64,000 nucleotides of DNA, from the NCBI RefSeq assembly GCF_001592935.1, contig NZ_LRDB01000051.1, positions 124,001-188,000 of the forward strand. The letters run 5' to 3'. Below, piece by piece: positions 1 through 64,000 of this stretch. The DNA is from Roseivirga echinicomitans (GTDB taxonomy: Bacteria; Bacteroidota; Bacteroidia; Cytophagales; Cyclobacteriaceae). The translations under genes and the position numbers were made by a program. The notes under the pieces were generated by a model, which searched no databases, had not been told where the DNA came from, and worked only from the letters and a program-made list of their open reading frames with translations. Each line of letters starts with the position of its first letter. The stretch's first letter is position 1.

Positions 1-1
1 T

Positions 2-175
2 TGGCTGAACTCAGTTTTCGAAACGTTTCCCAAAAATCCATTTTGGCTCTCTATTGAAGATGCAGGGCTTGCTAAATTCTATATGAAAAACGAATTCACG
101 CTTGAGAGAGAAGTGATCTACTCTGGAGGAAAGGATTGGATTTACGTAAGGAAACCGGCTTCTGAATTGATATAA
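2..175 (+). CDS. C-terminal fragment of an unidentified protein (cut by the window edge)
   Basis: An open frame enters from the left edge and ends at a TAA at 173-175, giving the last 57 residues of a protein whose start lies outside the window. The fragment is mixed hydrophilic and aromatic (it contains LSIEDAGLAKFYMKNEF and SGGKDWIYVRK) and shows no motif I can assign. The composition looks like real protein and the frame stays open to the edge, but the family is unknown. Confidence 0.55.
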   Translation, partial: WLNSVFETFPKNPFWLSIEDAGLAKFYMKNEFTLEREVIYSGGKDWIYVRKPASELI

Positions 176-278
176 TCTCAAATCACTTCTTATAAGGTAA
201 ATAAAAGTAGTACCTCACTCGTGGGTTTGTTTTAGGTCAGGAATGAGATAAATTGGGAGTGTTTAACATGCACTGAAT

Positions 279-701
279 ATGACTTCAAAACCGACATGGG
301 CTTTAATTATATCGGTTATCGTACTTTATGTTATTGTCTACTTTACAGCCGATAGAAGTTCTCGGTTTTATCTAAATAATGTACTCCTTAGTGAGGATAC
401 TGTTCATGTTCAACTTTATGCGAATGGAGAGATGATTTTGGATGAGAATATTAAACAAAACCTTATTTCACACCGATTTAGCTATTCCTTCAAACAGTAT
501 TTGAATAAGGCGAATGGTATTTCTTTGGAGGTTGTGTTACCAGAGTTAAAGCAAAGACAAAAATTCAAATTTAAATCGAAAGAAAGTGATTTTGTGTTTA
601 TCACCTTTTCAGATGTTATAGAACCTTACAATGTTGATATGATTGTAGCACAAGGCCTTTCAAGTGAATCTGTAAAAAAGAGTATGATTCCAGGGCTTTG
701 A
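279..701 (+). CDS. hypothetical membrane-anchored protein
   Basis: A 140-residue protein of unknown function. One hydrophobic segment (about residues 7-24, WALIISVIVLYVIVYF) is followed directly by Asp-Arg, so the protein is probably an inner-membrane anchor with a soluble C-terminal domain of about 115 residues. That domain has alternating hydrophobic/polar stretches suggestive of beta strands. It starts with ATG about 100 nt after the preceding partial gene and converges on the truncated haemoglobin operon with a gap of only 3 nt. I do not recognise a family. Confidence 0.6.
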   Translation: MTSKPTWALIISVIVLYVIVYFTADRSSRFYLNNVLLSEDTVHVQLYANGEMILDENIKQNLISHRFSYSFKQYLNKANGISLEVVLPELKQRQKFKFKSKESDFVFITFSDVIEPYNVDMIVAQGLSSESVKKSMIPGL

Positions 702-704
702 ATC

Positions 705-1079
705 TCACTTATTAATCATATGCTGAGCAGCGCCATAGACATATTCCCAGAAAGCGTCTTTTTCAGGTTCGGGGAAGGTGGCTTTTTCCAAGGCCGCATG
801 CATGTGCTTGAGCCAGTGTGTTGCTTCTTCGGTACCAATTTTCCACTGGAAATGTCTACGCCTGAGCATCGGGTGTCCACGTTCATCGGTATAGGTTTGT
901 CTGCCACCCAGTGCTTGAATAAAGAACAGCTTGAGTCGGTTTTTGGCAGGCAATAGATCTTCTGGATACATCTTTCTGATCAGCTCGTCCTGCTCCAACT
1001 CAGCATAGAAATCATCCACCAGTTTAAGAATGTTCTCTTCGCCAATGCGTTCGTACAGCGTTTGACCTTTTTCAGACAT
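705..1079 (-). CDS. group II truncated haemoglobin
   Basis: A 124-residue haem protein of the trHbO/GlbO type, expected to bind O2 or NO in the cytoplasm. Visible signature residues are the B10 tyrosine (Tyr25 in DDFYAEL), the CD1 tyrosine (Tyr38, KMYPED), the proximal F8 histidine (His76 in RRRHFQW) and the group II G8 tryptophan (Trp89, THWLKHM). The length is normal for the family. Its ATG overlaps the stop of the upstream trans-sulfuration gene by one base (TAATG), so the two are almost certainly co-transcribed and translationally coupled. Physiological role (oxygen sensing, NO detoxification) cannot be decided from sequence. Confidence 0.92.
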   Translation of the reverse strand: MSEKGQTLYERIGEENILKLVDDFYAELEQDELIRKMYPEDLLPAKNRLKLFFIQALGGRQTYTDERGHPMLRRRHFQWKIGTEEATHWLKHMHAALEKATFPEPEKDAFWEYVYGAAQHMINK

Positions 1080-2332
1080 TATACTTTTTCAAAAGCTTGC
1101 GCGAAATCTTTTAAAAGGTCGTCTGGGTTTTCAATCCCTGTCGAAATCCTGACCATGCTTGGCGTAATACCCACAGCCTCACGATCGGCTAAACTCATAT
1201 TGGAGCTGCTCATGGTGAATGGATGAGAGGTAAGTGTTTCCGTACTGCCCAAACTCACAGCCAGTTTAGCCAATTTAACGGCATTCAAAAAACGGAAAGC
1301 TTCTGCTTCACCACCGACTACATCGAAGGCCAACATGGCGCCACCAGAAGTCATTTGTCTTTTGGCCAATTCATATTGTTTGTGTCCTTCGGCAATGTGA
1401 CCTACATAATATACCTTGGCCACTTTTGGATGGTCGCGTAAGAAGTCTGCTAATTTTGCCGCATTCGAAGCCTGTTTTTCCATGCGTAGGGAAATTGTTT
1501 CTAAGCTTCGGCTGATAAGCCAAGAGGTCCACGGAGAAGCCATACAGCCCAAACCACTACGTACTTTCTTAATTCGTGAAACCAAAGCACTACTTCCAGA
1601 AATGGCACCAGCAATCAAATCGCTATGACCGCCAATATATTTTGTAGCCGAATACATAATTAAATCTGCTCCATGATTGATTGGCTTTTGCCAAAGCGGC
1701 CCCATATAAGTGTTGTCTACAGCTACAATGGTTTTCTTGTCTTGATTTGAAAAACGTGCTGCAATGCGCACCGTCATTTCGATATCAATTAAAGTATTGG
1801 TAGGGTTGGCAGGTGTTTCTACATAAATACAAGCCAGTCGGTTTTTTCTTGGGTGGGCCTCAATCAACTTTATAATTTCCTCTTCCGTCATGTCTGGACT
1901 AAAAGCCAGCGACTGGACATCGAATTTGGGAAGGAAGTTTTTGATAAAAGCATCGGTGCCGCCATAAATAGGGAAGGACATCAGCACTAAATCACCCGCT
2001 TTACAAATTTCTAAAAGGGAAGTGGTAATGGCGGCCATCCCACTTTCGAAAAAGGCAGATTCTTCCGATTCGTCCAATAAGGAAAGACGCTTTTCAGCCG
2101 TGACTAAATTGGGGTGATTCAGTCGGGTGTAGATTAAGCTTTTGCTTAATTCGTCTGCTGCAGCTCCACCATATACTTTTTCGAAATAGGCTTTCCCTTC
2201 TTCGGCAGTAGCAAACTCGAAAGTAGAAGTCTGGAATATTGGGTTCTTAATGGAGTTTCTAACCAAAGATGGGTCATGTCCAAAACTCATCATTAAGCTT
2301 TCAGGACTAAATTCGTTGGGATTATCGGTCAT
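1079..2332 (-). CDS. PLP-dependent trans-sulfuration enzyme (cystathionine gamma-synthase / methionine gamma-lyase family)
   Basis: A 417-residue fold-type I PLP enzyme of the Cys/Met metabolism family. The Schiff-base lysine is Lys231 in the family motif SATKYIGGHSD, preceded by VAVDNTY (Asp206, pyridine-nitrogen partner) and the ETPANPT block near 172-178. IYTRLNHP near residue 68 is the phosphate-binding Tyr/Arg motif of the neighbouring subunit. Members either join O-acyl-homoserine to cysteine or split methionine/homocysteine; the sequence does not discriminate. It overlaps the upstream nfeD-like gene by 4 nt (ATGA) and the downstream haemoglobin gene by 1 nt, forming a three-gene operon. 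Confidence 0.88.
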   Translation of the reverse strand: MTDNPNEFSPESLMMSFGHDPSLVRNSIKNPIFQTSTFEFATAEEGKAYFEKVYGGAAADELSKSLIYTRLNHPNLVTAEKRLSLLDESEESAFFESGMAAITTSLLEICKAGDLVLMSFPIYGGTDAFIKNFLPKFDVQSLAFSPDMTEEEIIKLIEAHPRKNRLACIYVETPANPTNTLIDIEMTVRIAARFSNQDKKTIVAVDNTYMGPLWQKPINHGADLIMYSATKYIGGHSDLIAGAISGSSALVSRIKKVRSGLGCMASPWTSWLISRSLETISLRMEKQASNAAKLADFLRDHPKVAKVYYVGHIAEGHKQYELAKRQMTSGGAMLAFDVVGGEAEAFRFLNAVKLAKLAVSLGSTETLTSHPFTMSSSNMSLADREAVGITPSMVRISTGIENPDDLLKDFAQAFEKV

Positions 2333-3699
2333 GCTGTTTTCGGTCTAACTTTTATGGAGGTTCCTTCTTGGCTAATTACTGTTATTTTTTCGCCCTTTTC
2401 AACATATTCTCCACGGGTGTAGGCGTCATATATTTCTCCATCAATCTCTATTCGTCCGCTAGGCCTCAATGTGGAGAAAACGGTTCCTTCTTTTCCCATC
2501 AAATCAGCGGTGTAAAAAGAAGAAGTATAACCATCGGCTTTGCGCTGTTCGCTCATGAGTGCTACTCTGCTGAACATCTTCGATTCTGTAAGCCGGTAAC
2601 CCAGCCCAAATATCACCAAGATGGCCCCGAACATGCCTGCGAAAACTACAACGGCTGCGGTGCTCAGTTCACCAGAGGGTACATAGTCAAAGTTGAAGAA
2701 GTCGTTATCGAGCATGACAAAAATAAGCGCCATGACTACACAAGAGATGCCTGCTATTCCTGCAACGCCAAAACCTGGAATCACAAAGACTTCAAGTGCA
2801 ATGAGGATAATTCCGATAAACAGCACGGCAATTTCCCAATTGGCGGCAAGTCCATTGAGGTAATAAGGGGTGAGGTAAAACACCAAAGCTATACCAGCCG
2901 CAGCCAGCGGAAAACCAATGCCTGGCGTTTGTAGTTCGAAGTAAATCCCACCTACAATCACCAAGATCAAAATTCCGCTAATGAATGGGTTGAGGAAGAA
3001 GGCGATGATTTTTTCAGATTCGGCCAATTCGTAATTGATCAGCTCATAATTCTCAATGTTGTTTTTGGACAGTAAGTCTTTAATGCTGGTGACTTGCATT
3101 TCGCAAAAGCCATTTTTGATCGCTTCAGAAGTGGTAAACGTAATTGTTTTTCCTGCTTCAGTAACGCCTTCAATTTCGATACGGTCGTCTACCATGCCTT
3201 CAGCAATAGTAGGGTCACGATTGGTTTGTTCGGCTGTAGAACGCATAATCGATCGCATGTAAGATTGGTATTTGTCTGGCGCTTGGCTTCCGTCTTCACC
3301 AAGGACCACGGTAGCGGCACCAATATTGGCACCTGGCACCATGTAGATGCTGTCGCAGGCAATTGAAATTAGCGCACCAGCTGAGGCTGCATCGTTATTG
3401 ATGAACACCCAAACTGGTTTTTCGTATTCTAAAATTCGGGTGCGAATATCATTGGCATCGTTGACCGCACCACCATAGGTATCCATGTCGATGATAATGA
3501 TATCGGCATTTTCTTCCGTGGCTTGGTCTAGGGCTAAGTCCACATAGCGGTTCATCCGCGGATCAATATCATTACGGATTTCCATCACGAAAATCCTTTT
3601 TTTGGTGGGGTCTTGGAATGGATTCCATTTTGCAAAAAGCCCTGCGCAAAATAAAATGGCGAGGCAAACCAACCCTATTCTTCGTACAAATTTCAACAT
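2329..3699 (-). CDS. NfeD-type membrane-bound ClpP-class serine protease
   Basis: A 456-residue long-form NfeD protein. It has an N-terminal signal anchor (residues 5-23), a ClpP-like protease domain (about 35-225) with a probable nucleophile Ser106 in DAASAGALIS, a block of transmembrane segments (about 235-370) and a C-terminal OB-fold NfeD domain (about 390-456, containing GKEGTVFSTLRPSGRIEIDG). Archaeal homologues cleave stomatin tails, so a role in membrane-protein quality control is expected by family. It is first gene of an operon with the trans-sulfuration enzyme and truncated haemoglobin. A second, short NfeD paralogue sits beside flotillin at 43.9 kb. Confidence 0.9.
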   Translation of the reverse strand: MLKFVRRIGLVCLAILFCAGLFAKWNPFQDPTKKRIFVMEIRNDIDPRMNRYVDLALDQATEENADIIIIDMDTYGGAVNDANDIRTRILEYEKPVWVFINNDAASAGALISIACDSIYMVPGANIGAATVVLGEDGSQAPDKYQSYMRSIMRSTAEQTNRDPTIAEGMVDDRIEIEGVTEAGKTITFTTSEAIKNGFCEMQVTSIKDLLSKNNIENYELINYELAESEKIIAFFLNPFISGILILVIVGGIYFELQTPGIGFPLAAAGIALVFYLTPYYLNGLAANWEIAVLFIGIILIALEVFVIPGFGVAGIAGISCVVMALIFVMLDNDFFNFDYVPSGELSTAAVVVFAGMFGAILVIFGLGYRLTESKMFSRVALMSEQRKADGYTSSFYTADLMGKEGTVFSTLRPSGRIEIDGEIYDAYTRGEYVEKGEKITVISQEGTSIKVRPKTA

Positions 3700-3702
3700 C
3701 GC

Positions 3703-3732
3703 TTTGATAGGCCTATGAATCGGCTATTTTTG
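3703..3732 (+). promoter_or_regulatory. Bacteroidota-type promoter for the 3755 operon
   Basis: TTTG at 3703-3706 and TATTTTTG at 3725-3732 are separated by 18 nt and match the -33/-7 consensus of the Bacteroidota housekeeping sigma factor (TTTG, 19-21 nt, TAnnTTTG). It lies about 22 nt before the TTG start at 3755 and so predicts a very short leader. It sits just upstream of the divergent nfeD start. Confidence 0.6.
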
Positions 3733-3754
3733 TGTCAAAATACAAAGAAACGCA

Positions 3755-4546
3755 TTGCCAAAGCAACTTCACTTACAGTTTTCGGAAGTATTCCCTACAG
3801 ATATTTGGGAAACCGCCCTTTCCAACGATCGGTTGCTGATTAGTAACCGAAATGGAGAAGCCATGGAAGCGACTTTTTCGCTTTTTCATTTGGGCAGTCA
3901 GCAGTTTGAATGGAAGGCCTTGGGTTTTGATGAAAACTGGTGGGTAACGGTCTATGCTTTTATAGGCGATATCATCATTTTTCAGATTTTCAATGACTCC
4001 CAAAACATAGAAGAACGATCCGTTTTTGGTTTTGATGCCAACACCCAAGAGGCAGTTTGGTCGGTGGATAATATTAATGTGCGAGGCCTAAACGGTTTTG
4101 CGCTTTCGCTCAAAACGAATGAGGAAGAAGCTGAAGTTTTCTCCATTGATATTCGAACGGGGAATGAAATATTAAGTGAGGAAGAAGATTTTTCGGTCAA
4201 ATCTATGTCGGGAAGCCTAATTCTTCCGTTCCATTACACTGGGGACAGTGATCACTTTACCACGGTTGTTCGTTTTTTAAAGGAATTTGTTGAAGTTGAT
4301 TTGGTTGGCGCTTGCGATTATCTTGAATACGAAGGGCTTATTTTTATTTCGGCACACGAAAAGCTGGAACAGAATTTGACTAACAAGCTTTATGTTTTTA
4401 ATGCAAATGGCGAACTTGTTTTGAAGGAAGTTTTAGCGCAACATGCTAAAGGACTAGCCTCAGATACTTTTTATATCGTTAATGAACAGCTTATATTTGT
4501 CAAAGAAAAGCGCGAGGTCAAATGCTATTTAATCAAGGATTTATGA
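3755..4546 (+). CDS. hypothetical protein, possibly DUF4905 family
   Basis: A 263-residue soluble protein without signal peptide or membrane segment. It begins with TTG; no ATG is in frame nearby and a good promoter ends 22 nt upstream. Repeated short beta-strand-like motifs with aromatic residues (FEWKALGFDENWWVTVYAF; AVWSVDNINV) suggest a beta-propeller-like fold, and the overall pattern resembles the Bacteroidota family DUF4905, though I assign this from memory only. The stop overlaps the ATG of the LysM gene (ATGA), so the two are coupled. Confidence 0.65.
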   Translation: MPKQLHLQFSEVFPTDIWETALSNDRLLISNRNGEAMEATFSLFHLGSQQFEWKALGFDENWWVTVYAFIGDIIIFQIFNDSQNIEERSVFGFDANTQEAVWSVDNINVRGLNGFALSLKTNEEEAEVFSIDIRTGNEILSEEEDFSVKSMSGSLILPFHYTGDSDHFTTVVRFLKEFVEVDLVGACDYLEYEGLIFISAHEKLEQNLTNKLYVFNANGELVLKEVLAQHAKGLASDTFYIVNEQLIFVKEKREVKCYLIKDL

Positions 4547-5406
4547 GAAAGTTTTTGTTGAGTTTGTTGGTGTTAGTGTTGGCGGCAACGTCAGGCTTCG
4601 GTCAAGCAGACTCGCTAGGAATTAAAAAAGAAGGTGAAAAATACTTTGTAATCCATAAGGTGGCTTCTGGTCAAACACTTTACTCTTTGGCGCGCAGGTA
4701 TGGAACTACGGTAACGGAAATAAAGGTAAAGAATGCCGAATTGGTGAATGACCTACAAGTGGGGCAAATCATCAATATCCCTTACGGAAAACCAATGGGC
4801 CAACCTGAAATACCAACAAAGACAACGCCTCAAACCAGTAAAAATCATACAGTTGCTGCTGGTGAAACACTCTTTTCTATTTCACAGAAATTCAATGTTG
4901 ATGTTAATGAGCTAAAGAAATTAAATAATCTTACTTCCAATTCACTGTCCGTTGGGCAAACACTAAAAATCTCTGTTGGAACAACCAAAACTGAAACGGT
5001 AACAAAACCAATAACTACTCCTATTGAAAAGTCCATTGAGAAACCAAAAGCCGCGGACTCAATCAAAGAGGTGACCAATTCAATGAATTCGGAGGCAGAG
5101 GAAATCGCTGAAGAGTCGTACAATGGAAGTCCTTTTAATGAGATCATTGAAGAAGGCCAAGCGGAGCTTATTATTGAAGACGAGTCATCCACCAAATTTT
5201 TGGCTTTGCATAAAACAGCCAAAGTGGGCACTGTAATCAAAGTAAAAAACCGCATGAACAACCTTACTGTTTATGTGCGTGTGGTGGGTGAAATCCCAGA
5301 TACGGCAGACAATAAAAACATTTTGATTAAACTCAATAAAAGGGCCTACGATCAATTAAAGGCTTTGGACAATCGTTTCCTTGTCGAATTGAGTTATTTT
5401 CAATAG
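4543..5406 (+). CDS. secreted protein with two LysM domains
   Basis: A 287-residue exported protein. I place the start at the ATG of an ATGA overlap with the previous gene (4543), which gives a clean signal peptide (MRKFLLSLLVLVLAATSGFG, cleaved near Gln). An upstream in-frame ATG at 4522 would only add MLFNQGF. Two LysM repeats follow (about residues 36-85, HKVASGQTLYSLARRYGTT..., and about 102-147, HTVAAGETLFSISQKFNVD...), which bind N-acetylglucosamine in peptidoglycan. A low-complexity Thr/Lys/Glu linker leads to a C-terminal domain of about 90 residues that resembles the RlpA/DPBB-like tails found on LysM proteins of this phylum. Probable periplasmic cell-wall protein. Confidence 0.82.
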   Translation: MRKFLLSLLVLVLAATSGFGQADSLGIKKEGEKYFVIHKVASGQTLYSLARRYGTTVTEIKVKNAELVNDLQVGQIINIPYGKPMGQPEIPTKTTPQTSKNHTVAAGETLFSISQKFNVDVNELKKLNNLTSNSLSVGQTLKISVGTTKTETVTKPITTPIEKSIEKPKAADSIKEVTNSMNSEAEEIAEESYNGSPFNEIIEEGQAELIIEDESSTKFLALHKTAKVGTVIKVKNRMNNLTVYVRVVGEIPDTADNKNILIKLNKRAYDQLKALDNRFLVELSYFQ

Positions 5407-5409
5407 CCC

Positions 5410-7368
5410 ATGATAAAGATTTACGCCAAAACGATATTTATCTTTTTGGCTTTTCTTATGCTGAAAAGTCCTGCTTTTGCTTTTCAAATTCCATCCAACG
5501 ATACCCGTCAAAGTGCTTTTCAAATTCCTTTAGGGCCTAATGGTAACTTCTTTTCTAAGGAAGACCAGTTTAGCATCAGTGGTGCTTCTGGAGATGGAAC
5601 TTACTACAGTCAATGGGGTAGCAGGGCCAGTAGAAGCGTCTGGTTCAAATTTAAAGCTCCCGCTTCCGATAAAATTATCATTACTGTTGAAGGACAAGAG
5701 TCCTACATCCAACTGGCCTTGGTCACTTTAAAGGGTGAAGAATTGGCGAGTTCTGCCTTTGGTTACCCCGTTAAATCAGAGCAATTGATGTACTCTGGTC
5801 TCAGAGAAGGCGAAGAATATTTCATTGTGGTGGACAATCCAATTGAAGGAAAAGCCATGGGCCAATTCGCTTTAAATTTTCAGAATTACCTACTGACTAT
5901 GTGCACCCAACCTTATGTGTTGGCATTGGACAAAGATGGGAAAGGCACGATTGAAATTGATGATCTATTGAACGCAGACTGCTATTGGCCTTGCGCTGGC
6001 GTAGAATGCTCCCGTGAGCTGAATAAATCAACATTCGACTGCGATGACTTGGGTGAGAACTATGTAACTATTAAAGGAGTTGGCGCAAATGGAACAGTTT
6101 ATTATGGAACCACTTTGGTGAAAGTGATCGATAATATTCCTCCAACGATTGCCGCACGAAATATTCGAGCGAATATCACAGACGGAAATTCTGTAAAAGT
6201 GGACCCAAAGAATGTAATTCTTTGGCGTTGCGGAGTGATTGGTTCTATTCCAAGTCCTGACCCCGTTCCTGGAGCAGGACAATCCCTTTTCTTTCAAGAA
6301 ACGCCTTGCGCTAAGGATAATTGCGGAATTGTGCTTTATGAATTGAGCAAAACTACCTTTACTTGTGCCGATCTTGGGGAGAACGAAGTGACCGCTAGGG
6401 TAGTGGATAAAAGCGGCAACGAGGCGACTACAAAAGTGATGATTACCATTTATGATTTGACAGCTCCAGTGGCGAGAGCTATAAATGCTACGGTTTATTT
6501 GGGAGCAGATGGTTTGGCAAAGGCAGATGCAGACCTAATGGACGGTGGTTCTACTGCTGGCTGTGATGGCTATGAAACATCGCTTAATAAATCTGTTTTT
6601 GATTACAATGACTTAGGCGAAAACGAAGTGAGTTTTATTATCAAAGATGACCGTGATAATTTGGCTTCGGTAAAAGTGAAAGTAACCGTGAGAGATACGA
6701 TAAGCCCAGTCGTTGTAAGCCAACCAAGCACAATGTATTTGGATAAAAACGGACGCTTAGAGGTTCGGGAAGCAAAGCAACTAGTGAAATTATGTGATGA
6801 TGCAGCTGTTATGGTTAGAGAACAGACTGGTGGTTTTGAACCAGACGGAAGTAAAGAGGATGAGTTTTTTGAGAAACTCTCAAAACAGGAAGGTTGCACG
6901 AAGGATAACGCCCAAATTTCTGAGTTTTGGATTGAGCCAAGGGAATTCACTTCTGCCAATTTGGGCGAAAATGAAGTAGATTTTTTTGTATCGGATATGT
7001 CCGGAAATTCGACTTCTGCCAAAGCTAAACTGACGATTCTTCCTTTTAATGTTTCTTGCAAAAATGAACTTTGGGCTATTAAATCAGGAGAATGGAATGA
7101 TCCCAATATTTGGTCGGACAAGGAAAATGGAGAAGTGATAGGTGTAGTGCCCTGCGAAACGACAACGGTTAACATTAAGGGTCGAAAAGTGGATTTCATT
7201 ACCGAAGAAGAAATTACCGTGAAAACCGTAAACCTTTTGGAAGGAAACAGCCCAACAGAATTATATATTCAAGTGGGCAGTTTGAAGCTGAAAGAAGCCA
7301 TGAGCCAAAAAGGAAACGTGACCTTGAAGCAAAGCCAAATAGGGAAATTGGAAGTGATAAAGAAGTAG
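5410..7368 (+). CDS. secreted protein with HYR-like beta-sandwich repeats
   Basis: A 652-residue exported protein with a signal peptide (about residues 1-25, ending AFAF). The N-terminal 150 residues look like a pre-peptidase/jelly-roll type domain (SRASRSVWFKFKAP...). The middle carries at least four copies of a repeat built around the core DLGENEVT(A/S)..V.D.SGN..T.KV.VTI.D, which resembles HYR/Ig-like modules of surface adhesins. Several Cys pairs occur (CYWPCAGVEC). The C-terminus lacks a recognisable T9SS sorting domain. It follows the LysM gene by 3 nt, so a cell-surface role is likely. Ligand unknown. Confidence 0.72.
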   Translation: MIKIYAKTIFIFLAFLMLKSPAFAFQIPSNDTRQSAFQIPLGPNGNFFSKEDQFSISGASGDGTYYSQWGSRASRSVWFKFKAPASDKIIITVEGQESYIQLALVTLKGEELASSAFGYPVKSEQLMYSGLREGEEYFIVVDNPIEGKAMGQFALNFQNYLLTMCTQPYVLALDKDGKGTIEIDDLLNADCYWPCAGVECSRELNKSTFDCDDLGENYVTIKGVGANGTVYYGTTLVKVIDNIPPTIAARNIRANITDGNSVKVDPKNVILWRCGVIGSIPSPDPVPGAGQSLFFQETPCAKDNCGIVLYELSKTTFTCADLGENEVTARVVDKSGNEATTKVMITIYDLTAPVARAINATVYLGADGLAKADADLMDGGSTAGCDGYETSLNKSVFDYNDLGENEVSFIIKDDRDNLASVKVKVTVRDTISPVVVSQPSTMYLDKNGRLEVREAKQLVKLCDDAAVMVREQTGGFEPDGSKEDEFFEKLSKQEGCTKDNAQISEFWIEPREFTSANLGENEVDFFVSDMSGNSTSAKAKLTILPFNVSCKNELWAIKSGEWNDPNIWSDKENGEVIGVVPCETTTVNIKGRKVDFITEEEITVKTVNLLEGNSPTELYIQVGSLKLKEAMSQKGNVTLKQSQIGKLEVIKK

Positions 7369-7394
7369 ATTTAGCCGACCATATTTATAGCCAC

Positions 7395-8189
7395 TTGATT
7401 TCCGATAAACTAAAAGACTTCCTAGACGCTAAAGTAGAGCAGTTCAATCAGCCCAATTTTATTGAGAACGATCCGATTGTTATACCTCACCAATTTTCGA
7501 AAAAGGAAGATATAGAAATCGCTGGCTTTTGGGCTTCTATATTGGCGTGGGGTCAGCGTGTTACTATCATCAATAAATGCAATGAGTTGTTCGGCTTGAT
7601 GGATAACGCTCCGCATGATTTTATAATGAATCATAAGGAGTCTGATTTAAAGCGTTTACTGAATTTTAAACACCGCACGTTCAACACCACCGACACCCTT
7701 TACTTTATCGCTTTCTTTAAGGATTTCTACACGCAGCATGATTCGCTGGAGCAAGCTTTTATGGCAGGAATGAAGTCCGGAGATACTGATATGGCCAACA
7801 GCCTGATTCAGTTTCATCATTCTTTTTTTGCTTTGCCCGATGCTCCTGAACGTACCAGAAAACACATAGCCACGCCCGCCAGAAAATCGGCTTGTAAAAG
7901 GCTGAATATGTTCTTAAGGTGGATGGTCAGGCAAGATGACAAAGGTGTCGATTTTGGGATATGGAAGAATATTTCACCAAGCCAACTAGTATGCCCCTGC
8001 GATGTCCATGTGGATCGAATTGCCAGAAAACTAGGGCTAATCACTAGAAAGCAAACCGATTGGCGAACTGCCATTGAGCTTACTGAAAATCTTAAATTAC
8101 TAGACTCCCACGATCCTGTGAAATATGATTTTGCACTTTTTGGTTTGGGAGTCATTGAAGGTTTTGAGCATGAGGTGATGTCGTTTTAG
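7395..8189 (+). CDS. TIGR02757 (DUF2400) family protein
   Basis: A 264-residue cytoplasmic protein whose opening (KVEQFNQPNFIENDPIVIPHQFSKKEDIEIAGFWASILAWGQR) and conserved blocks (FKHRTFN, KRLNMFLRWMVR, LVCPCDVHVDRIARKLGL) match TIGR02757, a family widespread in Bacteroidota with no established biochemical function. Some regions recall helix-hairpin-helix DNA glycosylases, which is only a suggestion. The start is TTG at 7395; the frame is open further upstream but offers no ATG. Confidence 0.8.
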   Translation: MISDKLKDFLDAKVEQFNQPNFIENDPIVIPHQFSKKEDIEIAGFWASILAWGQRVTIINKCNELFGLMDNAPHDFIMNHKESDLKRLLNFKHRTFNTTDTLYFIAFFKDFYTQHDSLEQAFMAGMKSGDTDMANSLIQFHHSFFALPDAPERTRKHIATPARKSACKRLNMFLRWMVRQDDKGVDFGIWKNISPSQLVCPCDVHVDRIARKLGLITRKQTDWRTAIELTENLKLLDSHDPVKYDFALFGLGVIEGFEHEVMSF

Positions 8190-8259
8190 CCACATGTATT
8201 CTAGATGTTCGTACTGAACCGCTGTGTATAATTAAGTTTTTAGTTTAAATTAACGACTA

Positions 8260-9426
8260 ATGTATGGCCTTAAGCAACTTCTTCCTTTATGTATAGTAGT
8301 TTTTGGATTCCTTTCCATCACATCTTGCTCTAAGTCGAATAATTCTTTACGAGTGTTAGATACGTTGGTGATAGGGCCACAAGAAGTGATCAAGTCGTGG
8401 GATTTAGATTTTGAAAAAAACGATGTTCAATTTTACCCCTTAGCAAATGACAAGGATTTGCTTATTGGCAATGTTCAATACATGGATTTTTTGGGTTCAA
8501 ATGTTGTGTTGTTTGATAACAAAATTCATCAAATTCTGATCTTCAATTCGTCTTATGAGCTTATAAAAAGAATAGAGTCAAAAGGTGAGGGACCAGGTGA
8601 GTTCAAGTTTTTAGAATGCTTTTTTGTCGATAAAGAGAGGGGTGAAATAGTCATATTCGATTCACGGCTCTTCAAGTTTTTGACCTATACTGCTCAAGGA
8701 GAATTCGTCAAAGAAAAAAAGGTAGAGTATTTTGCCCGAGACCTATTTAAGGTGGGTGATAAATGGTTAATCAACAATGCATGGAGTGATGATAAATCCA
8801 ACCCTTACCAAATATTTGTCGCAGACGATAACTTTGAAATCTTAAATAAGCTTAAGCCGCAGGACAAGAGCATTGTTTCAACCATTGCTAACCCAGCACC
8901 TTTTATAAAGACAGACTCCAATGATGTCATTTTTTACGAGCCGCTTTCCGATACGGTATATCAGTTAAGCTCTTCTTTGGATAAACTTACCCCCTTCCTT
9001 CTTTTCGATTTTCAAGGTTTGGAGTACACGAAAGATATGCTGTATTCTAGCCGCATTAGAGAATTTATTGACAAGGTAGGGCGCGGCAAATACAAAGGTT
9101 GGGTAAGAGGTTTGTTGATTAACAATGATGATAAGCTTTTTCAGTTTTTCGAGACAAACGGATCGAAGAGGTTGGAAAACGTGATGGCATTGTATCAAGA
9201 AGAGCAACTAAAACTATTTTCTCAATTTACCATTGGTGGAGGCTTAAAGGTGTTTTATCCCAAATTGATAAAAGACGGTAGATACTTTAGTGTGCTGTCT
9301 TCTGAAATGATAGAAAACTTTAGAGAAGAGAATTTAGAATGGGGAAATCTTTCATTTGAGGTTTCTGAACTGCTAAAAAACGCGAAGAATAGCGGCTATA
9401 CATACCTTGTGTCATTCAAACTGTGA
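8260..9426 (+). CDS. 6-bladed beta-propeller lipoprotein
   Basis: A 388-residue predicted lipoprotein: signal sequence with lipobox SITSC (Cys23). The rest has the repeated strand patterns and the block RIESKGEGPGEF seen in the Bacteroidota 6-bladed beta-propeller family (NHL-like). These proteins sit on the outer membrane or periplasmic side; substrates are unknown. It is flanked by about 70 and 110 nt of non-coding sequence and appears to be a single-gene unit. Confidence 0.75.
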   Translation: MYGLKQLLPLCIVVFGFLSITSCSKSNNSLRVLDTLVIGPQEVIKSWDLDFEKNDVQFYPLANDKDLLIGNVQYMDFLGSNVVLFDNKIHQILIFNSSYELIKRIESKGEGPGEFKFLECFFVDKERGEIVIFDSRLFKFLTYTAQGEFVKEKKVEYFARDLFKVGDKWLINNAWSDDKSNPYQIFVADDNFEILNKLKPQDKSIVSTIANPAPFIKTDSNDVIFYEPLSDTVYQLSSSLDKLTPFLLFDFQGLEYTKDMLYSSRIREFIDKVGRGKYKGWVRGLLINNDDKLFQFFETNGSKRLENVMALYQEEQLKLFSQFTIGGGLKVFYPKLIKDGRYFSVLSSEMIENFREENLEWGNLSFEVSELLKNAKNSGYTYLVSFKL

Positions 9427-9525
9427 CTGTTAGAGATCGTCTTTAACTGAAAATTTTAGCGTTTTTAACTTTCCTTTTAAATCCTTATTGCTCCCTAATT
9501 TTAGGATACCGCAATTAATATTTGC

Positions 9526-9533
9526 TATTTTTG
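9526..9533 (+). promoter_or_regulatory. -7 element immediately before the sigma factor gene
   Basis: TATTTTTG matches the Bacteroidota -7 consensus TAnnTTTG exactly and ends only 4 nt before the ATG at 9538. Transcription from it would start at or near the start codon, predicting a leaderless or near-leaderless mRNA. No convincing TTTG is visible 19-21 nt upstream. Confidence 0.5.
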
Positions 9534-9537
9534 CACC

Positions 9538-10146
9538 ATGTCTGAAGAAGCTGTGAACAAAGAAAATCAGGGGACGCAAAGACAGAAATACAGCGAGAAA
9601 GAAGCCGCTCGTGTTTTTGATCAGGAATTCATGCCACATGTTAATTCCATGTACAATTTTGCGTATCGACTTACATTTGATGAGGATGATGCTAAAGACC
9701 TAGTACAAGATACTTATTTGAAGGCCTTTAGGTTTATCAACTCATTCGAGCAAGGAACTAATGCCAAAGCGTGGTTGTTCCGCATTTTGAAAAACAGCTT
9801 TATTAACGAGTTCCGTAAAAAGAGCAAGCAGCCCGCTAAGGTGGACTATAATGAAGTTGAGTCATACTACAATTCTGACGATATAGATGAAAGCATCACA
9901 ACCGATCTAAGGGTTGAAACTGTTCAGCACATGATTGGTGATGAAATCACACTGGCGATGAACGGCATTCCAGTAGATTTTAGGACAGTGATTATTCTAA
10001 GTGATTTAGAAGGCTTTACTTACGAGGAGATGTCTAAGATTTTGGACATTCCGATTGGTACCGTTCGATCTAGATTACATCGAGCAAGAAATATGCTGAA
10101 GGAAAAACTTTCTTCATACGCAAAGGAAATGGGATATAACAAATAA
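9538..10146 (+). CDS. ECF-type sigma-70 family RNA polymerase sigma factor
   Basis: A 202-residue sigma factor with a region 2 (about residues 35-105: AYRLTFDEDDAKDLVQDTYLKAF, then WLFRILKNSFINEFRK) and a region 4 helix-turn-helix (about 145-195: VIILSDLEGFTYEEMSKIL, GTVRSRLHRARNMLKEKL). There is a 35-residue hydrophilic N-terminal extension. The next gene starts 1 nt after its stop and encodes a small Cys-containing protein likely to be its anti-sigma factor; gmk and nadD follow. This sigma-gmk-nadD arrangement suggests a housekeeping or stress-responsive role, but the regulon is not visible. Confidence 0.9.
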   Translation: MSEEAVNKENQGTQRQKYSEKEAARVFDQEFMPHVNSMYNFAYRLTFDEDDAKDLVQDTYLKAFRFINSFEQGTNAKAWLFRILKNSFINEFRKKSKQPAKVDYNEVESYYNSDDIDESITTDLRVETVQHMIGDEITLAMNGIPVDFRTVIILSDLEGFTYEEMSKILDIPIGTVRSRLHRARNMLKEKLSSYAKEMGYNK

Positions 10147-10147
10147 A

Positions 10148-10450
10148 ATGAAAACCATGAGTGAGTTCTCAGACTGGTTCAAAAGTAGTTTCAAGGAATG
10201 TTATTGCGACAGGGGCAATTTGGTGGATGAAAAGAGATTTTCAGAAATTATTCAGTTAGTCCTAGATAACGAAGCAGACGAAGAGTCACGCGCCATCTTT
10301 GAAGAGAAAATTAGAACCTGTGTTAAATCGAACGGTAATTACGAGCGTGAAAAATGTGTGCAAGAAAGCATAAAGCAAAAGCTTTGTGAGCACAAGCAAG
10401 AAATACCTGAAGACCTGGCCAATACCATAAAAAAGAGCATCGGTCTGTAA
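10148..10450 (+). CDS. small Cys-rich protein, putative anti-sigma factor
   Basis: A 100-residue acidic protein without membrane segment, carrying five cysteines (CYC near residues 18-20, then single Cys residues near 58, 66 and 78). The cluster of Cys/His (KLCEHKQ) is compatible with a zinc-binding anti-sigma fold of the ZAS type, though the canonical HxxxCxxC is not present. It lies 1 nt behind the sigma factor and 1 nt ahead of gmk, the classic position for a cognate anti-sigma factor. The call rests on position and composition. Confidence 0.6.
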
Positions 10451-10451
10451 C

Positions 10452-11024
10452 ATGGGTAAAGGAAAAGCATTCATTTTTACCGCACCTTCTGGGTCGGGCA
10501 AAACTACCATTGTCAAGCACCTGCTTGCTAACAATCCAAAACTGGGTTTCTCAATATCTGCCAGCACACGTGATAAAAGAGGTCGTTCCGAAGAAAACGG
10601 AAAGGACTATTACTTTCTGAGCAAAGAGGAATTTCGTCAGAAAATAGAAGATAATGCCTTTGTGGAATGGGAAGAAGTGTATACAGGAAATTACTATGGT
10701 ACTTTAAAATCAGAAGTAGAACGCATTTGGGCCGATGGCCGTCATGTTGTTTTTGATGTTGAAGTGAAAGGAGCCCTGAAACTTAAAGAGTATTTTGGCG
10801 ACAATGCCCTGGCCGTATTTGTTAAAGTCCCTTCTATGGAAGAACTTAAAAAACGATTAACAGGCAGAGGTACTGAATCTGCCGAAAGTCTTTCACAACG
10901 ATTTTATCGTGCAGAATTTGAAATGACATTTGAAAACAAATTTGATGTTACTTTAGTCAATGAAGACCTAGAGGAATCTTTTGCAAACGCAGAGGTTTTG
11001 GTTTCAGACTTTTTAAACAAATAA
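10452..11024 (+). CDS. gmk: guanylate kinase
   Basis: A 190-residue enzyme phosphorylating GMP to GDP. The P-loop [10 protein letters not shown] (residues 10-19, Lys17) and the GMP-binding blocks [20 protein letters not shown] and [11 protein letters not shown] are intact, followed by [15 protein letters not shown] and the lid/arginine segment [10 protein letters not shown]. Length is normal. It is third gene in the sigma / small protein / gmk / nadD operon, 1 nt after the putative anti-sigma gene. Confidence 0.96.
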
Positions 11025-11028
11025 GATT

Positions 11029-11604
11029 TTGCGCATCGGTCTCTTTTTTGGTTCATTCAATCCTATTCATATCGGTCACTTGGTAATTGCCGATGTCATG
11101 GCCGATCAGACCGATTTAGGTCAGGTGTGGTTTGTGGTAAGCCCGCAAAACCCTTTCAAAAGCTCCAAAACTTTGCTCCACGAATTCGACCGACTGAAAA
11201 TGGTGGAGTTGGCCGTTGCCGATAATTTTAAATTCAGGGCTTCCGATGTCGAATTTCATATGCCCAAACCCAGCTATACTGCAGATACACTGGCCTATTT
11301 GTCAGATAAGCATCCGGAACATGAATTTGTGCTCATTATTGGTGAAGACAACTTGGTGCATTTTCACAAATGGAAAAACTACGAAGCTATTTTAGATAAT
11401 TATGGACTTTATGTTTATCCGCGTCCGCAAGTAGACCGCTCCAGAATTAAAGTGGTTCATAAGAACATTAAATATGTGGAGTCGCCAATGCTGGATATTT
11501 CTGCCACATTTATTCGCGATGCCATTCGCAATGAACATTCAGTTCAATACCTTCTTCCAGAAAACGTAGCTGATTATATTCGTTTCAAAAAATTTTACCA
11601 ATAG
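11029..11604 (+). CDS. nadD: nicotinate-nucleotide adenylyltransferase
   Basis: A 191-residue nucleotidyltransferase that adenylylates nicotinate mononucleotide in NAD synthesis. The (T/H)xGH signature is seen as GSFNPIHIGH (residues 8-17), and the C-terminal nucleotide-binding ISxTxIR motif appears as ISATFIRDAIR, a slight variant. The start is TTG at 11029, 4 nt after gmk, and gives exactly the expected MRIGLFFGSFNP opening. Last gene of the operon. Confidence 0.94.
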   Translation: MRIGLFFGSFNPIHIGHLVIADVMADQTDLGQVWFVVSPQNPFKSSKTLLHEFDRLKMVELAVADNFKFRASDVEFHMPKPSYTADTLAYLSDKHPEHEFVLIIGEDNLVHFHKWKNYEAILDNYGLYVYPRPQVDRSRIKVVHKNIKYVESPMLDISATFIRDAIRNEHSVQYLLPENVADYIRFKKFYQ

Positions 11605-11745
11605 ATCTTTCGAAAATAGGGTCTGAGTAAATTTTTTTTCAAACCCAGACGCCCAATTTGTTGTTCTTCACGTCTATTAACTAAGTTGATAATGTACTAA
11701 AGCAAAAGAGGTACTTTATTTGCTGGTCAACACAAAACTCAAACC

Positions 11746-14355
11746 ATGTTAAAACAACAATTTTTTGTAGCATTACTGCTGCTATTCTCGCTCCCCTCAA
11801 TGGCGCAAGGCATTAAGGGAACCATTAAAGACGACAAAGGTGAAGCGCTTCCTTTTGCCTCCATTTATGTGAAAGAAGTTGGTTCAGGTACATCATCCAA
11901 CCTCGATGGTTTCTACGAATATCGACTCAAGCCAGGGGATTATCAAGTCACCTATCAGTTTATGGGCTATGCCACCGTAATCAAGAACATCAAGGTCGGT
12001 GCTGGTTTCGAAACGGTGAGTATTGTTATGAACCCACAGGTCATCAACTTGGCATCGGTAACGGTAGAGGCCAAAGCCGAAGATCCTTCTTACACGATTA
12101 TGCGTAAGGCCATCGCCAAAGCGGAATATCACTTATTACAGAACGACAGCTATTCGGCCGAGGTCTATATGAAAGGAACAGGCCAAATCACTAAAGTGCC
12201 TTGGCTACTGAGAAAAACTTTTGAAAAGGAAGGAATTGATACCTCTCAGGTATTCACTTCAGAATCGGTGAGTGAGATTTACTTCGAAAGGCCGAATACC
12301 TTTAAAGAGAAGGTGATATCGGTAAGAACTACGGGGCAAGAAAGCGATAACGCCAACCCAAATGCTTATATCAACAGCAGCTTTTACCTTCCAGATGTGG
12401 TGAATGCAGTTTCTCCATTAAGTCCTCGTGCTTTTTCATATTACAAATTCAAATATGAAGGAAGCTTTAGAGAACGTGGTTATGAAATCAATAAGATTAG
12501 AGTAACGCCACGGTCTAAAGGAGATGATTTATTCGAGGGGGTGATTTACATCAGAGAAGACTTCTGGAACATTCATTCCCTAGATTTAACCACCAGCTTA
12601 ATGGGCTTCCAAATTAGAATTGAGCAGATATTCGCGCCCATAAAAGGTGAAATTTGGATGCCAGTTACACAGAAGTTTGAATTCTCGGGTTCAATTTTTG
12701 GTTTGGCAGGCAGTTATAATTACCTGGCTTCGGTGAGTGACTATACCGTAACCGAAAATGAAGATTTAGATCCTTCGGTAATTCTTATCGATGAGAAAAT
12801 TCAGGCCGCTCCAGAAGAAATTCAGGCCATCAAGTCGGGCAATGTGGAAGAAGGAGTCAATCAGGTATTTAAAGAAGACCAAGAAGTTTCGCGCAAGCAA
12901 TTCAAGAAACTGATGAAGGAATATGATAAGGAAGAGCGCAAAGAAGCTGGAGAGGTGGATGTAGTTTCTGATTACTACTTCAATATTGACTCGTTGGCCA
13001 CTAAAAAAGATTCGTTGTACTGGGTAAGTAGAAGACCAGTTCCCTTGACCAAAAAGGAAGTGGTGGGTTATCAGCGCGAAGACAGCACCTATTTTGCAGA
13101 TAAAGCCAAGGCAGAAGCAGACACTTTACGCTTGAAAAATGGAGCGAAATTCAAAGCGAAGGATATTTTGTTCGGCAGTTATTACAAGCTGGGTGACCGA
13201 TTGAGGTTTAATTTTGCAGGTTTTGTGCCAAGACTTCGTTTCAACACAGTTGAGGGATTCAACTTAGATTTTACAGGTACATTTTCTTGGCGACAGGACA
13301 CTACAACCAATTTAAGAATTTCACCTTTTATACGCTATGGTTTTTCTGGAGAACAGCTTTATGGTAAAGTGGAGAGTGTTTTTGGAATAGGAAAGAATCA
13401 ACAGCGTGGTACTTTTAGGGTGCAAGGTGGAAATTACATTGAGCAGTTTAACCCCACCAGTATTGATGACTTGAGCAATTCACTCTATAGCCTTTTGGCC
13501 GAAAAAAACTTTGCCAAATTCTATGAGAAAACTTATGCGAACGTCAGTTTTGCCAAACGTTTCCGCTACCGTTATACGGTTGGCGCCAAACTAGAATGGG
13601 CGAGCAGAAGCGAACTGTTCAATACCACCGATTTCAGCATTTTTGATATTGAGAACAGGGAATACAAAACCAACCAACCCATCAACAATGAAACCGTTGT
13701 TGGCGGTTTTGAAGACAGCAAAGCGTTGATCTCTAGCTTTTCCTTTACTGTAAAACCTTGGTTGAAATTCAGGAAATACAATGGTCGATTGATCCCACTA
13801 GATAATTCATCCCCTTCTTTCAGACTGTCTTATAAAAAAGCATTTAATGATGTTTTGGGAAGCGAAACACAATTCGATCAGTTAGAATTTGGTTTAAAAA
13901 CTACCTTCGATTTAGGTGTAAGGGCGAAGATTGATGTCGAAGGAGAAGCAGGTAAATTCTTCAACACTTCCCAAATGCTCTTTACTGATTTTAAGCATTT
14001 TCAGGGCAACCGACTTCCTTTTACACCAATGAGTGTAACGGGTGGGTTTAGAATGCTCGACTATTATAAGTACAGCACTTCAGACGACTATGCTTCGGTA
14101 TTCACCCACATCAGGTTTAGAAAATTCCTGTTTACCCAGTTGCCAATGCTCAGATTGAGTGGTTTGAAAGAAAACTTGTTTGTGAATTACTTGGCCACAC
14201 CTACTTCTGATAATTACACCGAACTGGGCTATACCATTGATAATATTTTCAGGGTCTTGAGGGTTGAGTTCGTTCAATCGTTTCAGGGTTGGAAGGCCAA
14301 AGACTTTGGCGTACGCATAGGAGTGGCGGCAATCATCGGGAATAGTAATGATTAA
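11746..14355 (+). CDS. DUF5686 outer-membrane protein with carboxypeptidase-regulatory-like domain
   Basis: An 869-residue exported protein with a signal peptide (residues 1-20, ending SMAQ), a carboxypeptidase-D-regulatory-like beta-sandwich (about 22-105, GIKGTIKDDKGEALPFASIYV) and then the long DUF5686 region. The C-terminal half has many amphipathic strands and ends with a terminal beta-strand pattern, so it is probably an outer-membrane barrel. DUF5686 proteins are common in Bacteroidota and lack a defined function. It is preceded by about 140 nt of non-coding sequence and stands alone. Confidence 0.85.
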   Translation: MLKQQFFVALLLLFSLPSMAQGIKGTIKDDKGEALPFASIYVKEVGSGTSSNLDGFYEYRLKPGDYQVTYQFMGYATVIKNIKVGAGFETVSIVMNPQVINLASVTVEAKAEDPSYTIMRKAIAKAEYHLLQNDSYSAEVYMKGTGQITKVPWLLRKTFEKEGIDTSQVFTSESVSEIYFERPNTFKEKVISVRTTGQESDNANPNAYINSSFYLPDVVNAVSPLSPRAFSYYKFKYEGSFRERGYEINKIRVTPRSKGDDLFEGVIYIREDFWNIHSLDLTTSLMGFQIRIEQIFAPIKGEIWMPVTQKFEFSGSIFGLAGSYNYLASVSDYTVTENEDLDPSVILIDEKIQAAPEEIQAIKSGNVEEGVNQVFKEDQEVSRKQFKKLMKEYDKEERKEAGEVDVVSDYYFNIDSLATKKDSLYWVSRRPVPLTKKEVVGYQREDSTYFADKAKAEADTLRLKNGAKFKAKDILFGSYYKLGDRLRFNFAGFVPRLRFNTVEGFNLDFTGTFSWRQDTTTNLRISPFIRYGFSGEQLYGKVESVFGIGKNQQRGTFRVQGGNYIEQFNPTSIDDLSNSLYSLLAEKNFAKFYEKTYANVSFAKRFRYRYTVGAKLEWASRSELFNTTDFSIFDIENREYKTNQPINNETVVGGFEDSKALISSFSFTVKPWLKFRKYNGRLIPLDNSSPSFRLSYKKAFNDVLGSETQFDQLEFGLKTTFDLGVRAKIDVEGEAGKFFNTSQMLFTDFKHFQGNRLPFTPMSVTGGFRMLDYYKYSTSDDYASVFTHIRFRKFLFTQLPMLRLSGLKENLFVNYLATPTSDNYTELGYTIDNIFRVLRVEFVQSFQGWKAKDFGVRIGVAAIIGNSND

Positions 14356-14412
14356 TTGGGCGCAAAGGGCATTATCTGTGTAAAAAACCTTTTTCTAACC
14401 CACTAAACTTTG

Positions 14413-14420
14413 TAGTTTCG
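14413..14420 (+). promoter_or_regulatory. probable -7 element of the DsbA-like gene
   Basis: TAGTTTCG differs from the TAnnTTTG consensus at one position and lies 18 nt before the ATG at 14439. A T-rich stretch about 18 nt upstream may act as a weak -33 element. Confidence 0.35.
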
Positions 14421-14438
14421 GCACCATAAGAAAAAATC

Positions 14439-15050
14439 ATGAAAGGACTATTAATAGCGTTAATGTTGACTGTAGGAGTAGGATCGGCTTTTGCACAGTA
14501 TCAGGAAAATGTACACTACTCTGTGGTGTCTGAAAAGGCAACCGCAACTCCAAACGTAACCGAGTATTTCTCTATGTATTGCGGTACTTGCTATCAGTTT
14601 GAGTCATTAATGCCACAAATTAAAGCTTCTTTAAAGCCAGGGACGAAATTCGAAAAATCTCATGTAGATTATATCCCACACGATAACCCTGTAATGCAAG
14701 CTGCAATTGTGCAGGCATTTGTGGTTATGGAGAAACTGGGAGAGAAGGGCGTTGAAATTAGAGCGTATTTCTTCGACCAAATTCATGTCAAAGGCAGAGC
14801 TGTTGACAGCATGGATGTGATTAAAAAGATGTTCGAAGAGAATGGACTGACCAAGGCAGAGGTTGACAAGCATTTTGCTGACAAAACTTTGCAAGACAAA
14901 GCCAAAGTAATGGCCAAAGCTTATCTAAGCAAGAAGGTAACTAGCGTACCTGCTTTTGTGATCAATGGAAAATATTCCATAGATATTGGCAGTGTGAAAA
15001 GCATCGAAGAATTGACAGGCTTAATAAATTTCCTTGTTGAGAAAAAATAA
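14439..15050 (+). CDS. DsbA-like thiol:disulfide oxidoreductase
   Basis: A 203-residue periplasmic thioredoxin-fold protein. A signal peptide (residues 1-19, AFA|QYQ) precedes the active site Cys48-Gly-Thr-Cys51 in YFSMYCGTCYQFE, followed by an alpha-helical insertion and the cis-Pro segment VTSVPAFVING. The architecture matches DsbA/DsbL oxidases rather than TlpA reductases, although the CGTC dipeptide differs from the classical CPHC. It is a single-gene unit with its own terminator. No DsbB partner is visible in the window. Confidence 0.85.
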   Translation: MKGLLIALMLTVGVGSAFAQYQENVHYSVVSEKATATPNVTEYFSMYCGTCYQFESLMPQIKASLKPGTKFEKSHVDYIPHDNPVMQAAIVQAFVVMEKLGEKGVEIRAYFFDQIHVKGRAVDSMDVIKKMFEENGLTKAEVDKHFADKTLQDKAKVMAKAYLSKKVTSVPAFVINGKYSIDIGSVKSIEELTGLINFLVEKK

Positions 15051-15086
15051 TTAGTGAGCCATTAAGGTTTACTTGGTAATATTAGA

Positions 15087-15126
15087 ATCGGGTCTCTTTT
15101 GAAAAAAGGAGACCCGATCTTATTTA
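15087..15126 (+). terminator. terminator after the DsbA-like gene
   Basis: A perfect 10-bp stem (ATCGGGTCTC / GAGACCCGAT, arms 15087-15096 and 15109-15118) with a 12-nt loop is followed by CTTATTT. The T tract is weak but the hairpin is strong and lies about 36 nt after the stop. Confidence 0.7.
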
Positions 15127-15369
15127 CAGTCCACTAACAAAGTAAAAGTTAGCACTGGCCTACTCCTTCTTTTTCGAAAAGGGGGTTAGGGGGGGGCTCG
15201 TCCTGAAATAGGTTGATAGGTTTAATATTTAATCCTCTATACCTCCTTCATCAAGAGGGAGTAGTTGGATCATTTCTTTTTTTAGGGTTCCTTCTGCTCA
15301 GCATCCACCCACAAAAATATGCTTGCAGATTTCCCTAGCATGTTCCATCTTTCTTCAAACCTTACAACC
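15127..15369. repeat. intergenic region with dispersed repeat fragments
   Basis: No gene is visible between the terminator at 15126 and the acylase start. The stretch contains a G-rich segment (GGGGGTTAGGGGGGG, about 15181-15196) and a 40-nt element starting CTCGTCCTGAAATAGGTTGA at 15197 that recurs at 23214. Similar G/C-run fragments recur at 22.8-23.3 kb, so these look like degenerate copies of an intergenic repeat family. Confidence 0.6.
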
Positions 15370-17550
15370 ATGAAGAAAACCTTTTTTCTATTATTCATTT
15401 CAATCCTTTACTCCTGTCAGCCCAAGGCTACCGATGAGGTAAGTCAGTGGGAAGCACAGGCAGAGAATGTCCAGATCATTCGTGATGATTTTGGTGTGCC
15501 GCACATTTACGGAAAAACCGATGCTGATGCAGTTTTTGGCCTACTTTACGCCCAATGCGAAGATGATTTTGCACGTGTGGAACGCAACTACGTGTGGGCG
15601 ACAGGGCGCTTGGCCGAAATGGAAGGCGAAGACGCTTTGTACAGCGACTTACGCGCTAGACTATACATGACAGTAGAAGAGGCCAAAGCGGCCTATGACG
15701 CCTCTCCAAAATGGCTTCAGGAGCTTTGTGATGCTTATGCAGACGGAATCAATTATTACTTACATACCCACCCAGAAGTACAGCCTAAAGTGCTTACGCG
15801 TTTTGAACCTTGGTTCCCGATGTTCTTTAGCGAAGGCTCCATTGGTGGCGATATCGAAAGTATTTCTACCCGCAGGGTGAAGTCTTTTTACGAAAACGAT
15901 CAATCTTTAGCGCTTACCGAATTTGGTGATGGCCTGACCCATCCTGATCCTTATGAAGAACCAAAAGGATCGAACGGTTTTGCGATTGCTGGAGAACATA
16001 CCGCCTCTGGTGATGCTATGTTATTGATCAACCCGCACACTTCTTTTTACTTCCGCCCAGAAGTACATGTGGTGAGCGAAGAAGGCTTGAATGCTTATGG
16101 AGCCGTGACTTGGGGGCAGTTTTTTGTGTACCAAGGTTTCAACGATAAAATGGGTTGGATGCACACTTCTACTGCCGTTGATTTTATTGATGAATTTGTG
16201 GAAGAAGTTTCTGAAGTAGATGGAAAATTCAAGTACAAGTACGGTGAAGAAATGCTTGATGTCAAGGTTTCGGAAGTGACTTTGAAATACAAGGACGGTA
16301 ACGAAATGAAGGAAAGAACTTTCCCGATGTATCATACCAATCACGGGCCAGTGACGCATAAGTTAAACGACAAATGGGTGGTGACGAAAATCAATTGGGA
16401 CCCTGTGAATGCACTTACCCAGAGTTACACCCGTACCAAATTAAATACCCATGATGAGTTCAGAGAAATGATGGACATCAGGACCAACTCATCCAACAAT
16501 ACGGTCTATGCCGATGCCGATGGAAACATCGCTTATTACCATGGCAACTTCATTCCAAAAAGAGACACTCAGTTCGATTACTCTAAACCAGTGGATGGAA
16601 GCAATCCTGCTACGGACTGGCAAGGAAGCCATACCGTAGACGAGAGTATTACCATTTTAAACCCTGCCAATGGCTGGATTCAGAACTGTAATTCTACACC
16701 ATTTACTGCTGCCATGGAGTTCAGTCCGAAACCGGAAGATTACCCGGTGTACATGGCGCCAGACCAAGAGAATTTTAGAGGGGTGCACGCGGTGAAAGTG
16801 CTGAAAGAAGCGAAAGACCTCACCTTAGACGGCTTAATCGAATTGGCTTACGATCCTTACTTACCTGCTTTCGAGAAACTGATTCCAGGTGTGGTGGAGG
16901 CCTATGATAAAAGCAGCAAAAAGAATACGGATTTAAAGCCAGCGATTGATGCGCTACGTGGTTGGGACATGAAAACTTCGAAGGAATCTGTGGCCATGTC
17001 TATCGCTTATTATTATGGTTCGCTTTACAGCAGAATGGGCAAAAACCCAAAACGCTTAAGCGGAAACGAACGCGTGGATTATTACGGAACGGGTTCTCCT
17101 TACAGCGAGAGATTAGAAATCTTTGAAGCCTCTATAAAAGAGTTGGAAGCCGATTTCGGAACATGGAATACGCCTTGGGGCGAAATCAATAGGTTCCAGC
17201 GTTTGAATGGCGACATCGATTTACAATATGACGACAGTAAAGAAAGCATTGCCGTAGGCATGGCTTCCGCCCGATGGGGCGCATTGGCCTCTTTTGGAGC
17301 GAGCAAAAAGCCTGGCACCAACCGTATTTATGGTTCTTCGGGCAATAGCTTTGTGGCTGTAGTAGAGTTTGGCGACAAAGTAAAAGCCAAGAGCATGTTG
17401 GCAGGTGGTCAAAGTGGTGATCCAGCATCTCCACATTTCTACGACCAAGCCCAGCGCTATGCCGATGCCCAGTTTAAAGATGTAGCCTATTACAAAGAAG
17501 ATGTAGAAGCCCGCGCAGCAGAAACCTACAAGCCAGGCAAAAGAAAATAG
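15370..17550 (+). CDS. penicillin acylase family lipoprotein (N-acyl amide hydrolase)
   Basis: A 726-residue Ntn-hydrolase precursor. I choose the ATG at 15370 because it yields a lipoprotein signal (lipobox LYSC, Cys16); an upstream in-frame ATG at 15319 adds 17 unlikely residues. The new N-terminal nucleophile after autocleavage should be Ser201 in PKGSNGFAIAG, the family beta-chain start. DDFGVPHIYGKTDADAVFGL near 39-58 is the usual alpha-chain opening. Relatives hydrolyse acyl-homoserine lactones, beta-lactam side chains or other N-acyl amides; the substrate here is unknown. Location is predicted to be periplasmic, membrane-tethered. Confidence 0.9.
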   Translation: MKKTFFLLFISILYSCQPKATDEVSQWEAQAENVQIIRDDFGVPHIYGKTDADAVFGLLYAQCEDDFARVERNYVWATGRLAEMEGEDALYSDLRARLYMTVEEAKAAYDASPKWLQELCDAYADGINYYLHTHPEVQPKVLTRFEPWFPMFFSEGSIGGDIESISTRRVKSFYENDQSLALTEFGDGLTHPDPYEEPKGSNGFAIAGEHTASGDAMLLINPHTSFYFRPEVHVVSEEGLNAYGAVTWGQFFVYQGFNDKMGWMHTSTAVDFIDEFVEEVSEVDGKFKYKYGEEMLDVKVSEVTLKYKDGNEMKERTFPMYHTNHGPVTHKLNDKWVVTKINWDPVNALTQSYTRTKLNTHDEFREMMDIRTNSSNNTVYADADGNIAYYHGNFIPKRDTQFDYSKPVDGSNPATDWQGSHTVDESITILNPANGWIQNCNSTPFTAAMEFSPKPEDYPVYMAPDQENFRGVHAVKVLKEAKDLTLDGLIELAYDPYLPAFEKLIPGVVEAYDKSSKKNTDLKPAIDALRGWDMKTSKESVAMSIAYYYGSLYSRMGKNPKRLSGNERVDYYGTGSPYSERLEIFEASIKELEADFGTWNTPWGEINRFQRLNGDIDLQYDDSKESIAVGMASARWGALASFGASKKPGTNRIYGSSGNSFVAVVEFGDKVKAKSMLAGGQSGDPASPHFYDQAQRYADAQFKDVAYYKEDVEARAAETYKPGKRK

Positions 17551-17579
17551 ATTTGAATTTAGATCGATGAGATGAAAAG

Positions 17580-17607
17580 GAGCTGGAGAAATTCAGCTCT
17601 TTTTTTG
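17580..17607 (+). terminator. rho-independent terminator after the acylase gene
   Basis: A GAGCTG / CAGCTC stem (17580-17585 with 17594-17599), an 8-nt loop and a run of eight T lie 30 nt downstream of the acylase stop. Confidence 0.8.
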
Positions 17608-17632
17608 TTGGTGGCTTTAGTGCCATTTCGCC

Positions 17633-17655
17633 CTTGTTGGAGTTTTTCCAACAAG
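17633..17655. repeat. small palindromic (REP-like) hairpin
   Basis: CTTGTTGG and CCAACAAG form a perfect 8-bp stem around a 7-nt loop. A sister hairpin built on CCTGTTGGT / ACCAACAGG occurs at 18492-18516 on the other side of the HigBA-like module, so this belongs to an intergenic repeat family. Confidence 0.6.
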
Positions 17656-17704
17656 CTGATGCAGCTTAAAATGGCATCTTCTAAATCACAAATGCGGAAT
17701 ATGA

Positions 17705-17756
17705 AGTCAGGTTATAGCTTGACAAAACCAAGTTGAAAGTAAGGTTATAGCCTGAC
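17705..17756. repeat. 52-bp direct repeat, copy A (downstream of HigA)
   Basis: This 52-nt element (starts AGTCAGGTTATAGCTTGAC, ends GGTTATAGCCTGAC) matches copy B at 18525-18576 at 47 of 52 positions by eye. Each end can fold on itself through AGTCAGG / CCTGAC type arms. The two copies exactly bracket the HigBA-like gene pair. Confidence 0.8.
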
Positions 17757-17769
17757 TTTGTTAATGATT

Positions 17770-18072
17770 TTAAACGTCAAGCGAAAATTTCAAACTTCCA
17801 CCTAATCCTTCTCTGATGATTCTCATCAAGGTCGAAAGTCTAATGTCACTAGCATTATTTTCAATTCTTGAGATGTAGTTTTTAGTGGTTCCAACTTTTA
17901 CAGCGAGTTGCTCTTGTGTTAGATTCTGTTTCTTTCTAGCCTCTTGAATTAGAATGCCAATTTTAAACGTTTCAAATTCTTCTTGGAATTGCTCACGTGA
18001 CTCAGTTCCAGTTTTCCCGTACTGCTCATCCAGATGGTCGTCAAACGATGTAATTCTCTTATCTGTTTTCAT
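17770..18072 (-). CDS. XRE-family antitoxin (HigA-like)
   Basis: A 100-residue protein with an acidic N-terminal extension and a helix-turn-helix domain at about residues 37-92 (IQEARKKQNLTQEQLAVKVGTTKNYISRIENN). It overlaps the upstream toxin gene by 14 nt, the standard toxin-first HigBA layout. By family it should neutralise the toxin and repress the operon by binding a palindrome near the toxin start; a perfect inverted repeat is present at 18428-18445. The stop is 13 nt from copy A of a 52-bp repeat. Confidence 0.88.
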   Translation of the reverse strand: MKTDKRITSFDDHLDEQYGKTGTESREQFQEEFETFKIGILIQEARKKQNLTQEQLAVKVGTTKNYISRIENNASDIRLSTLMRIIREGLGGSLKFSLDV

Positions 18073-18400
18073 AATATTCTTTCTTTAATCGTTCCGCTTT
18101 TTTAATTTCATTTTTAGGCGTTTTCTGCGTTTTCTTTTGAAATCCGCTCAACAGGATGATTAAATTTCCTTCATCGAAAAAGCAAAAGAGACGGAATATT
18201 CCGTTTCCTGCGGAAATTCGTACTTCCCAAAGCCCGTCAGTATTCGCTAGATGTTTGAGGAATTTCTCTGGAACAATTCGAGTGCTTTTCAATAGCAAAA
18301 GCGTCCAATCTATTTTTTTTCGAACAGCGAGCGATTGCTTTAAATAAAAGTCTTTAAAGTGATTTTCGTAAAACCCTATTTCCCTTTTAAACTCGCTCAA
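18059..18400 (-). CDS. RelE/HigB-type toxin
   Basis: A RelE/ParE-superfamily ribosome-dependent mRNase toxin, Gp49-like branch. Core motifs are LLKSTRIVPEKFLKHL, GLWEVRISAGNGIFRLFCFF and IILLSGFQKKTQKTP, with a basic C-terminal helix. The frame is open to an ATG at 18454, but I prefer the TTG at 18398-18400 (113 residues, starting at SEFKREIGFYENHF). The extra 18 residues have no family counterpart, and a palindromic operator-like sequence lies inside that extension. The antitoxin follows with a 14-nt overlap. Confidence 0.82.
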   Translation of the reverse strand: MSEFKREIGFYENHFKDFYLKQSLAVRKKIDWTLLLLKSTRIVPEKFLKHLANTDGLWEVRISAGNGIFRLFCFFDEGNLIILLSGFQKKTQKTPKNEIKKAERLKKEYYENR

Positions 18401-18427
18401 CTTCGTTGAATTTAAACTGAGGCAAAA

Positions 18428-18445
18428 GTTACCTAAAAAGGTAAC
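18428..18445. promoter_or_regulatory. palindromic operator candidate for the HigBA-like pair
   Basis: GTTACC-TAAAAA-GGTAAC is a perfect inverted repeat with 6-bp arms and 6-bp spacer, 28 nt upstream of the preferred toxin start. Spacing and symmetry suit a dimeric XRE repressor such as the HigA-like protein. Confidence 0.55.
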
Positions 18446-18491
18446 ATTCTCCAAATTTGAATATGAGAATTTTATTATTGGGCCTTAGAGG

Positions 18492-18516
18492 CCTGTTGGT
18501 GAAGAATACCAACAGG
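18492..18516. repeat. small palindromic (REP-like) hairpin
   Basis: CCTGTTGGT and ACCAACAGG form a perfect 9-bp stem around a 7-nt loop, just ahead of copy B of the 52-bp repeat. It continues into AACAGGGGCGGG, and AACAGGGGCGG recurs at 19351-19361. Confidence 0.6.
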
Positions 18517-18524
18517 GGCGGGAA

Positions 18525-18576
18525 AGTCAGGCTATGGCCTGACAAAATTAAGTTGAAAGTAAGGTTATAGCCTGAC
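18525..18576. repeat. 52-bp direct repeat, copy B (upstream of the HigBA-like pair)
   Basis: This is the second copy of the element at 17705-17756. Five substitutions separate them, three of which sit in the first arm and keep its palindromic character (AGTCAGGCTATGGCCTGAC is itself an inverted repeat). It lies between the HigBA-like and VapBC-like modules. Confidence 0.8.
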
Positions 18577-18581
18577 GCTGA

Positions 18582-19013
18582 TTAGCGGGCTCCGTTTACT
18601 ATCATTTGGACATAGGTATCCGAATTAAAGACAGCGATTTTTGATTTCTTATAATCTTTTGTGTTTCGGGTTACTATGGCGTTGATCCCTTTTTCAGAAA
18701 TAGCAACGGAGTGTTGAATGGCATCTTCGAAATCTTTGAATTCGCTCGTGACAGCGTTTGAAATATCCTTGCCTGACACACTTAGCACCTCAACTATTTC
18801 TAGGAGTTCGCCAATGACGGCCCTTGTTTTTCTATCCCCAAGTTCTTTCCTTAAAATATAATGGACGTTGTTAAAGCATAATGAAGAAGTGTACACTTTC
18901 AATTCGTTCTTGTCGGCCAAGTCAAAAAGGATAGATGCTGCAATCGCATGAGGTTGCCTGTCAATAAGCAAGTCAATAATCACATCGGTATCAATGAATA
19001 TTTTAGAGGCCAT
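18582..19013 (-). CDS. PIN-domain toxin (VapC-like)
   Basis: A 143-residue PIN-domain RNase. Conserved acidic residues appear in FIDTDVIIDLL (Asp8, Asp10), in FKDFEDAIQH and in TRNTKDYK, consistent with the metal-binding site. Family members cleave tRNA or rRNA when the antitoxin is lost. Its start overlaps the upstream ribbon-helix-helix antitoxin by 11 nt. The stop is 5 nt from copy B of the 52-bp repeat. Confidence 0.88.
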   Translation of the reverse strand: MASKIFIDTDVIIDLLIDRQPHAIAASILFDLADKNELKVYTSSLCFNNVHYILRKELGDRKTRAVIGELLEIVEVLSVSGKDISNAVTSEFKDFEDAIQHSVAISEKGINAIVTRNTKDYKKSKIAVFNSDTYVQMIVNGAR

Positions 19014-19257
19014 GTTTAGTGTTCTTAGCTTCGTTCAAAACATCCTTGTAATTGAAGTCCGAGTCTACTTTTAAGACGCCACGTAGTTTTTTTACACGTG
19101 GAGATAATTGCTCCTTTTCATCTTCTGCTTTTGAACCAGTGAGGTATTTAAAATAGTTCTCCACCATTTCAGACAGGCTTTTGCCTTTATCCGCAGCGTA
19201 TTTCTTGGCCTGCTCTATAACCTCTTTGTCTAGTGTAAGTGTTAATTTAGTACTCAT
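19003..19257 (-). CDS. ribbon-helix-helix antitoxin (DUF6364-like)
   Basis: An 84-residue protein whose N-terminus (MSTKLTLTLDKEVIEQAKKYAADKGKSLSEMVENYF) is a typical ribbon-helix-helix DNA-binding fold, followed by a charged tail that should wrap around the toxin. It resembles DUF6364 antitoxins that pair with PIN toxins. It precedes and overlaps the PIN gene by 11 nt, so the two form one operon. Confidence 0.85.
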   Translation of the reverse strand: MSTKLTLTLDKEVIEQAKKYAADKGKSLSEMVENYFKYLTGSKAEDEKEQLSPRVKKLRGVLKVDSDFNYKDVLNEAKNTKHGL

Positions 19258-19575
19258 GGCACGTGTGTTTATTCTGTAATCTATACGTGCAATTTAATTA
19301 ATAGTTCTTGAGAGTTCCAAATAGGGAGTAAGGATTAGTTTCTTTTCACGAACAGGGGCGGAAGTTATAACCTCGAATCTTTATTAAACCAACCATGCCT
19401 GTTTTCCTTCCTTGAGGTAACGAAAGGTCTAGAAGCTTAATCGTTGAAATTATCAGAGTAATAAAAGCGAAGGCTTGTATTAATTTGGTTACCAAATGCT
19501 TGCATCTATCTTATCGGCTAGAAACCAACCTATCAATCCTCCCCGATACAATCGAGGAGGAGTTGGAAAAAAGCC
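19258..19575. other. intergenic stretch between the VapBC-like and DUF4435 genes
   Basis: I see no gene here. It contains AACAGGGGCGG (19351-19361, shared with 18511-18521), a segment at 19407-19440 (CTTGAGGTAACGAAAGGTCT) resembling 24719-24750, and a 10-bp hairpin with one G-U pair at about 19538-19560 (CCTCCCCGAT / ATCGAGGAGG), which lies just after the DUF4435 stop on the minus strand and could end that transcript although no T tract follows. Confidence 0.5.
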
Positions 19576-20430
19576 TCATTTTATTATGGCTTTTATTTGT
19601 TGCAAATCTGATATGTCTATTAACTTAGCAAGTCTAATCCTTAAGCTGTCTCTTCTTAAGGTAAACTTTTTTACACTCTTGAATTTCTGTAGTCGAAATT
19701 CGGTTAGTGGTAATAGATAATCTTTAGCGGAAACAATTTTCAATACGTTTTCTACTGATGGAGGCCATTTTTGTCGTAGGTCGTAAACTAATTCATTGTA
19801 ATCTTCTTCTGATATAACCTCTAAAAGTTTACTCTTTATGGCTTCTATTCTATTATGGCATTGGGTAGAATCGAGAACGGTAATTTTGCTTTTTTGGTAA
19901 CAAAGGGTTCCTACCCCGAGAGATATAGTAGGATGGGTAGGGACATGTTTTTTGCACAGTGCATAATGAATAAACAGCTCTACTAAATCATCAGAAATAC
20001 CCTTAAGCCAATTTTCAAAACCTAAGATTTTCGAAATCTTTTCTTTTTCAATCAAGATGTTGTCGTGAATTATTTCAATAAGAGGTTCTTCTTGAATCAG
20101 GTAGTTTTCAATGCAATACCTATTAAGAACAAACAGATAATCAATACCATTTTCGTTGGTATCATTGATCAGATCTAGGTCACCATCAACAATGTAAACT
20201 CGTTTTACTTCTCTTTTATGTTGGTCAGCTTTACAAGCTTCTATAACATTGATTTTCCCGCCTAATGAGATCAATTTGTTTATTTTGTGACCTGTTTTTT
20301 CAAAGACACGATTGATAATTACCTTATAGAACTCATCATCATAACTGTCCTCAACAAATACATCAACTGTATTTTTATACCGGAAAAAAACTCCAAGGTT
20401 GGGTAAGATACTCTTCTTAAACTCTAGCAT
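19576..20430 (-). CDS. DUF4435 TOPRIM-like nuclease, PARIS AriB-like
   Basis: A 284-residue protein of the DUF4435 family, a TOPRIM-related fold. The expected acidic residues are present: VFVEDSYDDEFY (Glu27) near the N-terminus and VYIVDGDLDLIND (DxD) near residue 90, with NRYCIENYL following. In PARIS systems the DUF4435 effector AriB is held by the ATPase AriA and acts as a nuclease on release; that is family knowledge. Here it follows an AAA ATPase by 4 nt on the same strand, in the AriA-AriB order. The gene itself is intact. A stand-alone DUF4435/ATPase pair of another type is the alternative. Confidence 0.75.
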   Translation of the reverse strand: MLEFKKSILPNLGVFFRYKNTVDVFVEDSYDDEFYKVIINRVFEKTGHKINKLISLGGKINVIEACKADQHKREVKRVYIVDGDLDLINDTNENGIDYLFVLNRYCIENYLIQEEPLIEIIHDNILIEKEKISKILGFENWLKGISDDLVELFIHYALCKKHVPTHPTISLGVGTLCYQKSKITVLDSTQCHNRIEAIKSKLLEVISEEDYNELVYDLRQKWPPSVENVLKIVSAKDYLLPLTEFRLQKFKSVKKFTLRRDSLRIRLAKLIDISDLQQIKAIIK

Positions 20431-20434
20431 AGAC

Positions 20435-21794
20435 TTAAACTTGAGTTAAGTCTTGGCAGTATTTCTGATTTTCAACATTGCCAAGGATAGTGGGGGAATG
20501 AGTAGCCATTATGAACTGTGTATGTGGGCTTGCTTCTAAAAGTGTATTAACGAACAACTCCTGCCAACCTAAATGAAGACTTAATTCAGGTTCGTCAATA
20601 ATAAAAGTATCTCTTTGTGTACCAAAAATAAGCTGTGCTAGCATAACAATTATTTGCTTTTCACCGGAAGACAAACGGTATATTCCTGTGGAATCACCAT
20701 TAGGAAGTGATATTTTTAGGTCACCATTTTTTTCGACTAGAAGAGATTTTTTGTTTTCTCCAAAATAAAGATTAGCAAGTGATTCAAATTTTGTAAAAGA
20801 GGAATATGATTTTTCAATTTCATCTTGAGCATCTTCATATGAAGAAATTATTCTATCAATGCGTTCTAGTTGTGGACTATTGATAAGCCATTGCCCAAGA
20901 GCCTTCATAAAAGCTGTGCCCGGTTCTTTTGTTTTCTTTTTCCGTTCTTTAATTAGTGTTTTCTGGATTTTCGCTAATTCATCAAAATAATTGAGGATCT
21001 TTTCCTCAAGATTTGGAATTTCAGAAATTCTGAGAGGCGGCTAAAATTCTTTCTTTCCTTGATTCAATATCTATTTCCTGTTCTATATTGAAGCCTAAAT
21101 CATCATTTCCTTGAATTGTATCGAAAGATGAATATATGATATTATTCTTAAGTTTGGAACTTATTGTCGCTTGTTTTTGAGAAAATTCAATGAAGCTGTT
21201 CTTTATTAATTTTTCAACATCAATAAGACTTTCGTAAAGGTTCCCTTTGATGTCTGTTGTAAAGTCTCTTTGTTGCATGAAACTTTCAATACTTAATATA
21301 TCAATTTCACCTCCTTCATGAATTCTTCTATCAAGTCCCAAAAAAGCAGGAGTATTTAGTTTTCTTACAGCCTTTACTGCATCTAATTCAATAAAATGAG
21401 CCTCATAGCGAGAATATCTACTCATGATATTTCTCATTTCAAATCTACTAAAGTCACTAACTTGAATCAGTGGTAAATCTTGAACTTTAATAGTACTTGC
21501 TGCATTAAGATCAGGGTTTTCGGATTCAATCGTTAGTCTTCTTTTAGATTCATCGAGAAATTCAGACCTAACAACAAAATCAATGTTATCACTTTCGCAT
21601 TCAACTTGAGCAAACGAGTATTTAATCTGTGTTAAATTAATCCAGCTCGGACTGAGTAGACCCAATATAAGTTTTAACGCTGTAGTCTTACCTGAACCAT
21701 TAATCCCCACTAAAAACGTCAAGGAATCATTTAGTTTTATATCAAAACTTAGATATCCGTTTACTTTTTCGGCTGTAAATCGTTTAATCTTCAT
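20435..21794 (-). pseudogene. AAA ATPase, PARIS AriA-like, disrupted by a +1 frameshift
   Basis: Two overlapping frames together encode one ABC-like/AAA ATPase of about 452 residues. The first (21794 to 21021) opens with MKIKRFTAEKVNGY and holds Walker A (GINGSGKTT). The second (stop at 20435) holds the signature LSSGEKQIIVML, Walker B with IIDEPELSLHLGW and the switch histidine in MATHSPT. Frame one ends at TGA 21021-21023; frame two is open from 21040, so a one-base shift within 21021-21040, for example one surplus T in the TTT at 21025-21027, restores continuity. In-frame ATGs at 21872 and 21860 are less likely starts. Either a real lesion, a sequence error or, less likely, programmed frameshifting. 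Confidence 0.75.
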
Positions 21795-22062
21795 CAATTT
21801 TACTTTTTTAATTGTTGCCAATGTTATGTACTTGCCACCTTTGAGGCGTATACATCTCATATAATTTACCAAAACTTCCTTATAGCAGTCTAGTAATAGT
21901 AGCTACACGGAAGTTTCTGTCTATGGGGAATCAATATAGAGAATTACAATTTAAGTATCATATAATCCTGAAGTGGCTTGGTTATAAATTAATCTACTAA
22001 GTAATTAGTTGTAAATAAGAAAGCGCTTACGTAAATTGGCTTTTAGTTTAAAATCTCAAAAT

Positions 22063-22818
22063 ATGAAAGCATTTATTTCACTTAGTTTTATAGGGGTATT
22101 GTTGATGGGTTCGCCCAAGGAAATCGTTATGCGGCATGATGTAGACGATTCAGAATATGTGGCCCTAGGCGCAAAGTATGGTGGTTCGGCTGTGCGTTTA
22201 AATGCAGGTTGCGGCACATTTATTCAAGCCAATTGGATTCTTACAGCAGGGCATGTTTTGGAAAGTTCAAGGGTAGGGGAAGATGTCACCGTAAACGGAG
22301 TGAAATACGCCATCAAAAGAAAAATCATTCACCCTGATTATAACCTGAGGGGAGCCGTCAATCATGACATTGCGCTGATAGAATTGGAAGAAAATATACC
22401 CAATGTAGAGTTGGCCATACTTTATGAAAAGTCGGATGAAGTAGGCAAAGAAATCATTTTTGCAGGCACGGGTTGGGCAGGCACAGGCGATAGAGGAATG
22501 GTAGACGGAGCCATTGTCAAAGACCGAAAACTCAGGGCTGCCCAGAACTTAATTGATGGCACCAAACCTAGTTATATCCGCTTTACTTTTGATGCACCAG
22601 ATTCAGAGAATGTACTTCCTTTAGAAGGCATCAGTGGCCCAGGCGATAGTGGAGGCCCTGCCCTTTGGTTCGATGGCGATCAAGCTTATATCATGGGCGT
22701 AAGTTCCCATCAAGATGGTCGCGATACCGGAAAACCCGAAGGAGTGTATGGCGTGTATGAATATTACACCCGAGTAAGCGAATACCTGTCATGGATCAAT
22801 GAGGTAATGGGGAATTGA
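22063..22818 (+). CDS. secreted trypsin-like serine protease
   Basis: A 251-residue S1-family protease with the complete triad: His64 in WILTAGHV, Asp102 in NHDIALIEL and Ser196 in GPGDSGGPA. A signal peptide (residues 1-17) directs export. I use the ATG at 22063; a TTG at 22036 in the same frame adds nine residues ahead of the signal. There is no C-terminal sorting domain. The last 25 nt of the gene are duplicated at 23134-23161 in the downstream intergenic region. Confidence 0.88.
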   Translation: MKAFISLSFIGVLLMGSPKEIVMRHDVDDSEYVALGAKYGGSAVRLNAGCGTFIQANWILTAGHVLESSRVGEDVTVNGVKYAIKRKIIHPDYNLRGAVNHDIALIELEENIPNVELAILYEKSDEVGKEIIFAGTGWAGTGDRGMVDGAIVKDRKLRAAQNLIDGTKPSYIRFTFDAPDSENVLPLEGISGPGDSGGPALWFDGDQAYIMGVSSHQDGRDTGKPEGVYGVYEYYTRVSEYLSWINEVMGN

Positions 22819-22820
22819 TT
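22794..22820. repeat. direct repeat covering the protease 3' end, copy 1
   Basis: GATCAATGAGGTAATGGGGA and the following ATTGATT cover the last codons and stop of the protease gene. A copy with one extra A lies at 23134-23161. Confidence 0.7.
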
Positions 22821-23482
22821 CTATTTCCCAATCCCCCAACCCCCTTCACCAAGGGGGAGGCTGTAGCGATGCCTACTACTTTCAAATATATGTTCTTGGT
22901 TTACTTGGCAACGCAAATGTTTTAAGTTGACTGAAGCTGCTCAATCGAAGCTTTTCCCCTGTAGAAAAAAGGTGGAGATGGTGATGATATTTATTACTTC
23001 TAAATAAATGCTATCAGTATTTTAACCATTCAAGTCTTGCGTATAGTAAACATTTGTCGGTAAGTGCGTCCCCCTTAGAAAAAGGGGGTTAGGGGGATTT
23101 GCCTACTTCACTGCCAACGCCCAATAATTACCAGATCAATGAGGTAATGGGGAAATTGATTTAAATTTTAACAATTCTATTTTCCAATCCTTTTTTCAAT
23201 CCCCCAGCCCTGCCTCGTCCTGAAATAGGTTGACAGGTTTAACATTTATTCCTGTTTCTGGTCAATCCCCCTCCAACCTCCCCCAGGGGAGGACAGGATA
23301 CCGCCTGCTTCACCACTAATGTACAAACACCCAAGACTCATTACTTCTAACCCACTCCCCTTAACTCTTAACACTTAACTCTTAACTAATAACTAATCCC
23401 TCTTAACTAATCATTTTGCTTAACAACCCATAAAACCCTAATTTCCACTCATAAATACAACGTACCCTAAGCCCCAAGCTCA
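22821..23482. repeat. 662-nt intergenic region made largely of repeat fragments
   Basis: No gene is evident. The stretch holds several C-run/G-run palindromic fragments (CCCCCTTCACCAAGGGGGAGG near 22838, CCCCTTAGAAAAAGGGGG near 23070, CCTCCCCCAGGGGAGG near 23278), a second copy of the protease 3' end (23134-23161) and a 40-nt element beginning CTCGTCCTGAAATAGGTTGA at 23214-23253 shared with 15197-15236. The final 120 nt are T/A rich with repeated AACTCTTAAC/ACTAATAACTAAT. It looks like a graveyard of small intergenic repeats. Confidence 0.65.
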
Positions 23483-24625
23483 ATGCATATCAATTCAAAA
23501 CTGCCCAATGTAGGCGCTACCATTTTTGCCACCATGTCTAAAATGGCGAAAGACTATAATGCTTTGAATCTGTCGCAGGGTTTTCCTGATTTTCCGGTGT
23601 CGCCAGAGTTAATTGAAGGCGTTCATCATTACATGAAGGCAGGGTTTAACCAATACCCACCCATGACGGGCATGCCGCAGCTGCGGGAAAGAATTGCTGA
23701 TAAAATCGAAAAGTCATTTGGGGCCAAGGTCAATGTGGAAACTGAAATCACCTTGACGGCTGGCGCTATAGAAGCGATCAATGCCACCATCACCACATTG
23801 GTAAGCAAAGGCGATGAAGTCATTATGATGGTTCCGGCTTACGATGCCTACGACCCCATTATTACCCAAAATGGCGGGATAACCATTCCGATTGCATTGA
23901 CCCAACCGCATTTTGCTATCGATTTGGACACTGTGAGGGAGAAGGTGAATGCTAAAACGAGGATGATCATTATCAACTCTCCGCATAACCCCACGGGTGC
24001 TATGATTGATGCTGGTGACCTGTCAATTTTGGCGGAGATTACGCGAGATACCAACATCATTGTACTTTCAGATGAAGTCTATGAGCATATTGTATTTGAT
24101 GGTCGAGCACACGAATCGATTTTAAAGCATGAAGAACTGAGGCAGCGGTCGGTGGCTACTTTCTCCTTCGGGAAAACCTTCCATGCCACAGGCTGGCGGA
24201 TAGGCTATATGGTGGCGCCCGATTGGATTACTGCGGAAGTAAGGAAAGTACATCAGTACATGGCTTTTGCCGTGCACACGCCCAGCCAATTGGCCATTGC
24301 CGATTACTTAGAAGATGCTGACCATTACAATAACCTTGGCGCTTTTTATCAGCAGAAACGTGACCTGTTTTTGGATTTGATCAAAGGTTCTCGCTTTGAA
24401 TCGTTGCCGTCTAACGGTACTTATTTTCAGTTATTGAGTTATAAAAACATTTCAGAGAAGCCAGATTTAGAAATGGCCGAATGGCTGACCAAAGAAAAGG
24501 GAATCGCCTCCATTCCAATTTCAGTTTTTTACGACACCAAAGAAGACAATCGAATGCTCAGGTTCTGCTTTGCGAAAAGCGAGGAGACATTGACAAAGGC
24601 AGCGGAAATACTTTGTGCTATTTAG
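23483..24625 (+). CDS. PLP-dependent aminotransferase (methionine/glutamine transaminase type)
   Basis: A 380-residue fold-type I aminotransferase. The Schiff-base lysine is Lys231 in SFGKTFHATGWRIGY; NSPHNPTG (166-172) and SDEVYEH (Asp197) complete the PLP site. The TFHATGWRIGYMVAP block is characteristic of the YbdL/KAT family, which prefers methionine, glutamine and aromatic amino acids. An omega-amidase-type nitrilase lies 268 nt downstream on the same strand, supporting a glutamine-transaminase role in which alpha-ketoglutaramate is removed by the amidase, for example in methionine salvage. Confidence 0.9.
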   Translation: MHINSKLPNVGATIFATMSKMAKDYNALNLSQGFPDFPVSPELIEGVHHYMKAGFNQYPPMTGMPQLRERIADKIEKSFGAKVNVETEITLTAGAIEAINATITTLVSKGDEVIMMVPAYDAYDPIITQNGGITIPIALTQPHFAIDLDTVREKVNAKTRMIIINSPHNPTGAMIDAGDLSILAEITRDTNIIVLSDEVYEHIVFDGRAHESILKHEELRQRSVATFSFGKTFHATGWRIGYMVAPDWITAEVRKVHQYMAFAVHTPSQLAIADYLEDADHYNNLGAFYQQKRDLFLDLIKGSRFESLPSNGTYFQLLSYKNISEKPDLEMAEWLTKEKGIASIPISVFYDTKEDNRMLRFCFAKSEETLTKAAEILCAI

Positions 24626-24892
24626 TATAGGATTACTTACTTGGGTTGTGAAGTCTCCGTGCTTGATTGGGAATGGCGAATTTTCTGTTTCAGAGAAAGT
24701 GTCTATGAAAAGCTTTCTTTCCCTGAGGTTACGAAGGGTCTAGAGTTTAATTATAGTTCCTTCGCTGTGTTTAGGATAGAAAACTATAAAACAGTTTTCA
24801 GTTGATCAATGTGTGATTAACACAATTATAGTACTTTAAATTTCGGATTAATAATCAGTGCCTTTAACCTAAAGTCCTCTTAACTTAGCCCC

Positions 24893-25681
24893 ATGCAAGA
24901 CCTACGAATTTCCCTTGTTCAAAGCGATGTCCACTGGCACGAAATAGGCGCCAATTTGGCTACCTACGAAGAGAAAATCTGGAGCCTGAAAGGCAAAACC
25001 GATTTGGTTTTACTTCCAGAAATGTTCCAGACGGGTTTTTCAATGCAAAACACCGAGCTGGCAGAACCAATGAACTTCACAACCTTTAAATGGATGAAGC
25101 AAATGGCATTGCAGGTTGATGCGGTCATTGCTGGTTCGTTTATGGTGAAGGAAGAAGGGAAAGTATTCAATCGTTTGATCTGGATGCAGCCCAATGGCGA
25201 GTGGCAAAAATACGACAAGCGTCATTTGTTCCGAATGGCCGATGAACACGATCATTTTGATTTTGGTACTGAACGCCTGATTGTAGAATGGAGAGGTTGG
25301 AAGATCTGCCCGATGGTCTGTTACGATTTGCGTTTTCCGGTTTGGGCCAGAAACCGAAATTTAGAATACGATTTGCTCCTTTATGTGGCCAATTGGCCAG
25401 CGGTGCGCGTCAATGCTTGGGATGCTTTATTGAAAGCCAGAGCAATTGAAAATGTAAGCTATACGGCTGGACTTAATCGAGTAGGGGCTGATGGCAACGG
25501 AATCGAATACAATGGTCATTCAGGTGTTTATTCACCCAAAGGCGAAACATTGGCGTTCTCTGATTCCGAGGAAGAGATTATCACGCTGACCTTAAGCCTA
25601 GAAGAGTTGGATCATTTCCGAACCAAGTTCCCCGCACACCTAGATGCCGATGATTTCGAAATCAAGAAGAATGTTTCATAG
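24893..25681 (+). CDS. nitrilase-superfamily omega-amidase (YafV-like)
   Basis: A 262-residue C-N hydrolase with the triad Glu43 (LLPEMFQTGFS), Lys109 (YDKRHLF) and Cys143 (CPMVCYDLRFPVW). The YDKRHLFRMADEH and CYDLRFPVWARN blocks match omega-amidases, which hydrolyse alpha-ketoglutaramate or alpha-ketosuccinamate to the keto acid and ammonia. Location beside a methionine/glutamine-type aminotransferase fits that role. It starts at ATG; TAACTTAG at 24876-24883 is a plausible -7 element. Confidence 0.88.
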   Translation: MQDLRISLVQSDVHWHEIGANLATYEEKIWSLKGKTDLVLLPEMFQTGFSMQNTELAEPMNFTTFKWMKQMALQVDAVIAGSFMVKEEGKVFNRLIWMQPNGEWQKYDKRHLFRMADEHDHFDFGTERLIVEWRGWKICPMVCYDLRFPVWARNRNLEYDLLLYVANWPAVRVNAWDALLKARAIENVSYTAGLNRVGADGNGIEYNGHSGVYSPKGETLAFSDSEEEIITLTLSLEELDHFRTKFPAHLDADDFEIKKNVS

Positions 25682-25732
25682 CGGGTTGCAGTCATTCCGA
25701 ACTAGTTTCGGAACCCCTTTGAGGAAAGCATT

Positions 25733-26125
25733 TTAACTCTTTAGAAACTGATGAATTTGAACTAACGATTCCTCAACACTTTCATACCTAAAAACCCCCT
25801 TCTTCATCATTTTTGCCATTTTCTCAAACATTAAATGCTCCCCCTGTAGCAGAATAAAAGGGGCAATGGCTTTGTTCCGAAGCACTTTTTCAATCAATGG
25901 AGCACAAGCGTCAAGCTTCTCACTTGGGTTGGAATCTAAGAACAAGACGACCTTTTCAGCTTCCTTTAGAAACGAAACCCCTTGACTAATCACAAAAGGT
26001 TCGGAGTGAGCATCGGCCTCAAAAATCAGCGCTTCAGGAAATTCCGTTTTCATCATTTCCACCCATTCGTTCCGAAATTGGATTTGGGCAATGGGCTTTA
26101 TTTGAAGGTGAATGAATAGGGTCAT
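25733..26125 (-). CDS. hypothetical protein
   Basis: A 130-residue soluble protein of unknown family. It has an alternating beta/alpha pattern (VVLFLDSNPSEK, IAPFILLQGEH) that suggests a small Rossmann-like fold, without catalytic motifs I can name. Its ATG overlaps the stop of the upstream T9SS-exported FG-GAP gene by 4 nt, so it is translated from the same mRNA. Confidence 0.6.
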   Translation of the reverse strand: MTLFIHLQIKPIAQIQFRNEWVEMMKTEFPEALIFEADAHSEPFVISQGVSFLKEAEKVVLFLDSNPSEKLDACAPLIEKVLRNKAIAPFILLQGEHLMFEKMAKMMKKGVFRYESVEESLVQIHQFLKS

Positions 26126-28308
26126 TTCTGAATTAAAATGCGTTGCACAGTCGGTTTATTGGTTCCGTTTGAAACCCGGATAAGGTAAACACCAGCGGCC
26201 AGCAGTTCCGTGTTGATTTCTTTTGAAAGCCCAGCTGAGATCGGCAAGTTCGAGAAAATCATTTCACCTTTCACCGTGTACATTTCTGCCTGCGCATTGG
26301 TGTCCGTTCTAATATAAAAACTACTGCTTGTGGGATTCGGAAAAAGCGTAAGCCGAATTGCATTGCCTTCCGATCCGTTCTCGGCAATACTTTCATTTTT
26401 CAACACAGAAATTCCCCCTCGGTTATTCCCAATAAATAGGGTGGGCTTCCCGTCACCAAAAAGGTCGGCTGTAGTCAACCATGAAATTTGGCCAATGGAA
26501 GTAGTTGTCAGGTCATTAAGCAGGTCGTTGCTGAGTATGTTTTTTGTGACTGAACTGGGAATGAAATCGGTATTGATTGTTCCTGAAAGAATGCTGATTT
26601 GACCCGAAACATCGGTTTTGATCAATTCTGGTTCTCCACTATTATCGAGGTCGGTGATTAATATGTTGGGGTTTAAGGCCTCGAAATTGGCCGTAATGCC
26701 CGCGTAGTTTTGAATCACATCTTCAAAAATGAAATTGCCCTTATTTACATAGAGATTTAAAGCACCAAAGCGCGTGCCCAGCAGTAAGTCTAAATTTCCA
26801 TTTTTGTTGATATCATAGAAATAAGCGTTGTCATTTTCGCCAATCGAAATCGAAATATCTTCGGTACTGGCAAAGGAGAAATTACCTTGGTTCAATCGGT
26901 ACTGAAGTTTAGTTTCGTTGCTTGCGGTGGTGGATTGATAAATCAGGTCTGGTTGCCCATTTCTATCGATATCTGCAAACTGAATTTTGATGTTTCTAAG
27001 GCTTTCGGATTTTAATCCAAGAAAGTCATCGTCTACTAACTCAAAAGCAGGGGCAAACTTTCCCCCGGTATTTTCAAATAAGAAAATGGAGGCCACAAAA
27101 CCATTTTGGGTAATTTGACCTCTGTTGCTGATAAAGAGATCATAGTCGCCATCGCCATCATAATCTGCAAAAGCGGGATAGGTGTTTTCACCTAAATCAA
27201 GCATTTCATTTTGCAAGAACGGCACTGAGTTCCCAGTAAAATCAGGCTGAGTGTTGGTGCCTAAATTTGAATATACTTTAGCCGTATTGCTGAAATCTAC
27301 ACTGTTCAGTACGTTGCCATCGGCATTGCTAGAAATCAATAGATCCTTATTACCATCAAAATTAATGTCTGCGAGAAAAGCATTGGGGAAGATTTGAAAG
27401 CCAGCAGGATTGGGGGCAGGGTAGCTGCTAAAGGAAGTCATTAAGGCGTTTCGGGCATCGCCAACATTCTCCATGTAGTAGAGCGTTTGGCAGAACTCGT
27501 CAGAGGTGATCAGGTCTAGGTCACCATCTCCTTCTGCATCGAATAGCAGAATGGTTTTTCCACCAGCATGTTCCAATTCTGTTGGGCTATTGATGTCGTA
27601 ACTCGTATTGGCTGCTCCACCAACATTACATGAAGCACCAGAAAAAGCAAAGCTATTGCACTCACATTCCGCGAATTCGCCCCACCTTCTAGTTTCACGC
27701 GTAAAAGTAAGTTCATCACAATTGCTGTTGACTTCCATGCTTGTGTTCTTGTAGTAGTCGATGGTGCTGGCGGTGGTAAATCGATAGGCTAGAATGTCCA
27801 GGTCGCCATCGCCATCTACATCGGCAATGCCCGGAATGTCGGAGGCATTCACCTGAATGTTGGCGCCAGAATCGAAGCGAAGAAAGTCTACCGCTTGTTC
27901 CCATTCTGGAAGATTTCCTGAACTAATATTTTTGAAAACGGTAATTCCTTGGGGTACAGAGGTGAAAATATCCATTTTACCATCACAGTTATAATCAGCC
28001 AAAATAAACCAGTGGTTAATTTCTGTAGGGAAGAGGCTTTTGTATTCTGGCGCCCAAACAAATTCGCTGTTCTTGGCCAGGTAGGTAGTCAGCTCGCCTG
28101 ACATTCTGTGGTAAACGATGAGGTCTTCAATGCCATCACCATCCAAATCCATCTTCTGGAATTGGGCAGAATTGATTCCTCCTTCCCAAGCGCGGTCTAA
28201 AACATCTCCATTGATAGTTAAAGGAATGTCATTTTCATAACGGAATGAAAACTGAGCGAACAGATTCAAACTGAAGAATAATAAAATTGACAAAAAGAGA
28301 AATTTCAT
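26122..28308 (-). CDS. FG-GAP/VCBS repeat protein with type IX secretion C-terminal domain
   Basis: A 728-residue secreted protein: signal peptide (residues 1-18, LNLFAQ), about nine calcium-binding FG-GAP-like repeats (DLDGDGIEDLIVYH, DVDGDGDLDILAY, DYDGDGDYDLFIS and others), and a C-terminal T9SS type A sorting domain of about 75 residues (LTLFPNPTSSSFYI ... AAGVYLIRVSNG ... RILIQK). It should be exported through the T9SS and anchored or released at the surface. A Cys-rich insertion (CECNSFAFSGASC) interrupts the repeats near 215-227. Ligand unknown. Confidence 0.88.
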   Translation of the reverse strand: MKFLFLSILLFFSLNLFAQFSFRYENDIPLTINGDVLDRAWEGGINSAQFQKMDLDGDGIEDLIVYHRMSGELTTYLAKNSEFVWAPEYKSLFPTEINHWFILADYNCDGKMDIFTSVPQGITVFKNISSGNLPEWEQAVDFLRFDSGANIQVNASDIPGIADVDGDGDLDILAYRFTTASTIDYYKNTSMEVNSNCDELTFTRETRRWGEFAECECNSFAFSGASCNVGGAANTSYDINSPTELEHAGGKTILLFDAEGDGDLDLITSDEFCQTLYYMENVGDARNALMTSFSSYPAPNPAGFQIFPNAFLADINFDGNKDLLISSNADGNVLNSVDFSNTAKVYSNLGTNTQPDFTGNSVPFLQNEMLDLGENTYPAFADYDGDGDYDLFISNRGQITQNGFVASIFLFENTGGKFAPAFELVDDDFLGLKSESLRNIKIQFADIDRNGQPDLIYQSTTASNETKLQYRLNQGNFSFASTEDISISIGENDNAYFYDINKNGNLDLLLGTRFGALNLYVNKGNFIFEDVIQNYAGITANFEALNPNILITDLDNSGEPELIKTDVSGQISILSGTINTDFIPSSVTKNILSNDLLNDLTTTSIGQISWLTTADLFGDGKPTLFIGNNRGGISVLKNESIAENGSEGNAIRLTLFPNPTSSSFYIRTDTNAQAEMYTVKGEMIFSNLPISAGLSKEINTELLAAGVYLIRVSNGTNKPTVQRILIQK

Positions 28309-28421
28309 AACAAGAGTACTGCAAAGGTAAAGATTTCAACGATTGCTAATGTAGGAACGGTATAGCTCATCAATCTGTATTATCTTGTCGTGCAATTTGA
28401 CTGACAAAGATTTCAAAACCT

Positions 28422-29711
28422 ATGAACATTGCTTCACTTTACGAAAAATATATAGCCTCAACGGGCATCTGCACCGATACAAGGAAAATAGAAAAGGGCA
28501 ATCTCTTTTTCGCGCTGAAAGGACCCAACTTTAATGCAAATAAATTGGCAGAGCAAGCACTAAGTCTTGGTGCATCCTATGCCGTGATTGACGATGCGGA
28601 ATATGATAATGACCCACGCTGTGTGTTGGTAGCCGATGTTTTGGAAGCCCTTCAGGCCTTGGCCAACTATCATAGGAAGCAGTTGAAAATCCCGATTATC
28701 GCGATTACGGGTTCTAACGGAAAAACGACCACCAAAGAGCTTACAAGAAATGTTTTGGCCACCAAATATAAGGTGTCGGCTACAATCGGGAACCTGAATA
28801 ATCACATTGGCGTACCCCTTACTTTACTGAGTATTGGGCCTGATATTGAGATGGCTATTGTAGAAATGGGTGCGAATCATGTGGGTGAAATTGCGGCCTT
28901 ATGCAAAATAGCTGAGCCCACTCACGGTTTGATTACCAATATTGGTAAAGCGCATCTGGAAGGTTTTGGAGGTTTTGAGGGCGTGATTAGAGGGAAGACA
29001 GAAATGTACCATTGGCTGATTGAAAACGATGGAGTTATTTTCGTTAATTCTCAGAATGAGATTCTTTCGAACATCGCCCAACGAAGAATTGAATCGCCTA
29101 TATACTACCCCGCTAAAGGTGATTATTTAGAGTTATCCTTAATTGAAGCCAAACCGAATATTGTTTTTGAAGATGCGGAAGGCAAAAGAACTACGACCGC
29201 ATTAAGTGGTGCTTACAACTTTGAAAACATTGCCACCGCACTTTGTGTGGGTAAGTGCTTTAAGGTGGATATAGAGAAGGCTAAACAAGCCGTGGCCACC
29301 TATAGTCCGGATAACAATAGATCGCAGGTTTTAAAAAAAGGAAGCAATACCATTATCATGGATGCTTACAATGCCAACCCAACCTCGATGAAAGCAGCCT
29401 TAGAGAATTTAAGTCTTCTGAATGCAACACATAAACTGGCAATTTTGGGTGATATGTTGGAGTTGGGCGAAACCAGCAAAGAGGAGCATTCTGCTATAGG
29501 GGTGTTAACGGCTCAATTGGGAATAGAAGGAGTGATTTTTTGTGGTCCTCATATGAAAGCCGCAAAGGAGGTAAACCCTAAGGCGCTATACTTTGAAACA
29601 AAGGCCGACTTGAATGACTATTTATCGGCTAATATACTCGAAGGTCAAACAATTCTTCTGAAGGGTTCTAGGGGAATGGGCTTGGAGTCTTTGTTGGGCT
29701 TTATAGGGTAA
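28422..29711 (+). CDS. murF: UDP-N-acetylmuramoyl-tripeptide--D-alanyl-D-alanine ligase
   Basis: A 429-residue Mur ligase that adds D-Ala-D-Ala to the UDP-MurNAc-tripeptide in peptidoglycan synthesis. CTDTRKIEKGNLFFALKG is the N-terminal substrate domain signature, ITGSNGKTTTKE (Lys101) the ATP P-loop, NLNNHIGVPLTLL and EMGANHVGEI the central domain, and MDAYNANPTSMKAAL the C-terminal domain. Length is normal. It stands apart from other mur genes. Confidence 0.95.
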   Translation: MNIASLYEKYIASTGICTDTRKIEKGNLFFALKGPNFNANKLAEQALSLGASYAVIDDAEYDNDPRCVLVADVLEALQALANYHRKQLKIPIIAITGSNGKTTTKELTRNVLATKYKVSATIGNLNNHIGVPLTLLSIGPDIEMAIVEMGANHVGEIAALCKIAEPTHGLITNIGKAHLEGFGGFEGVIRGKTEMYHWLIENDGVIFVNSQNEILSNIAQRRIESPIYYPAKGDYLELSLIEAKPNIVFEDAEGKRTTTALSGAYNFENIATALCVGKCFKVDIEKAKQAVATYSPDNNRSQVLKKGSNTIIMDAYNANPTSMKAALENLSLLNATHKLAILGDMLELGETSKEEHSAIGVLTAQLGIEGVIFCGPHMKAAKEVNPKALYFETKADLNDYLSANILEGQTILLKGSRGMGLESLLGFIG

Positions 29712-29740
29712 AAAAAGAGGAACGGTACCACCCGTTCCTC
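29711..29740 (-). terminator. terminator of the sigma/receptor/FecR operon
   Basis: A 9-bp stem (GAGGAACGG at 29717-29725 with CCGTTCCTC at 29732-29740) is followed on the minus strand by a run of T (A tract 29710-29716), about 70 nt beyond the FecR stop. It may also slow transcription leaving murF on the plus strand. Confidence 0.8.
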
Positions 29741-29810
29741 AACCTCAACCTAAGAAACTAGTGACAAGATTTTTTAATAATGCCACTCGTTAACATTCAA
29801 CGTTTAGACA

Positions 29811-30767
29811 CTAAGGTGTCAGAACGCTTTTATTCATTATTTTCACCTGCTTCTCTTCAATCTGGAAATTGAGTCCCATTGGGCTACAAACCAACTGAAG
29901 TGCTTCTGTTAAATTCCTATTATTGAAATAGCCAGTATAGGTTCTGTCTTGAATGTCATTCATGTCAAATTCAAGGTCTACATTATACTGCCTCTCTAGT
30001 TCTTCAAACACTTCGGTGAGCATTACACTTTCAAAATCAAAGTCTCCAGTTCTCCAGTTGTCTATATACACTAGAGAAATGGAAGAAACGTCTTTAATTC
30101 CATTGTCTTTGGTTGCCAAGACTTGACCTGGGGTGATTATTTGAGATTCACCGCTAGGCTTAACAGTTACCTTCACTTTTCCCGTTTTACAGGCGACCTC
30201 TAAAATGTTGTTTCTTTCTTTTACATTGAAGCTAGTTCCTAGAACGACAACATCGCCAAGTCTAGTTTCAACAGTAAAATCACTTCCTTTTTTAACTTCG
30301 AAAAAGGCCTCTCCACTTAATTCCAGAGTTCTTTCCTCTTGCCATTGGCTTTCCGAGAATGATATTTTTGAGCCAGCATTCAGATAAACCACTGAACTAT
30401 CAGGCAGGTAAACCGTCTGGACCTCTGCAAGAGAGGTTGCTACAATTGAGTGATTGGCACTGACATTTGATTGTTTAAAAATAAAAAATGCTCCAATGGC
30501 TAAGATTAAAGAAGCCGCAATACCTATCCAATACGATCTGTATAAAGGAATTACTTTTTGAGATTTTTCTTCTGAAATCTTTTTCTCAAGATTTGCCCAA
30601 GCCTCCTGTTGGGTGCTTTTATTTGGCACATCAAAACAGACTGTTTTACTCAGAGATTTGACTAAAATGGATTTTGAGTCACCTGAATTAGCATTCTGGA
30701 GAAATTTCTCTGAAGAAATCTCACCATTTAGCCATTGCGACTCATATTTGTTTGTGGTTTGGGGCAT
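29811..30767 (-). CDS. FecR-family anti-sigma factor
   Basis: A 318-residue inner-membrane regulator. A cytoplasmic N-terminal region (about 1-88) binds the sigma factor; one transmembrane helix (about 90-108, YWIGIAASLILAIGAFFIF) leads to the periplasmic FecR domain (about 125-225, VYLPDSSVVYLNAGSKISF, LSGEAFFEVK) and a C-terminal DUF4974 domain (about 245-312). It is distal in the order sigma, TonB receptor, FecR, whereas FecR usually lies between sigma and receptor. It should transmit the receptor signal through the STN domain to the sigma factor. Confidence 0.92.
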   Translation of the reverse strand: MPQTTNKYESQWLNGEISSEKFLQNANSGDSKSILVKSLSKTVCFDVPNKSTQQEAWANLEKKISEEKSQKVIPLYRSYWIGIAASLILAIGAFFIFKQSNVSANHSIVATSLAEVQTVYLPDSSVVYLNAGSKISFSESQWQEERTLELSGEAFFEVKKGSDFTVETRLGDVVVLGTSFNVKERNNILEVACKTGKVKVTVKPSGESQIITPGQVLATKDNGIKDVSSISLVYIDNWRTGDFDFESVMLTEVFEELERQYNVDLEFDMNDIQDRTYTGYFNNRNLTEALQLVCSPMGLNFQIEEKQVKIMNKSVLTP

Positions 30768-30820
30768 CTGGAGTTAGTACACACGTGTAAGAAGATACCC
30801 TACCTTAAGGTCTAGATAAT

Positions 30821-33499
30821 TTAAAAGAAAAGATTTAAGAATATTGAGGGGGTGAAATCAAGTAGTACAATGTCTCGATACAATTGTCTTGGTTCTTCTC
30901 CATTGCCTATTGCCCGTTCGATGGCGTTAATATTTAATCTCTTGCTTTGAATATTCTGATGGTTGTATGCATTGAGAATTGAAATACCGAACTCTCCTCT
31001 GATTTCTTCATTTTCGAATTTTAAGGCAGCTGAAATATCGAGTCTATGGTAAGTGGGTAATCGCTCAACTGTTTTATTGAGGTTGAGGATTTCGTAATTA
31101 ATTATAGTGCCATCATTGTTTCGGATAAAGTTAAGCGTTGGTTTAAAAAGTGGTTTTCCGCTGCCGTATAAAAAAGTGGCCGAGAGGTTGAACTTCTTAA
31201 ACTCTAGCACGTGAACGAATTTAGCTTCGTTGCGCTGGTCTAACCTTGAAGGGAGACGCTGTCCGCCATTTATCTGAGAATAGGTGCTGCTTGATTTACT
31301 GTGGGTGTAAGACAGCCATCCGTGATAGGGGCCGATTTTTTTCTGTATCAATATATCAAGCCCTCTAATTTTATCTTCGCCATTAGATACTGTTATTAGT
31401 GGTTGAGGATGGTTAGACATCCCAGCGCTTATTAAATGTGAAACCGTGAATTCTACCAGACCATAAACATCTTTTTGGTAGTATTCCATATCTACCATAA
31501 AACCATTTTTAGAATAGTTTAAGCCTCCAATAAGGTGCTCTGCCTTTATTGCGCCAAACATTTGATTGTTGGCCAAATTCCAACCGTCTTGAAGGTTAGA
31601 GTGTGGGTCGTCATAAGTGATTTGCCTTGCTAGCTGATAGTATTGCCCGTTCGACAATTTCAGTTTCAATGAAGGTGTGAGCTGGTAGGTCATTCCTAGT
31701 CGCCTCCCAAAGTAATTTTCGTTCGTAAGGTCTGTCACGTTATGTCTGAAACCTACATTCAGTCTAAAGTTCTTTGTGACCCTAAGTTCATCTGATGCGT
31801 ATAAGCCAACAACACTACCTGATTGCTTTCTATTGCCAGTGGGTTGCTGTATTCGCTCATCAATGGTAACGTCATTAATTGTGTTAATCGAAGAGACATT
31901 GAGTCCAAAATCGATTTTGTGTATCTCTTTTAGCTTTAGCTCATGCCTGTAATTGATTTGTAAATCGGCTACTTCGTTGAGGCGCTCTGCACTATGAGTT
32001 CTAGCGACTTGCCCATTTTCATCTCGATCCTCGCTTTGAAAAGAGTAGTCAAAGTTATGACCTGAATAAGCCACCTGGAAACTTGAATAGTAATTTTTAT
32101 TCCAATTTCGCGACCATGTGGCTCCAATGCCTATGTTTCCCCAAAGGGAATTTTCATCTATGTTTTCTGTGGTGCGATTGGTATTTGAGCCTGTGATTTG
32201 ATCAAAGTCAGTATATAGCTCGTCTCTGCCCCAGTACATTGAAAAACTGGCGATGTCCCTATTGGAAAGGTTGTATGTAGATTTTAGATTGAAATCGTAA
32301 AAATGAAAGTTTGGTCTGAGTGAGTTGTTGTTTTCTTGGTTGTTGAGTTGGTTCGAACTTTCACGGTAATTTTTATAAAGTTTCTGAAATAGATTACTCC
32401 TAATAATGTCGGTATAGGCCCTTCTAGTACTGAAGTGAATGGCGCCTTTGCCTTCATTTAAAGGCGCGTTTACACTCATCCTCGCACTAAGAAGGTTTAT
32501 ACCGAATGAGTATTCTGGATTATTGAAATTTCCTGACTTACCCGTTATATCAACTACTCCAGAAACTCTATCCCCATATTTAGGACCAAAACCACCCTTA
32601 TAAACCTGTATGTCCCGTATTGCATCAGGGTTGATTGCGCTAAAAACTCCGAAAAAGTGATCGAGTCTATATATTTTGAATCCGTCTAGTAATACTAGGT
32701 TTTGGCTCGATGGACTATTTCTGATAACAAGATCCGAAGAAGTCTCATCGGTTCCGCTAATACCTGGTAGTAGTTGGAGCGACCTGAAAATATCTAATTC
32801 TCCTAAACTTGGCAAAGAAGTTAGACTATGAGGGTCAATGGATATTTGGCTTATTTCTTCTCCATACTGAATTGTATTGTCTGTTCGAAGATCAACAACG
32901 GTAAACTCTGCTAAATCCAAGGTGTTTTCTGCCATAGAAACCCGAATGGCCATTCTAGATTTAGTGGGATCGAGCTTTACCTTGCTCTTTTTGTATCCCA
33001 GATAAGTTATTTCTATAGTGGATGTATCGGTAGGTACTTGACTCAAAGAGAAAAAACCGTCTTTATTAGAGACAGTACCTTTGTTTTCTCCAGCAACCCT
33101 GATCAAAGCATTGGGTAACAGCTCTCCAGTTTGGGCATCTTGGATCATTCCAAAAACAGTAAGGTCAAATAGACTTGGGGTCTTAAGGTCAATATTAACC
33201 TGTCCAGGAGTGAGGATTATTTTTCCATTTAGAACTTGGTAGTCAATCCCTTTAGATGAGAGTATTTCATTAAGGAAAGCGGTGATGGATTTATCGTTGT
33301 ATTGCCCATTCACTTTAACTCCAGTAACCAAGGCGTCATCATAGGCGATTTTAACGTCATACTTGTTTTTTAATACACGAATGACTTTGGATAGTGAGGT
33401 GTTATTGAAGTTTTCAGAAATGGATATATTAGGAAGTTCTTGCGAGTAAAGCAGCCCACTGATGAAAAAGAGTAAGAGAAGGCAGGTTAATTTTCGCAC
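30821..33499 (-). CDS. TonB-dependent transducer/receptor with STN domain
   Basis: An 892-residue outer-membrane protein. After the signal peptide (residues 1-19) come an STN domain (about 25-95, LSKVIRVLKNKYDVKIAYDD), a carboxypeptidase-regulatory-like domain (about 108-190, GELLPNALIRVAGENKG), a plug (about 225-335, NLVLLDGFKIYRLDHFFG, VSGVVDITG) and a 22-strand type barrel ending in FLNLFF. STN domains relay ligand binding to FecR, and the adjacent FecR and ECF sigma genes complete the relay. No SusD partner is present, so the ligand is probably not a polysaccharide handled by a SusCD pair; it remains unknown. Confidence 0.92.
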   Translation of the reverse strand: MRKLTCLLLLFFISGLLYSQELPNISISENFNNTSLSKVIRVLKNKYDVKIAYDDALVTGVKVNGQYNDKSITAFLNEILSSKGIDYQVLNGKIILTPGQVNIDLKTPSLFDLTVFGMIQDAQTGELLPNALIRVAGENKGTVSNKDGFFSLSQVPTDTSTIEITYLGYKKSKVKLDPTKSRMAIRVSMAENTLDLAEFTVVDLRTDNTIQYGEEISQISIDPHSLTSLPSLGELDIFRSLQLLPGISGTDETSSDLVIRNSPSSQNLVLLDGFKIYRLDHFFGVFSAINPDAIRDIQVYKGGFGPKYGDRVSGVVDITGKSGNFNNPEYSFGINLLSARMSVNAPLNEGKGAIHFSTRRAYTDIIRSNLFQKLYKNYRESSNQLNNQENNNSLRPNFHFYDFNLKSTYNLSNRDIASFSMYWGRDELYTDFDQITGSNTNRTTENIDENSLWGNIGIGATWSRNWNKNYYSSFQVAYSGHNFDYSFQSEDRDENGQVARTHSAERLNEVADLQINYRHELKLKEIHKIDFGLNVSSINTINDVTIDERIQQPTGNRKQSGSVVGLYASDELRVTKNFRLNVGFRHNVTDLTNENYFGRRLGMTYQLTPSLKLKLSNGQYYQLARQITYDDPHSNLQDGWNLANNQMFGAIKAEHLIGGLNYSKNGFMVDMEYYQKDVYGLVEFTVSHLISAGMSNHPQPLITVSNGEDKIRGLDILIQKKIGPYHGWLSYTHSKSSSTYSQINGGQRLPSRLDQRNEAKFVHVLEFKKFNLSATFLYGSGKPLFKPTLNFIRNNDGTIINYEILNLNKTVERLPTYHRLDISAALKFENEEIRGEFGISILNAYNHQNIQSKRLNINAIERAIGNGEEPRQLYRDIVLLDFTPSIFLNLFF

Positions 33500-33605
33500 T
33501 GCTTGTTGTAACGTTACCTCTTTGTAATTGATTTTGAAATATAAGTTTATTGGTGCAAAACTAACCCATTATGAGGGCGTTGTTATACACTTATTCAATA
33601 TATAG

Positions 33606-34097
33606 TTAAATTTTGTGATTCACTTTGTCTCGTAAGAAAAATAGTGCTCCATGCATACGTTTTTCAACCGCTTTAACACTCAACTCTAATCTCTCTGCAA
33701 TTTCCTTGTAGGTCAATTCGTCAATTCGGTTCATTAAAAACACATCTCTTTGCTTTTCGGGCATTGCTGCAATTGTCTGCTCTAGTTGTTCTTTAAACTC
33801 CTTTTCCTCTAAAGCATATAGAGGTGATTGCTCATTAAACTGGTCTTTGTTTTTCTCCGCAAAATTAAACACCACTTTGTCATGGCGAAACTTATTGAGC
33901 AACATGTTGCTGGCAATGGTGTAAAGATAGCTTTTTACAGTCTCTTGATTGATTTCTTCACGCTTGTCCCAGAGTTTCATGAAGACATCCTGAGTCAGGT
34001 CTTCAGCCAAATCTACGTCTCCCGATCTATAATAAAGGAAGTTCTTGATAGGAGTATAATAGAGATCGAATATTTGTTTGAACTCTACGAGCGTCAT
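33606..34097 (-). CDS. ECF sigma factor of the FecI type
   Basis: A 163-residue sigma factor with region 2 (DVDLAEDLTQDVFMKLW) and region 4 (VFLMNRIDELTYKEIAERLELSVKAVEKRMHGAL). It is first in a minus-strand set with the STN-containing TonB receptor and FecR and should be held by that FecR until the receptor is occupied. The gap of about 107 nt to the receptor gene leaves room for a second promoter. Confidence 0.92.
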   Translation of the reverse strand: MTLVEFKQIFDLYYTPIKNFLYYRSGDVDLAEDLTQDVFMKLWDKREEINQETVKSYLYTIASNMLLNKFRHDKVVFNFAEKNKDQFNEQSPLYALEEKEFKEQLEQTIAAMPEKQRDVFLMNRIDELTYKEIAERLELSVKAVEKRMHGALFFLRDKVNHKI

Positions 34098-34214
34098 TTT
34101 AGGAGGATTCTATTTTAAGACCCACGCGAAGTTAGTCAAAATATAGGCTTAAAGGTGCTCAAGAAGCTTTTTTGATTCGGTTGTGAAAAAAATGAATTTT
34201 ATTTCACGTTACTA

Positions 34215-34245
34215 TTTGCAATAATGAAAACCAATATTACCTTTG
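34215..34245 (+). promoter_or_regulatory. promoter of the tRNA-Val gene
   Basis: TTTG (34215-34218), a 19-nt spacer and TACCTTTG (34238-34245) match the Bacteroidota consensus TTTG-N19-TAnnTTTG at every defined base, 17 nt upstream of the tRNA 5' end. Confidence 0.75.
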
Positions 34246-34261
34246 CATTCCCAATTAGGAA

Positions 34262-34336
34262 GGGCGCTTAGCTCAGTTGGTTCAGAGCACCTCGTTTACA
34301 CCGAGGGGGTCGGGGGTTCGAATCCCTCAGCGCCCA
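34262..34336 (+). tRNA. tRNA-Val (anticodon TAC)
   Basis: A 75-nt cloverleaf: acceptor GGGCGCT/AGCGCCC, D arm with GCTCAGTTGGTTCAGAGC, anticodon stem CCTCG/CGAGG around loop TTTACAC (anticodon TAC, reads GTA/GTN valine codons), and T arm CGGGGGTTCGAATCCCTC. The discriminator is A and CCA is not encoded. A consensus promoter precedes it and a hairpin terminator follows. Its 3' end is duplicated twice downstream, each time ahead of or behind a GIY-YIG gene. Confidence 0.95.
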
Positions 34337-34340
34337 CAAT

Positions 34341-34369
34341 AAGGCAGTCATTTATGGCTGTCTTTTTTT
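34341..34369 (+). terminator. tRNA-Val terminator (copy 1 of 3)
   Basis: GGCAGTCA and TGGCTGTC form an 8-bp stem with two G-U pairs around TTTA, followed by a run of seven T. The same hairpin recurs at about 34705-34735 and 35071-35099 as part of the tandem repeat. It lies only a few nt before the GIY-YIG start codon, so that gene needs read-through or another promoter. Confidence 0.7.
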
Positions 34370-34375
34370 GTGTTT

Positions 34376-34660
34376 ATGCACTACGTATATATTCTATATT
34401 CTCCATCAACAGACCGCTATTATATAGGCGAAACCGCCTTTGTATCAGGTCGTTTGGAGCAACATAACTCTGGCTTTTATAAGAATTCAGTAACAAAAAT
34501 CGCCTCGGACTGGGAGATGTTTTTAGAAATTGAATGTATTGACAGGACTCAGGCTTTGAGGCTTGAGCGATTTATTAAGCAACAGAAGAGCAGAAAATTC
34601 ATAGAGCGATTGAAGTCCGAGCCAAAAATAGTTGATGATCTTTTGTTAAGGTTTAAATAG
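34376..34660 (+). CDS. small GIY-YIG nuclease, tandem copy 1
   Basis: A 94-residue stand-alone GIY-YIG domain. The family motif appears as YVY (3-5) and YYIG (15-18); the conserved arginine is Arg26 in GRLEQH and a basic C-terminal helix (LERFIKQQKSRKFIERL) follows. I take the ATG at 34376: the upstream GTG giving MFMHY is a TTG in copy 2 and neither base is conserved. It starts 40 nt after the tRNA-Val 3' end and just beyond the tRNA terminator. Such proteins resemble small UvrC-N-like endonucleases; mobility or repair roles are possible. About 87 percent identical to copy 2. Confidence 0.85.
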   Translation: MHYVYILYSPSTDRYYIGETAFVSGRLEQHNSGFYKNSVTKIASDWEMFLEIECIDRTQALRLERFIKQQKSRKFIERLKSEPKIVDDLLLRFK

Positions 34661-34700
34661 GGTCGGGGTTCGCTCCGAAGCTTCGGAGCCTCAGCGCCCA
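34660..34700. repeat. duplicated tRNA-Val 3' end (degenerate copy 2)
   Basis: GGTCGGGGTTCG and CTCAGCGCCCA reproduce the variable-loop/T-arm and acceptor 3' strand of the tRNA-Val. The T-loop part is replaced by a 16-nt perfect palindrome CTCCGAAGCTTCGGAG at 34673-34688. The copy continues into the same terminator hairpin and GIY-YIG start. Confidence 0.8.
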
Positions 34701-34739
34701 CAATAAGGCAGTCATTTATGGCTGTCTTTTTTTTTGTTT

Positions 34740-35024
34740 ATGCACTACGTATATATTCTATATTCTCCATCAACAGACCGCTATTATATAGGCGAAACCG
34801 CCTTTGTATCAGGTCGTTTGGAGCAACACAATGGAGGTTTTTATAAGAACGCCAGTACCAAGTCTGCTTCGGACTGGGAGTTGTTTTTAGAAGTTGAATG
34901 TATTGATCGAAGTCAGGCATTGAAGCTTGAACGATTTATCAAGCAGCAGAAGAGCCGGAAATTCATAGAGCGATTACAATCGGAGTCAAAAATAATTAGT
35001 GATCTTTTGTTAAGGTTTAAATAA
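34740..35024 (+). CDS. small GIY-YIG nuclease, tandem copy 2
   Basis: A 94-residue paralogue of the gene at 34376 in the next repeat unit (period 364 nt). The first roughly 88 nt of coding sequence are identical between copies, after which both DNA and protein diverge (12 amino-acid differences in all, clustered after residue 32). Motifs YVY, YYIG and GRLEQH are intact. The 5' identity points to recent duplication or gene conversion anchored on the tRNA end. Confidence 0.85.
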   Translation: MHYVYILYSPSTDRYYIGETAFVSGRLEQHNGGFYKNASTKSASDWELFLEVECIDRSQALKLERFIKQQKSRKFIERLQSESKIISDLLLRFK

Positions 35025-35066
35025 GGGGTCAGGGTTCGCTCCGAAGCTTCGGAGCCTCAGCGCCCA
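35025..35066. repeat. duplicated tRNA-Val 3' end (degenerate copy 3)
   Basis: GGGGTCAGGGTTCG, the palindrome CTCCGAAGCTTCGGAG (35039-35054) and CTCAGCGCCCA repeat the arrangement of copy 2, 366 nt further on, and run into the third terminator hairpin. Confidence 0.8.
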
Positions 35067-35105
35067 CAATAAGGCAGTCAGAAATGGCTGTCTTTTTTTG
35101 TGTTT

Positions 35106-35128
35106 ATGCACTAGGTATATATTCGATC
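35106..35128 (+). pseudogene. truncated third GIY-YIG start
   Basis: ATGCACTAGGTATATATTC corresponds to the opening of the two GIY-YIG genes, but the third codon TAC has become TAG and homology fades within about 25 nt. It is a dead third unit of the tandem array. Confidence 0.65.
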
Positions 35129-35183
35129 AATTCTAGATAATATGGTTTACCTCAAAGGAGTATTGCAAATCTTGTCTATCTTC

Positions 35184-35642
35184 TCACTTGTCGATGATTT
35201 TTTCTTTTAATCTCGTGAAGGAGTAGTTAATCATCAGAATGATTAAGGTAATGCCTATCGCAATGATGTACTTGTGTAAAGCTATGGAAATGCCTATTCC
35301 AAGGCAGTAGAGTAAGGTGGCAGCAGTGGTAAGTCCCTTTACTTTGTCGTGATTCTGTTTAATGATTGTTCCAGGACCAATAAAACTGATGCCTACCACA
35401 AGGGCTTGTAGTATTCGAATTGGATCTGCTTTTACTGCTTCTTGAAACTCGTAATTATGGACGAAATCGATTAATGGGAGAGAGAGTGAGACGATTAGGC
35501 AGCTGAAGCCTCCCACAATCATATTTGTTTTTAAGCCAGCTGGTTTGTCTTTGTTTTCACGTTCATAACCCACTAAACCACATAAAACAGTAGCAACTAA
35601 GACATTCAATAATATTTCTAATTCTTGATGATCGATCTCCAT
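35184..35642 (-). CDS. MgtC/SapB family membrane protein
   Basis: A 152-residue integral membrane protein with four to five transmembrane helices. Family motifs are GLVGYEREN with KPAGLKTNMIVGG in the N-terminal half and VVGISFIGPGTIIK in the centre. It corresponds to the membrane domain of MgtC without the soluble C-terminal ACT-like domain. MgtC proteins are linked to Mg2+ limitation and to control of ATP synthase, but most environmental members are uncharacterised. Confidence 0.85.
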   Translation of the reverse strand: MEIDHQELEILLNVLVATVLCGLVGYERENKDKPAGLKTNMIVGGFSCLIVSLSLPLIDFVHNYEFQEAVKADPIRILQALVVGISFIGPGTIIKQNHDKVKGLTTAATLLYCLGIGISIALHKYIIAIGITLIILMINYSFTRLKEKIIDK

Positions 35643-35717
35643 ACAACCTAAATTTCAACTCTTAAAGAGATACAAAAACAACTAGAGAAGGTTAGAGATT
35701 GTTATGAACAAGGGTTT

Positions 35718-36686
35718 CTAAAATGTCAAAATTTGGCCTTCATAAGCAATCTTAAAGCCTTTGTCGCGTACCAATTTTGATTCCTCGCTATCACTGAAGT
35801 TCATGGGATTGGTGTGGTTAAAATGGATAAAGTGGACCTTGGCTTTATCTTCGACTGAGAGTTTGCCAAATAATCCCATGCTTTCCTCCACAAAAGGATG
35901 TGGTATTTCACTCATGTCGCGCCCTGATATTTCGCCATTCTTGAAGAAGGAAGCGTCTAGTAGTGCCATGTCACTTTTTTGGATTACTTCAATGACATCT
36001 TGATTCCATTTACTCCATTTATCAATGTCTGGAATAAAAATGATGGACTTACCCTTGATTCTAATTTCGTAACCAACGGTTTCTGAAAACTCATCACGAT
36101 GTGGAACGATGAAGGGCGTAACGGAAATACTATTGCTCAATTGAATGGCGCTGCTGTCTTGCTGAGTCTTGATTTCAATATTATTTAAATCAACTAACTG
36201 ACTCCAAGGGCCATTTTCTTCCAAGAAAGTCTTCATTTTAGGCATGGCATAGACAGGAACACCTGAAGTGCCCATCACCTCTCGTCCCAAATGAATGAGT
36301 CCAGTATAATGGCCAATATGCGCATGGGTTAAGAAAATACCGTCTAAAGGGTAATTATTGGTTTCCGAAACATCATCTAGCATTTGCAGCTGAAGTTTGA
36401 AATCGGGAGTGGCTTCAAAAAGCCAGCGTTGTTTTGTCGTGGGATCAACAAGGCCAAGTGCCACTGCATTCTTTGGTCTGGCGCTTTTCTCTTTAATCAA
36501 TTCCCATTCCTGTTTTTGCCCTGCTTGTGGGTAGCCCGCATCTTGTGCTACACCCAAAACCACAAGGAAGGGAGCTTCGGTAGGGATTTCTCTTTGGTTA
36601 TCCGTTTCGTTACAAGCGGTGAATAGGAATAAAAAAAGAGCCAAAAGAGGCTCAATTTTTATGGTTGAATTTGGTGCTATTTTCAT
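35718..36686 (-). CDS. PqqB-like metallo-beta-lactamase-fold lipoprotein
   Basis: A 322-residue MBL-fold protein with a lipoprotein signal (lipobox FTAC, Cys25). FLVVLGVAQDAGYPQAG is the PqqB-type opening strand, FLTHAHIGHYTGL (His121, His123, His126) the metal motif, in which the usual Asp of HxHxDH is Gly, and VPHRDEFSETVGY, LLDASFF and HFNHTNP supply later ligands. PqqB hydroxylates a peptide-derived tyrosine in PQQ synthesis, but secreted homologues like this one have no assigned substrate and no other pqq gene is nearby. A 57-codon peptide gene ends 3 nt upstream in the same operon. Confidence 0.82.
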   Translation of the reverse strand: MKIAPNSTIKIEPLLALFLFLFTACNETDNQREIPTEAPFLVVLGVAQDAGYPQAGQKQEWELIKEKSARPKNAVALGLVDPTTKQRWLFEATPDFKLQLQMLDDVSETNNYPLDGIFLTHAHIGHYTGLIHLGREVMGTSGVPVYAMPKMKTFLEENGPWSQLVDLNNIEIKTQQDSSAIQLSNSISVTPFIVPHRDEFSETVGYEIRIKGKSIIFIPDIDKWSKWNQDVIEVIQKSDMALLDASFFKNGEISGRDMSEIPHPFVEESMGLFGKLSVEDKAKVHFIHFNHTNPMNFSDSEESKLVRDKGFKIAYEGQILTF

Positions 36687-36689
36687 GGC

Positions 36690-36863
36690 TTAGCTTCCAC
36701 AGCCTACACAATCAATAGACGAATCCATAGGTTTTACCCCATTTAATTTCATCGTTAAATTGTGTATTTGATCCTTAATGTCCATGTCTTTAAACATGTC
36801 TCCAGTAAGTTGCGCAGTTAGCGTTTGAATTTCTTGTTCGAGGGTTTCTGTTGTCATTTCCAT
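36690..36863 (-). CDS. 57-residue peptide with C-terminal CxxC
   Basis: An unlisted small gene: ATG at 36861-36863 (second ATG two codons on), stop at 36690-36692, 3 nt before the ATG of the PqqB-like gene. The product is mostly helical and acidic (ETLEQEIQTLTAQLTGDMF, then DMDIKDQIHNLTMKLNGV) and ends in SIDCVGCGS. There is no signal peptide. The leader-plus-short-Cys/Gly-rich-core layout resembles a ribosomally made, modified peptide precursor, but no radical-SAM or other maturase is visible, so a small metal-binding or partner protein is equally possible. Confidence 0.6.
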   Translation of the reverse strand: MEMTTETLEQEIQTLTAQLTGDMFKDMDIKDQIHNLTMKLNGVKPMDSSIDCVGCGS

Positions 36864-36886
36864 TGTTCGATAATACTTAGGGTGTA

Positions 36887-36917
36887 TGAATATAGGGCAT
36901 ATCTGAATAAAAACAAA
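36887..36917 (-). promoter_or_regulatory. weak promoter candidate for the peptide/PqqB-like operon
   Basis: On the minus strand TTTG (36914-36917), a 19-nt spacer and TATATTCA (36887-36894) fit the spacing of the Bacteroidota promoter, with six of eight -7 bases acceptable. It is 24 nt from the peptide start codon. Confidence 0.35.
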
Positions 36918-36986
36918 AAAGTGTACCTTGAATGTAACCTTTCTAAAAAGCTTAGGTTTCCCCCATTGAATTCTTAAAATAAACTA

Positions 36987-37553
36987 TTGGATTCTCTCTC
37001 TGACAACGCGTTGATGCTACAAGTAAAAGAAGGACAGCTCGAAAAACTCGGGTTGTTATTCGAGCGATATAATAAGAGCCTTTATGGCTTTTTTTATCGC
37101 TTAACCCTTGACCGTGAGGTGAGTGAAGATCTTGTGCAAAATGTGTTTCTGCGAGTGATGAAATACAAGCACACCTACAAAGGAGACGGACAGTTTAAAA
37201 CCTGGATGTACCATATGGCTCGAAATCTTTTTTCTGATTACTACCGGAAAAACAAAAAGATGGGCTACAAGGAAGATGTAGAGGTGACTGATAAATATTT
37301 CAGAAACGAGAGTAACGCTGAGTCGAATAGAATTCAAAAGGAAGAAATGGATTTGCTGCAGCATGCCATGAATCAACTGACTTTCGAAAAGAAGGAAGTC
37401 CTTATCCTCAGTAAGTATCAGGAGATGCGATATAAAGACATTGCCGACTTATTAGGAATTACTGAAAGTGCAGTGAAGGTGCGAATCTTCAGGGCATTGA
37501 AGGATTTAAAAATGGTCTATATGCAGTTGGAGGCAACACCTTCTGCGCAGTAA
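36987..37553 (+). CDS. ECF sigma factor
   Basis: A 188-residue sigma-70 family factor with region 2 (GFFYRLTLDREVSEDLVQNVFLRVM; TWMYHMARNLFSDYYRKN) and region 4 (ILSKYQEMRYKDIADLLGITESAVKVRIFRALKDL). The start is TTG at 36987; TAGGTTTC at 36953-36960 is a fair -7 element. It begins a four-gene unit with two DUF4097 proteins and a HEAT-repeat membrane protein, and the latter probably serves as its anti-sigma factor. Confidence 0.9.
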   Translation: MDSLSDNALMLQVKEGQLEKLGLLFERYNKSLYGFFYRLTLDREVSEDLVQNVFLRVMKYKHTYKGDGQFKTWMYHMARNLFSDYYRKNKKMGYKEDVEVTDKYFRNESNAESNRIQKEEMDLLQHAMNQLTFEKKEVLILSKYQEMRYKDIADLLGITESAVKVRIFRALKDLKMVYMQLEATPSAQ

Positions 37554-37573
37554 AACATCAAAATAGCTGAATA

Positions 37574-38443
37574 ATGAAAGGTATAAAATACATGATTTTG
37601 TTTGCGGCACTTTTGCCAGCCCTGATGGTTAAGGGGCAAAGCCAAACCGAGACGGTGAAAAAGAGCTTTACCGTGAAGAATGAAAAGGCAACTTGGTTTG
37701 CTGTATGCAATATCGAAGGAGATATTGAGGTAGAAGTCCATGATGGTAACACCATAGAAATCGAAGTAGAGAAACGAATTTCTGGGAATCAATCAGAGAT
37801 TAAACAGGGTATGGAAGAGGTTAAACTTGATTTTGGTCAAGGAGACGACTTTGTACGAGCGAGATTTACAACTCCAAATAATAAGGTGAGGGAAAGAGAT
37901 GACCCTTTGGCTTGTGGTTGGGACTGGAATCAAGATCGAGAACGAGTTAATTACAGGGTGAGGCTTGACTACAAAGTTAAAGTGCCAAGAAATATCAGCG
38001 TGAAAATCTCTACGGTGAATAAGAGCGACCTCTACATAAAGGGGGTGAAGGGAGAGGTGTATGCCAATAATGTGAATGGCGATGTGACTTTGATTGATGT
38101 AGAAAGCAATACCAAAGCCAGTACTGTAAACGGTAAAATTGAGGTGAATTACTTGAAAATGCCTGCAGAATTTGCGGAATTCCAAACAGTCAATGGGGAA
38201 ATAGAAATCTTTGCTCCAGCTAATTTAGGTGCCTTTTACAACTTCGAAACTCAATGGGGAGAAGTCTACAGTGATTTCGAATTTACTCAAAAGTTATCCC
38301 CAAGAATGGTAGCCAATAAAGGTGAACGTGGTGGCACAAAATATAAGGTTGATAACTCCAACAGTTACCAAGTAGGTAATGGAGGGCCCAAGTTTACATT
38401 CAAAACATTGAATGGAGATATAAGGGTAATGAAAGCTAAATAG
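37574..38443 (+). CDS. DUF4097-family secreted beta-strand protein 1
   Basis: A 289-residue exported protein: signal peptide (residues 1-22, MVKGQS), then a right-handed beta-solenoid-like DUF4097 region with short repeats of the type V.VNG.I.V (VYANNVNGDVTLIDV, ASTVNGKIEVNYL, FQTVNGEIEIFAP, FKTLNGDIRVMKA). These domains are described as putative adhesins. A CGWDWNQDRERV stretch near 113-124 is a distinguishing insertion. Second gene of the sigma operon; its stop overlaps the GTG start of the next gene. Confidence 0.8.
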   Translation: MKGIKYMILFAALLPALMVKGQSQTETVKKSFTVKNEKATWFAVCNIEGDIEVEVHDGNTIEIEVEKRISGNQSEIKQGMEEVKLDFGQGDDFVRARFTTPNNKVRERDDPLACGWDWNQDRERVNYRVRLDYKVKVPRNISVKISTVNKSDLYIKGVKGEVYANNVNGDVTLIDVESNTKASTVNGKIEVNYLKMPAEFAEFQTVNGEIEIFAPANLGAFYNFETQWGEVYSDFEFTQKLSPRMVANKGERGGTKYKVDNSNSYQVGNGGPKFTFKTLNGDIRVMKAK

Positions 38444-39249
38444 TGGATAAGATGGAAAATAAATATATGTCAATGATCACCGAATATATTGATGGCACGC
38501 TTTCTCCTGAAAGGGAAAAGGAATTCCAACAATACGTTCAAGAAGGACATATTGATATGGCCGAGGTAGATGAGATGGCGAAACTTCAGGGAATTATGCT
38601 GAGTTCATCCGCACCAGCACCTTCGGCTGCTTTGAAAGAGAATTTCTATCAAATGCTGAATGAGGCACAGTTAAAACAACCTCAGGCTAAAAATCCCACT
38701 TCCTTATTAGAAAGAATAAACGCTTCGCTTTTCGGAAACCAGTATGGTAGAATGGCTTTTGGAATAGGAGTGTTAATCATCGGTCTTTTTCTGGGCTCAA
38801 ACTTGGGGAGTAATTCCTATAAAGAAGAGTTGACCGATTTGAACGGTCAGATGGTGGAGATGCGAGAAATGATGATGATGGCCATGCTGGAAAGGGAATC
38901 TGTTTCAGATCGATTGAAAGGGGTGCAAATGTCGTCTGCGCTTTCTTCTTCTAATGAAAAAGTGATTGACGCACTTTTTCTTACCCTCAACAGTGACCCA
39001 AGCACGAATGTGAGGATTGCAGCGCTAAACACCTTGGCGGGGTATACTAGTGACCCCAAGGTTAGGGAAGGGCTTGTGAACAGTATTTCGAAACAAAAGT
39101 CGCCATTGATGCAAGTGAATCTTGCTGAACTGATGGTGAAGCTTCAGGAGACTAAAGCCAAGGATGAATTAAAATCTATCCTAGAAAGCGATCAAACACC
39201 AGAAGATGTAAAAGTTACGCTCAGAGCGAGCATGGAAAAAATTATTTAA
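38443..39249 (+). CDS. membrane protein with HEAT-like repeats, putative anti-sigma factor
   Basis: A 268-residue protein with a short cytoplasmic N-terminal domain (ITEYIDGTLSPEREKEFQQYV, resembling zinc-less anti-sigma domains), one transmembrane helix (about 105-123, FGIGVLIIGLFLGSNLG), a coiled-coil segment and a C-terminal HEAT-like region (about 165-265, VRIAALNTLAGYTSDPKVREGL). Start is GTG overlapping the previous stop, or ATG at 38452. The layout fits a sigma-binding membrane regulator with a periplasmic protein-interaction domain. Its position between two DUF4097 genes suggests it senses or partners with them. Confidence 0.72.
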   Translation: MDKMENKYMSMITEYIDGTLSPEREKEFQQYVQEGHIDMAEVDEMAKLQGIMLSSSAPAPSAALKENFYQMLNEAQLKQPQAKNPTSLLERINASLFGNQYGRMAFGIGVLIIGLFLGSNLGSNSYKEELTDLNGQMVEMREMMMMAMLERESVSDRLKGVQMSSALSSSNEKVIDALFLTLNSDPSTNVRIAALNTLAGYTSDPKVREGLVNSISKQKSPLMQVNLAELMVKLQETKAKDELKSILESDQTPEDVKVTLRASMEKII

Positions 39250-39274
39250 TCAAAGACTCAAAAGAACAAACGAT

Positions 39275-40246
39275 ATGAAAAAGGTAATTGTAACACTATT
39301 AGCGATTTGCGCGGCTTTTAGCATGAGTGCTCAAAAGATTAAGGTAGATCCGAAAATGAAAGTTAAAGTAACTCCAGATCTTAAAATGACGATGGGGCCA
39401 GACTTTGAAATCGACTTAGGTGCACACATAGAAGAGGCGATGAGCAGTATTGATGGCATGTTCGGAATGGGGTTTGGAGATTCGGGAGATAAATGGGAAG
39501 AAAAATATCAGCAAGACACAGAAGAACTTGAAATTCCGCTAAGCAAGCCAGGCGAAAAAGGAAAACTACAAGTAGAGTCCCATAATGGAACGGTTAAGGT
39601 TTCAGCTTATTCGGGGCCAACTGTGAAGGTCAAAATGATTAAGTACAGCAAAAAAGTGGAGCGTGAATCAGGTAAAGATGGTATGCGATTGTTGAGTAGT
39701 GGCGGTTTTAATGTGGAGGCAGAAGAACGCAATAACACGGTGAAAATCGAAACAGAAGGCTGGAACAACCGAATTGATTTTGAGATTCAGGTGCCTGCCA
39801 ACTTTAGCCTTGATGTGCAAACCTATAATAACGGAGCAATTGAAATAGAAGGCGTGAATGGTGAGCACAGTATAGAAAGTTACAATGGGCCAATTACGCT
39901 GAACAACATTAGTGGGTCTGCGAGCGCAAGTACCTACAATGGAGAGGTGAAAGCTACTTTCAGTGCGGTAACGGCTAATGCTCCAATGATTTTCACTACC
40001 TACAATGGTAATGTAGACTTGACTGTTCCAGCGGGTACTAAGTTTTCAACCAAAATGAAAACTTTTAAGGATATTTTTACCGACTTCGAAAATTTCGCAC
40101 TTCAAAAAGCAACACCTCAAAAGAGTAAAGAAGGCAATGGTTATAAGGTGAAGTACGAAGATTGGGTGGAAGGAAAACTCAATGGTGGCGGAGCAGAAGT
40201 AACCATGGAAACCAGAAACGGAAACATATATATCCGAAAAGGGTAA
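39275..40246 (+). CDS. DUF4097-family secreted beta-strand protein 2
   Basis: A 323-residue exported protein related in design to the gene at 37574: signal peptide (residues 1-19, SMSAQ), an N-terminal charged segment with repeated K(V/M)KV motifs, then beta-solenoid-like repeats (LQVESHNGTVKVSAY, VQTYNNGAIEIEGVNG, IESYNGPITLNNI, ASTYNGEVKATF, FTTYNGNVDLTV, METRNGNIYIRKG). The asparagine-glycine turns recur at each coil. Last gene of the sigma operon; a terminator follows. Confidence 0.8.
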   Translation: MKKVIVTLLAICAAFSMSAQKIKVDPKMKVKVTPDLKMTMGPDFEIDLGAHIEEAMSSIDGMFGMGFGDSGDKWEEKYQQDTEELEIPLSKPGEKGKLQVESHNGTVKVSAYSGPTVKVKMIKYSKKVERESGKDGMRLLSSGGFNVEAEERNNTVKIETEGWNNRIDFEIQVPANFSLDVQTYNNGAIEIEGVNGEHSIESYNGPITLNNISGSASASTYNGEVKATFSAVTANAPMIFTTYNGNVDLTVPAGTKFSTKMKTFKDIFTDFENFALQKATPQKSKEGNGYKVKYEDWVEGKLNGGGAEVTMETRNGNIYIRKG

Positions 40247-40306
40247 TTATTAAGATTTTAGCTTAAAGGGCTCTTATTATGAGTGATTTATAATAGGGTA
40301 ATCGAC

Positions 40307-40340
40307 AAAAAAAAAGGCTGATTTACTTCGGCCTTTTTTT
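40307..40340. terminator. bidirectional terminator between the DUF4097 and nitrilase genes
   Basis: AAAAAAAGGC and GCCTTTTTTT form a stem around a 12-nt loop with T runs on both strands. The hairpin overlaps the last codons of the convergent nitrilase gene. Confidence 0.75.
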
Positions 40341-41273
40341 GTTTACGGATAGTTCAAAAACATCATGGCGTTGATAATGTCCAGTTACATCCAAAGCCAA
40401 TCGTTCTTCGTAGCATTTGTTTAGGTCTACTTCGGCTGTGAACACACCTTCAACATCCCATTGCGGTGCTAAAATAGTTTCTCCACTTGGCCCGAAAATA
40501 CAGCTACCACCATTCAAAATCATGTGCTCAGGTTTACCTTCAAATTTACCTTCAAATTCTGGAGGAAGCTTAAACTCAGAAGGAATGTCTTTCACCCTCA
40601 TGACTTGACCAACACCTACGGCAAAGCAACGACCTTCAAAGGCGTATGAGCGTGTAGCCACTTGTAGCATTTCATGCACTTTTGGCCAAACCGCCACATG
40701 AATATGTTCACCAGAATTGTGCATGGTTTGGCGTGTCAGTGGCATCCAGTGTTCCCAACAAATCAATCCACCAATTCGACCAAAGGCTGTGTCAACAGCT
40801 TGCAATCCTGCACCATCACCTTGGCCATAAAGAAGTCTTTCCGTGTGAGTTGGCATCAGTTTGCGATGGTGATTGGCCAATTCTCCTTTTTCATTCCATG
40901 TCAGCAGGCTATTGTAAATAGTGCCATTTCCAATCCCAGAAGTCACTTTTTCATTGATGCCCATTACGACCACTACACCCAGTTCTTTGGTCCATTTCCC
41001 GATTTGCTTTACCTCTGGGCCATTTACGTCTAAGCTATGCTCATGGGTTCTAGCAAAAACGGTTTTGGTGGCGGGAAAATCCCAGCGAGCGTACTCATCA
41101 CAATAGTCTATCCAAGCGGGGTAACCAGTAAACCAAGTTTCGCCAAAAGTGACTAGCTGCGCACCTTTGGCTGCGGCTTCTCTTAAAAGCGCTTCCACCT
41201 TTTGCATTGATTTTTCAACATTAAGATACTCCGGTGCGGATTGCACAACTCCGATGGTGGTCTTCTGATTCAT
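40323..41273 (-). CDS. nitrilase (C-N hydrolase)
   Basis: A 316-residue nitrilase-branch enzyme with the triad Glu45 (LVTFGETWFTGYP), Lys138 (HHRKLMPTHTER) and Cys172 (GGLICWEHWMPL). The Cys-Trp-Glu-His context and the ERLLYGQGDG block are those of true nitrilases, which convert nitriles to carboxylic acids and ammonia, rather than of amidases. Substrate range cannot be read from sequence. It stands alone on the minus strand and is cytoplasmic. Confidence 0.88.
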   Translation of the reverse strand: MNQKTTIGVVQSAPEYLNVEKSMQKVEALLREAAAKGAQLVTFGETWFTGYPAWIDYCDEYARWDFPATKTVFARTHEHSLDVNGPEVKQIGKWTKELGVVVVMGINEKVTSGIGNGTIYNSLLTWNEKGELANHHRKLMPTHTERLLYGQGDGAGLQAVDTAFGRIGGLICWEHWMPLTRQTMHNSGEHIHVAVWPKVHEMLQVATRSYAFEGRCFAVGVGQVMRVKDIPSEFKLPPEFEGKFEGKPEHMILNGGSCIFGPSGETILAPQWDVEGVFTAEVDLNKCYEERLALDVTGHYQRHDVFELSVNKKRPK

Positions 41274-41576
41274 GAAGCGATATTAATCATTCTGAAGTCA
41301 AAAAGGAAGATGGAGTTTGTGCGAGGTGAAAAAGCTCAGTATTTGGATTCAGAGGATTGTTAGATTACGGGATTTTATGAAGCGCAGTTTTTTAACCTTT
41401 TATTATTAAAAATAATAATGACACTTTTTGTGCTTGCGCGATCAAAAAACTCTACGGCATACTTACAGCCATAGGAAATCCAATAATCTCAAAATCTATG
41501 CAATCCCAATCCTTACGATTAAGGTGTTTTTTAATTAGATTATTATTAATTTAGATAGATCTATTTTGTTTTAAAA
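41274..41576. repeat. intergenic region with left copy of the GxxExxY-flanking repeat
   Basis: No gene is seen. A 44-nt segment at 41332-41375 (begins AAGCTCAGTATTTGGATTCA) recurs at 42018 and 42218 on the other side of the GxxExxY gene. The remainder is A/T rich without obvious structure. Confidence 0.65.
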
Positions 41577-42002
41577 ATGGAAATCGAGAAAATAGAAGAT
41601 CCTCTTACCTATAAAATCATAGGCTGCGCTATGCACGTACATGCAACTTTGGGTAACGGCTTTCAGGAAGTTATTTATCAGCGGGCTTTGGCTATAGCCA
41701 TGACCAAGGCTGGTTTAGGCTTTCAAAGAGAGCTTGAAGTGAAAATCTATTTTGAAGGTTTTGATATAGGAACTAGAAGAGTTGATTTTTTAGTGGAGGA
41801 TGAGGTTATGGTAGAAATGAAGGCTGTAACTCAGATGGAGGATGTTCACTTAGCACAAGGCTTGAATTATTTAGTTGCATATAAACTGCAAAAAGGATTG
41901 TTGATAAATTTTGGAGCTAGAAGCCTAGAAGTGAAAAGACTTAGACACCCTAAAAATAAAATGCCTAACACGATTCCAAAGCCTAGGCATCCTAGATCAT
42001 GA
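41577..42002 (+). CDS. GxxExxY family protein
   Basis: A 141-residue protein with the name-giving motif in LGNGFQEVIYQRAL and the conserved blocks RRVDFLVEDEVMVEMKAV and GLNYLVAYKLQKGLLINFGA. The E-x-K-like VEMKAV within a beta-alpha core resembles PD-(D/E)xK nuclease folds, which is an inference. Function is unestablished. The gene is surrounded by copies of a repeat (one partial to the left, two tandem 200-bp units to the right), suggesting it travels with or was captured by that element. Confidence 0.85.
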   Translation: MEIEKIEDPLTYKIIGCAMHVHATLGNGFQEVIYQRALAIAMTKAGLGFQRELEVKIYFEGFDIGTRRVDFLVEDEVMVEMKAVTQMEDVHLAQGLNYLVAYKLQKGLLINFGARSLEVKRLRHPKNKMPNTIPKPRHPRS

Positions 42003-42013
42003 TATTTGGTGTT

Positions 42014-42413
42014 CCTTCAAGCTCAGTATTTGGATTCAGTGGATTGCTTGATTATAGGATTTAGGGAGGCATGATCTTTTACCTACACCTCTAAAATTAT
42101 TGGATATGTTGGAGTCTCATTTGTTACTTGAGAATTCGAAAGGACATTGTTCAGCCCAAAGAAAATCTAACAATCCTTTAATCTAGGTAATCTGAATACT
42201 AACATTTGCTATCCCTTCAAGCTCAGTATTTGGATTCAGAGGATTACTTGATTATCGGATTTAGGAAGGCATGATCTTTTATTCTCACCGCCCAAATTAT
42301 TGGGAATATGTTGAAGCTTCATTTACTAACTGATTGAGAGTTCGAAAGCTCACTGTTCAGCCCAAAGAAAATCTAACAATCCTTTAATCCACCTAATCCA
42401 AATCCTGACAATG
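42014..42413. repeat. two tandem copies of a 200-bp repeat downstream of the GxxExxY gene
   Basis: Unit 1 (42014-42213) and unit 2 (42214-42413) share their opening (CTTCAAGCTCAGTATTTGGA), a central AGGCATGATCTTTTA and a closing segment with CAGCCCAAAGAAAATCTAAC then AATCCTTTAATC. They differ by scattered substitutions and short indels. The opening 44 nt also occur left of the gene. No open frame spans them. Confidence 0.8.
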
Positions 42414-42419
42414 GACAAT

Positions 42420-42450
42420 AAAAAAAGTCAAGCCTTTCGACTTGACTTTT
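42420..42450 (-). terminator. terminator of the flotillin operon
   Basis: AAAAGTCAAG (42423-42432) and CTTGACTTTT (42441-42450) form a 10-bp stem; on the minus strand the hairpin is followed by a T run, 24 nt after the flotillin stop. Confidence 0.8.
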
Positions 42451-42473
42451 AAATTTTTGAGTTTTGATAAGGT

Positions 42474-43892
42474 TTAGGCCTCGCCTTCCTCTTTCTTTTT
42501 CACTTCTTCTGCCATTTGCTGGATTTCCTCAGCAGATTTTCCTTTCAGATAATCTGGCAATTGCATTCCAGCCATGTTGAACATGTCTTGCAATGGAGGA
42601 ACTGATTTGTACAATCCAGAAATAAAGTTGGCGGTAGAGTTTTTGCCGTCAGTGGTGTTACCACCTTCCCAAACAGTTACTTTATCAATCTTGATATTCT
42701 TGATCGCTTCAGTTTGCAACCTTACCAATTCTGGTAGTTTATCAGCTATCAGTAGGAGTACAGCATCTCTAGAGTTTTCTCCAGCCGCTTTCACAATTTG
42801 CTCTAAACCGAGTGCTTGCTTGGTGAGTACTTCGTAAATACCTTTTGCTTCCGCTTCTTTCATGTAAAGAATTGCATCGGCTTCACCTCTTGCTTTTCTT
42901 CTAATCATTTCAGCCTCTGCTTCAGCAGCAATTTCTACACGCTGCTTATCAATTTGAGCTGGGATTACAACATCGGCCGTTTGGCTTGATTTGTCTCTTT
43001 CTGCTCTGGCATTTTCTGCTTGTTGTTCAGCAGCATAGGCTTCTTCCAATGCTTTGGCCGACTGTACTTTTTCAGCAGCGGTGGCAATTTTTCTGGCTTC
43101 GGCTTCTTTCTCCAAACGAAGGGCATCAGACTGTGCTACTTTAATCTTCGCTAAGTTTTCACCCTCTACAGCACTTGCCCCAGCTGCAGCTACTTGTGTA
43201 CGTTGATCTTGGTGTGCGTTGGCTTGGCCAATCAAACCGTCACGGTCTTTTTCGGCAACGCTCTTAATTGCATCGTTAATGGCTTTTGCAGCCGCTTCTT
43301 TACCTAGTGCTTCAATATAGCCCGACTCATCTTTAATGTCGGTTACGTTAACGTTGATCAGCTTCAAGCCAATTTTTTTCAATTCTTGCTCAACGTTAGA
43401 AGCTACATTGGCTAAAAATTTATCTCTGTTAGAGTTAATTTCCTCAATGTCCATTGTAGCCACAACTAAACGCAATTGACCGAATATAATGTCTTTGGCC
43501 AAGTCATGAATATTCTGTTGAGAAAGGCCTAAAAGCCTTTCTGCAGCGTTGGTCATTATACCTTCTTCTGTAGAAATACCAACCGTAAATCTTGAAGGAA
43601 CATCTACACGAATATTTTGTCTACTCAGTGCATTGGTAAGGTTTACTTCTATAGAAATTGGAGTGAGATCTAGGAAGGCATAGTCTTGGATGACGGGCCA
43701 AATAAATGCAGCACCCCCGTGAATACACTTTGCCGATCTACCAGTCTCGGAGCCAGCATTATTGCCTACTTTTCCGTAAACAACTAGAATCCTATCGGAG
43801 GGACAACGCTTGTATCGCCTGAAGATGCCTATTAGCATCACAAAGATAAAGACGACCGCAGCGGCAATAATAATGATAAAAGTTTCGCTCAT
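42474..43892 (-). CDS. flotillin-like SPFH protein
   Basis: A 472-residue membrane scaffold protein: N-terminal hairpin/transmembrane segment (about 4-24), SPFH domain (about 28-190, VYGKVGNNAGSETGRSAKCIHGG), then a long Ala/Glu/Arg-rich coiled coil (about 190-370) and the flotillin C-terminus (KNIKIDKVTVWEGGN). It organises detergent-resistant membrane microdomains. It follows the NfeD-like gene by 10 nt, matching the YuaF-FloT pair of Bacillus. It ends in a Glu/Lys-rich tail. Confidence 0.92.
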   Translation of the reverse strand: MSETFIIIIAAAVVFIFVMLIGIFRRYKRCPSDRILVVYGKVGNNAGSETGRSAKCIHGGAAFIWPVIQDYAFLDLTPISIEVNLTNALSRQNIRVDVPSRFTVGISTEEGIMTNAAERLLGLSQQNIHDLAKDIIFGQLRLVVATMDIEEINSNRDKFLANVASNVEQELKKIGLKLINVNVTDIKDESGYIEALGKEAAAKAINDAIKSVAEKDRDGLIGQANAHQDQRTQVAAAGASAVEGENLAKIKVAQSDALRLEKEAEARKIATAAEKVQSAKALEEAYAAEQQAENARAERDKSSQTADVVIPAQIDKQRVEIAAEAEAEMIRRKARGEADAILYMKEAEAKGIYEVLTKQALGLEQIVKAAGENSRDAVLLLIADKLPELVRLQTEAIKNIKIDKVTVWEGGNTTDGKNSTANFISGLYKSVPPLQDMFNMAGMQLPDYLKGKSAEEIQQMAEEVKKKEEGEA

Positions 43893-43902
43893 ATTGATTA
43901 GG

Positions 43903-44484
43903 TTAATTTTTAGACACTAAAAGTATGTTGTTGTTGATGACGTCTTTAACGTTGACAACCGAGCCCATTGGGATGTCTATTTCGTCATCGGTTATGGCTT
44001 CTAGCTCTCTTAAAGAGCCCTGAACCTTGATCAATACTCTACCTACATTGCCTCTTTCGGCAGAAATGCGCATGTACACTTCACCAATCCCGCCTTTTGC
44101 GTTGTTGATGTTCATTGTACCGCTGTCGGTAAGTTTACTGAAAAAGTAGAAAAGTGAGGCCATTATGCTCATCATAATAAGCCCAGATATTGTAGCAATG
44201 ATTAGCGTGGTAAGGCCGCTATACCCAGAGTCGATCGAGGCGATTCCTGTCCAAGAAAAGATGGTGAAAAAGCCAATGAAGTTTTTAAGGGTGAAAAATT
44301 GAAAGCCTGCTCCTCCATCATTGTCAACATCAAAGTCTGCGTCTCCATCCACTTCTACTTCACCACCAATAAAGGTCATGATCATTTGAATGATGAAAAT
44401 GATGGAAAATGGAATGGCCAACCCCCAATAAATTTTATGGGTAGTTTCTAGGGCATCCCACCATTCTGAAAAATTAAAAGACAT
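43903..44484 (-). CDS. short NfeD-like membrane protein (YuaF type)
   Basis: A 193-residue protein with three transmembrane segments (about 18-38, 72-92, 95-118) separated by an acidic loop rich in Asp/Val (EVEVDGDADFDVDNDGG) and a C-terminal OB-like domain (about 130-190, GGIGEVYMRISAERGNVGRV). No protease domain is present. Its position 10 nt before flotillin supports a role in flotillin assembly. Confidence 0.82.
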   Translation of the reverse strand: MSFNFSEWWDALETTHKIYWGLAIPFSIIFIIQMIMTFIGGEVEVDGDADFDVDNDGGAGFQFFTLKNFIGFFTIFSWTGIASIDSGYSGLTTLIIATISGLIMMSIMASLFYFFSKLTDSGTMNINNAKGGIGEVYMRISAERGNVGRVLIKVQGSLRELEAITDDEIDIPMGSVVNVKDVINNNILLVSKN

Positions 44485-44605
44485 AGTAATAGAATTATAT
44501 GTCTTAAAGTATTGATTTATTTCCTCAGTATATTCACCTTTTTGTCGAGGTGGTTTAAAACTTAGGGTGAAAGGTTGGTTGAGCAGTTAGTGATATTCAA
44601 CCTTC

Positions 44606-45370
44606 TTATTTTATGGTGAATTTCACATTCTCATTAATGATTTCAGAAAGTACTTCGAGCTCACCCGCATTATATAGTTCCGCTATATTCATAATGTCCA
44701 TACTTTCGTCTTCTGGCTTCAGGTTCACATAATCCTGAATTAGAACTCCGTTCACTCGCCTAGGGTTAATGGCTTCGCGAAAACGCATTCCACCTTCATC
44801 AGTATGGTATAGATAGGCCAAATAATCCATGCTGTAATCTTCCTTGTCGAACCAATAAAGGAATACATCGTCAAAATCTTCACCACCGCCTTCTTCCCCA
44901 AAAGTTACTTTTACTTCGTAATAGGTTTTGCCCTTGATCTCTTTTTCGCCTATGAGTGTTTTATTTACCGCAGCATCGTTCAAGCCAAAAGGTAACCTGA
45001 AAAAGTAAATCACTGAATTGACTGATCGGGTATAAGCGGCTCTTTTTTCTTCTGTTATGTTTGTTGTGTCACCGTCCGTTAACCTTTCCAAACCATCGTT
45101 ATTCATTACATCGAAAACCGTCTGACCAATGCTGTCGGTTTGGGTACGCGTGTATTCAAACATCCCGTTGCTGTTTTTGTAGGTGTAATCAATGTCTCTG
45201 AAAGTGAGGGAAAAGTCGGCATTGTTTAAGCCTTCCATGCCATGAAATGCAATGGATTCATCGACAATTTCTTGCACTTTACTTTTGGGTTCAGCTTTTT
45301 CCGTTTTCTGTGGCGAAGAACAAGCCATAGCAAAAGCAGATAGAAGTAGGGCAGATGTTTTAAGGTTCAT
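44606..45370 (-). CDS. DUF6503-like lipoprotein
   Basis: A 254-residue predicted lipoprotein (lipobox FAMAC, Cys17). The sequence from VQEIVDESIAFHGMEGLNNADFS onward resembles the Bacteroidota family DUF6503, an outer-membrane-lipoprotein-sorting-like (LolA/LolB-like) beta fold; I assign this from memory. It lies between the flotillin operon and the TonB receptor with its own spacing. Role unknown. Confidence 0.72.
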   Translation of the reverse strand: MNLKTSALLLSAFAMACSSPQKTEKAEPKSKVQEIVDESIAFHGMEGLNNADFSLTFRDIDYTYKNSNGMFEYTRTQTDSIGQTVFDVMNNDGLERLTDGDTTNITEEKRAAYTRSVNSVIYFFRLPFGLNDAAVNKTLIGEKEIKGKTYYEVKVTFGEEGGGEDFDDVFLYWFDKEDYSMDYLAYLYHTDEGGMRFREAINPRRVNGVLIQDYVNLKPEDESMDIMNIAELYNAGELEVLSEIINENVKFTIK

Positions 45371-45488
45371 TCTTTTTAATTTTATGAAAGGACTTACGGC
45401 TAAGATAAAACAAAGTTAGCGATCTCACTATGAATTGGGCTTTGGTGTAATGCGTCTGACCTAAAACCAACAGATATGAGCGAGTAAT

Positions 45489-45530
45489 AAAAAAAATGCC
45501 ACGCTTCAAATAACTATGAAACGTGGCATT
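45489..45530 (-). terminator. terminator after the TonB-dependent receptor gene
   Basis: AATGCCACG and CGTGGCATT (ends at 45530) form a 9-bp stem with further TTCA/TGAA pairing in the loop; a T run follows on the minus strand. It lies 17 nt beyond the receptor stop. Confidence 0.75.
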
Positions 45531-45546
45531 AAGTGCAGTTTGTCTC

Positions 45547-47742
45547 TTAATGATGTTCTGAATGACCAAAATCTATGATGACTCCGAAATTCACCACGAA
45601 GCCCTCCAATGGTGCCCAAATATCAAGAGCCGATGGATTCATGTCTGAACCCAAATTGATGTTTTCGAACTTAGATTGGCGTGTGTCAGAGAAGTTTTCG
45701 AAATTACTGTAGAGGCTGATGTTTTTGAATTTACGAAGCACCATTAAGCCCGTAATCCAATAGTTATCAGTCTTAGTCAAGTCTCTTCGGTATTGCTCAC
45801 CAGTATAATAAGCCTCAAGGCCAATTCGCCATTTACCTTCTTCTTCATACACCAAAACCGCCCCAATGTTATGTTTGGCCGTTAATGGTTTCTGGTCATC
45901 TCGGTTGTCAAACTTCTCTTGCGTGTCGATTAAGGCATAATTGAAAAATAGCTTGAAATCATTGTAAGTCAGTTTCAAATTTGTTTCAACCCCCTGAGAG
46001 CGCATGTGATCTCCAGCGTTTTCAAAACGGAAAGAAGTAGAGAGCGGAACTTGATGAAGCTCCAATGGATCGTTTAGTTGAGTATAAAAGAATAACTGAT
46101 TTACACTGAAAGTCCATCGTTCACCAATGGCGGTTTTGTAGTTGATGTCGAAGTTTCCACCAAAGGATTTTTCAGCATCCAGGCTCGTTAAGTTGGAGGC
46201 ATCTAAACCTCTGAAAGACATTCTTTCGGTATCCTCTGAAAAGATGGTCGGTGTTTTATAACCCAAACCGCCACCCAATCGGTAAGTGAATTTAGAAGCT
46301 GGCTTATAAAAAAGAGATACTCTTGGGAGAGCAAACCAGCCATAATCATTGTTATGGTCAAATCTAACTCCAGATTCGATAGAGAATGTTTCTGAAACCT
46401 GTTCTACTTGCTGTACAAAAGCACCGGCCGTAATTTGCTCATAGTTACGGTTGTTATTTGTGCCACTGTCTTCGGTGAAATTGTCAGAATAAAGGTTGGC
46501 GCCAACAATCCATCTGCTTTTCTCTCTTCCAAAGGAATAGGCCGCTTCGCTAAAAGTGGCATATTGCTGACCATTAAACACAAGGCTTGGTTCTTGGATA
46601 GTACGGTCAAAGCTTAGTAAGCTATTTTTGACTGTGAATGATCTGTTTTCATCCCAGTTTTTCTCATAACTTAACTGATATGAAAGCCTGTTGGTGGTGT
46701 TCTCTTGCAAATAGACATTCGCACTGCTTTGCTCTGCATCAATAGCATTTAAATTTCCACCCAATCGATCTTCGAAAGTACCACTCAAGGCCAGTCTGAT
46801 TTTACTGTCCGCAGAAGGGTAATAAAAGAAAGTAGGGTTGAAGGTTAAGGCTTTCGATTCAGGAATGTCCGAGAAATTATCATCGTTTACATCATAGGCA
46901 TTTTGCAAACCTCCTGAGGCAAATAGGCTCATTCCGAATTTATCGTTTCGCTTGGCGTAAAAGGTATTCACCGTTGTGCCTCCGGCCGAAGTTTGATCTA
47001 GCATCAATCTAAATCTTGCTTCATCTTCGGGTTGAATACTTACCAAGTTTACCAAACCCGCAATAGCACCACCACCGTAAAGTGTTGCATTACTTCCCTT
47101 AATTACTTCAACTTGCTTTAAATCTAAAGGTGGGATCTGCATAATACTTAAGCCACCAGAAAAACCACCGTAAAGCGGAAATCCATCCTTTAAAAGCTGG
47201 GTGTAACGCCCATCCAAACCTTGAATTCTGATGCTTTGATTGGCCGAGCTTGGTGAAGTGATCTGCATTTGAATGCCTGTACTTTCGCGAAGCAACATGG
47301 CGATATTTGATGATTTCATTACCGCTTTTTCCTCCAACTCTTCCGTGCCTAAAAACTCAATTCGCGTTGGGATTTCCTCAATACTTCTGCTGGAACGAGT
47401 GGCAGTAACAATAGCCACTTCTTCATGCTCTTCAGTGGCAGACTCCATTATGATTTTGATAGTCTCAGTTCCTACTTCACTGAAAATATAAGTGTTGGTT
47501 TGCGTTTCATACCCCACAAAGGAAAAGCGAACTTCAACTTGAGTTCCACTTAAACCTGTGAGGTTTACATAGCCTTGGCTATCAGAAATCCCACCTTTAG
47601 TATCACTTACATAAGCCGTAGCTCCAATTAATGGGGTGTTGGTTTCTTCATCGATAACTTGAAACCTAATGTTGTTTTGGCCAGCGGCCATATGGGTAAA
47701 CAGCACCGTAAAAAGAGATGCTAGAATGTATTTTTTGATCAT
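45547..47742 (-). CDS. TonB-dependent receptor, possibly for copper
   Basis: A 731-residue outer-membrane receptor: signal peptide (residues 1-21, MAAGQ), carboxypeptidase-regulatory-like domain (about 24-105), plug (about 115-240, SIEEIPTRIEFLGTEELEEKA, NQSIRIQGLDGRYTQLLKDG) and barrel ending in VIDFGHSEHH. The plug motif IQGLDGRYTQLLKDGFPLYGG resembles receptors found beside heavy-metal systems in this phylum. Upstream by 49 nt is a Cys-rich DUF6660-like protein and a CusCBA region follows, so copper or another soft metal is a reasonable ligand guess. The C-terminal HSEHH could bind metal. Confidence 0.88.
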   Translation of the reverse strand: MIKKYILASLFTVLFTHMAAGQNNIRFQVIDEETNTPLIGATAYVSDTKGGISDSQGYVNLTGLSGTQVEVRFSFVGYETQTNTYIFSEVGTETIKIIMESATEEHEEVAIVTATRSSRSIEEIPTRIEFLGTEELEEKAVMKSSNIAMLLRESTGIQMQITSPSSANQSIRIQGLDGRYTQLLKDGFPLYGGFSGGLSIMQIPPLDLKQVEVIKGSNATLYGGGAIAGLVNLVSIQPEDEARFRLMLDQTSAGGTTVNTFYAKRNDKFGMSLFASGGLQNAYDVNDDNFSDIPESKALTFNPTFFYYPSADSKIRLALSGTFEDRLGGNLNAIDAEQSSANVYLQENTTNRLSYQLSYEKNWDENRSFTVKNSLLSFDRTIQEPSLVFNGQQYATFSEAAYSFGREKSRWIVGANLYSDNFTEDSGTNNNRNYEQITAGAFVQQVEQVSETFSIESGVRFDHNNDYGWFALPRVSLFYKPASKFTYRLGGGLGYKTPTIFSEDTERMSFRGLDASNLTSLDAEKSFGGNFDINYKTAIGERWTFSVNQLFFYTQLNDPLELHQVPLSTSFRFENAGDHMRSQGVETNLKLTYNDFKLFFNYALIDTQEKFDNRDDQKPLTAKHNIGAVLVYEEEGKWRIGLEAYYTGEQYRRDLTKTDNYWITGLMVLRKFKNISLYSNFENFSDTRQSKFENINLGSDMNPSALDIWAPLEGFVVNFGVIIDFGHSEHH

Positions 47743-47790
47743 TTTTGAATTGAATTTGGTTTAAAAATCTAATTGTAATCTGAAGGGAGA

Positions 47791-48102
47791 TTAGATTTTC
47801 GGAGGCTGCCAAATTTCAAAGAGTGGAGGAGTAATGCTTTCCGATACTTCAACTAGGAAATCACCTGGAGGGTCATTTTCTGGCATTTTCGGAAAAACAT
47901 ACACTGTAGTGAGCGGAATATGACAGCAGGCACAGGCACAAAAAGGAGTGCAAGTATCGGCTTCTTCATGCGAATCAATAGGCTCAGATTCTGCATGAAT
48001 TCCATTTTCATTTGAGCAATTGTCTTCTTCCCAACCTTCCGCACAAGGCGTAAGGCTAAAAAAGAGAATTAATAAGGCCATGAAGGTCTTTGACCACTGC
48101 AT
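47791..48102 (-). CDS. DUF6660-like Cys-rich secreted protein
   Basis: A 103-residue protein with a signal sequence (residues 1-22) and a cluster CTPFCACACCHIP near residues 52-64, preceded by an acidic His/Glu stretch. The layout matches DUF6660, small Cys-rich proteins commonly placed before TonB receptors in Bacteroidota metal loci. The Cys cluster strongly suggests a soft metal ligand such as Cu(I) or Ag(I). It is 49 nt upstream of the receptor on the same strand. Confidence 0.75.
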   Translation of the reverse strand: MQWSKTFMALLILFFSLTPCAEGWEEDNCSNENGIHAESEPIDSHEEADTCTPFCACACCHIPLTTVYVFPKMPENDPPGDFLVEVSESITPPLFEIWQPPKI

Positions 48103-48216
48103 TTTGCAAAGTTAATCAATCCAACCAATCAGCAGGGTTAATAGTGAAAAATATACGCTTAAAGTGCTTAAACCTGAAAGCAGTATTGGCGTCTAAACGG
48201 AGCTAAAATATAACTT

Positions 48217-48993
48217 ATGAAAAAAAACATTTTCCTTGTGGTTCTATTGATTGCCTGCCAAATGACTAAAGCGCAGGAGACTCAACTAACGACTAATCCC
48301 GAAGGACAGGTTTGGGCAGTACAAGAACTGACCAAAGATGAGAAGACCTCTTTCTTAACAGGCGTCAAGAACGATAGTGAAAACTTGTATCTGATTTTTC
48401 AAACTGCCAATCAGCAAAGTTTAAATATGGTGATGCAGGCCGGAATGAGTGTAAAATTAAAGGCCAAGACAAAGCCAAAGCTTAATGCTAATATCGATTA
48501 CCCATTGGCTTCTAAAGATAAGTCTAGCGGAACGTTAAGGGCTCAGGGTTCAGCAGAGGACAAGGCGTTGCTCCAAGAAATGTTGCTAATAGGGTTGTTG
48601 GACTCCAAACTTGATGCAAAGTTGAAAGGTTTTTCAAGCTTGAAAGGAACCATAGGGCTTAACGAAATGAATGATACTCAGCTGATACTTAGTCTCGAAG
48701 GAGAAGGTAGAACTAGGTTGTTGAGTTATGAACTGGTACTTCCTTTAAAAGAGCTTTTTGATGGAACTGTAGATTTGAATGCCTTAAGTCAGTCTGAAAT
48801 AGAAATTGCTTTTACAGTGAACGCTATTTCGCAACCTCAGGGAGGAGGCGGTGCACAAGCTGGTGCTGGTGGCAGATCTGGAGGCGGAGGTCGTGGAGGT
48901 GCTGGCGGTGGACAAGGCGGTGCTTTTTCTGAAAGAGGCAGTATGTTTTCTGAGCAAACCGTAAAGATTGACTACAAGTTGAAAGCTAATTAA
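48217..48993 (+). CDS. secreted protein with Gly-rich C-terminal segment
   Basis: A 258-residue exported protein of unknown family. Signal peptide (residues 1-19, MTKAQ), a globular region of about 190 residues with beta-strand pattern, then a Gly/Ala/Gln-rich stretch (about 208-238, QPQGGGGAQAGAGGRSGG) and a final short strand. It is the only plus-strand gene within the 45-59 kb metal region and converges with the DUF3347 gene across a long hairpin. I cannot assign a function. Confidence 0.65.
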   Translation: MKKNIFLVVLLIACQMTKAQETQLTTNPEGQVWAVQELTKDEKTSFLTGVKNDSENLYLIFQTANQQSLNMVMQAGMSVKLKAKTKPKLNANIDYPLASKDKSSGTLRAQGSAEDKALLQEMLLIGLLDSKLDAKLKGFSSLKGTIGLNEMNDTQLILSLEGEGRTRLLSYELVLPLKELFDGTVDLNALSQSEIEIAFTVNAISQPQGGGGAQAGAGGRSGGGGRGGAGGGQGGAFSERGSMFSEQTVKIDYKLKAN

Positions 48994-49036
48994 GGCTTTC
49001 TTAATTAATTTTAGGTAAATAAGTATATGAAATTTT

Positions 49037-49077
49037 AATTGGGTGGTTATCAATCTTCGTACGGTAACCACCCAATT
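49037..49077. terminator. long hairpin between convergent genes
   Basis: AATTGGGTGGTTA (49037-49049) and TAACCACCCAATT (49065-49077) form a perfect 13-bp stem around a 15-nt loop, only 4 nt from the DUF3347 stop. T tracts are short, but its position suits bidirectional termination. Confidence 0.65.
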
Positions 49078-49080
49078 ATA

Positions 49081-49533
49081 TTATTGACTGATAGTTTCTT
49101 GAACGCTTCCACAATGAAGCATTAGATCTCCGAAATATGGATTGTTTACTTCCTCTTCGGCCGCTAACCAATACGCTCCTTTATTGCCGAAAGCCATTGG
49201 GCAATACTGCTTGTAGAGCACAGTTTCAGAGCCACCTGCTTTTACAATAGAATACATATTTGCAGATAGGCCTTCGAATGCGATACGTTGAGTTGCTACA
49301 TCGGTGTTGCTGGCTATGGCTTTCAAGTCTGCTGTTAGGGCATCGTTGTTATTCACTTCTAAAAAATCTTTGGCTGCTGATTGCGCTTGTGCGGGATTAG
49401 TGGCTACTAGGGCATCTTTTAGTGCCAAGTAGTTTTCTACCAAGTTTACTTTTGCCGTTGATTTTTCTTCTTTGTTTCCTCCGCAGGCTACCACTGTGGC
49501 TACTAATACGATTAATATAATTGCTCTTTTCAT
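49081..49533 (-). CDS. DUF3347 lipoprotein
   Basis: A 150-residue lipoprotein (lipobox VVAC, Cys17) made almost entirely of a DUF3347 domain. The C-terminal block YKQYCPMAFGNKGAYWL ... NPYFGDLMLHCGSVQ provides Cys, Met and His typical of periplasmic copper handling. The same block ends the adjacent CusB-type protein (FCPMANDNQGATW ... NPYFGNQMLTCGSVE), so the two arose by duplication. It is the last gene of the minus-strand efflux operon. Confidence 0.85.
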   Translation of the reverse strand: MKRAIILIVLVATVVACGGNKEEKSTAKVNLVENYLALKDALVATNPAQAQSAAKDFLEVNNNDALTADLKAIASNTDVATQRIAFEGLSANMYSIVKAGGSETVLYKQYCPMAFGNKGAYWLAAEEEVNNPYFGDLMLHCGSVQETISQ

Positions 49534-49564
49534 GATCGTTTTCTGTTTGTTTTTTCGTTTTTGA

Positions 49565-51343
49565 CTATTGACTAATCACCGACTCCACGCTTCCGCAGGT
49601 CAGCATTTGATTTCCAAAATATGGGTTGATAATATTCTCGTCTTTACTGATCCAAGTCGCTCCTTGGTTGTCGTTCGCCATAGGGCAGAACTGTACGTAG
49701 AGCGGATTATTAATATCAGTACCGAACGATTGTACCGCATTGATTAAAGCCTTGGAAAGATTAATGAATTCCAATCGCTGTTGGTCTCTGTTATCGCTTT
49801 GTTCAATTTTCTTCAAGCTTTCGTCCATAGGATTCAACATGGTCATCCAATGCATGTGCGCCTCACCTTTGGTCAGGCTCATGTCTACTTTAGACAATTG
49901 CTCCTTCACTTTTGATGCGGCATTTTTAATGGTATTTCCTTCACCTCCTACCATTTTATCCTTTAGACTGATGTAGGCATTGGCTACGGCTCCAAGCTGT
50001 TTTTGGAAAGGAGCAACAACAAGGTTTTTGAAGTCTTTTGACTCTGGTAAAGTCACCACTGGGAAACCAGAATTAGATGTTCCCTTTGTGTTTTTGTTCG
50101 GGCTCATCATGCTTATTTTTCCCTTAAGCTGCGACTCAGAATCTAAAGTAAAAGCACCATTGGTTACTACTTCGTGACCACTAGACAGGCCAGATTTTAC
50201 CTGATAGTAGTCGCCCGAGGCATCGCCCAAGGTGACTTCATTCAGCATAAAGTATTCGTTGCCTTTTTCATTCACTTTGGTGTAAACCACCGAACGTTCG
50301 CCTGTCCATAATACAGCTGACTTAGGCACCATGATGCCATCGCTTTGTGCATTCATGGCTACTTTTCCTTTTAGGAAAACATCTGGCTTTAATGCACCAT
50401 TGATATTATTAACATCCACACGAACCTCTACAACCCTGCTTTTTGCATTTAAAACAGGTTCGATAAAGGCTATTTTTCCAGAAAACTGCTGACTTGAAAC
50501 TGACCTGGCAGTGAAGTCAATTTTCTGACCAAGGCTTAAGTTCTTTAAGTCTCTTTCATACACTTCAAACACTGCCCAAACTTGAGATAAGTCTGTGATT
50601 TCTAGGAGCACACCCCCTTCTTTAAGGTGGTCGCCAGTATTCACCATTTTCTTGCTGATGACTCCATCATAATCTGCCAGCAGATCGAAAGTACGCATGG
50701 GCTTACTTGAGCTTTCTATTTCTTCAATCTGCTCCATGCTCAGTTTCCAATGGTGAAGTTTTTTGCGTGCGGCTTCGAGCAAAATAGGATTTGAATCCTC
50801 TACTTTTTTGGCTTCAATTAGCTCCTCTTGGGCCGTGACCAATTGAGGAGAATATAGCTCCGCAATTTTGTCTCCTTTGTGTACCCGTTCGCCTTCAAAG
50901 TTCTTGTACAACTTTTCAATTCGGGCGGCAAAATGAGTGGTTTGCACATTCACCCTTCGTGCATCAGCTTTCACCTTCCCATTCAATACTAATCTAGCAT
51001 CTATATCCCTGCTTCCAATAATAGAAGTTTGAATATTGGCCAACTGAATTGCCGCAGACGACATCTTCAGCATTTTTGGGTTATCACTTCCGCTTTCTTC
51101 CTTCACTGGAATCAAATCCATGCCACAGAAAGGGCAAGAGCCTGGTTTCGCCTGCCGTACTTGTGGGTGCATTGAGCAAGTCCACAGGCCAGAAGCAGTT
51201 TGCTCCAACTGATGACCTTCGCCCTCATGCCCATCAATTTGGGCAGTAGGGGTAGGGCTTCCTCCTAAAAACAGCGCCCCTATGAGTAGCCCTAAACCGA
51301 GGGTTACTAAGCCTGTTATTACTATAGATTTGTTTATTTTCAT
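49565..51343 (-). CDS. cusB: CusB-type RND efflux periplasmic adaptor with heavy-metal-binding and DUF3347 domains
   Basis: A 592-residue membrane-fusion protein. After the signal anchor (about 8-28) is a heavy-metal-binding domain (WTCSMHPQVRQAKPGSCPFCGM, split here as Cys56, Cys70, Cys73), followed by the barrel-sandwich, alpha-hairpin and beta-barrel domains (about 100-420), and a C-terminal DUF3347 domain (about 440-592). It should link the CusA-type pump to the TolC-type channel and hand over Cu/Ag. It lies 4 nt after the 406-residue lipoprotein gene. Confidence 0.92.
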   Translation of the reverse strand: MKINKSIVITGLVTLGLGLLIGALFLGGSPTPTAQIDGHEGEGHQLEQTASGLWTCSMHPQVRQAKPGSCPFCGMDLIPVKEESGSDNPKMLKMSSAAIQLANIQTSIIGSRDIDARLVLNGKVKADARRVNVQTTHFAARIEKLYKNFEGERVHKGDKIAELYSPQLVTAQEELIEAKKVEDSNPILLEAARKKLHHWKLSMEQIEEIESSSKPMRTFDLLADYDGVISKKMVNTGDHLKEGGVLLEITDLSQVWAVFEVYERDLKNLSLGQKIDFTARSVSSQQFSGKIAFIEPVLNAKSRVVEVRVDVNNINGALKPDVFLKGKVAMNAQSDGIMVPKSAVLWTGERSVVYTKVNEKGNEYFMLNEVTLGDASGDYYQVKSGLSSGHEVVTNGAFTLDSESQLKGKISMMSPNKNTKGTSNSGFPVVTLPESKDFKNLVVAPFQKQLGAVANAYISLKDKMVGGEGNTIKNAASKVKEQLSKVDMSLTKGEAHMHWMTMLNPMDESLKKIEQSDNRDQQRLEFINLSKALINAVQSFGTDINNPLYVQFCPMANDNQGATWISKDENIINPYFGNQMLTCGSVESVISQ

Positions 51344-51347
51344 CGGC

Positions 51348-52568
51348 TTATAAATTAACTTTTGCTGTTCTCACCATTGAAGTCTCACCAATTTCTGTCC
51401 ATGAAACATAAACATCTCCCTTGTTGCTGGTGAGCACAGGGAATCCACTGCTTCTTGAAGAGGATGATTGGGCTACTTCCATTTTTTGGAGTAACTCTCC
51501 TTTTTGATTGTATTGTGCTAACATGATTTGTGCTGCGTCATTTTTTGTTTCCATATAGCTTACCAATACTGTTTGGTCTGGTAGCATCGTAGCACCTACT
51601 CTTCCACTTGTTATTTTTTCACTCACTACAATTGGAGCTGAGAAAGTAGCACCTGCATTGCTCGAGATGGCGAGTTTAACCGTAGGAATACCTCCGCTGG
51701 CGGTAAACCATGCTACAGCAGTATTTTGACCACTTGAAGTAATAGATGGGCCATTTACAGGGCAACCAGCTATTTTCCAATCATCTGCATTAATGATTTG
51801 CGGTGCTGTCCATTCGCCATTTATATATCGGACGATAGACATATCTCTGATCTCTTCTTCAGACCTGTTACGGTACACCACAACTGGACCGTTGTCGGTC
51901 ATGGTTACAGAGGTTTGGCAACAATCGCAAACACGGTTGTCTAATTCCCATTCTTCAAGTATTTCACCAGATTTATCAAAAATGGCCGCTCTTAATGTCA
52001 TTGCTCCGCCTCCCATAGAATGACCATCTTGACTTTCGTGTCCTTCGCCTTTGGTATATCTTCCGTCTAGCCAAGTAGCAATCATTCTGTCCTTATCAAC
52101 GGGCATCATGCTCACAAAACCATGTTCTGCAGCTATGTTGTCTTTGTGGGGAATAAATGATTCGCTCCAGTTATCTCCTGTGTTGCTGGCCGTGGAAATT
52201 TGCACATCGTAATCGTAGGTACTTTCTGTTCGTTTTTGCAACCAGTGCGCAGCCATCCAATCTTCATTTACAGCGATGGACGGGAAATCAGCCCAGTTCA
52301 AAAACCAGTTGTCTCCTTCTGCTATTTTTTTAGGGGAAGTCCATTGGCCATTTTCTAGTTTAGAAAACGAGAGAATCGCTTTTTTCTCTTTTTTCTCAAT
52401 CCACGATAAATAGACGTTTCCCGCTTTGTCAGTAAAGAGGTTAGGTTCCTGACTACCTTCTGTGGCAGGGCTATCAATGTTGGTAATTGTTGGCGCTACT
52501 TCTTTTACGGGTTGGCATGAAGTGGCCGCAATAACTGCAATGATTAAAACTGAATAAATCTTTTTCAT
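51348..52568 (-). CDS. sialidase-fold (BNR-like) lipoprotein with Cys/His/Met-rich loop
   Basis: A 406-residue lipoprotein (lipobox ATSC, Cys18) with beta-propeller Asp-box-like repeats (GDNWSESFIP, DKAGNVYLSWIE, AGATFSAPIVV, GDVYVSWTEIG). An unusual loop contains GEGHESQDGHSMGGGAM (about 175-190) and VCDCCQT (Cys214, Cys216, Cys217), a plausible soft-metal site. It is embedded between the TlpA-like and CusB genes with 3-4 nt gaps, so it is part of the efflux operon. No sialidase activity is expected from context. Confidence 0.75.
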   Translation of the reverse strand: MKKIYSVLIIAVIAATSCQPVKEVAPTITNIDSPATEGSQEPNLFTDKAGNVYLSWIEKKEKKAILSFSKLENGQWTSPKKIAEGDNWFLNWADFPSIAVNEDWMAAHWLQKRTESTYDYDVQISTASNTGDNWSESFIPHKDNIAAEHGFVSMMPVDKDRMIATWLDGRYTKGEGHESQDGHSMGGGAMTLRAAIFDKSGEILEEWELDNRVCDCCQTSVTMTDNGPVVVYRNRSEEEIRDMSIVRYINGEWTAPQIINADDWKIAGCPVNGPSITSSGQNTAVAWFTASGGIPTVKLAISSNAGATFSAPIVVSEKITSGRVGATMLPDQTVLVSYMETKNDAAQIMLAQYNQKGELLQKMEVAQSSSSRSSGFPVLTSNKGDVYVSWTEIGETSMVRTAKVNL

Positions 52569-52571
52569 GGT

Positions 52572-53057
52572 TTAATTTTTAAGGTGGGATTTGAACAAGG
52601 AGATATTCTCGGGGCTGTCCCATTCTTTGGCGCCCATGTGTTCATAAACGAGATTGCCTTTTCCATCTATGATGTATGAGGCTGGAAGAGAATAGACATT
52701 AAGGGCCTCAAGCCCCATTCCTAATTTGGCAAAATCAAACGTATAGTCATTTTTTGCAATGAAGTTTTCAATCTTATCATGCTCTTCATTCGAAATAGCA
52801 ATAAATACATAGCCTTCATTTTCCAATTTGGCTTTAGCTCTTTCTATTGAAGGCATTTCTTTTAAGCATGGGCCACACCAAGTAGCCCAAACGTTTACAA
52901 AAGCCATTTTTCCTTCTAAATCTTTCACAGTAAGCGATTTACCATCCATGGTTTTTAGGTCTAGCTTATCGAAAAATGCTTTTTCTTCTTTGGTATTATT
53001 GCAGCCTAAAAGCAGTCCAATAAGTCCAATGCTAATTATGTGACGAAGGTGAATCAT
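52572..53057 (-). CDS. TlpA-family thioredoxin-like lipoprotein
   Basis: A 161-residue lipoprotein (lipobox LLGC, Cys19) with a thioredoxin fold and active site Cys61-Gly-Pro-Cys64 in NVWATWCGPCLKEMP; the cis-Pro loop is YSLPASYII. TlpA/ResA proteins reduce periplasmic cysteines or copper sites. In this operon it may keep Cys ligands of the metal-binding partners reduced. It overlaps the DUF2911 gene by 4 nt. Confidence 0.88.
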   Translation of the reverse strand: MIHLRHIISIGLIGLLLGCNNTKEEKAFFDKLDLKTMDGKSLTVKDLEGKMAFVNVWATWCGPCLKEMPSIERAKAKLENEGYVFIAISNEEHDKIENFIAKNDYTFDFAKLGMGLEALNVYSLPASYIIDGKGNLVYEHMGAKEWDSPENISLFKSHLKN

Positions 53058-53632
53058 AAGGTGGCTATTCTAAATGATATTTTAATATCTGACCAACTGA
53101 TTGAAATTTCTCCTTCATTGTTTTCTGCAGAAGACACTTCGTAAAGGAGGTGCTCTTGTATTGGCTCTAATATCTCAGGTGTCAATTGAAGCCTCAAAAC
53201 ATCTTTCTTTTGATCGTAATTATCAGCCAAATGCTGGTCATAGTCCGTGTTTATAATCAGCGTCCACTCAGTTCTACCGGGTATGGTAAACAAGGCGTAT
53301 TTGCCTTTGCTTATTTTATTGCCGTTGAGTTCTACATCGCTAGAAAACTCAATCGAAGTGGCACTGTGTGCTCCAGTGACCCACAATTCATCATAGGCCA
53401 CCAAGCCTCCATAGATGTTTCGTCCTCTTACGCCAGGTGAATAGTAATCTATCTGCACCAGGGTATTTCCAATTGTGTTTTTGGCATAGGCTGCTGGGCT
53501 TTTAGGTTTAGCCACCTCCTCAAGTGGAGATGACTCCTTTTGCTCTTCGATTTTCTTCTTTTCTCCAGAGCAAGCATAGAGCAAAATGCTCAGCGCAATG
53601 CAAGAAATTAGGGTTAAGGTTTTCGATTTCAT
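53054..53632 (-). CDS. DUF2911 lipoprotein
   Basis: A 192-residue lipoprotein (lipobox LYAC, Cys21). SPAAYAKNTIGNTLVQIDYYSPGVRGR, VTGAHSATSIEFSSDVELNG and KGKYALFTIPG are conserved blocks of DUF2911, an uncharacterised Bacteroidota family. It overlaps both neighbours by 4 nt (TolC-type gene upstream, TlpA-like gene downstream), so it is translated as part of the efflux operon. Confidence 0.86.
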   Translation of the reverse strand: MKSKTLTLISCIALSILLYACSGEKKKIEEQKESSPLEEVAKPKSPAAYAKNTIGNTLVQIDYYSPGVRGRNIYGGLVAYDELWVTGAHSATSIEFSSDVELNGNKISKGKYALFTIPGRTEWTLIINTDYDQHLADNYDQKKDVLRLQLTPEILEPIQEHLLYEVSSAENNEGEISISWSDIKISFRIATL

Positions 53633-55020
53633 TTGAGTTGGTTTAAGGTTGAACCAGTAAGGTACTCTCTCTTATAAAGTGCCTCTCTGTGTTTGATTTT
53701 TGATTTGATTTTGGCCAGCTGCAACTGTAAAAGTTTTTGTTGTGTAGCCAACAGGTCTTCGAAGTTGCGGTTGTCGTTGGTGTATTCGCTTGTCAGAACA
53801 CTCAGTAACGTCTGTGTTTTATTCATTTCACTATCAACCTGCTCAATCTCTTTAAGAGCGGATTGCATATCAAATTCAGTGGTATTCCAAATATTACGTA
53901 GCTGGTTTTGCAAACCATAGTACTGTCCTGTAATCACTTCTTTTTTGAGCTCGGCTTCTTTGATAACTGATTGGTTCTTTTTTCCGAAAATGGGGAGGCT
54001 TAGGGTGACCATTGGCATCAACACATCCTTACCATTATCAGCCATGACCATGTCCTTCCGCTTATTTACCATAACATAATCCAATCCTATACCTATGTTC
54101 GGTTTTCTTTTAAGCTGAGCTAGAATCACTTCATTGTCTACTGCTTCTAGACTTGCTTGAATTGCCTTGACCCCTGGCTGATTAACGAGCACAGAGTCGA
54201 GTGAGGCCATATGCTGCCGATTGATTTCCACAGACTCATTTATAGGCACTTCCGTATTTAGTTCGCGATTAAGTAAGGTGTTGAAATCGCCTACAAGATT
54301 GAGTTTTTTAAGTTCAAGCAGCTCTAGTTTGGTTTCAGATTGCTCTACGGTAATTTGTACACGAACTAAATCTGCCAAAGAGACTAAACTGGCCTCATAC
54401 TTTGTCTTCGTTATGGGTTCGTAAGAACGAAGGATGCTGAGGTTTTGGTTGGTGATTCTTATTTCTTCCTGAATCTCTAAAAGCGTAAGCCATTTGGTTT
54501 TTACATTTAGGAAAAGGAGGTTTTTTGCTTCTTCAAACTCTTCGAACCGGGCTCTAGCAATCATAGTGGCAGCCTGCTCTTTTGTTTTGAGCGTGCCCAT
54601 CCATGGAAACATTTGAGAAATGGACAACCTAAGCTGCTGCGCACCAACACGTGTTTCTACTGGAGAAATAAAATAGCCAAAGCTGAGATTCGGGTCAGGT
54701 AAAATACCTTGTTGATTAACATTTTCTAAGGCAACCAAGTATTGATTATACTTGGCTTTTAAAGAAGGGTTTTGCTCGGCTGCAATCCTGAGGTATTCAT
54801 TAAGAGGGGTCTGGGCCCTAAGGCCCATTCCCATCATTATCCATATACCACAGATATAAAAAACCTTATTCCAAAGTCGCCACTTAATTGATTCTTTCAG
54901 TTGAGCACCAACAATTTGGATTCCTAAATATAGATTAAGAATGTTCGACTCAATAGCGCTAATAATAAGAGCGGTATATATGTTTATATGATATATAAAA
55001 CTGGATGATGACTGGTTCAT
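53629..55020 (-). CDS. TolC-family outer-membrane efflux channel (CusC-like)
   Basis: A 463-residue outer-membrane factor with two OEP repeats of long coiled-coil helices (NPSLKAKYNQYLVALENVNQQG; second half KQSVIKEAELKKEVITGQYYG). ATG at 55020 overlaps the cusA stop (4 nt) but gives an odd 45-residue leader before the signal-like VFYICGIWIMMGMGLRAQ, so translation may begin further in at a non-ATG codon. It should form the exit duct for the CusBA pump. Confidence 0.88.
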   Translation of the reverse strand: MNQSSSSFIYHINIYTALIISAIESNILNLYLGIQIVGAQLKESIKWRLWNKVFYICGIWIMMGMGLRAQTPLNEYLRIAAEQNPSLKAKYNQYLVALENVNQQGILPDPNLSFGYFISPVETRVGAQQLRLSISQMFPWMGTLKTKEQAATMIARARFEEFEEAKNLLFLNVKTKWLTLLEIQEEIRITNQNLSILRSYEPITKTKYEASLVSLADLVRVQITVEQSETKLELLELKKLNLVGDFNTLLNRELNTEVPINESVEINRQHMASLDSVLVNQPGVKAIQASLEAVDNEVILAQLKRKPNIGIGLDYVMVNKRKDMVMADNGKDVLMPMVTLSLPIFGKKNQSVIKEAELKKEVITGQYYGLQNQLRNIWNTTEFDMQSALKEIEQVDSEMNKTQTLLSVLTSEYTNDNRNFEDLLATQQKLLQLQLAKIKSKIKHREALYKREYLTGSTLNQLK

Positions 55021-58000
55021 AGTGGTTTTGCTTTTAATAATGAACGGAACTGTGCATCCTTGTAATAAGAGTAAAGCACGGGGACAACAAACAGTGTGAT
55101 TAAGGCAATGAGCATCCCTCCGAAGGATGGAATTGCCATTGGTATCATTACATCAGCGCCTCTTCCAGAAGAAGTTAAAACAGGTAATAGTGCGAGCAAA
55201 GTAGTAGCTGTTGTCATTAAACAGGGGCGTACTCTTCTTTTTCCAGCCTCTATAACCAAGGCTCGGGTTTCTTCCTTATTTAAGTTTTCTTTTCCCTCAA
55301 AGGATTGGGTCAGGTAAGTGGCAATTAAAACACCATCATCTGTGGCAATACCAAATAGGGCGATAAATCCTACCCAAACGGCTACACTTAAATTGATTGG
55401 ACTTACTTGAAATAGCTCGCGCATATTGGTGCCGAATAATCCAAAATCAAGAAAGCCATCCCAGCCATAGAGACCTAACATAATAAAGCCTCCGCCAAAG
55501 GCTACTGCAATTCCAGAAAACACCATAAGTGTAACTGGTACCGATTTGAATTGGAAGTAGAGAATCAGGAAAATAACGGCCAACACAATTGGAATAACGA
55601 TGGCGAGTCGGGCCTCCGCTCTTTGTTGATTCTGATAGTTTCCTGCGAACTTAAATGAAACTCCGGCAGGTACTTTCAACTCACCCGCTGCAATTTTTTG
55701 GTCGATTAATTTTTGAGATTGCTCCACCACATCAGTTTCGGCATACCCCGTTTTTTTGTCGAAGATCACATAACCAACAAGGAAAGTGTCTTCACTTTTA
55801 ATCATTTGTGCACCCTGGGTGTATTCTATACTGGCCAATTGCCCAAGAGGAATTTGCCCATTTGACGGGGTCGGAATCAGAATGTCTTTAAGTGCTTCTG
55901 GATCATCTCTCAATTCTCGAGGGTAGCGAACTCTAATTGGATATCTCTCTCTACCTTCAACGGTTTTGGAGAGTTCCATGCCCCCAACCGCCACTTGCAA
56001 ATACTGTTGAACTTGTGCAACGCTTAGGCCATAAAGCGCTAGTGCTTGGCGATCTAAGTTGATGAGCAAATAAGGTTTCCCTACTATGCGTTCGGCAAAA
56101 ACCGACTGGGCTTTTACCGAAGGCACTTCTTTCAGAATATCTTCAAGTTGCAATCCAAAAGCCTCAATGGTGGCTAAATCAGGTCCTTTCACTTTTATTC
56201 CCATGGGTGCTCTCATGCCGGTTTGTAGCATTATCAAGCGAGTTTCTATGGGCTGAAGTTTTGGGGCGGAAGTAACGCCTGGTAGGCTGGTGGCCTCTAC
56301 AATTTCATTCCAAATATCATCTGGTGAAGAAATATGGTCTCGCCATTGACGAAAGTAGGAACCGTCTTCATCTCGAACTAGTTCGCCCTTTGCATCGCGT
56401 ACAAATGCACCATTTTCCTTTTTGAAGCGAAGTCTTCTTCCGTTTTCATCGGTGAGGTATTCACTCTTGTAGTTGATTATGTTTTCGTACATCGAGATGG
56501 GGGCAGGATCCAAAGCACTTTCTGTTCTCCCCAATTTCCCTACGACAGATTGAATTTCCGGAATAGCGGTTACAGCCATGTCCAAGTTTTTCAACACCTC
56601 TATATTTTGAGCCATTCCCGCATGTGGCATGGAAGTAGGCATCAATAGGAACGAACCCTCGTCTAATGAAGGCATAAATTCTTTTCCAATACCAGAGAAT
56701 CTGTGGTTTAGATTTGAATAGACTTTGTTTGTTCGAACTGAGTCACCGAAAGTGGCGGGAATAAACCCAAAAACCTTGTCGAAGCCCTGCCAAATGGTTA
56801 TTCCTAATAAAAAGATGAAGGTAGGGATGATAAGAAATTTCAATCGGTTTTGTAAACACCAATCGAGAATTCTTGGATAGAAATGGATAAACAGATTGAA
56901 AAAACCTAAAGTGATTCCGATAATGAGCGCAACGAAAATAAAGTTGACGAAGCCACTTACTTGAACCCCCAATGGCATCCATTCTTGACTTAATAAAATT
57001 GTAATGGCCAATAAGGAAATGGCGATAGAACCGTATTTCAGGAAGCCGAGAGAAGGGACGTAGTGACGAACGAGGTTTAAAATGCCAAAGGTAATCAATA
57101 CCCATCCCGCAAATGAATAAGAGAGGGTTAAGGCCCAGATTCCAAAAACTATAAGTCCGATGTTGAGCGCTAACTTTAGGTTTTTGCCTTTAGGTTTGAA
57201 GCCAAAGCACCAATAAGCCATTGTTGGCAGAATTATCAAGGCAACGATAATGGCTGCAATGAGTGCGAAACTCTTGGTGTAAGCCAAAGGAGAGAATAAT
57301 TTACCCTCAGCAGCCTGCAAAGTGAAGACAGGGATAAAACTGACAATTGTAGTTAGAACAGCTGTGATAATGGCCGAGGCAATTTCTTGACTGGCTTCTA
57401 AGATTGTTTTCAGAAGCGGCTGATCCTTCTTCTCGTCCAAGTGTTGGGTAATGTTTTCGGTCAGCACAATCCCCACATCTACCATGGTACCAATGGCAAT
57501 GGCAATTCCTGATAGCGCCACAATATTGGCATCTACACCAAAATAGCGCATGGCAATAAAACACATAAGTACTGCAATCGGCAGCAAACTGGAAATTAGA
57601 ATAGAAGCCCTTAGGTTAAAGAGCATTACCAATACTACCACAACCGTAATTAGAATTTCCAGCGTTAGTGCCTCTTCCAAAGTGCCTATGGTTTCCTTGA
57701 TCAACTTGGTACGGTCGTAAAAAGGAACAATGGTGAGTTTGGAAACTGTGCCGTCAGCCAATGTTCTTGAAGGAAGGCCTTGACTAATTTCTTCAATTTT
57801 GAGCTTCACATTATCTATTACGGCCATTGGGTTTGCCCCATAGCGGGCCACTACCACACCACCAACGGCCTCTGCTCCCGATTTATCCAAAGCACCTCTT
57901 CTGGCCATTGGCCCTAAAGAAACATGAGCAACATCTTTAACTAAAATAGGCGTATTTCCATTTGCCTTGACAACAGCTTTTTCTAGGTCGGCCAAGCTTT

Positions 58001-58763
58001 TGATGTAACCTAGCCCTCTGACCAAGTACTCAACTCGGTTAATTTCAAGTGTTTTAGCCCCAATATCTTGGTTCGATTCCTTGACAGCTTTGACCACTTG
58101 ATCTAATGACACTCCATAACCTTCCATGGCATTCGGATCAATGTCTACTTGATATTCCTTGACAAAACCACCTACAGAAGCAACTTCCGAAACGCCCTCA
58201 GCTGAGGCAAGTGCATACCTGACAGTGTAGTCCTGAACGGTTCTAATTTCTTGTGGGTCCCAACCGCCAGAAGGGTCTCCGTTGGGATCTCTTCCTTCAA
58301 TTGTATACCAGAATATTTGACCCAATCCAGTAGCGTCAGGTCCTAAAGCGGGCTGCGTTCCTTCTGGTAAAAGCCCTTTGGGCAATGAGTTGAGTTTTTC
58401 TATAATTCTACTTCTGCTCCAGTAGAACTCTATGTCCTCATTAAAAATGATGTAGATGGATGAAACTCCGAAAATGGAAGAGCTTCGAATCGTTTTCACC
58501 CCCGGAATACCTAATAGGGAAGAGGTTAACGGATAGGTGATTTGATCGTCAATATCTTGTGGAGACCTGCCCGCCCATTCGGTAAAAACGATTTGTTGGT
58601 TTTCTCCAATGTCTGGAATGGCATCTACAGGTACTGGGTCCTTTGGCAGGTTGATATCCCAGTCAAAAGGAGCTGTAACTATACCCCAGGCAACAAAAGT
58701 TACCATGAACAGAAAAGTAACTAGCCTGTTCTCTAGGAAAAATTTAATAAGTCTATTGATCAT
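55017..58763 (-). CDS. cusA: CusA/CzcA-type heavy-metal RND efflux pump
   Basis: A 1248-residue inner-membrane proton-driven pump. I start at MINRLIKFFLENR (58763); the open frame reaches an ATG at 58826 but the extra 21 residues precede the normal N-terminal helix. ITYPLTSSLLGIPGVKTIRSSS and the TM4 segment GTMVDVGIVLTENI match the HME-RND family; Met-rich LIMLQTGMRAPMGIKV suggests Cu(I)/Ag(I) rather than Zn/Co. It is about 200 residues longer than Escherichia coli CusA because of additional hydrophobic segments in the middle (about residues 540-690). First gene of the minus-strand efflux operon. Confidence 0.92.
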   Translation of the reverse strand: MINRLIKFFLENRLVTFLFMVTFVAWGIVTAPFDWDINLPKDPVPVDAIPDIGENQQIVFTEWAGRSPQDIDDQITYPLTSSLLGIPGVKTIRSSSIFGVSSIYIIFNEDIEFYWSRSRIIEKLNSLPKGLLPEGTQPALGPDATGLGQIFWYTIEGRDPNGDPSGGWDPQEIRTVQDYTVRYALASAEGVSEVASVGGFVKEYQVDIDPNAMEGYGVSLDQVVKAVKESNQDIGAKTLEINRVEYLVRGLGYIKSLADLEKAVVKANGNTPILVKDVAHVSLGPMARRGALDKSGAEAVGGVVVARYGANPMAVIDNVKLKIEEISQGLPSRTLADGTVSKLTIVPFYDRTKLIKETIGTLEEALTLEILITVVVVLVMLFNLRASILISSLLPIAVLMCFIAMRYFGVDANIVALSGIAIAIGTMVDVGIVLTENITQHLDEKKDQPLLKTILEASQEIASAIITAVLTTIVSFIPVFTLQAAEGKLFSPLAYTKSFALIAAIIVALIILPTMAYWCFGFKPKGKNLKLALNIGLIVFGIWALTLSYSFAGWVLITFGILNLVRHYVPSLGFLKYGSIAISLLAITILLSQEWMPLGVQVSGFVNFIFVALIIGITLGFFNLFIHFYPRILDWCLQNRLKFLIIPTFIFLLGITIWQGFDKVFGFIPATFGDSVRTNKVYSNLNHRFSGIGKEFMPSLDEGSFLLMPTSMPHAGMAQNIEVLKNLDMAVTAIPEIQSVVGKLGRTESALDPAPISMYENIINYKSEYLTDENGRRLRFKKENGAFVRDAKGELVRDEDGSYFRQWRDHISSPDDIWNEIVEATSLPGVTSAPKLQPIETRLIMLQTGMRAPMGIKVKGPDLATIEAFGLQLEDILKEVPSVKAQSVFAERIVGKPYLLINLDRQALALYGLSVAQVQQYLQVAVGGMELSKTVEGRERYPIRVRYPRELRDDPEALKDILIPTPSNGQIPLGQLASIEYTQGAQMIKSEDTFLVGYVIFDKKTGYAETDVVEQSQKLIDQKIAAGELKVPAGVSFKFAGNYQNQQRAEARLAIVIPIVLAVIFLILYFQFKSVPVTLMVFSGIAVAFGGGFIMLGLYGWDGFLDFGLFGTNMRELFQVSPINLSVAVWVGFIALFGIATDDGVLIATYLTQSFEGKENLNKEETRALVIEAGKRRVRPCLMTTATTLLALLPVLTSSGRGADVMIPMAIPSFGGMLIALITLFVVPVLYSYYKDAQFRSLLKAKPL

Positions 58764-58906
58764 TAATGCTTGTTTTACAATCCGAAAATAACGGTTTGGC
58801 TCAATGGATTGAGCGTCTGAGCACAAATCTTAGGGTTAGATTTGGAAAAAGATATAGTCTGCCACTTTAAAAAAGCACAGTTAAATCTAACCTATGATAA
58901 GGCCGA

Positions 58907-59326
58907 TTAGGATTGTAATGCAGCAGGAATTTTGAGGGAATGGTAGGTGATGTAGAGGCCAAGTTTGGGGATATCTGGTGGTCCAGTGTTTTTGACTTCT
59001 ACTTTTTCTTCTTGTTCGTCCATAACCACAAGGAATGCGCTATATGGAACTTCATAAAGAAGAGTATAATTGGTGTTTGGAATTTCGTTATGAACAGAAG
59101 CTTGCTGATTGTCTTCGATTTTTGTTAAAGACCACTCATCCTCACAGCAGTCTTTCATGCTTTTGTGCATTTCGGCAGACATTTTGCACTTTTTCTCCTG
59201 TTGTTTGAATAGCGCAGCTTCCTTTACTCTGCCCATACAAACATGCTGCCCAACCAGTATTCCAGTGCTGGCAAGTAAGTAGAGGGTAGTGAATAATATG
59301 GTTACTGATTTTTTCAAGCTGGCCAA
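58907..59326 (-). CDS. HYC_CC_PP family secreted protein
   Basis: A 139-residue exported protein: signal sequence (about 1-26), then the family landmarks HVCMG (variant of HYC), a Cys/Met/His segment KCKMSAEMHKSMKDCCEDE with the CC pair, and NTGPPDIP (PP). The family is named only for these motifs and usually accompanies copper-resistance genes in this phylum. Located 143 nt upstream of cusA on the same strand, it is probably a periplasmic copper-binding protein. Confidence 0.85.
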   Translation of the reverse strand: MASLKKSVTILFTTLYLLASTGILVGQHVCMGRVKEAALFKQQEKKCKMSAEMHKSMKDCCEDEWSLTKIEDNQQASVHNEIPNTNYTLLYEVPYSAFLVVMDEQEEKVEVKNTGPPDIPKLGLYITYHSLKIPAALQS

Positions 59327-59443
59327 ATATACGGAAGTTTTAGAATATGGTTTAAAGAATGGCTAATCCCCTTCTATCCGATACCATTTCTATTCTATTG
59401 TTGGGCTTATTATTTTTCCATTGATCAACCATTATAGTAAATC

Positions 59444-62400
59444 ATGAACAAGAAAATTTTATTTACACTAATTGTCTTTATAGGTCTTTTAGGCTCTGTT
59501 TCTGCCCAAAAAATCGACATATCACTTCTAGAAGACATGAAGCCAAGAAGCATTGGCCCCGCAGGAGCAAGTGGTAGGATAACTGCCTTTGATGTAGAGC
59601 TTAATAATCCCGATATAATTTACGCTGGCACTGCTGCAGGTGGGTTATGGTTATCCGAAAATGGCGGATCTACTTGGGATGTTTTGTTTGATGATGGTAA
59701 GTCTGCTTCAATAGGTTCTATTGCCATTAATCAAAATAATCCGAATGAAATTTGGGTAGGAACTGGCGAAGGAAACCCACGAAATAGTATGAACAATGGT
59801 GCGGGTATTTATAAGACCATTGATAAAGGAAGAACTTGGGAGTTTTTAGGATTAGAAAGAACGAACGGTATTCACCGTATTATTCTCAACCCAAATGATC
59901 CAAAAATAGCAGTAGTTGCAGCTACAGGAACTCCTTGGGGAGAAAATCCAGAACGAGGCATTTATAAAACCACTGATGGAGGTAAAACTTGGACAAAGAC
60001 TTTATACATAGATGTAAAAACTGGAGCTGCCGACTTGGTAGTTGACCCTTCAAATCCAAACAAACTCATTGCGGCCATGTGGGAACACAGAAGATGGCCA
60101 TGGTTTTTTAATTCAGGCGGAGCAGGCTCTGGCATATTTGTGAGCTTAGATGGCGGAGACACTTGGAATAGAAGAACAGCAGAAGACGGTTTGCCAAAAG
60201 GTGATTTAGGCCGTATAGGTTTGGCTTTTGCTCCTTCTGACCCTAACAGGGTTTACGCGTATGTAGAATCAAAATCGAATGCCATTTTCCGCTCAGATGA
60301 TGGCGGTTTTAATTGGCAGCAGGTTTCAAAAGATGGAGATAGAAATATAGGCGGTAGACCTTTTTACTATGCTGACATCTATGTTGACCCAATCAATGAA
60401 AATAGAATTTACAGTATCCATTCCACCGTTACCGTTTCGGAAGACGGAGGGAAAACTTGGGGAAGTTTTGTGTCTGGAGGAAAAGTACATACCGATCACC
60501 ATGCCTGGTGGATTCACCCAGAAGACCCTTCTTTCATTTTAGATGGCCATGATGGCGGACTTACTTATACTAGAGATCGTGGTAAGAACTGGCATTTTGT
60601 AACAAGCCTTCCGCTAACACAATTTTACCATGTAAGAGTAGACAATGATATTCCTTATAATATTTATGGGGGTGCGCAAGACAATGGCTCTTGGAGAGGC
60701 CCAAGTCAGTCATGGTTCAGGGGCGGAATACGTAATTTTTACTGGCAACGACTGAGTACTGGTGATGGTTTTGATATGGCACCCGACCCAAGAGATAACC
60801 GCTATGGTTGGTCTATGGGGCAAGGAGGAAACTTAAATTATTATGATCGAGTAACGGGCTTAATGAACAAAGTGCGCCCAGTTCACCCAGAAGGAGTTGC
60901 TTTACGATTTAACTGGAATGCGGCTTTAGAGGTAGATAAGATTGATAAATCTGTCGCTTATTACGGGAGTCAATTTTTACATAAAACCAACGATCGTGGA
61001 GCATCATGGGAAATAATTTCACCGGATTTAACTACTAACGATCCTGCCAAACAAGATTACAAATCGGGTGGGCTTACTTATGACAATACCGCTGCTGAAA
61101 ATCACACTACGATTTCTGCGATAGGGCCAAGCCCGAAGCAAGCAGGTGTGATTTGGGTAGGTACAGATGATGGTAATGTTCAAGTGACCCAAGATGGGGG
61201 TAAAACCTGGAACAATGTTGTTAGCAACATGAAAGGACTTCCTGCCAACGCTTGGATTACTCAAGTTCAACCTTCTGAATACGATGCGGCTGAGGCTTTC
61301 GTGGTCATTGACAACCATAGAATGCATGATTGGACGCCTTATGTTTATCACACCAAGAACTTTGGTCGTACCTGGACGAGGTTAGTTGATGACACAGATA
61401 TGAGAGGTGCAACCTTGAGCTTTGTGCAAGATCCAATTGAACCAAAGTTGATGTTTACAGGCACTGAGTTTGGTCTTTGGGTAAGTGTTGATGCAGGCAC
61501 CACTTGGTCGCAATGGACCAACGGATATGGGTCAATTCCTACGCAAGACATGGTGATTCACCCAAGAGAACACGATTTGGTGATTGCTACTTTTGGTAGG
61601 TCTTTTTGGGTGTTAGATGATATTCGACCACTACGGGCAATGGCTACCATGGGAATGAAGAATTTGATGGATAAGCAGGTACAGGCATTCGATGCGCCAG
61701 ATGCATACAAAGCCTTTATCGGTGAATCTTTTGGCTACCGTGCCAATCTGGTAGGTGATGCCATTTTTGAAGGCGACAATCGCTCTCCTAACGCTATGAT
61801 CTCTTTCTACTTTAAAGGGAAGGATGATAAAACGGAACGTGTTAAGGTTGAAATTCTTGATGACAAAGGAGTGGTTATAAAAACCATAAATCAAAATGCA
61901 AAAAATGGTTTGAACCGTTTTGAGTGGAGGCTAGATTCTGATGGTGCAAATCCATCGGCAGGCCGTTTTTCACGTGGGCCAGATGTTTTTCCAGGTAAGT
62001 ACACCATTCGCGTGAGCTATAAAAACGAAAAAAGCGAGGCTAAGGTAAATGTTTTTCCAGATCCACGAATAGAAGTGAATACGCAAGATATGATTGCCAA
62101 AAGGGTATTTATGGAAAAATACAATGAGTTGCAGAGTAAGGTATCCTCCATGACTACCGATTTGAGAAATGCAAAAGCTGCCGTTGAAAAGGTGAATGCT
62201 AGAGTGAGAGAGGAACAAAAAACTGTGGCAGACCCAGTGGTGAAGCGTGGACAAGAAATGATTAAGGCAATTGATGAATTGTATTATCAGATTTCGAGTA
62301 AACCTGCACCTCAAGGAAGTTATAGTGACAGAACAGTATTGTCCGCTAAATTGAGCTTGGTAAGAGGAGCCATGCAATCGGTACAATTGCCAATCACTAA

Positions 62401-62542
62401 AAACGATGAAACTGCAATGAAGCTTATAGAAGCTGCTATTCCTCCAATGGAAGCCAAGGTAAAAGCGCTTTTAGGCAATGATTTTGCGGCATACAAAAAC
62501 TATGTTAATGGTTTGGGTTTAAAACTGATTTCAGATAAGTAG
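59444..62542 (+). CDS. large Asp-box (BNR/VPS10-sortilin-like) beta-propeller protein
   Basis: A 1032-residue secreted protein with signal peptide (residues 1-21, VSAQ). At least ten Asp-box motifs of the S.DGG.TW type occur (ENGGSTWDVL, DGGKTWTKT, DGGDTWNRR, DGGKTWGSF, DRGASWEII, DGGKTWNNV, DAGTTWSQW), giving one or two ten-bladed propellers. The C-terminal third (about 790-1030) contains a FlgD-like beta domain (GLNRFEWRLDSDGANPS) and a helical tail. Annotated relatives are called glycosyl hydrolases, but activity is unproven. No T9SS domain is evident. Single-gene unit. Confidence 0.85.
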   Translation: MNKKILFTLIVFIGLLGSVSAQKIDISLLEDMKPRSIGPAGASGRITAFDVELNNPDIIYAGTAAGGLWLSENGGSTWDVLFDDGKSASIGSIAINQNNPNEIWVGTGEGNPRNSMNNGAGIYKTIDKGRTWEFLGLERTNGIHRIILNPNDPKIAVVAATGTPWGENPERGIYKTTDGGKTWTKTLYIDVKTGAADLVVDPSNPNKLIAAMWEHRRWPWFFNSGGAGSGIFVSLDGGDTWNRRTAEDGLPKGDLGRIGLAFAPSDPNRVYAYVESKSNAIFRSDDGGFNWQQVSKDGDRNIGGRPFYYADIYVDPINENRIYSIHSTVTVSEDGGKTWGSFVSGGKVHTDHHAWWIHPEDPSFILDGHDGGLTYTRDRGKNWHFVTSLPLTQFYHVRVDNDIPYNIYGGAQDNGSWRGPSQSWFRGGIRNFYWQRLSTGDGFDMAPDPRDNRYGWSMGQGGNLNYYDRVTGLMNKVRPVHPEGVALRFNWNAALEVDKIDKSVAYYGSQFLHKTNDRGASWEIISPDLTTNDPAKQDYKSGGLTYDNTAAENHTTISAIGPSPKQAGVIWVGTDDGNVQVTQDGGKTWNNVVSNMKGLPANAWITQVQPSEYDAAEAFVVIDNHRMHDWTPYVYHTKNFGRTWTRLVDDTDMRGATLSFVQDPIEPKLMFTGTEFGLWVSVDAGTTWSQWTNGYGSIPTQDMVIHPREHDLVIATFGRSFWVLDDIRPLRAMATMGMKNLMDKQVQAFDAPDAYKAFIGESFGYRANLVGDAIFEGDNRSPNAMISFYFKGKDDKTERVKVEILDDKGVVIKTINQNAKNGLNRFEWRLDSDGANPSAGRFSRGPDVFPGKYTIRVSYKNEKSEAKVNVFPDPRIEVNTQDMIAKRVFMEKYNELQSKVSSMTTDLRNAKAAVEKVNARVREEQKTVADPVVKRGQEMIKAIDELYYQISSKPAPQGSYSDRTVLSAKLSLVRGAMQSVQLPITKNDETAMKLIEAAIPPMEAKVKALLGNDFAAYKNYVNGLGLKLISDK

Positions 62543-62565
62543 TTTTAAGAGTACAGAAGACACAA

Positions 62566-62601
62566 AAAAAGGCCAGACTTTCTTGAGAGTCTGGCCTTTT
62601 T
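62566..62601. terminator. bidirectional terminator
   Basis: AAAAAGGCCAGACT and AGTCTGGCCTTTTT form a perfect 14-bp stem with an 8-nt loop, between the Asp-box protein gene and the convergent outer-membrane protein gene. Confidence 0.88.
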
Positions 62602-62621
62602 GACTTTGTTAATTCTTGAGT

Positions 62622-63185
62622 TTAACGAATGTAGAAGCTAACTCCCATGCTCACATTGGTCATATTTAAGTTCAAGCCGTAGTTTTCATTTTCGGTTTCA
62701 GCATTACCTAATTTTGTGGTTTCTTTAGAATAGTTTAGCATTCCCCAATTCATATCTAAAGCAAACTTTGGAGAGAGGAAGTAAGTCATTCCTGGAGCAA
62801 GTCTTATATCGAATGAGTTTAAATCAGCATCTGCTCCACCAACTTCTCTACTTCCAAAACCAAAGGTCAGAGATGGCTCTAAATACAAATAAAAATTTTC
62901 GACCATTGGTTTATGAAAACGTGCGTAAGCCCCAATATTGAATTCATTGGAGTTCTCCCCGTTAAAATCACGACTGGTATAGCCAATAATACCCCCTAAA
63001 CTTGTTGTTTCTGAGACGAAAACACCCGCTTTGGGTAAAAGTGAAAAGCTTGATATTTCAGTACCAGCGTTATTGACTTTTTGAAATGAGACATTTCCAT
63101 TAATCTGAACATCTCCCTTTTGGATCTGGGCAAAACCCATGGTACTGACCAGAAGAATCGCCATTGTAAAAATTAACTTTTTCAT
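62622..63185 (-). CDS. outer-membrane beta-barrel protein
   Basis: A 187-residue protein with a signal peptide (residues 1-19, MGFAQ) and about eight amphipathic strands with alternating aromatic residues (FYLYLEPSLTFGFGSREVGG; MTNVSMGVSFYIR), ending in aromatic-x-aromatic-basic. The overall pattern fits an OmpA/OmpX-like 8-stranded barrel. Specific function unknown. Confidence 0.82.
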   Translation of the reverse strand: MKKLIFTMAILLVSTMGFAQIQKGDVQINGNVSFQKVNNAGTEISSFSLLPKAGVFVSETTSLGGIIGYTSRDFNGENSNEFNIGAYARFHKPMVENFYLYLEPSLTFGFGSREVGGADADLNSFDIRLAPGMTYFLSPKFALDMNWGMLNYSKETTKLGNAETENENYGLNLNMTNVSMGVSFYIR

Positions 63186-63373
63186 GATGTTATTTTTGAG
63201 TTTTAAAAATGATTTAACCTTTAGACGGAAAAGAGGATGTGAAAATCTCCCATTTAGTACTGTTGGGAAAATAATTCTTTTAACGGAAGTAATTGTCTAT
63301 TAACAATTAGATGAAGGAAAATTAGATGTATTAATGAATTATACTTGTCTTTAGCTAAAACCTGTGTTTTTAG

Positions 63374-63868
63374 TTATTGGAGTACTTTCGCTTTAAGAAA
63401 ATCACTTTCATTAACCGTAGCGGCTTCGCTGGTATCGGCATCCATGTAGATTTTCCAGGTGCCATTCACGCGTTTTAAGGTGACGTTGAATTTACCGTAG
63501 AGGTGTTCAGGGTTGAAGCCATTGTAACGCGTAAGCCTATAGACGCCTGTTTCATAAGCCCAATCTCCTTTTTGTATTCGGTTGGTAAAACTGAACTGAA
63601 TACGCTGTTTAATTCTATGTTCGTTCCAAAGATTGAACATGTTGAGGTTAGAATCTTTGTACTCTCTGCCTACCAATATTTGATTTTGATCAATCGGTAT
63701 TCGAAGTACATCATCTGTATGGATATGATTGAAAAGGCTGGCGTTCAAATCCTGATAAGCCTGCATAAAGTTGTACCAAACGTCTTTGTTGATTTTGACC
63801 TGTTCCGACTGCGCAAATGTATTGGAGTAGCACATGACAAACATGGCTCCGAGTAATATCTTCTTCAT
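63374..63868 (-). CDS. secreted NTF2-like protein
   Basis: A 164-residue exported protein with a signal peptide (residues 1-19, NTFAQ). The remainder (YNFMQAYQDLNASLFNHIHTDDVLRIP, VYRLTRYNG, FNVTLKRVNGTWKIYMD) follows the cone-shaped SnoaL/NTF2-like fold, DUF4440 type. Such domains serve as small-molecule binding or isomerase scaffolds; no catalytic residues can be assigned. Confidence 0.75.
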   Translation of the reverse strand: MKKILLGAMFVMCYSNTFAQSEQVKINKDVWYNFMQAYQDLNASLFNHIHTDDVLRIPIDQNQILVGREYKDSNLNMFNLWNEHRIKQRIQFSFTNRIQKGDWAYETGVYRLTRYNGFNPEHLYGKFNVTLKRVNGTWKIYMDADTSEAATVNESDFLKAKVLQ

Positions 63869-63941
63869 AGTTTAATGACCTTACAGATGCAACGGAGAGG
63901 AAGTAGGAATCGTGTCTAACGGGACGGATTTTTCGAAATTT

Positions 63942-63975
63942 AAAAGCCAGAATCATTGAAGTGACTCTGGCTTTT
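63942..63975. terminator. hairpin terminator near the right edge
   Basis: AAAAGCCAGA and TCTGGCTTTT form a 10-bp stem around a 14-nt loop with A/T runs on both sides. With no plus-strand gene before it, it probably ends a minus-strand gene lying beyond the window. Confidence 0.6.
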
Positions 63976-64000
63976 AAAGTATGAGTTGTTCGTTTCCTAG

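What the first reader, a model, noticed from the sequence alone, without database searches (positions are those of the whole stretch)
34262..35128. tRNA-Val followed by a tandem array of GIY-YIG nuclease genes, each unit carrying a copy of the tRNA 3' end and terminator
Units of 364-366 nt start with the last bases of the tRNA (CAGCGCCCA), the tRNA terminator and a 94-codon GIY-YIG gene. Two genes are intact and a third is a stub stopped at codon three. The 5' 88 nt of the genes are identical while the rest has diverged. This looks like a minimal element that re-creates the tRNA end when it inserts, like an integrative element reduced to a single nuclease, with duplications homogenised at the target-proximal end.
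Basis: partly seen in the sequence, partly recalled or inferred. Interest (0 to 1): 0.75.

Follow-up and report, generated by a model that had tools for sequence, protein, structure and literature searches.

The report
One-gene nuclease elements parked on tRNAs
A tiny stretch of bacterial DNA that carries a single DNA-cutting enzyme gene sits between an intact transfer-RNA gene and broken copies of it; the same arrangement, matched to particular tRNAs, recurs in many bacteria and looks like a stripped-down selfish element that attacks tRNA genes without destroying them.

Summary
In detail: tRNA-Val (34262-34337), then 364/366-nt units each with a terminator, a 94-codon GIY-YIG gene and a partial tRNA-Val 3' end, ending in an ORF stub. 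It is not a local oddity. In a Bacteroidota sample chosen by protein score, 81 of 89 loci lie within 400 nt of a same-strand tRNA; 0 of 227 hits have an opposite-strand tRNA within 600 nt. Nuclease lineages largely follow tRNA isotype (35 label changes, shuffled 92.7). Orthologous sites are occupied in some species, empty in others. The hairpins usually break the T-loop, which is the reverse complement of the published cut motif of phage homing endonuclease SegB, also GIY-YIG. Best reading: a minimal, integrase-less, tRNA-targeted homing element that leaves one tRNA intact and amplifies in tandem. Cleavage and mobility are inferred, not shown; the hairpin's role is unknown. Ten answered open-access literature searches (listings) showed no description.

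The parts
34262..34337 (+). intact tRNA-Val(tac), host gene and presumed target; its T-loop GTTCGAATC is about 34316-34324
   Evidence: ARAGORN; T-loop position counted from the sequence
34341..34364 (+). terminator of tRNA-Val, first copy
   Evidence: consensus scan
34376..34660 (+). GIY-YIG nuclease ORF 1, 94 codons
   Evidence: Pfam PF01541 E 1.4e-11; dN/dS 0.14 against ORF 2
34660..34701 (+). partial tRNA-Val 3' copy 1, overlapping the ORF 1 stop codon
   Evidence: alignment, repeats
34673..34688 (+). 16-nt palindrome in the T-loop of partial copy 1
34705..34728 (+). terminator, second copy
   Evidence: consensus scan
34740..35024 (+). GIY-YIG nuclease ORF 2, 94 codons
   Evidence: Pfam PF01541 E 2.4e-12; AlphaFold mean pLDDT 94.5
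35025..35067 (+). partial tRNA-Val 3' copy 2
   Evidence: repeats, alignment of its 3' part; start read by eye
35039..35054 (+). 16-nt palindrome in the T-loop of partial copy 2
35071..35094 (+). terminator, third copy
   Evidence: consensus scan
35106..35128 (+). terminal ORF stub (stop at codon 3), end of the array
   Evidence: sequence, alignment

Best explanation
A minimal one-gene selfish element of the free-standing homing-endonuclease type, specialised on tRNA genes. SHOWN: in most linked cases a GIY-YIG nuclease ORF lies between an intact tRNA and a partial, usually hairpin-bearing copy of that same tRNA, in either order, and no opposite-strand case was seen; nuclease lineages largely follow tRNA isotype; sites are empty or occupied among relatives; units often form tandem arrays. 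INFERRED: the nuclease cuts an element-free tRNA gene in or near the T-loop or anticodon loop; repair from an element-bearing chromosome copies the ORF in together with its tRNA part, so one tRNA stays whole. The partial copy carries a hairpin at the presumed cut site, which would make it uncuttable. Breaks and recombination between the tRNA copies then expand, homogenise and collapse the array. The ORF is expressed from the tRNA's promoter, or by read-through of its terminator.
For: Linkage: 81 of 89 phylum-wide loci within 400 nt on the tRNA strand, 4 contig edge, 3 none, 1 without a qualifying ORF; in own and related genomes 42 of 49 loci with a high-scoring ORF, 6 none, 1 edge; of 40 lower-scoring hits (30-60 bits, mostly another subfamily) none near a tRNA, 2 near tmRNA (all). 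0 of 227 with an opposite-strand tRNA. Partial copy across the ORF in 121 of 176 linked ORFs against 6 of 176 in a null. Isotype clustering 35 changes against 92.7 shuffled, 0 of 200 as low. Presence/absence: tRNA-Asp 5 units in G321, none in 4 congeners that can be judged, a fifth contig ends at the tRNA, three of them with the same gene nearby; tRNA-Phe in Flavobacterium 1 of the 30 best-matching loci occupied; tRNA-Val 9 of 18. Hairpins: 125 of 137 partial copies; GTTCRA left in 35 of 137. SegB, a GIY-YIG homing endonuclease, cuts inside tRNA genes, has motif RAWTSGAAC in 23 of 83 cut sites (reverse complement GTTCSAWTY, the T-loop; my derivation) and is needed for tandem amplification of segB plus tRNA (PMC13096335). 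Invariant Y, Y, G, R, H, E. Purifying selection on the window's ORFs.
Against: No cleavage or transfer was observed. The intact resident tRNA keeps the presumed cut site; avoidance of self-cutting is unexplained here. SegB's motif enhances but is not strictly needed for cutting. The protein is a single 94-residue domain without the separate DNA-binding region of I-TevI-type enzymes. Part of the isotype clustering could be vertical descent at fixed sites; the tree has 81 columns and 14 starred of 120 inner branches, and Pro, Lys and Thr do not cluster well. The test whether the Roseivirga tRNA-Val sequences are one clade was inconclusive (p-AU 0.053). In 30 of 137 copies the T-arm is intact, so one SegB-like site does not fit all. 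55 of 176 linked ORFs gave no partial copy by my score. No match to the window protein in phages or plasmids, none confirmed in viral contigs, so no vector is seen. Similar hairpins occur elsewhere in the genomes, and in the own genome without excess over the control pattern.
Confidence: 0.58

Rival explanations
1. A resident nuclease that amplifies its tRNA locus, as SegB does in phage T6, kept because extra or altered tRNA sequence helps the host (for example against tRNA-cutting immunity or toxins), with little interallelic homing.
For: Tandem arrays, 26 of 89 loci with two or more units; SegB precedent.
Against: The amplified 3' copies are broken: 133 of 137 lack an intact T-arm or anticodon arm, some because the copy starts after it, so tRNA dosage should not rise. 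Patchy occupancy in one genus.
Confidence: 0.12
2. A passive lodger: any small gene that lands just outside a tRNA survives, and tRNA flanks are recombination hot spots; the duplicated tRNA ends come from ordinary slippage or integrase scars.
For: The sequence beyond the tRNA-Phe terminator differs widely among the Flavobacterium loci compared; tRNA ends are known integration sites (recalled; Williams 2002 seen only in reference lists).
Against: None of 40 lower-scoring GIY-YIG hits in the same genomes is near a tRNA; isotype-linked lineages; the same hairpin junctions in several genera.
Confidence: 0.13
3. An RNA-level system: the nuclease attacks its cognate tRNA, and the hairpin-bearing partial tRNA is a decoy or antitoxin RNA.
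For: Isotype matching fits tRNA recognition as well as gene recognition; recurrent hairpins inside partial tRNAs; ORF-less arrays could be antidote-only.
Against: The closest solved relatives include SLX1 and I-TevI, DNA enzymes (recalled; I-TevI); partial copies in the common arrangement usually lack the 5' acceptor strand; it does not explain terminator duplication or empty sites. Transcription of the partial copies was not tested.
Confidence: 0.08

Closest known systems
SegB and other Seg free-standing GIY-YIG homing endonucleases of T-even phages (PMC13096335: sections 9, 10 and 12 read, passages elsewhere; PMC2988022: passages only)
   Same: GIY-YIG, intronless, between genes, tied to tRNA genes, cut sites inside tRNA genes, needed for tandem repeats of tRNA plus endonuclease gene.
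   Different: Here chromosomal, a single 94-aa domain, isotype-linked lineages (that paper reports no isotype preference for SegB in phages), partial tRNA copies with hairpins; the window protein has no match in the phage collection.
UPF0213 / YhbQ-like small GIY-YIG proteins (PDB 1zg2, 1ywl; the name YhbQ is recalled)
   Same: Nearest solved relatives by sequence (E 1.7e-15), similar size and fold.
   Different: The lower-scoring 99-aa subfamily in the same genomes shows no tRNA linkage.
SLX1 structure-specific endonuclease
   Same: Sequence E 5.1e-9, Foldseek E 1.4e-2, probability 1.00; suggests branched or hairpin DNA as a possible substrate.
   Different: Eukaryotic repair enzyme with a second domain and a partner (recalled; Slx1-Slx4 in the entry titles).
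Integrase-bearing islands in tRNA genes
   Same: Rebuild the tRNA end; break points in the T-loop or anticodon loop (both recalled).
   Different: No integrase or second ORF in the units looked at; periods of about 300-450 nt.
Non-autonomous palindromic elements (MITE/REP-like; recalled)
   Same: ORF-less hairpin arrays.
   Different: Here each hairpin sits in a partial tRNA or 5S copy beside the intact gene.

Membership tests
GIY-YIG nuclease superfamily | Pfam PF01541 above cut-off | tested here: met
   45.0 and 47.4 bits, cut-off 22.6
GIY-YIG nuclease superfamily | conserved Tyr, Tyr-Gly, Arg, His, Glu | tested here: met
   Y5, Y16, G18, R26, H30, E64 invariant in 22 and 44 sequences; catalytic Arg and Glu are named in a passage, the rest is recalled
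GIY-YIG nuclease superfamily | fold | tested here: met
   model pLDDT 94.5; Foldseek against PDB: best 1zg2 E 4e-3, then SLX1, I-TevI 1ln0 E 0.37; none at E 0.001 or below
Free-standing homing endonuclease (Seg type) | intergenic, no intron or intein | tested here: met
   uninterrupted tRNA; only the tRNA in the Rfam search of L008, gathering threshold
Free-standing homing endonuclease (Seg type) | present or absent at orthologous conserved sites | tested here: met
Free-standing homing endonuclease (Seg type) | cleaves the element-free allele and is preferentially inherited | not testable with these tools
   needs biochemistry and crosses
Free-standing homing endonuclease (Seg type) | separate DNA-binding domain beside the GIY-YIG module (described for intron-encoded enzymes in passages; for Seg enzymes recalled) | tested here: not met
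   94 residues, one compact domain; so 'works like', not filed as a Seg member
Integrase-driven tRNA island | integrase gene inside the element | tested here: not met
   no room for one: only the GIY-YIG ORF in the window's units and in those printed
Integrase-driven tRNA island | copy of the tRNA end at the far side | tested here: met
   121 of 176 linked ORFs
Group I intron-encoded endonuclease in tRNA | intron interrupts the tRNA | tested here: not met
   tRNA intact; no intron family in the Rfam search
IS200/IS605 or REP/RAYT element | Y1 transposase in the element | tested here: not met
   no second gene-sized ORF in the unit; a trans-acting transposase elsewhere was not searched

The most novel reading that the evidence does not exclude
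A new class of bacterial mobile element: integrase-less tRNA-locus elements of about 0.3-0.45 kb in which an isotype-specific GIY-YIG nuclease and a cis-acting hairpin inside a partial tRNA copy are the whole machine, with MITE-like ORF-less derivatives mobilised or amplified in trans, spread over at least Bacteroidota, Balneolota, Rhodothermota, Verrucomicrobia, Kiritimatiellae and candidate phyla.
Probability: 0.35. Interest if true: 0.92.

Novelty: new variant of a known kind. Interest (0 to 1): 0.8.

Why it matters
If right, it is among the smallest self-spreading units in bacterial chromosomes and a third way, besides integrases and introns, to live in an essential RNA gene without killing it. 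It would give ready-made nucleases sorted by tRNA isotype, account for pseudo-tRNAs and some assembly breaks beside tRNA genes in Bacteroidota, and make it testable how a homing enzyme spares its own resident target. It would extend to bacterial chromosomes a nuclease-drives-tRNA-amplification logic shown for phage SegB.

Tried and rejected
Simple local duplication in one strain: rejected. Linkage of all GIY-YIG proteins to tRNAs: rejected, 0 of 40 hits scoring 30-60 bits lie near a tRNA. Phage or plasmid origin of the window protein: no match, none confirmed in viral contigs; PHROGs and PADLOC gave only weak partial hits, NCBIfam none. Horizontal transfer of the window's family between orders: suggested by Prolixibacter denitrificans (59 % identity; 22 of 24 nt alike around the hairpin although its tRNA is Phe), but the AU test was inconclusive (p 0.053). 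Hairpins as random genomic palindromes: TCCCGA..TCGGGA counts are 6-37 per genome in five genomes, against 0-6 for the reversed-pattern control; G000 itself shows no excess (7 against 6), so the pattern alone is not specific. Of 20 chosen hairpin regions, 5 proved tRNA- or 5S-linked; that choice favoured arrays. Covariation in the hairpins is only suggestive: Asp 0.97 Watson-Crick against 0.92 with shuffled partners (maximum 0.98), Ala 0.94 against 0.87 (0.96), GlyT 0.89 against 0.68 (0.92); only Phe, 0.95 against 0.83 (0.94), exceeds every shuffle; a fifth pattern (GlyA) was cut out of register and gave 0.33 against 0.31. DNA folding of the window's two partial copies is not exceptional (z -1.6 and -0.5), nor RNA folding (z -1.9 and -1.4).

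Bias: profile A1 was built from 22 proteins I chose, nearly all tRNA-linked, and loci were taken from its best-scoring matches, so linkage rates apply to that family, not to all GIY-YIG genes. Of the 89 phylum loci, 29 came and 60 I picked from its list. Some loci overlap (for example L005/L008, L011/L052, L141/L164) and were not removed; searches removed only identical protein plus identical distance. Searches used L001-L099 and L130-L219 only. From, whose list was itself cut, I fetched 60 regions chosen by hand, skipping UvrC-length and about 450-codon frames and some others. One search keeps only copies whose last 12 tRNA bases are found with at most 2 mismatches; it counts an arm as not intact also where the copy begins after it, and its hairpin count includes a few palindromes outside the tRNA part. 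In one search two of the five weakest cases rest on 15-18 residues at E about 0.001 (L111, L112), and two of the nine negatives have only 6 and 116 nt of sequence beyond the tRNA; the genus's 19th genome, with a diverged tRNA-Val, was left out.

Full report
WHAT IS THERE. The window lies in a genome of the Roseivirga group: genomes with the same genus code have contigs of the same lengths as R. ehrenbergii and R. spongicola contigs. tRNA-Val(tac) at 34262-34337 is followed by a terminator, a 94-codon GIY-YIG ORF, a partial copy of the tRNA 3' end, a terminator, a second ORF, a second partial copy, a terminator and an ORF stub. Each partial copy starts at or just after the ORF's stop codon and has the palindrome CTCCGAAGCTTCGGAG in its T-loop; the core of it occurs nowhere else in the window. 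The ORFs are 86 % identical in DNA, their first 89 nt are identical, and dN/dS is 0.14 (0.09 and 0.05 against the R. ehrenbergii copy), so they look kept as proteins. Pairs within other arrays gave 0.08 (G002), 0.36-0.83 (G013) and 0.34 (G010), with few changes; two more distant pairs were saturated.

NOT A LOCAL ACCIDENT. In the own genome 10 Pfam GIY-YIG matches include this pair, one 48 nt after tRNA-Ala and one 218 nt after tmRNA. The family recurs in 29 genomes (own included) and then in 296 of the phylum: 170 of 296 genomes and 94 of 140 genera have a match at E 1e-12. In the fetched loci of own and related genomes, 49 of 99 hold a short ORF scoring 60 bits or more: 42 have a same-strand tRNA or tmRNA within 400 nt, 6 none (two of these lie 548 and 602 nt beyond tmRNA), 1 is at a contig edge. 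Of 89 phylum loci, 81 have a same-strand tRNA within 400 nt (62 upstream, 15 downstream, 4 both), 4 are at contig ends, 3 have none and 1 has no qualifying ORF; 26 hold two or more units. Among 227 unique hits in L001-L099 and L130-L219 none has an opposite-strand tRNA within 600 nt. 60 of them have no tRNA within 700 nt: 35 low-scoring ones of the other subfamily, 17 distal array members or contig-edge cases, and 8 truly unlinked (my tally of the list). Of 79 named loci, 57 are linked, 9 are at contig edges, 12 unlinked and 1 without a qualifying ORF. They come from Flavobacterium, Niabella, Mucilaginibacter, Prolixibacter (over the limit because of a run of N), Balneolaceae, Rhodothermia, a Verrucomicrobia MAG, a Kiritimatiellae MAG, a Moranbacteria genome and others. 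MAG contamination was not excluded, but the Moranbacteria genome has 8 matches, 5 with a same-strand tRNA within 340 nt. As a control, 40 hits scoring 30-60 bits in the relatives show no tRNA within 400 nt; two of them sit near tmRNA.

TWO MIRROR ARRANGEMENTS. (a) Intact tRNA, terminator, ORF, partial 3' tRNA copy, terminator, next unit; the window is of this kind. (b) Partial 5' tRNA copy, sometimes with the promoter region, then ORF, next unit, and last an intact tRNA: tRNA-Ser L193, tRNA-Pro L219, tRNA-Leu L214. Either way the ORF lies between an intact and a broken copy of one tRNA gene. A partial copy on the far side of the ORF was found for 121 of 176 linked ORFs (88 of kind a, 33 of kind b); a null with unrelated sequence gave 6 of 176.

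HAIRPINS. In 137 distinct partial 3' copies the T-arm is intact in 30, the anticodon arm in 12, both in 4; 125 contain a foreign hairpin of six or more pairs; the motif GTTCRA remains in 35. The T-arm is altered in 36 of 36 Phe, 13 of 13 Asp, 8 of 8 Ser and 4 of 4 Thr copies and in all 9 Roseivirga Val copies; it is intact in 4 of 6 Met, 6 of 13 Ala and 5 of 7 other Val copies, where the anticodon arm is altered instead in most; no Ala copy keeps the anticodon arm. Copies that begin after the anticodon count as lacking it. Junctions repeat between genera, as in GGTCG-hairpin-AGTC for Asp and AGAGCG-hairpin-AGGTCA for Ala. Hairpin stems vary with pairing kept, but only the Phe set exceeds every shuffle. 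Hairpin plus partial RNA gene also occurs without any ORF: beside tRNA-Asn 11 units of 67 nt, tRNA-Pro 4 of 114, tRNA-Asp 5 of 90, the 3' end of a 5S rRNA gene twice, and tRNA-Gly once in the own genome.

SPECIFICITY. On a tree of 123 nuclease domains, tRNA isotype needs 35 changes; shuffles average 92.7 and none of 200 is as low. The ten tRNA-Leu rows, from five family codes and both arrangements, form one group (98), as do the six tmRNA rows (100). Pro (7 changes for 9 rows), Lys and Thr are scattered. With 81 columns many forks are unresolved, and vertical descent at fixed sites adds to the clustering.

GAIN AND LOSS. At tRNA-Val, 9 of 18 genomes of the genus with the identical tRNA (own included) have the ORF or a remnant. 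A tRNA-Asp locus with five units of 315 nt in G321 has none in four congeners; in a fifth the contig ends at the tRNA. In three of the four, G323, G325 and G327, the gene beside the empty tRNA is the one found beyond the array in G321, where one more ORF lies between. In Flavobacterium 1 of the 30 loci that best match the tRNA-Phe flank is occupied; 147 of 150 genomes had a match, and only those 30 were read. Homology of an occupied Flavobacterium locus with the empty ones ends 34 nt after the tRNA in most alignments, at the end of the terminator's T-run; some end earlier or slightly later. Since empty loci also differ from each other beyond that point, this marks a variable site, not a proven junction.

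MECHANISM. The protein is a compact GIY-YIG domain (pLDDT 94.5). Its nearest solved relatives are UPF0213, SLX1 and, distantly, I-TevI. The decisive parallel comes from print: phage SegB, a GIY-YIG homing endonuclease, cuts inside tRNA genes, has the motif RAWTSGAAC at 23 of 83 cut sites (it enhances but is not strictly needed), and with its catalytic residues is required for tandem amplification of segB plus tRNA (PMC13096335, sections 9, 10 and 12 read). The reverse complement, GTTCSAWTY, is the tRNA T-loop; that step is mine. It is present in the window's intact tRNA-Val and broken by the hairpin in both partial copies. I therefore favour a tRNA-targeted homing element whose partial copies are cut-resistant. 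Unsolved: how the resident intact tRNA escapes; the paper cites inefficient cutting of donor alleles for free-standing GIY-YIG enzymes. Whether the hairpin is cause, scar or a separate palindrome family is also open.

NOVELTY. Ten answered searches of the open-access library (one search was on integrase sites), seen as listings of at most 25 rows each, showed no paper titled or abstracted as describing chromosomal GIY-YIG genes tied to tRNAs, nor hairpin-bearing partial tRNA arrays with them. Passages of four further papers were seen. Subscription papers and preprints are not covered. It works like Seg-type homing; it is not filed as a Seg enzyme because the separate DNA-binding domain is missing.

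Noticed in passing
   Followed up: partly
L224:423-770: The 3' end of a 5S rRNA gene with its terminator is repeated twice downstream, each copy with a TCCCGA..TCGGGA hairpin; no GIY-YIG ORF in the 1.1 kb fetched.
   Followed up: partly
L003, L075, L079, L082, L084, L087 (Roseivirga group): A separate 77-80 aa GIY-YIG family sits about 180-250 nt downstream of tmRNA (about 550-600 nt in L077 and L085); six of these form one group in the tree.
   Followed up: partly
L114, L115 (G005, G012): tRNA-Val 3' end plus terminator duplicated downstream of the intact tRNA without any GIY-YIG ORF found.
   Followed up: no
L103, L107, L111 (G007, G004, G014): Assemblies break 82-171 nt after tRNA-Val, inside the nuclease ORF, as expected of an unresolved tandem array.
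   Followed up: partly
L264:1060-1880: In the Flavobacterium tRNA-Phe array even the loop of the copied terminator hairpin holds a TCCCGA..TCGGGA palindrome, while the terminator of the intact tRNA does not.
   Followed up: no
L253:1880-1910 and window 35106-35128: Arrays in Prolixibacter and in the window both end in an ORF start that soon runs into a stop, so a short stub may be a regular terminal feature.
   Followed up: no
L100, L104, L112: A recurring motif (TTTGTATTTGCAG.AGTGGTCTCG..GGGATCACCG.AG.TAATCC, read by eye, with variations) follows the tRNA-Val terminator in some congeners without an intact element; nature unknown.
   Followed up: no
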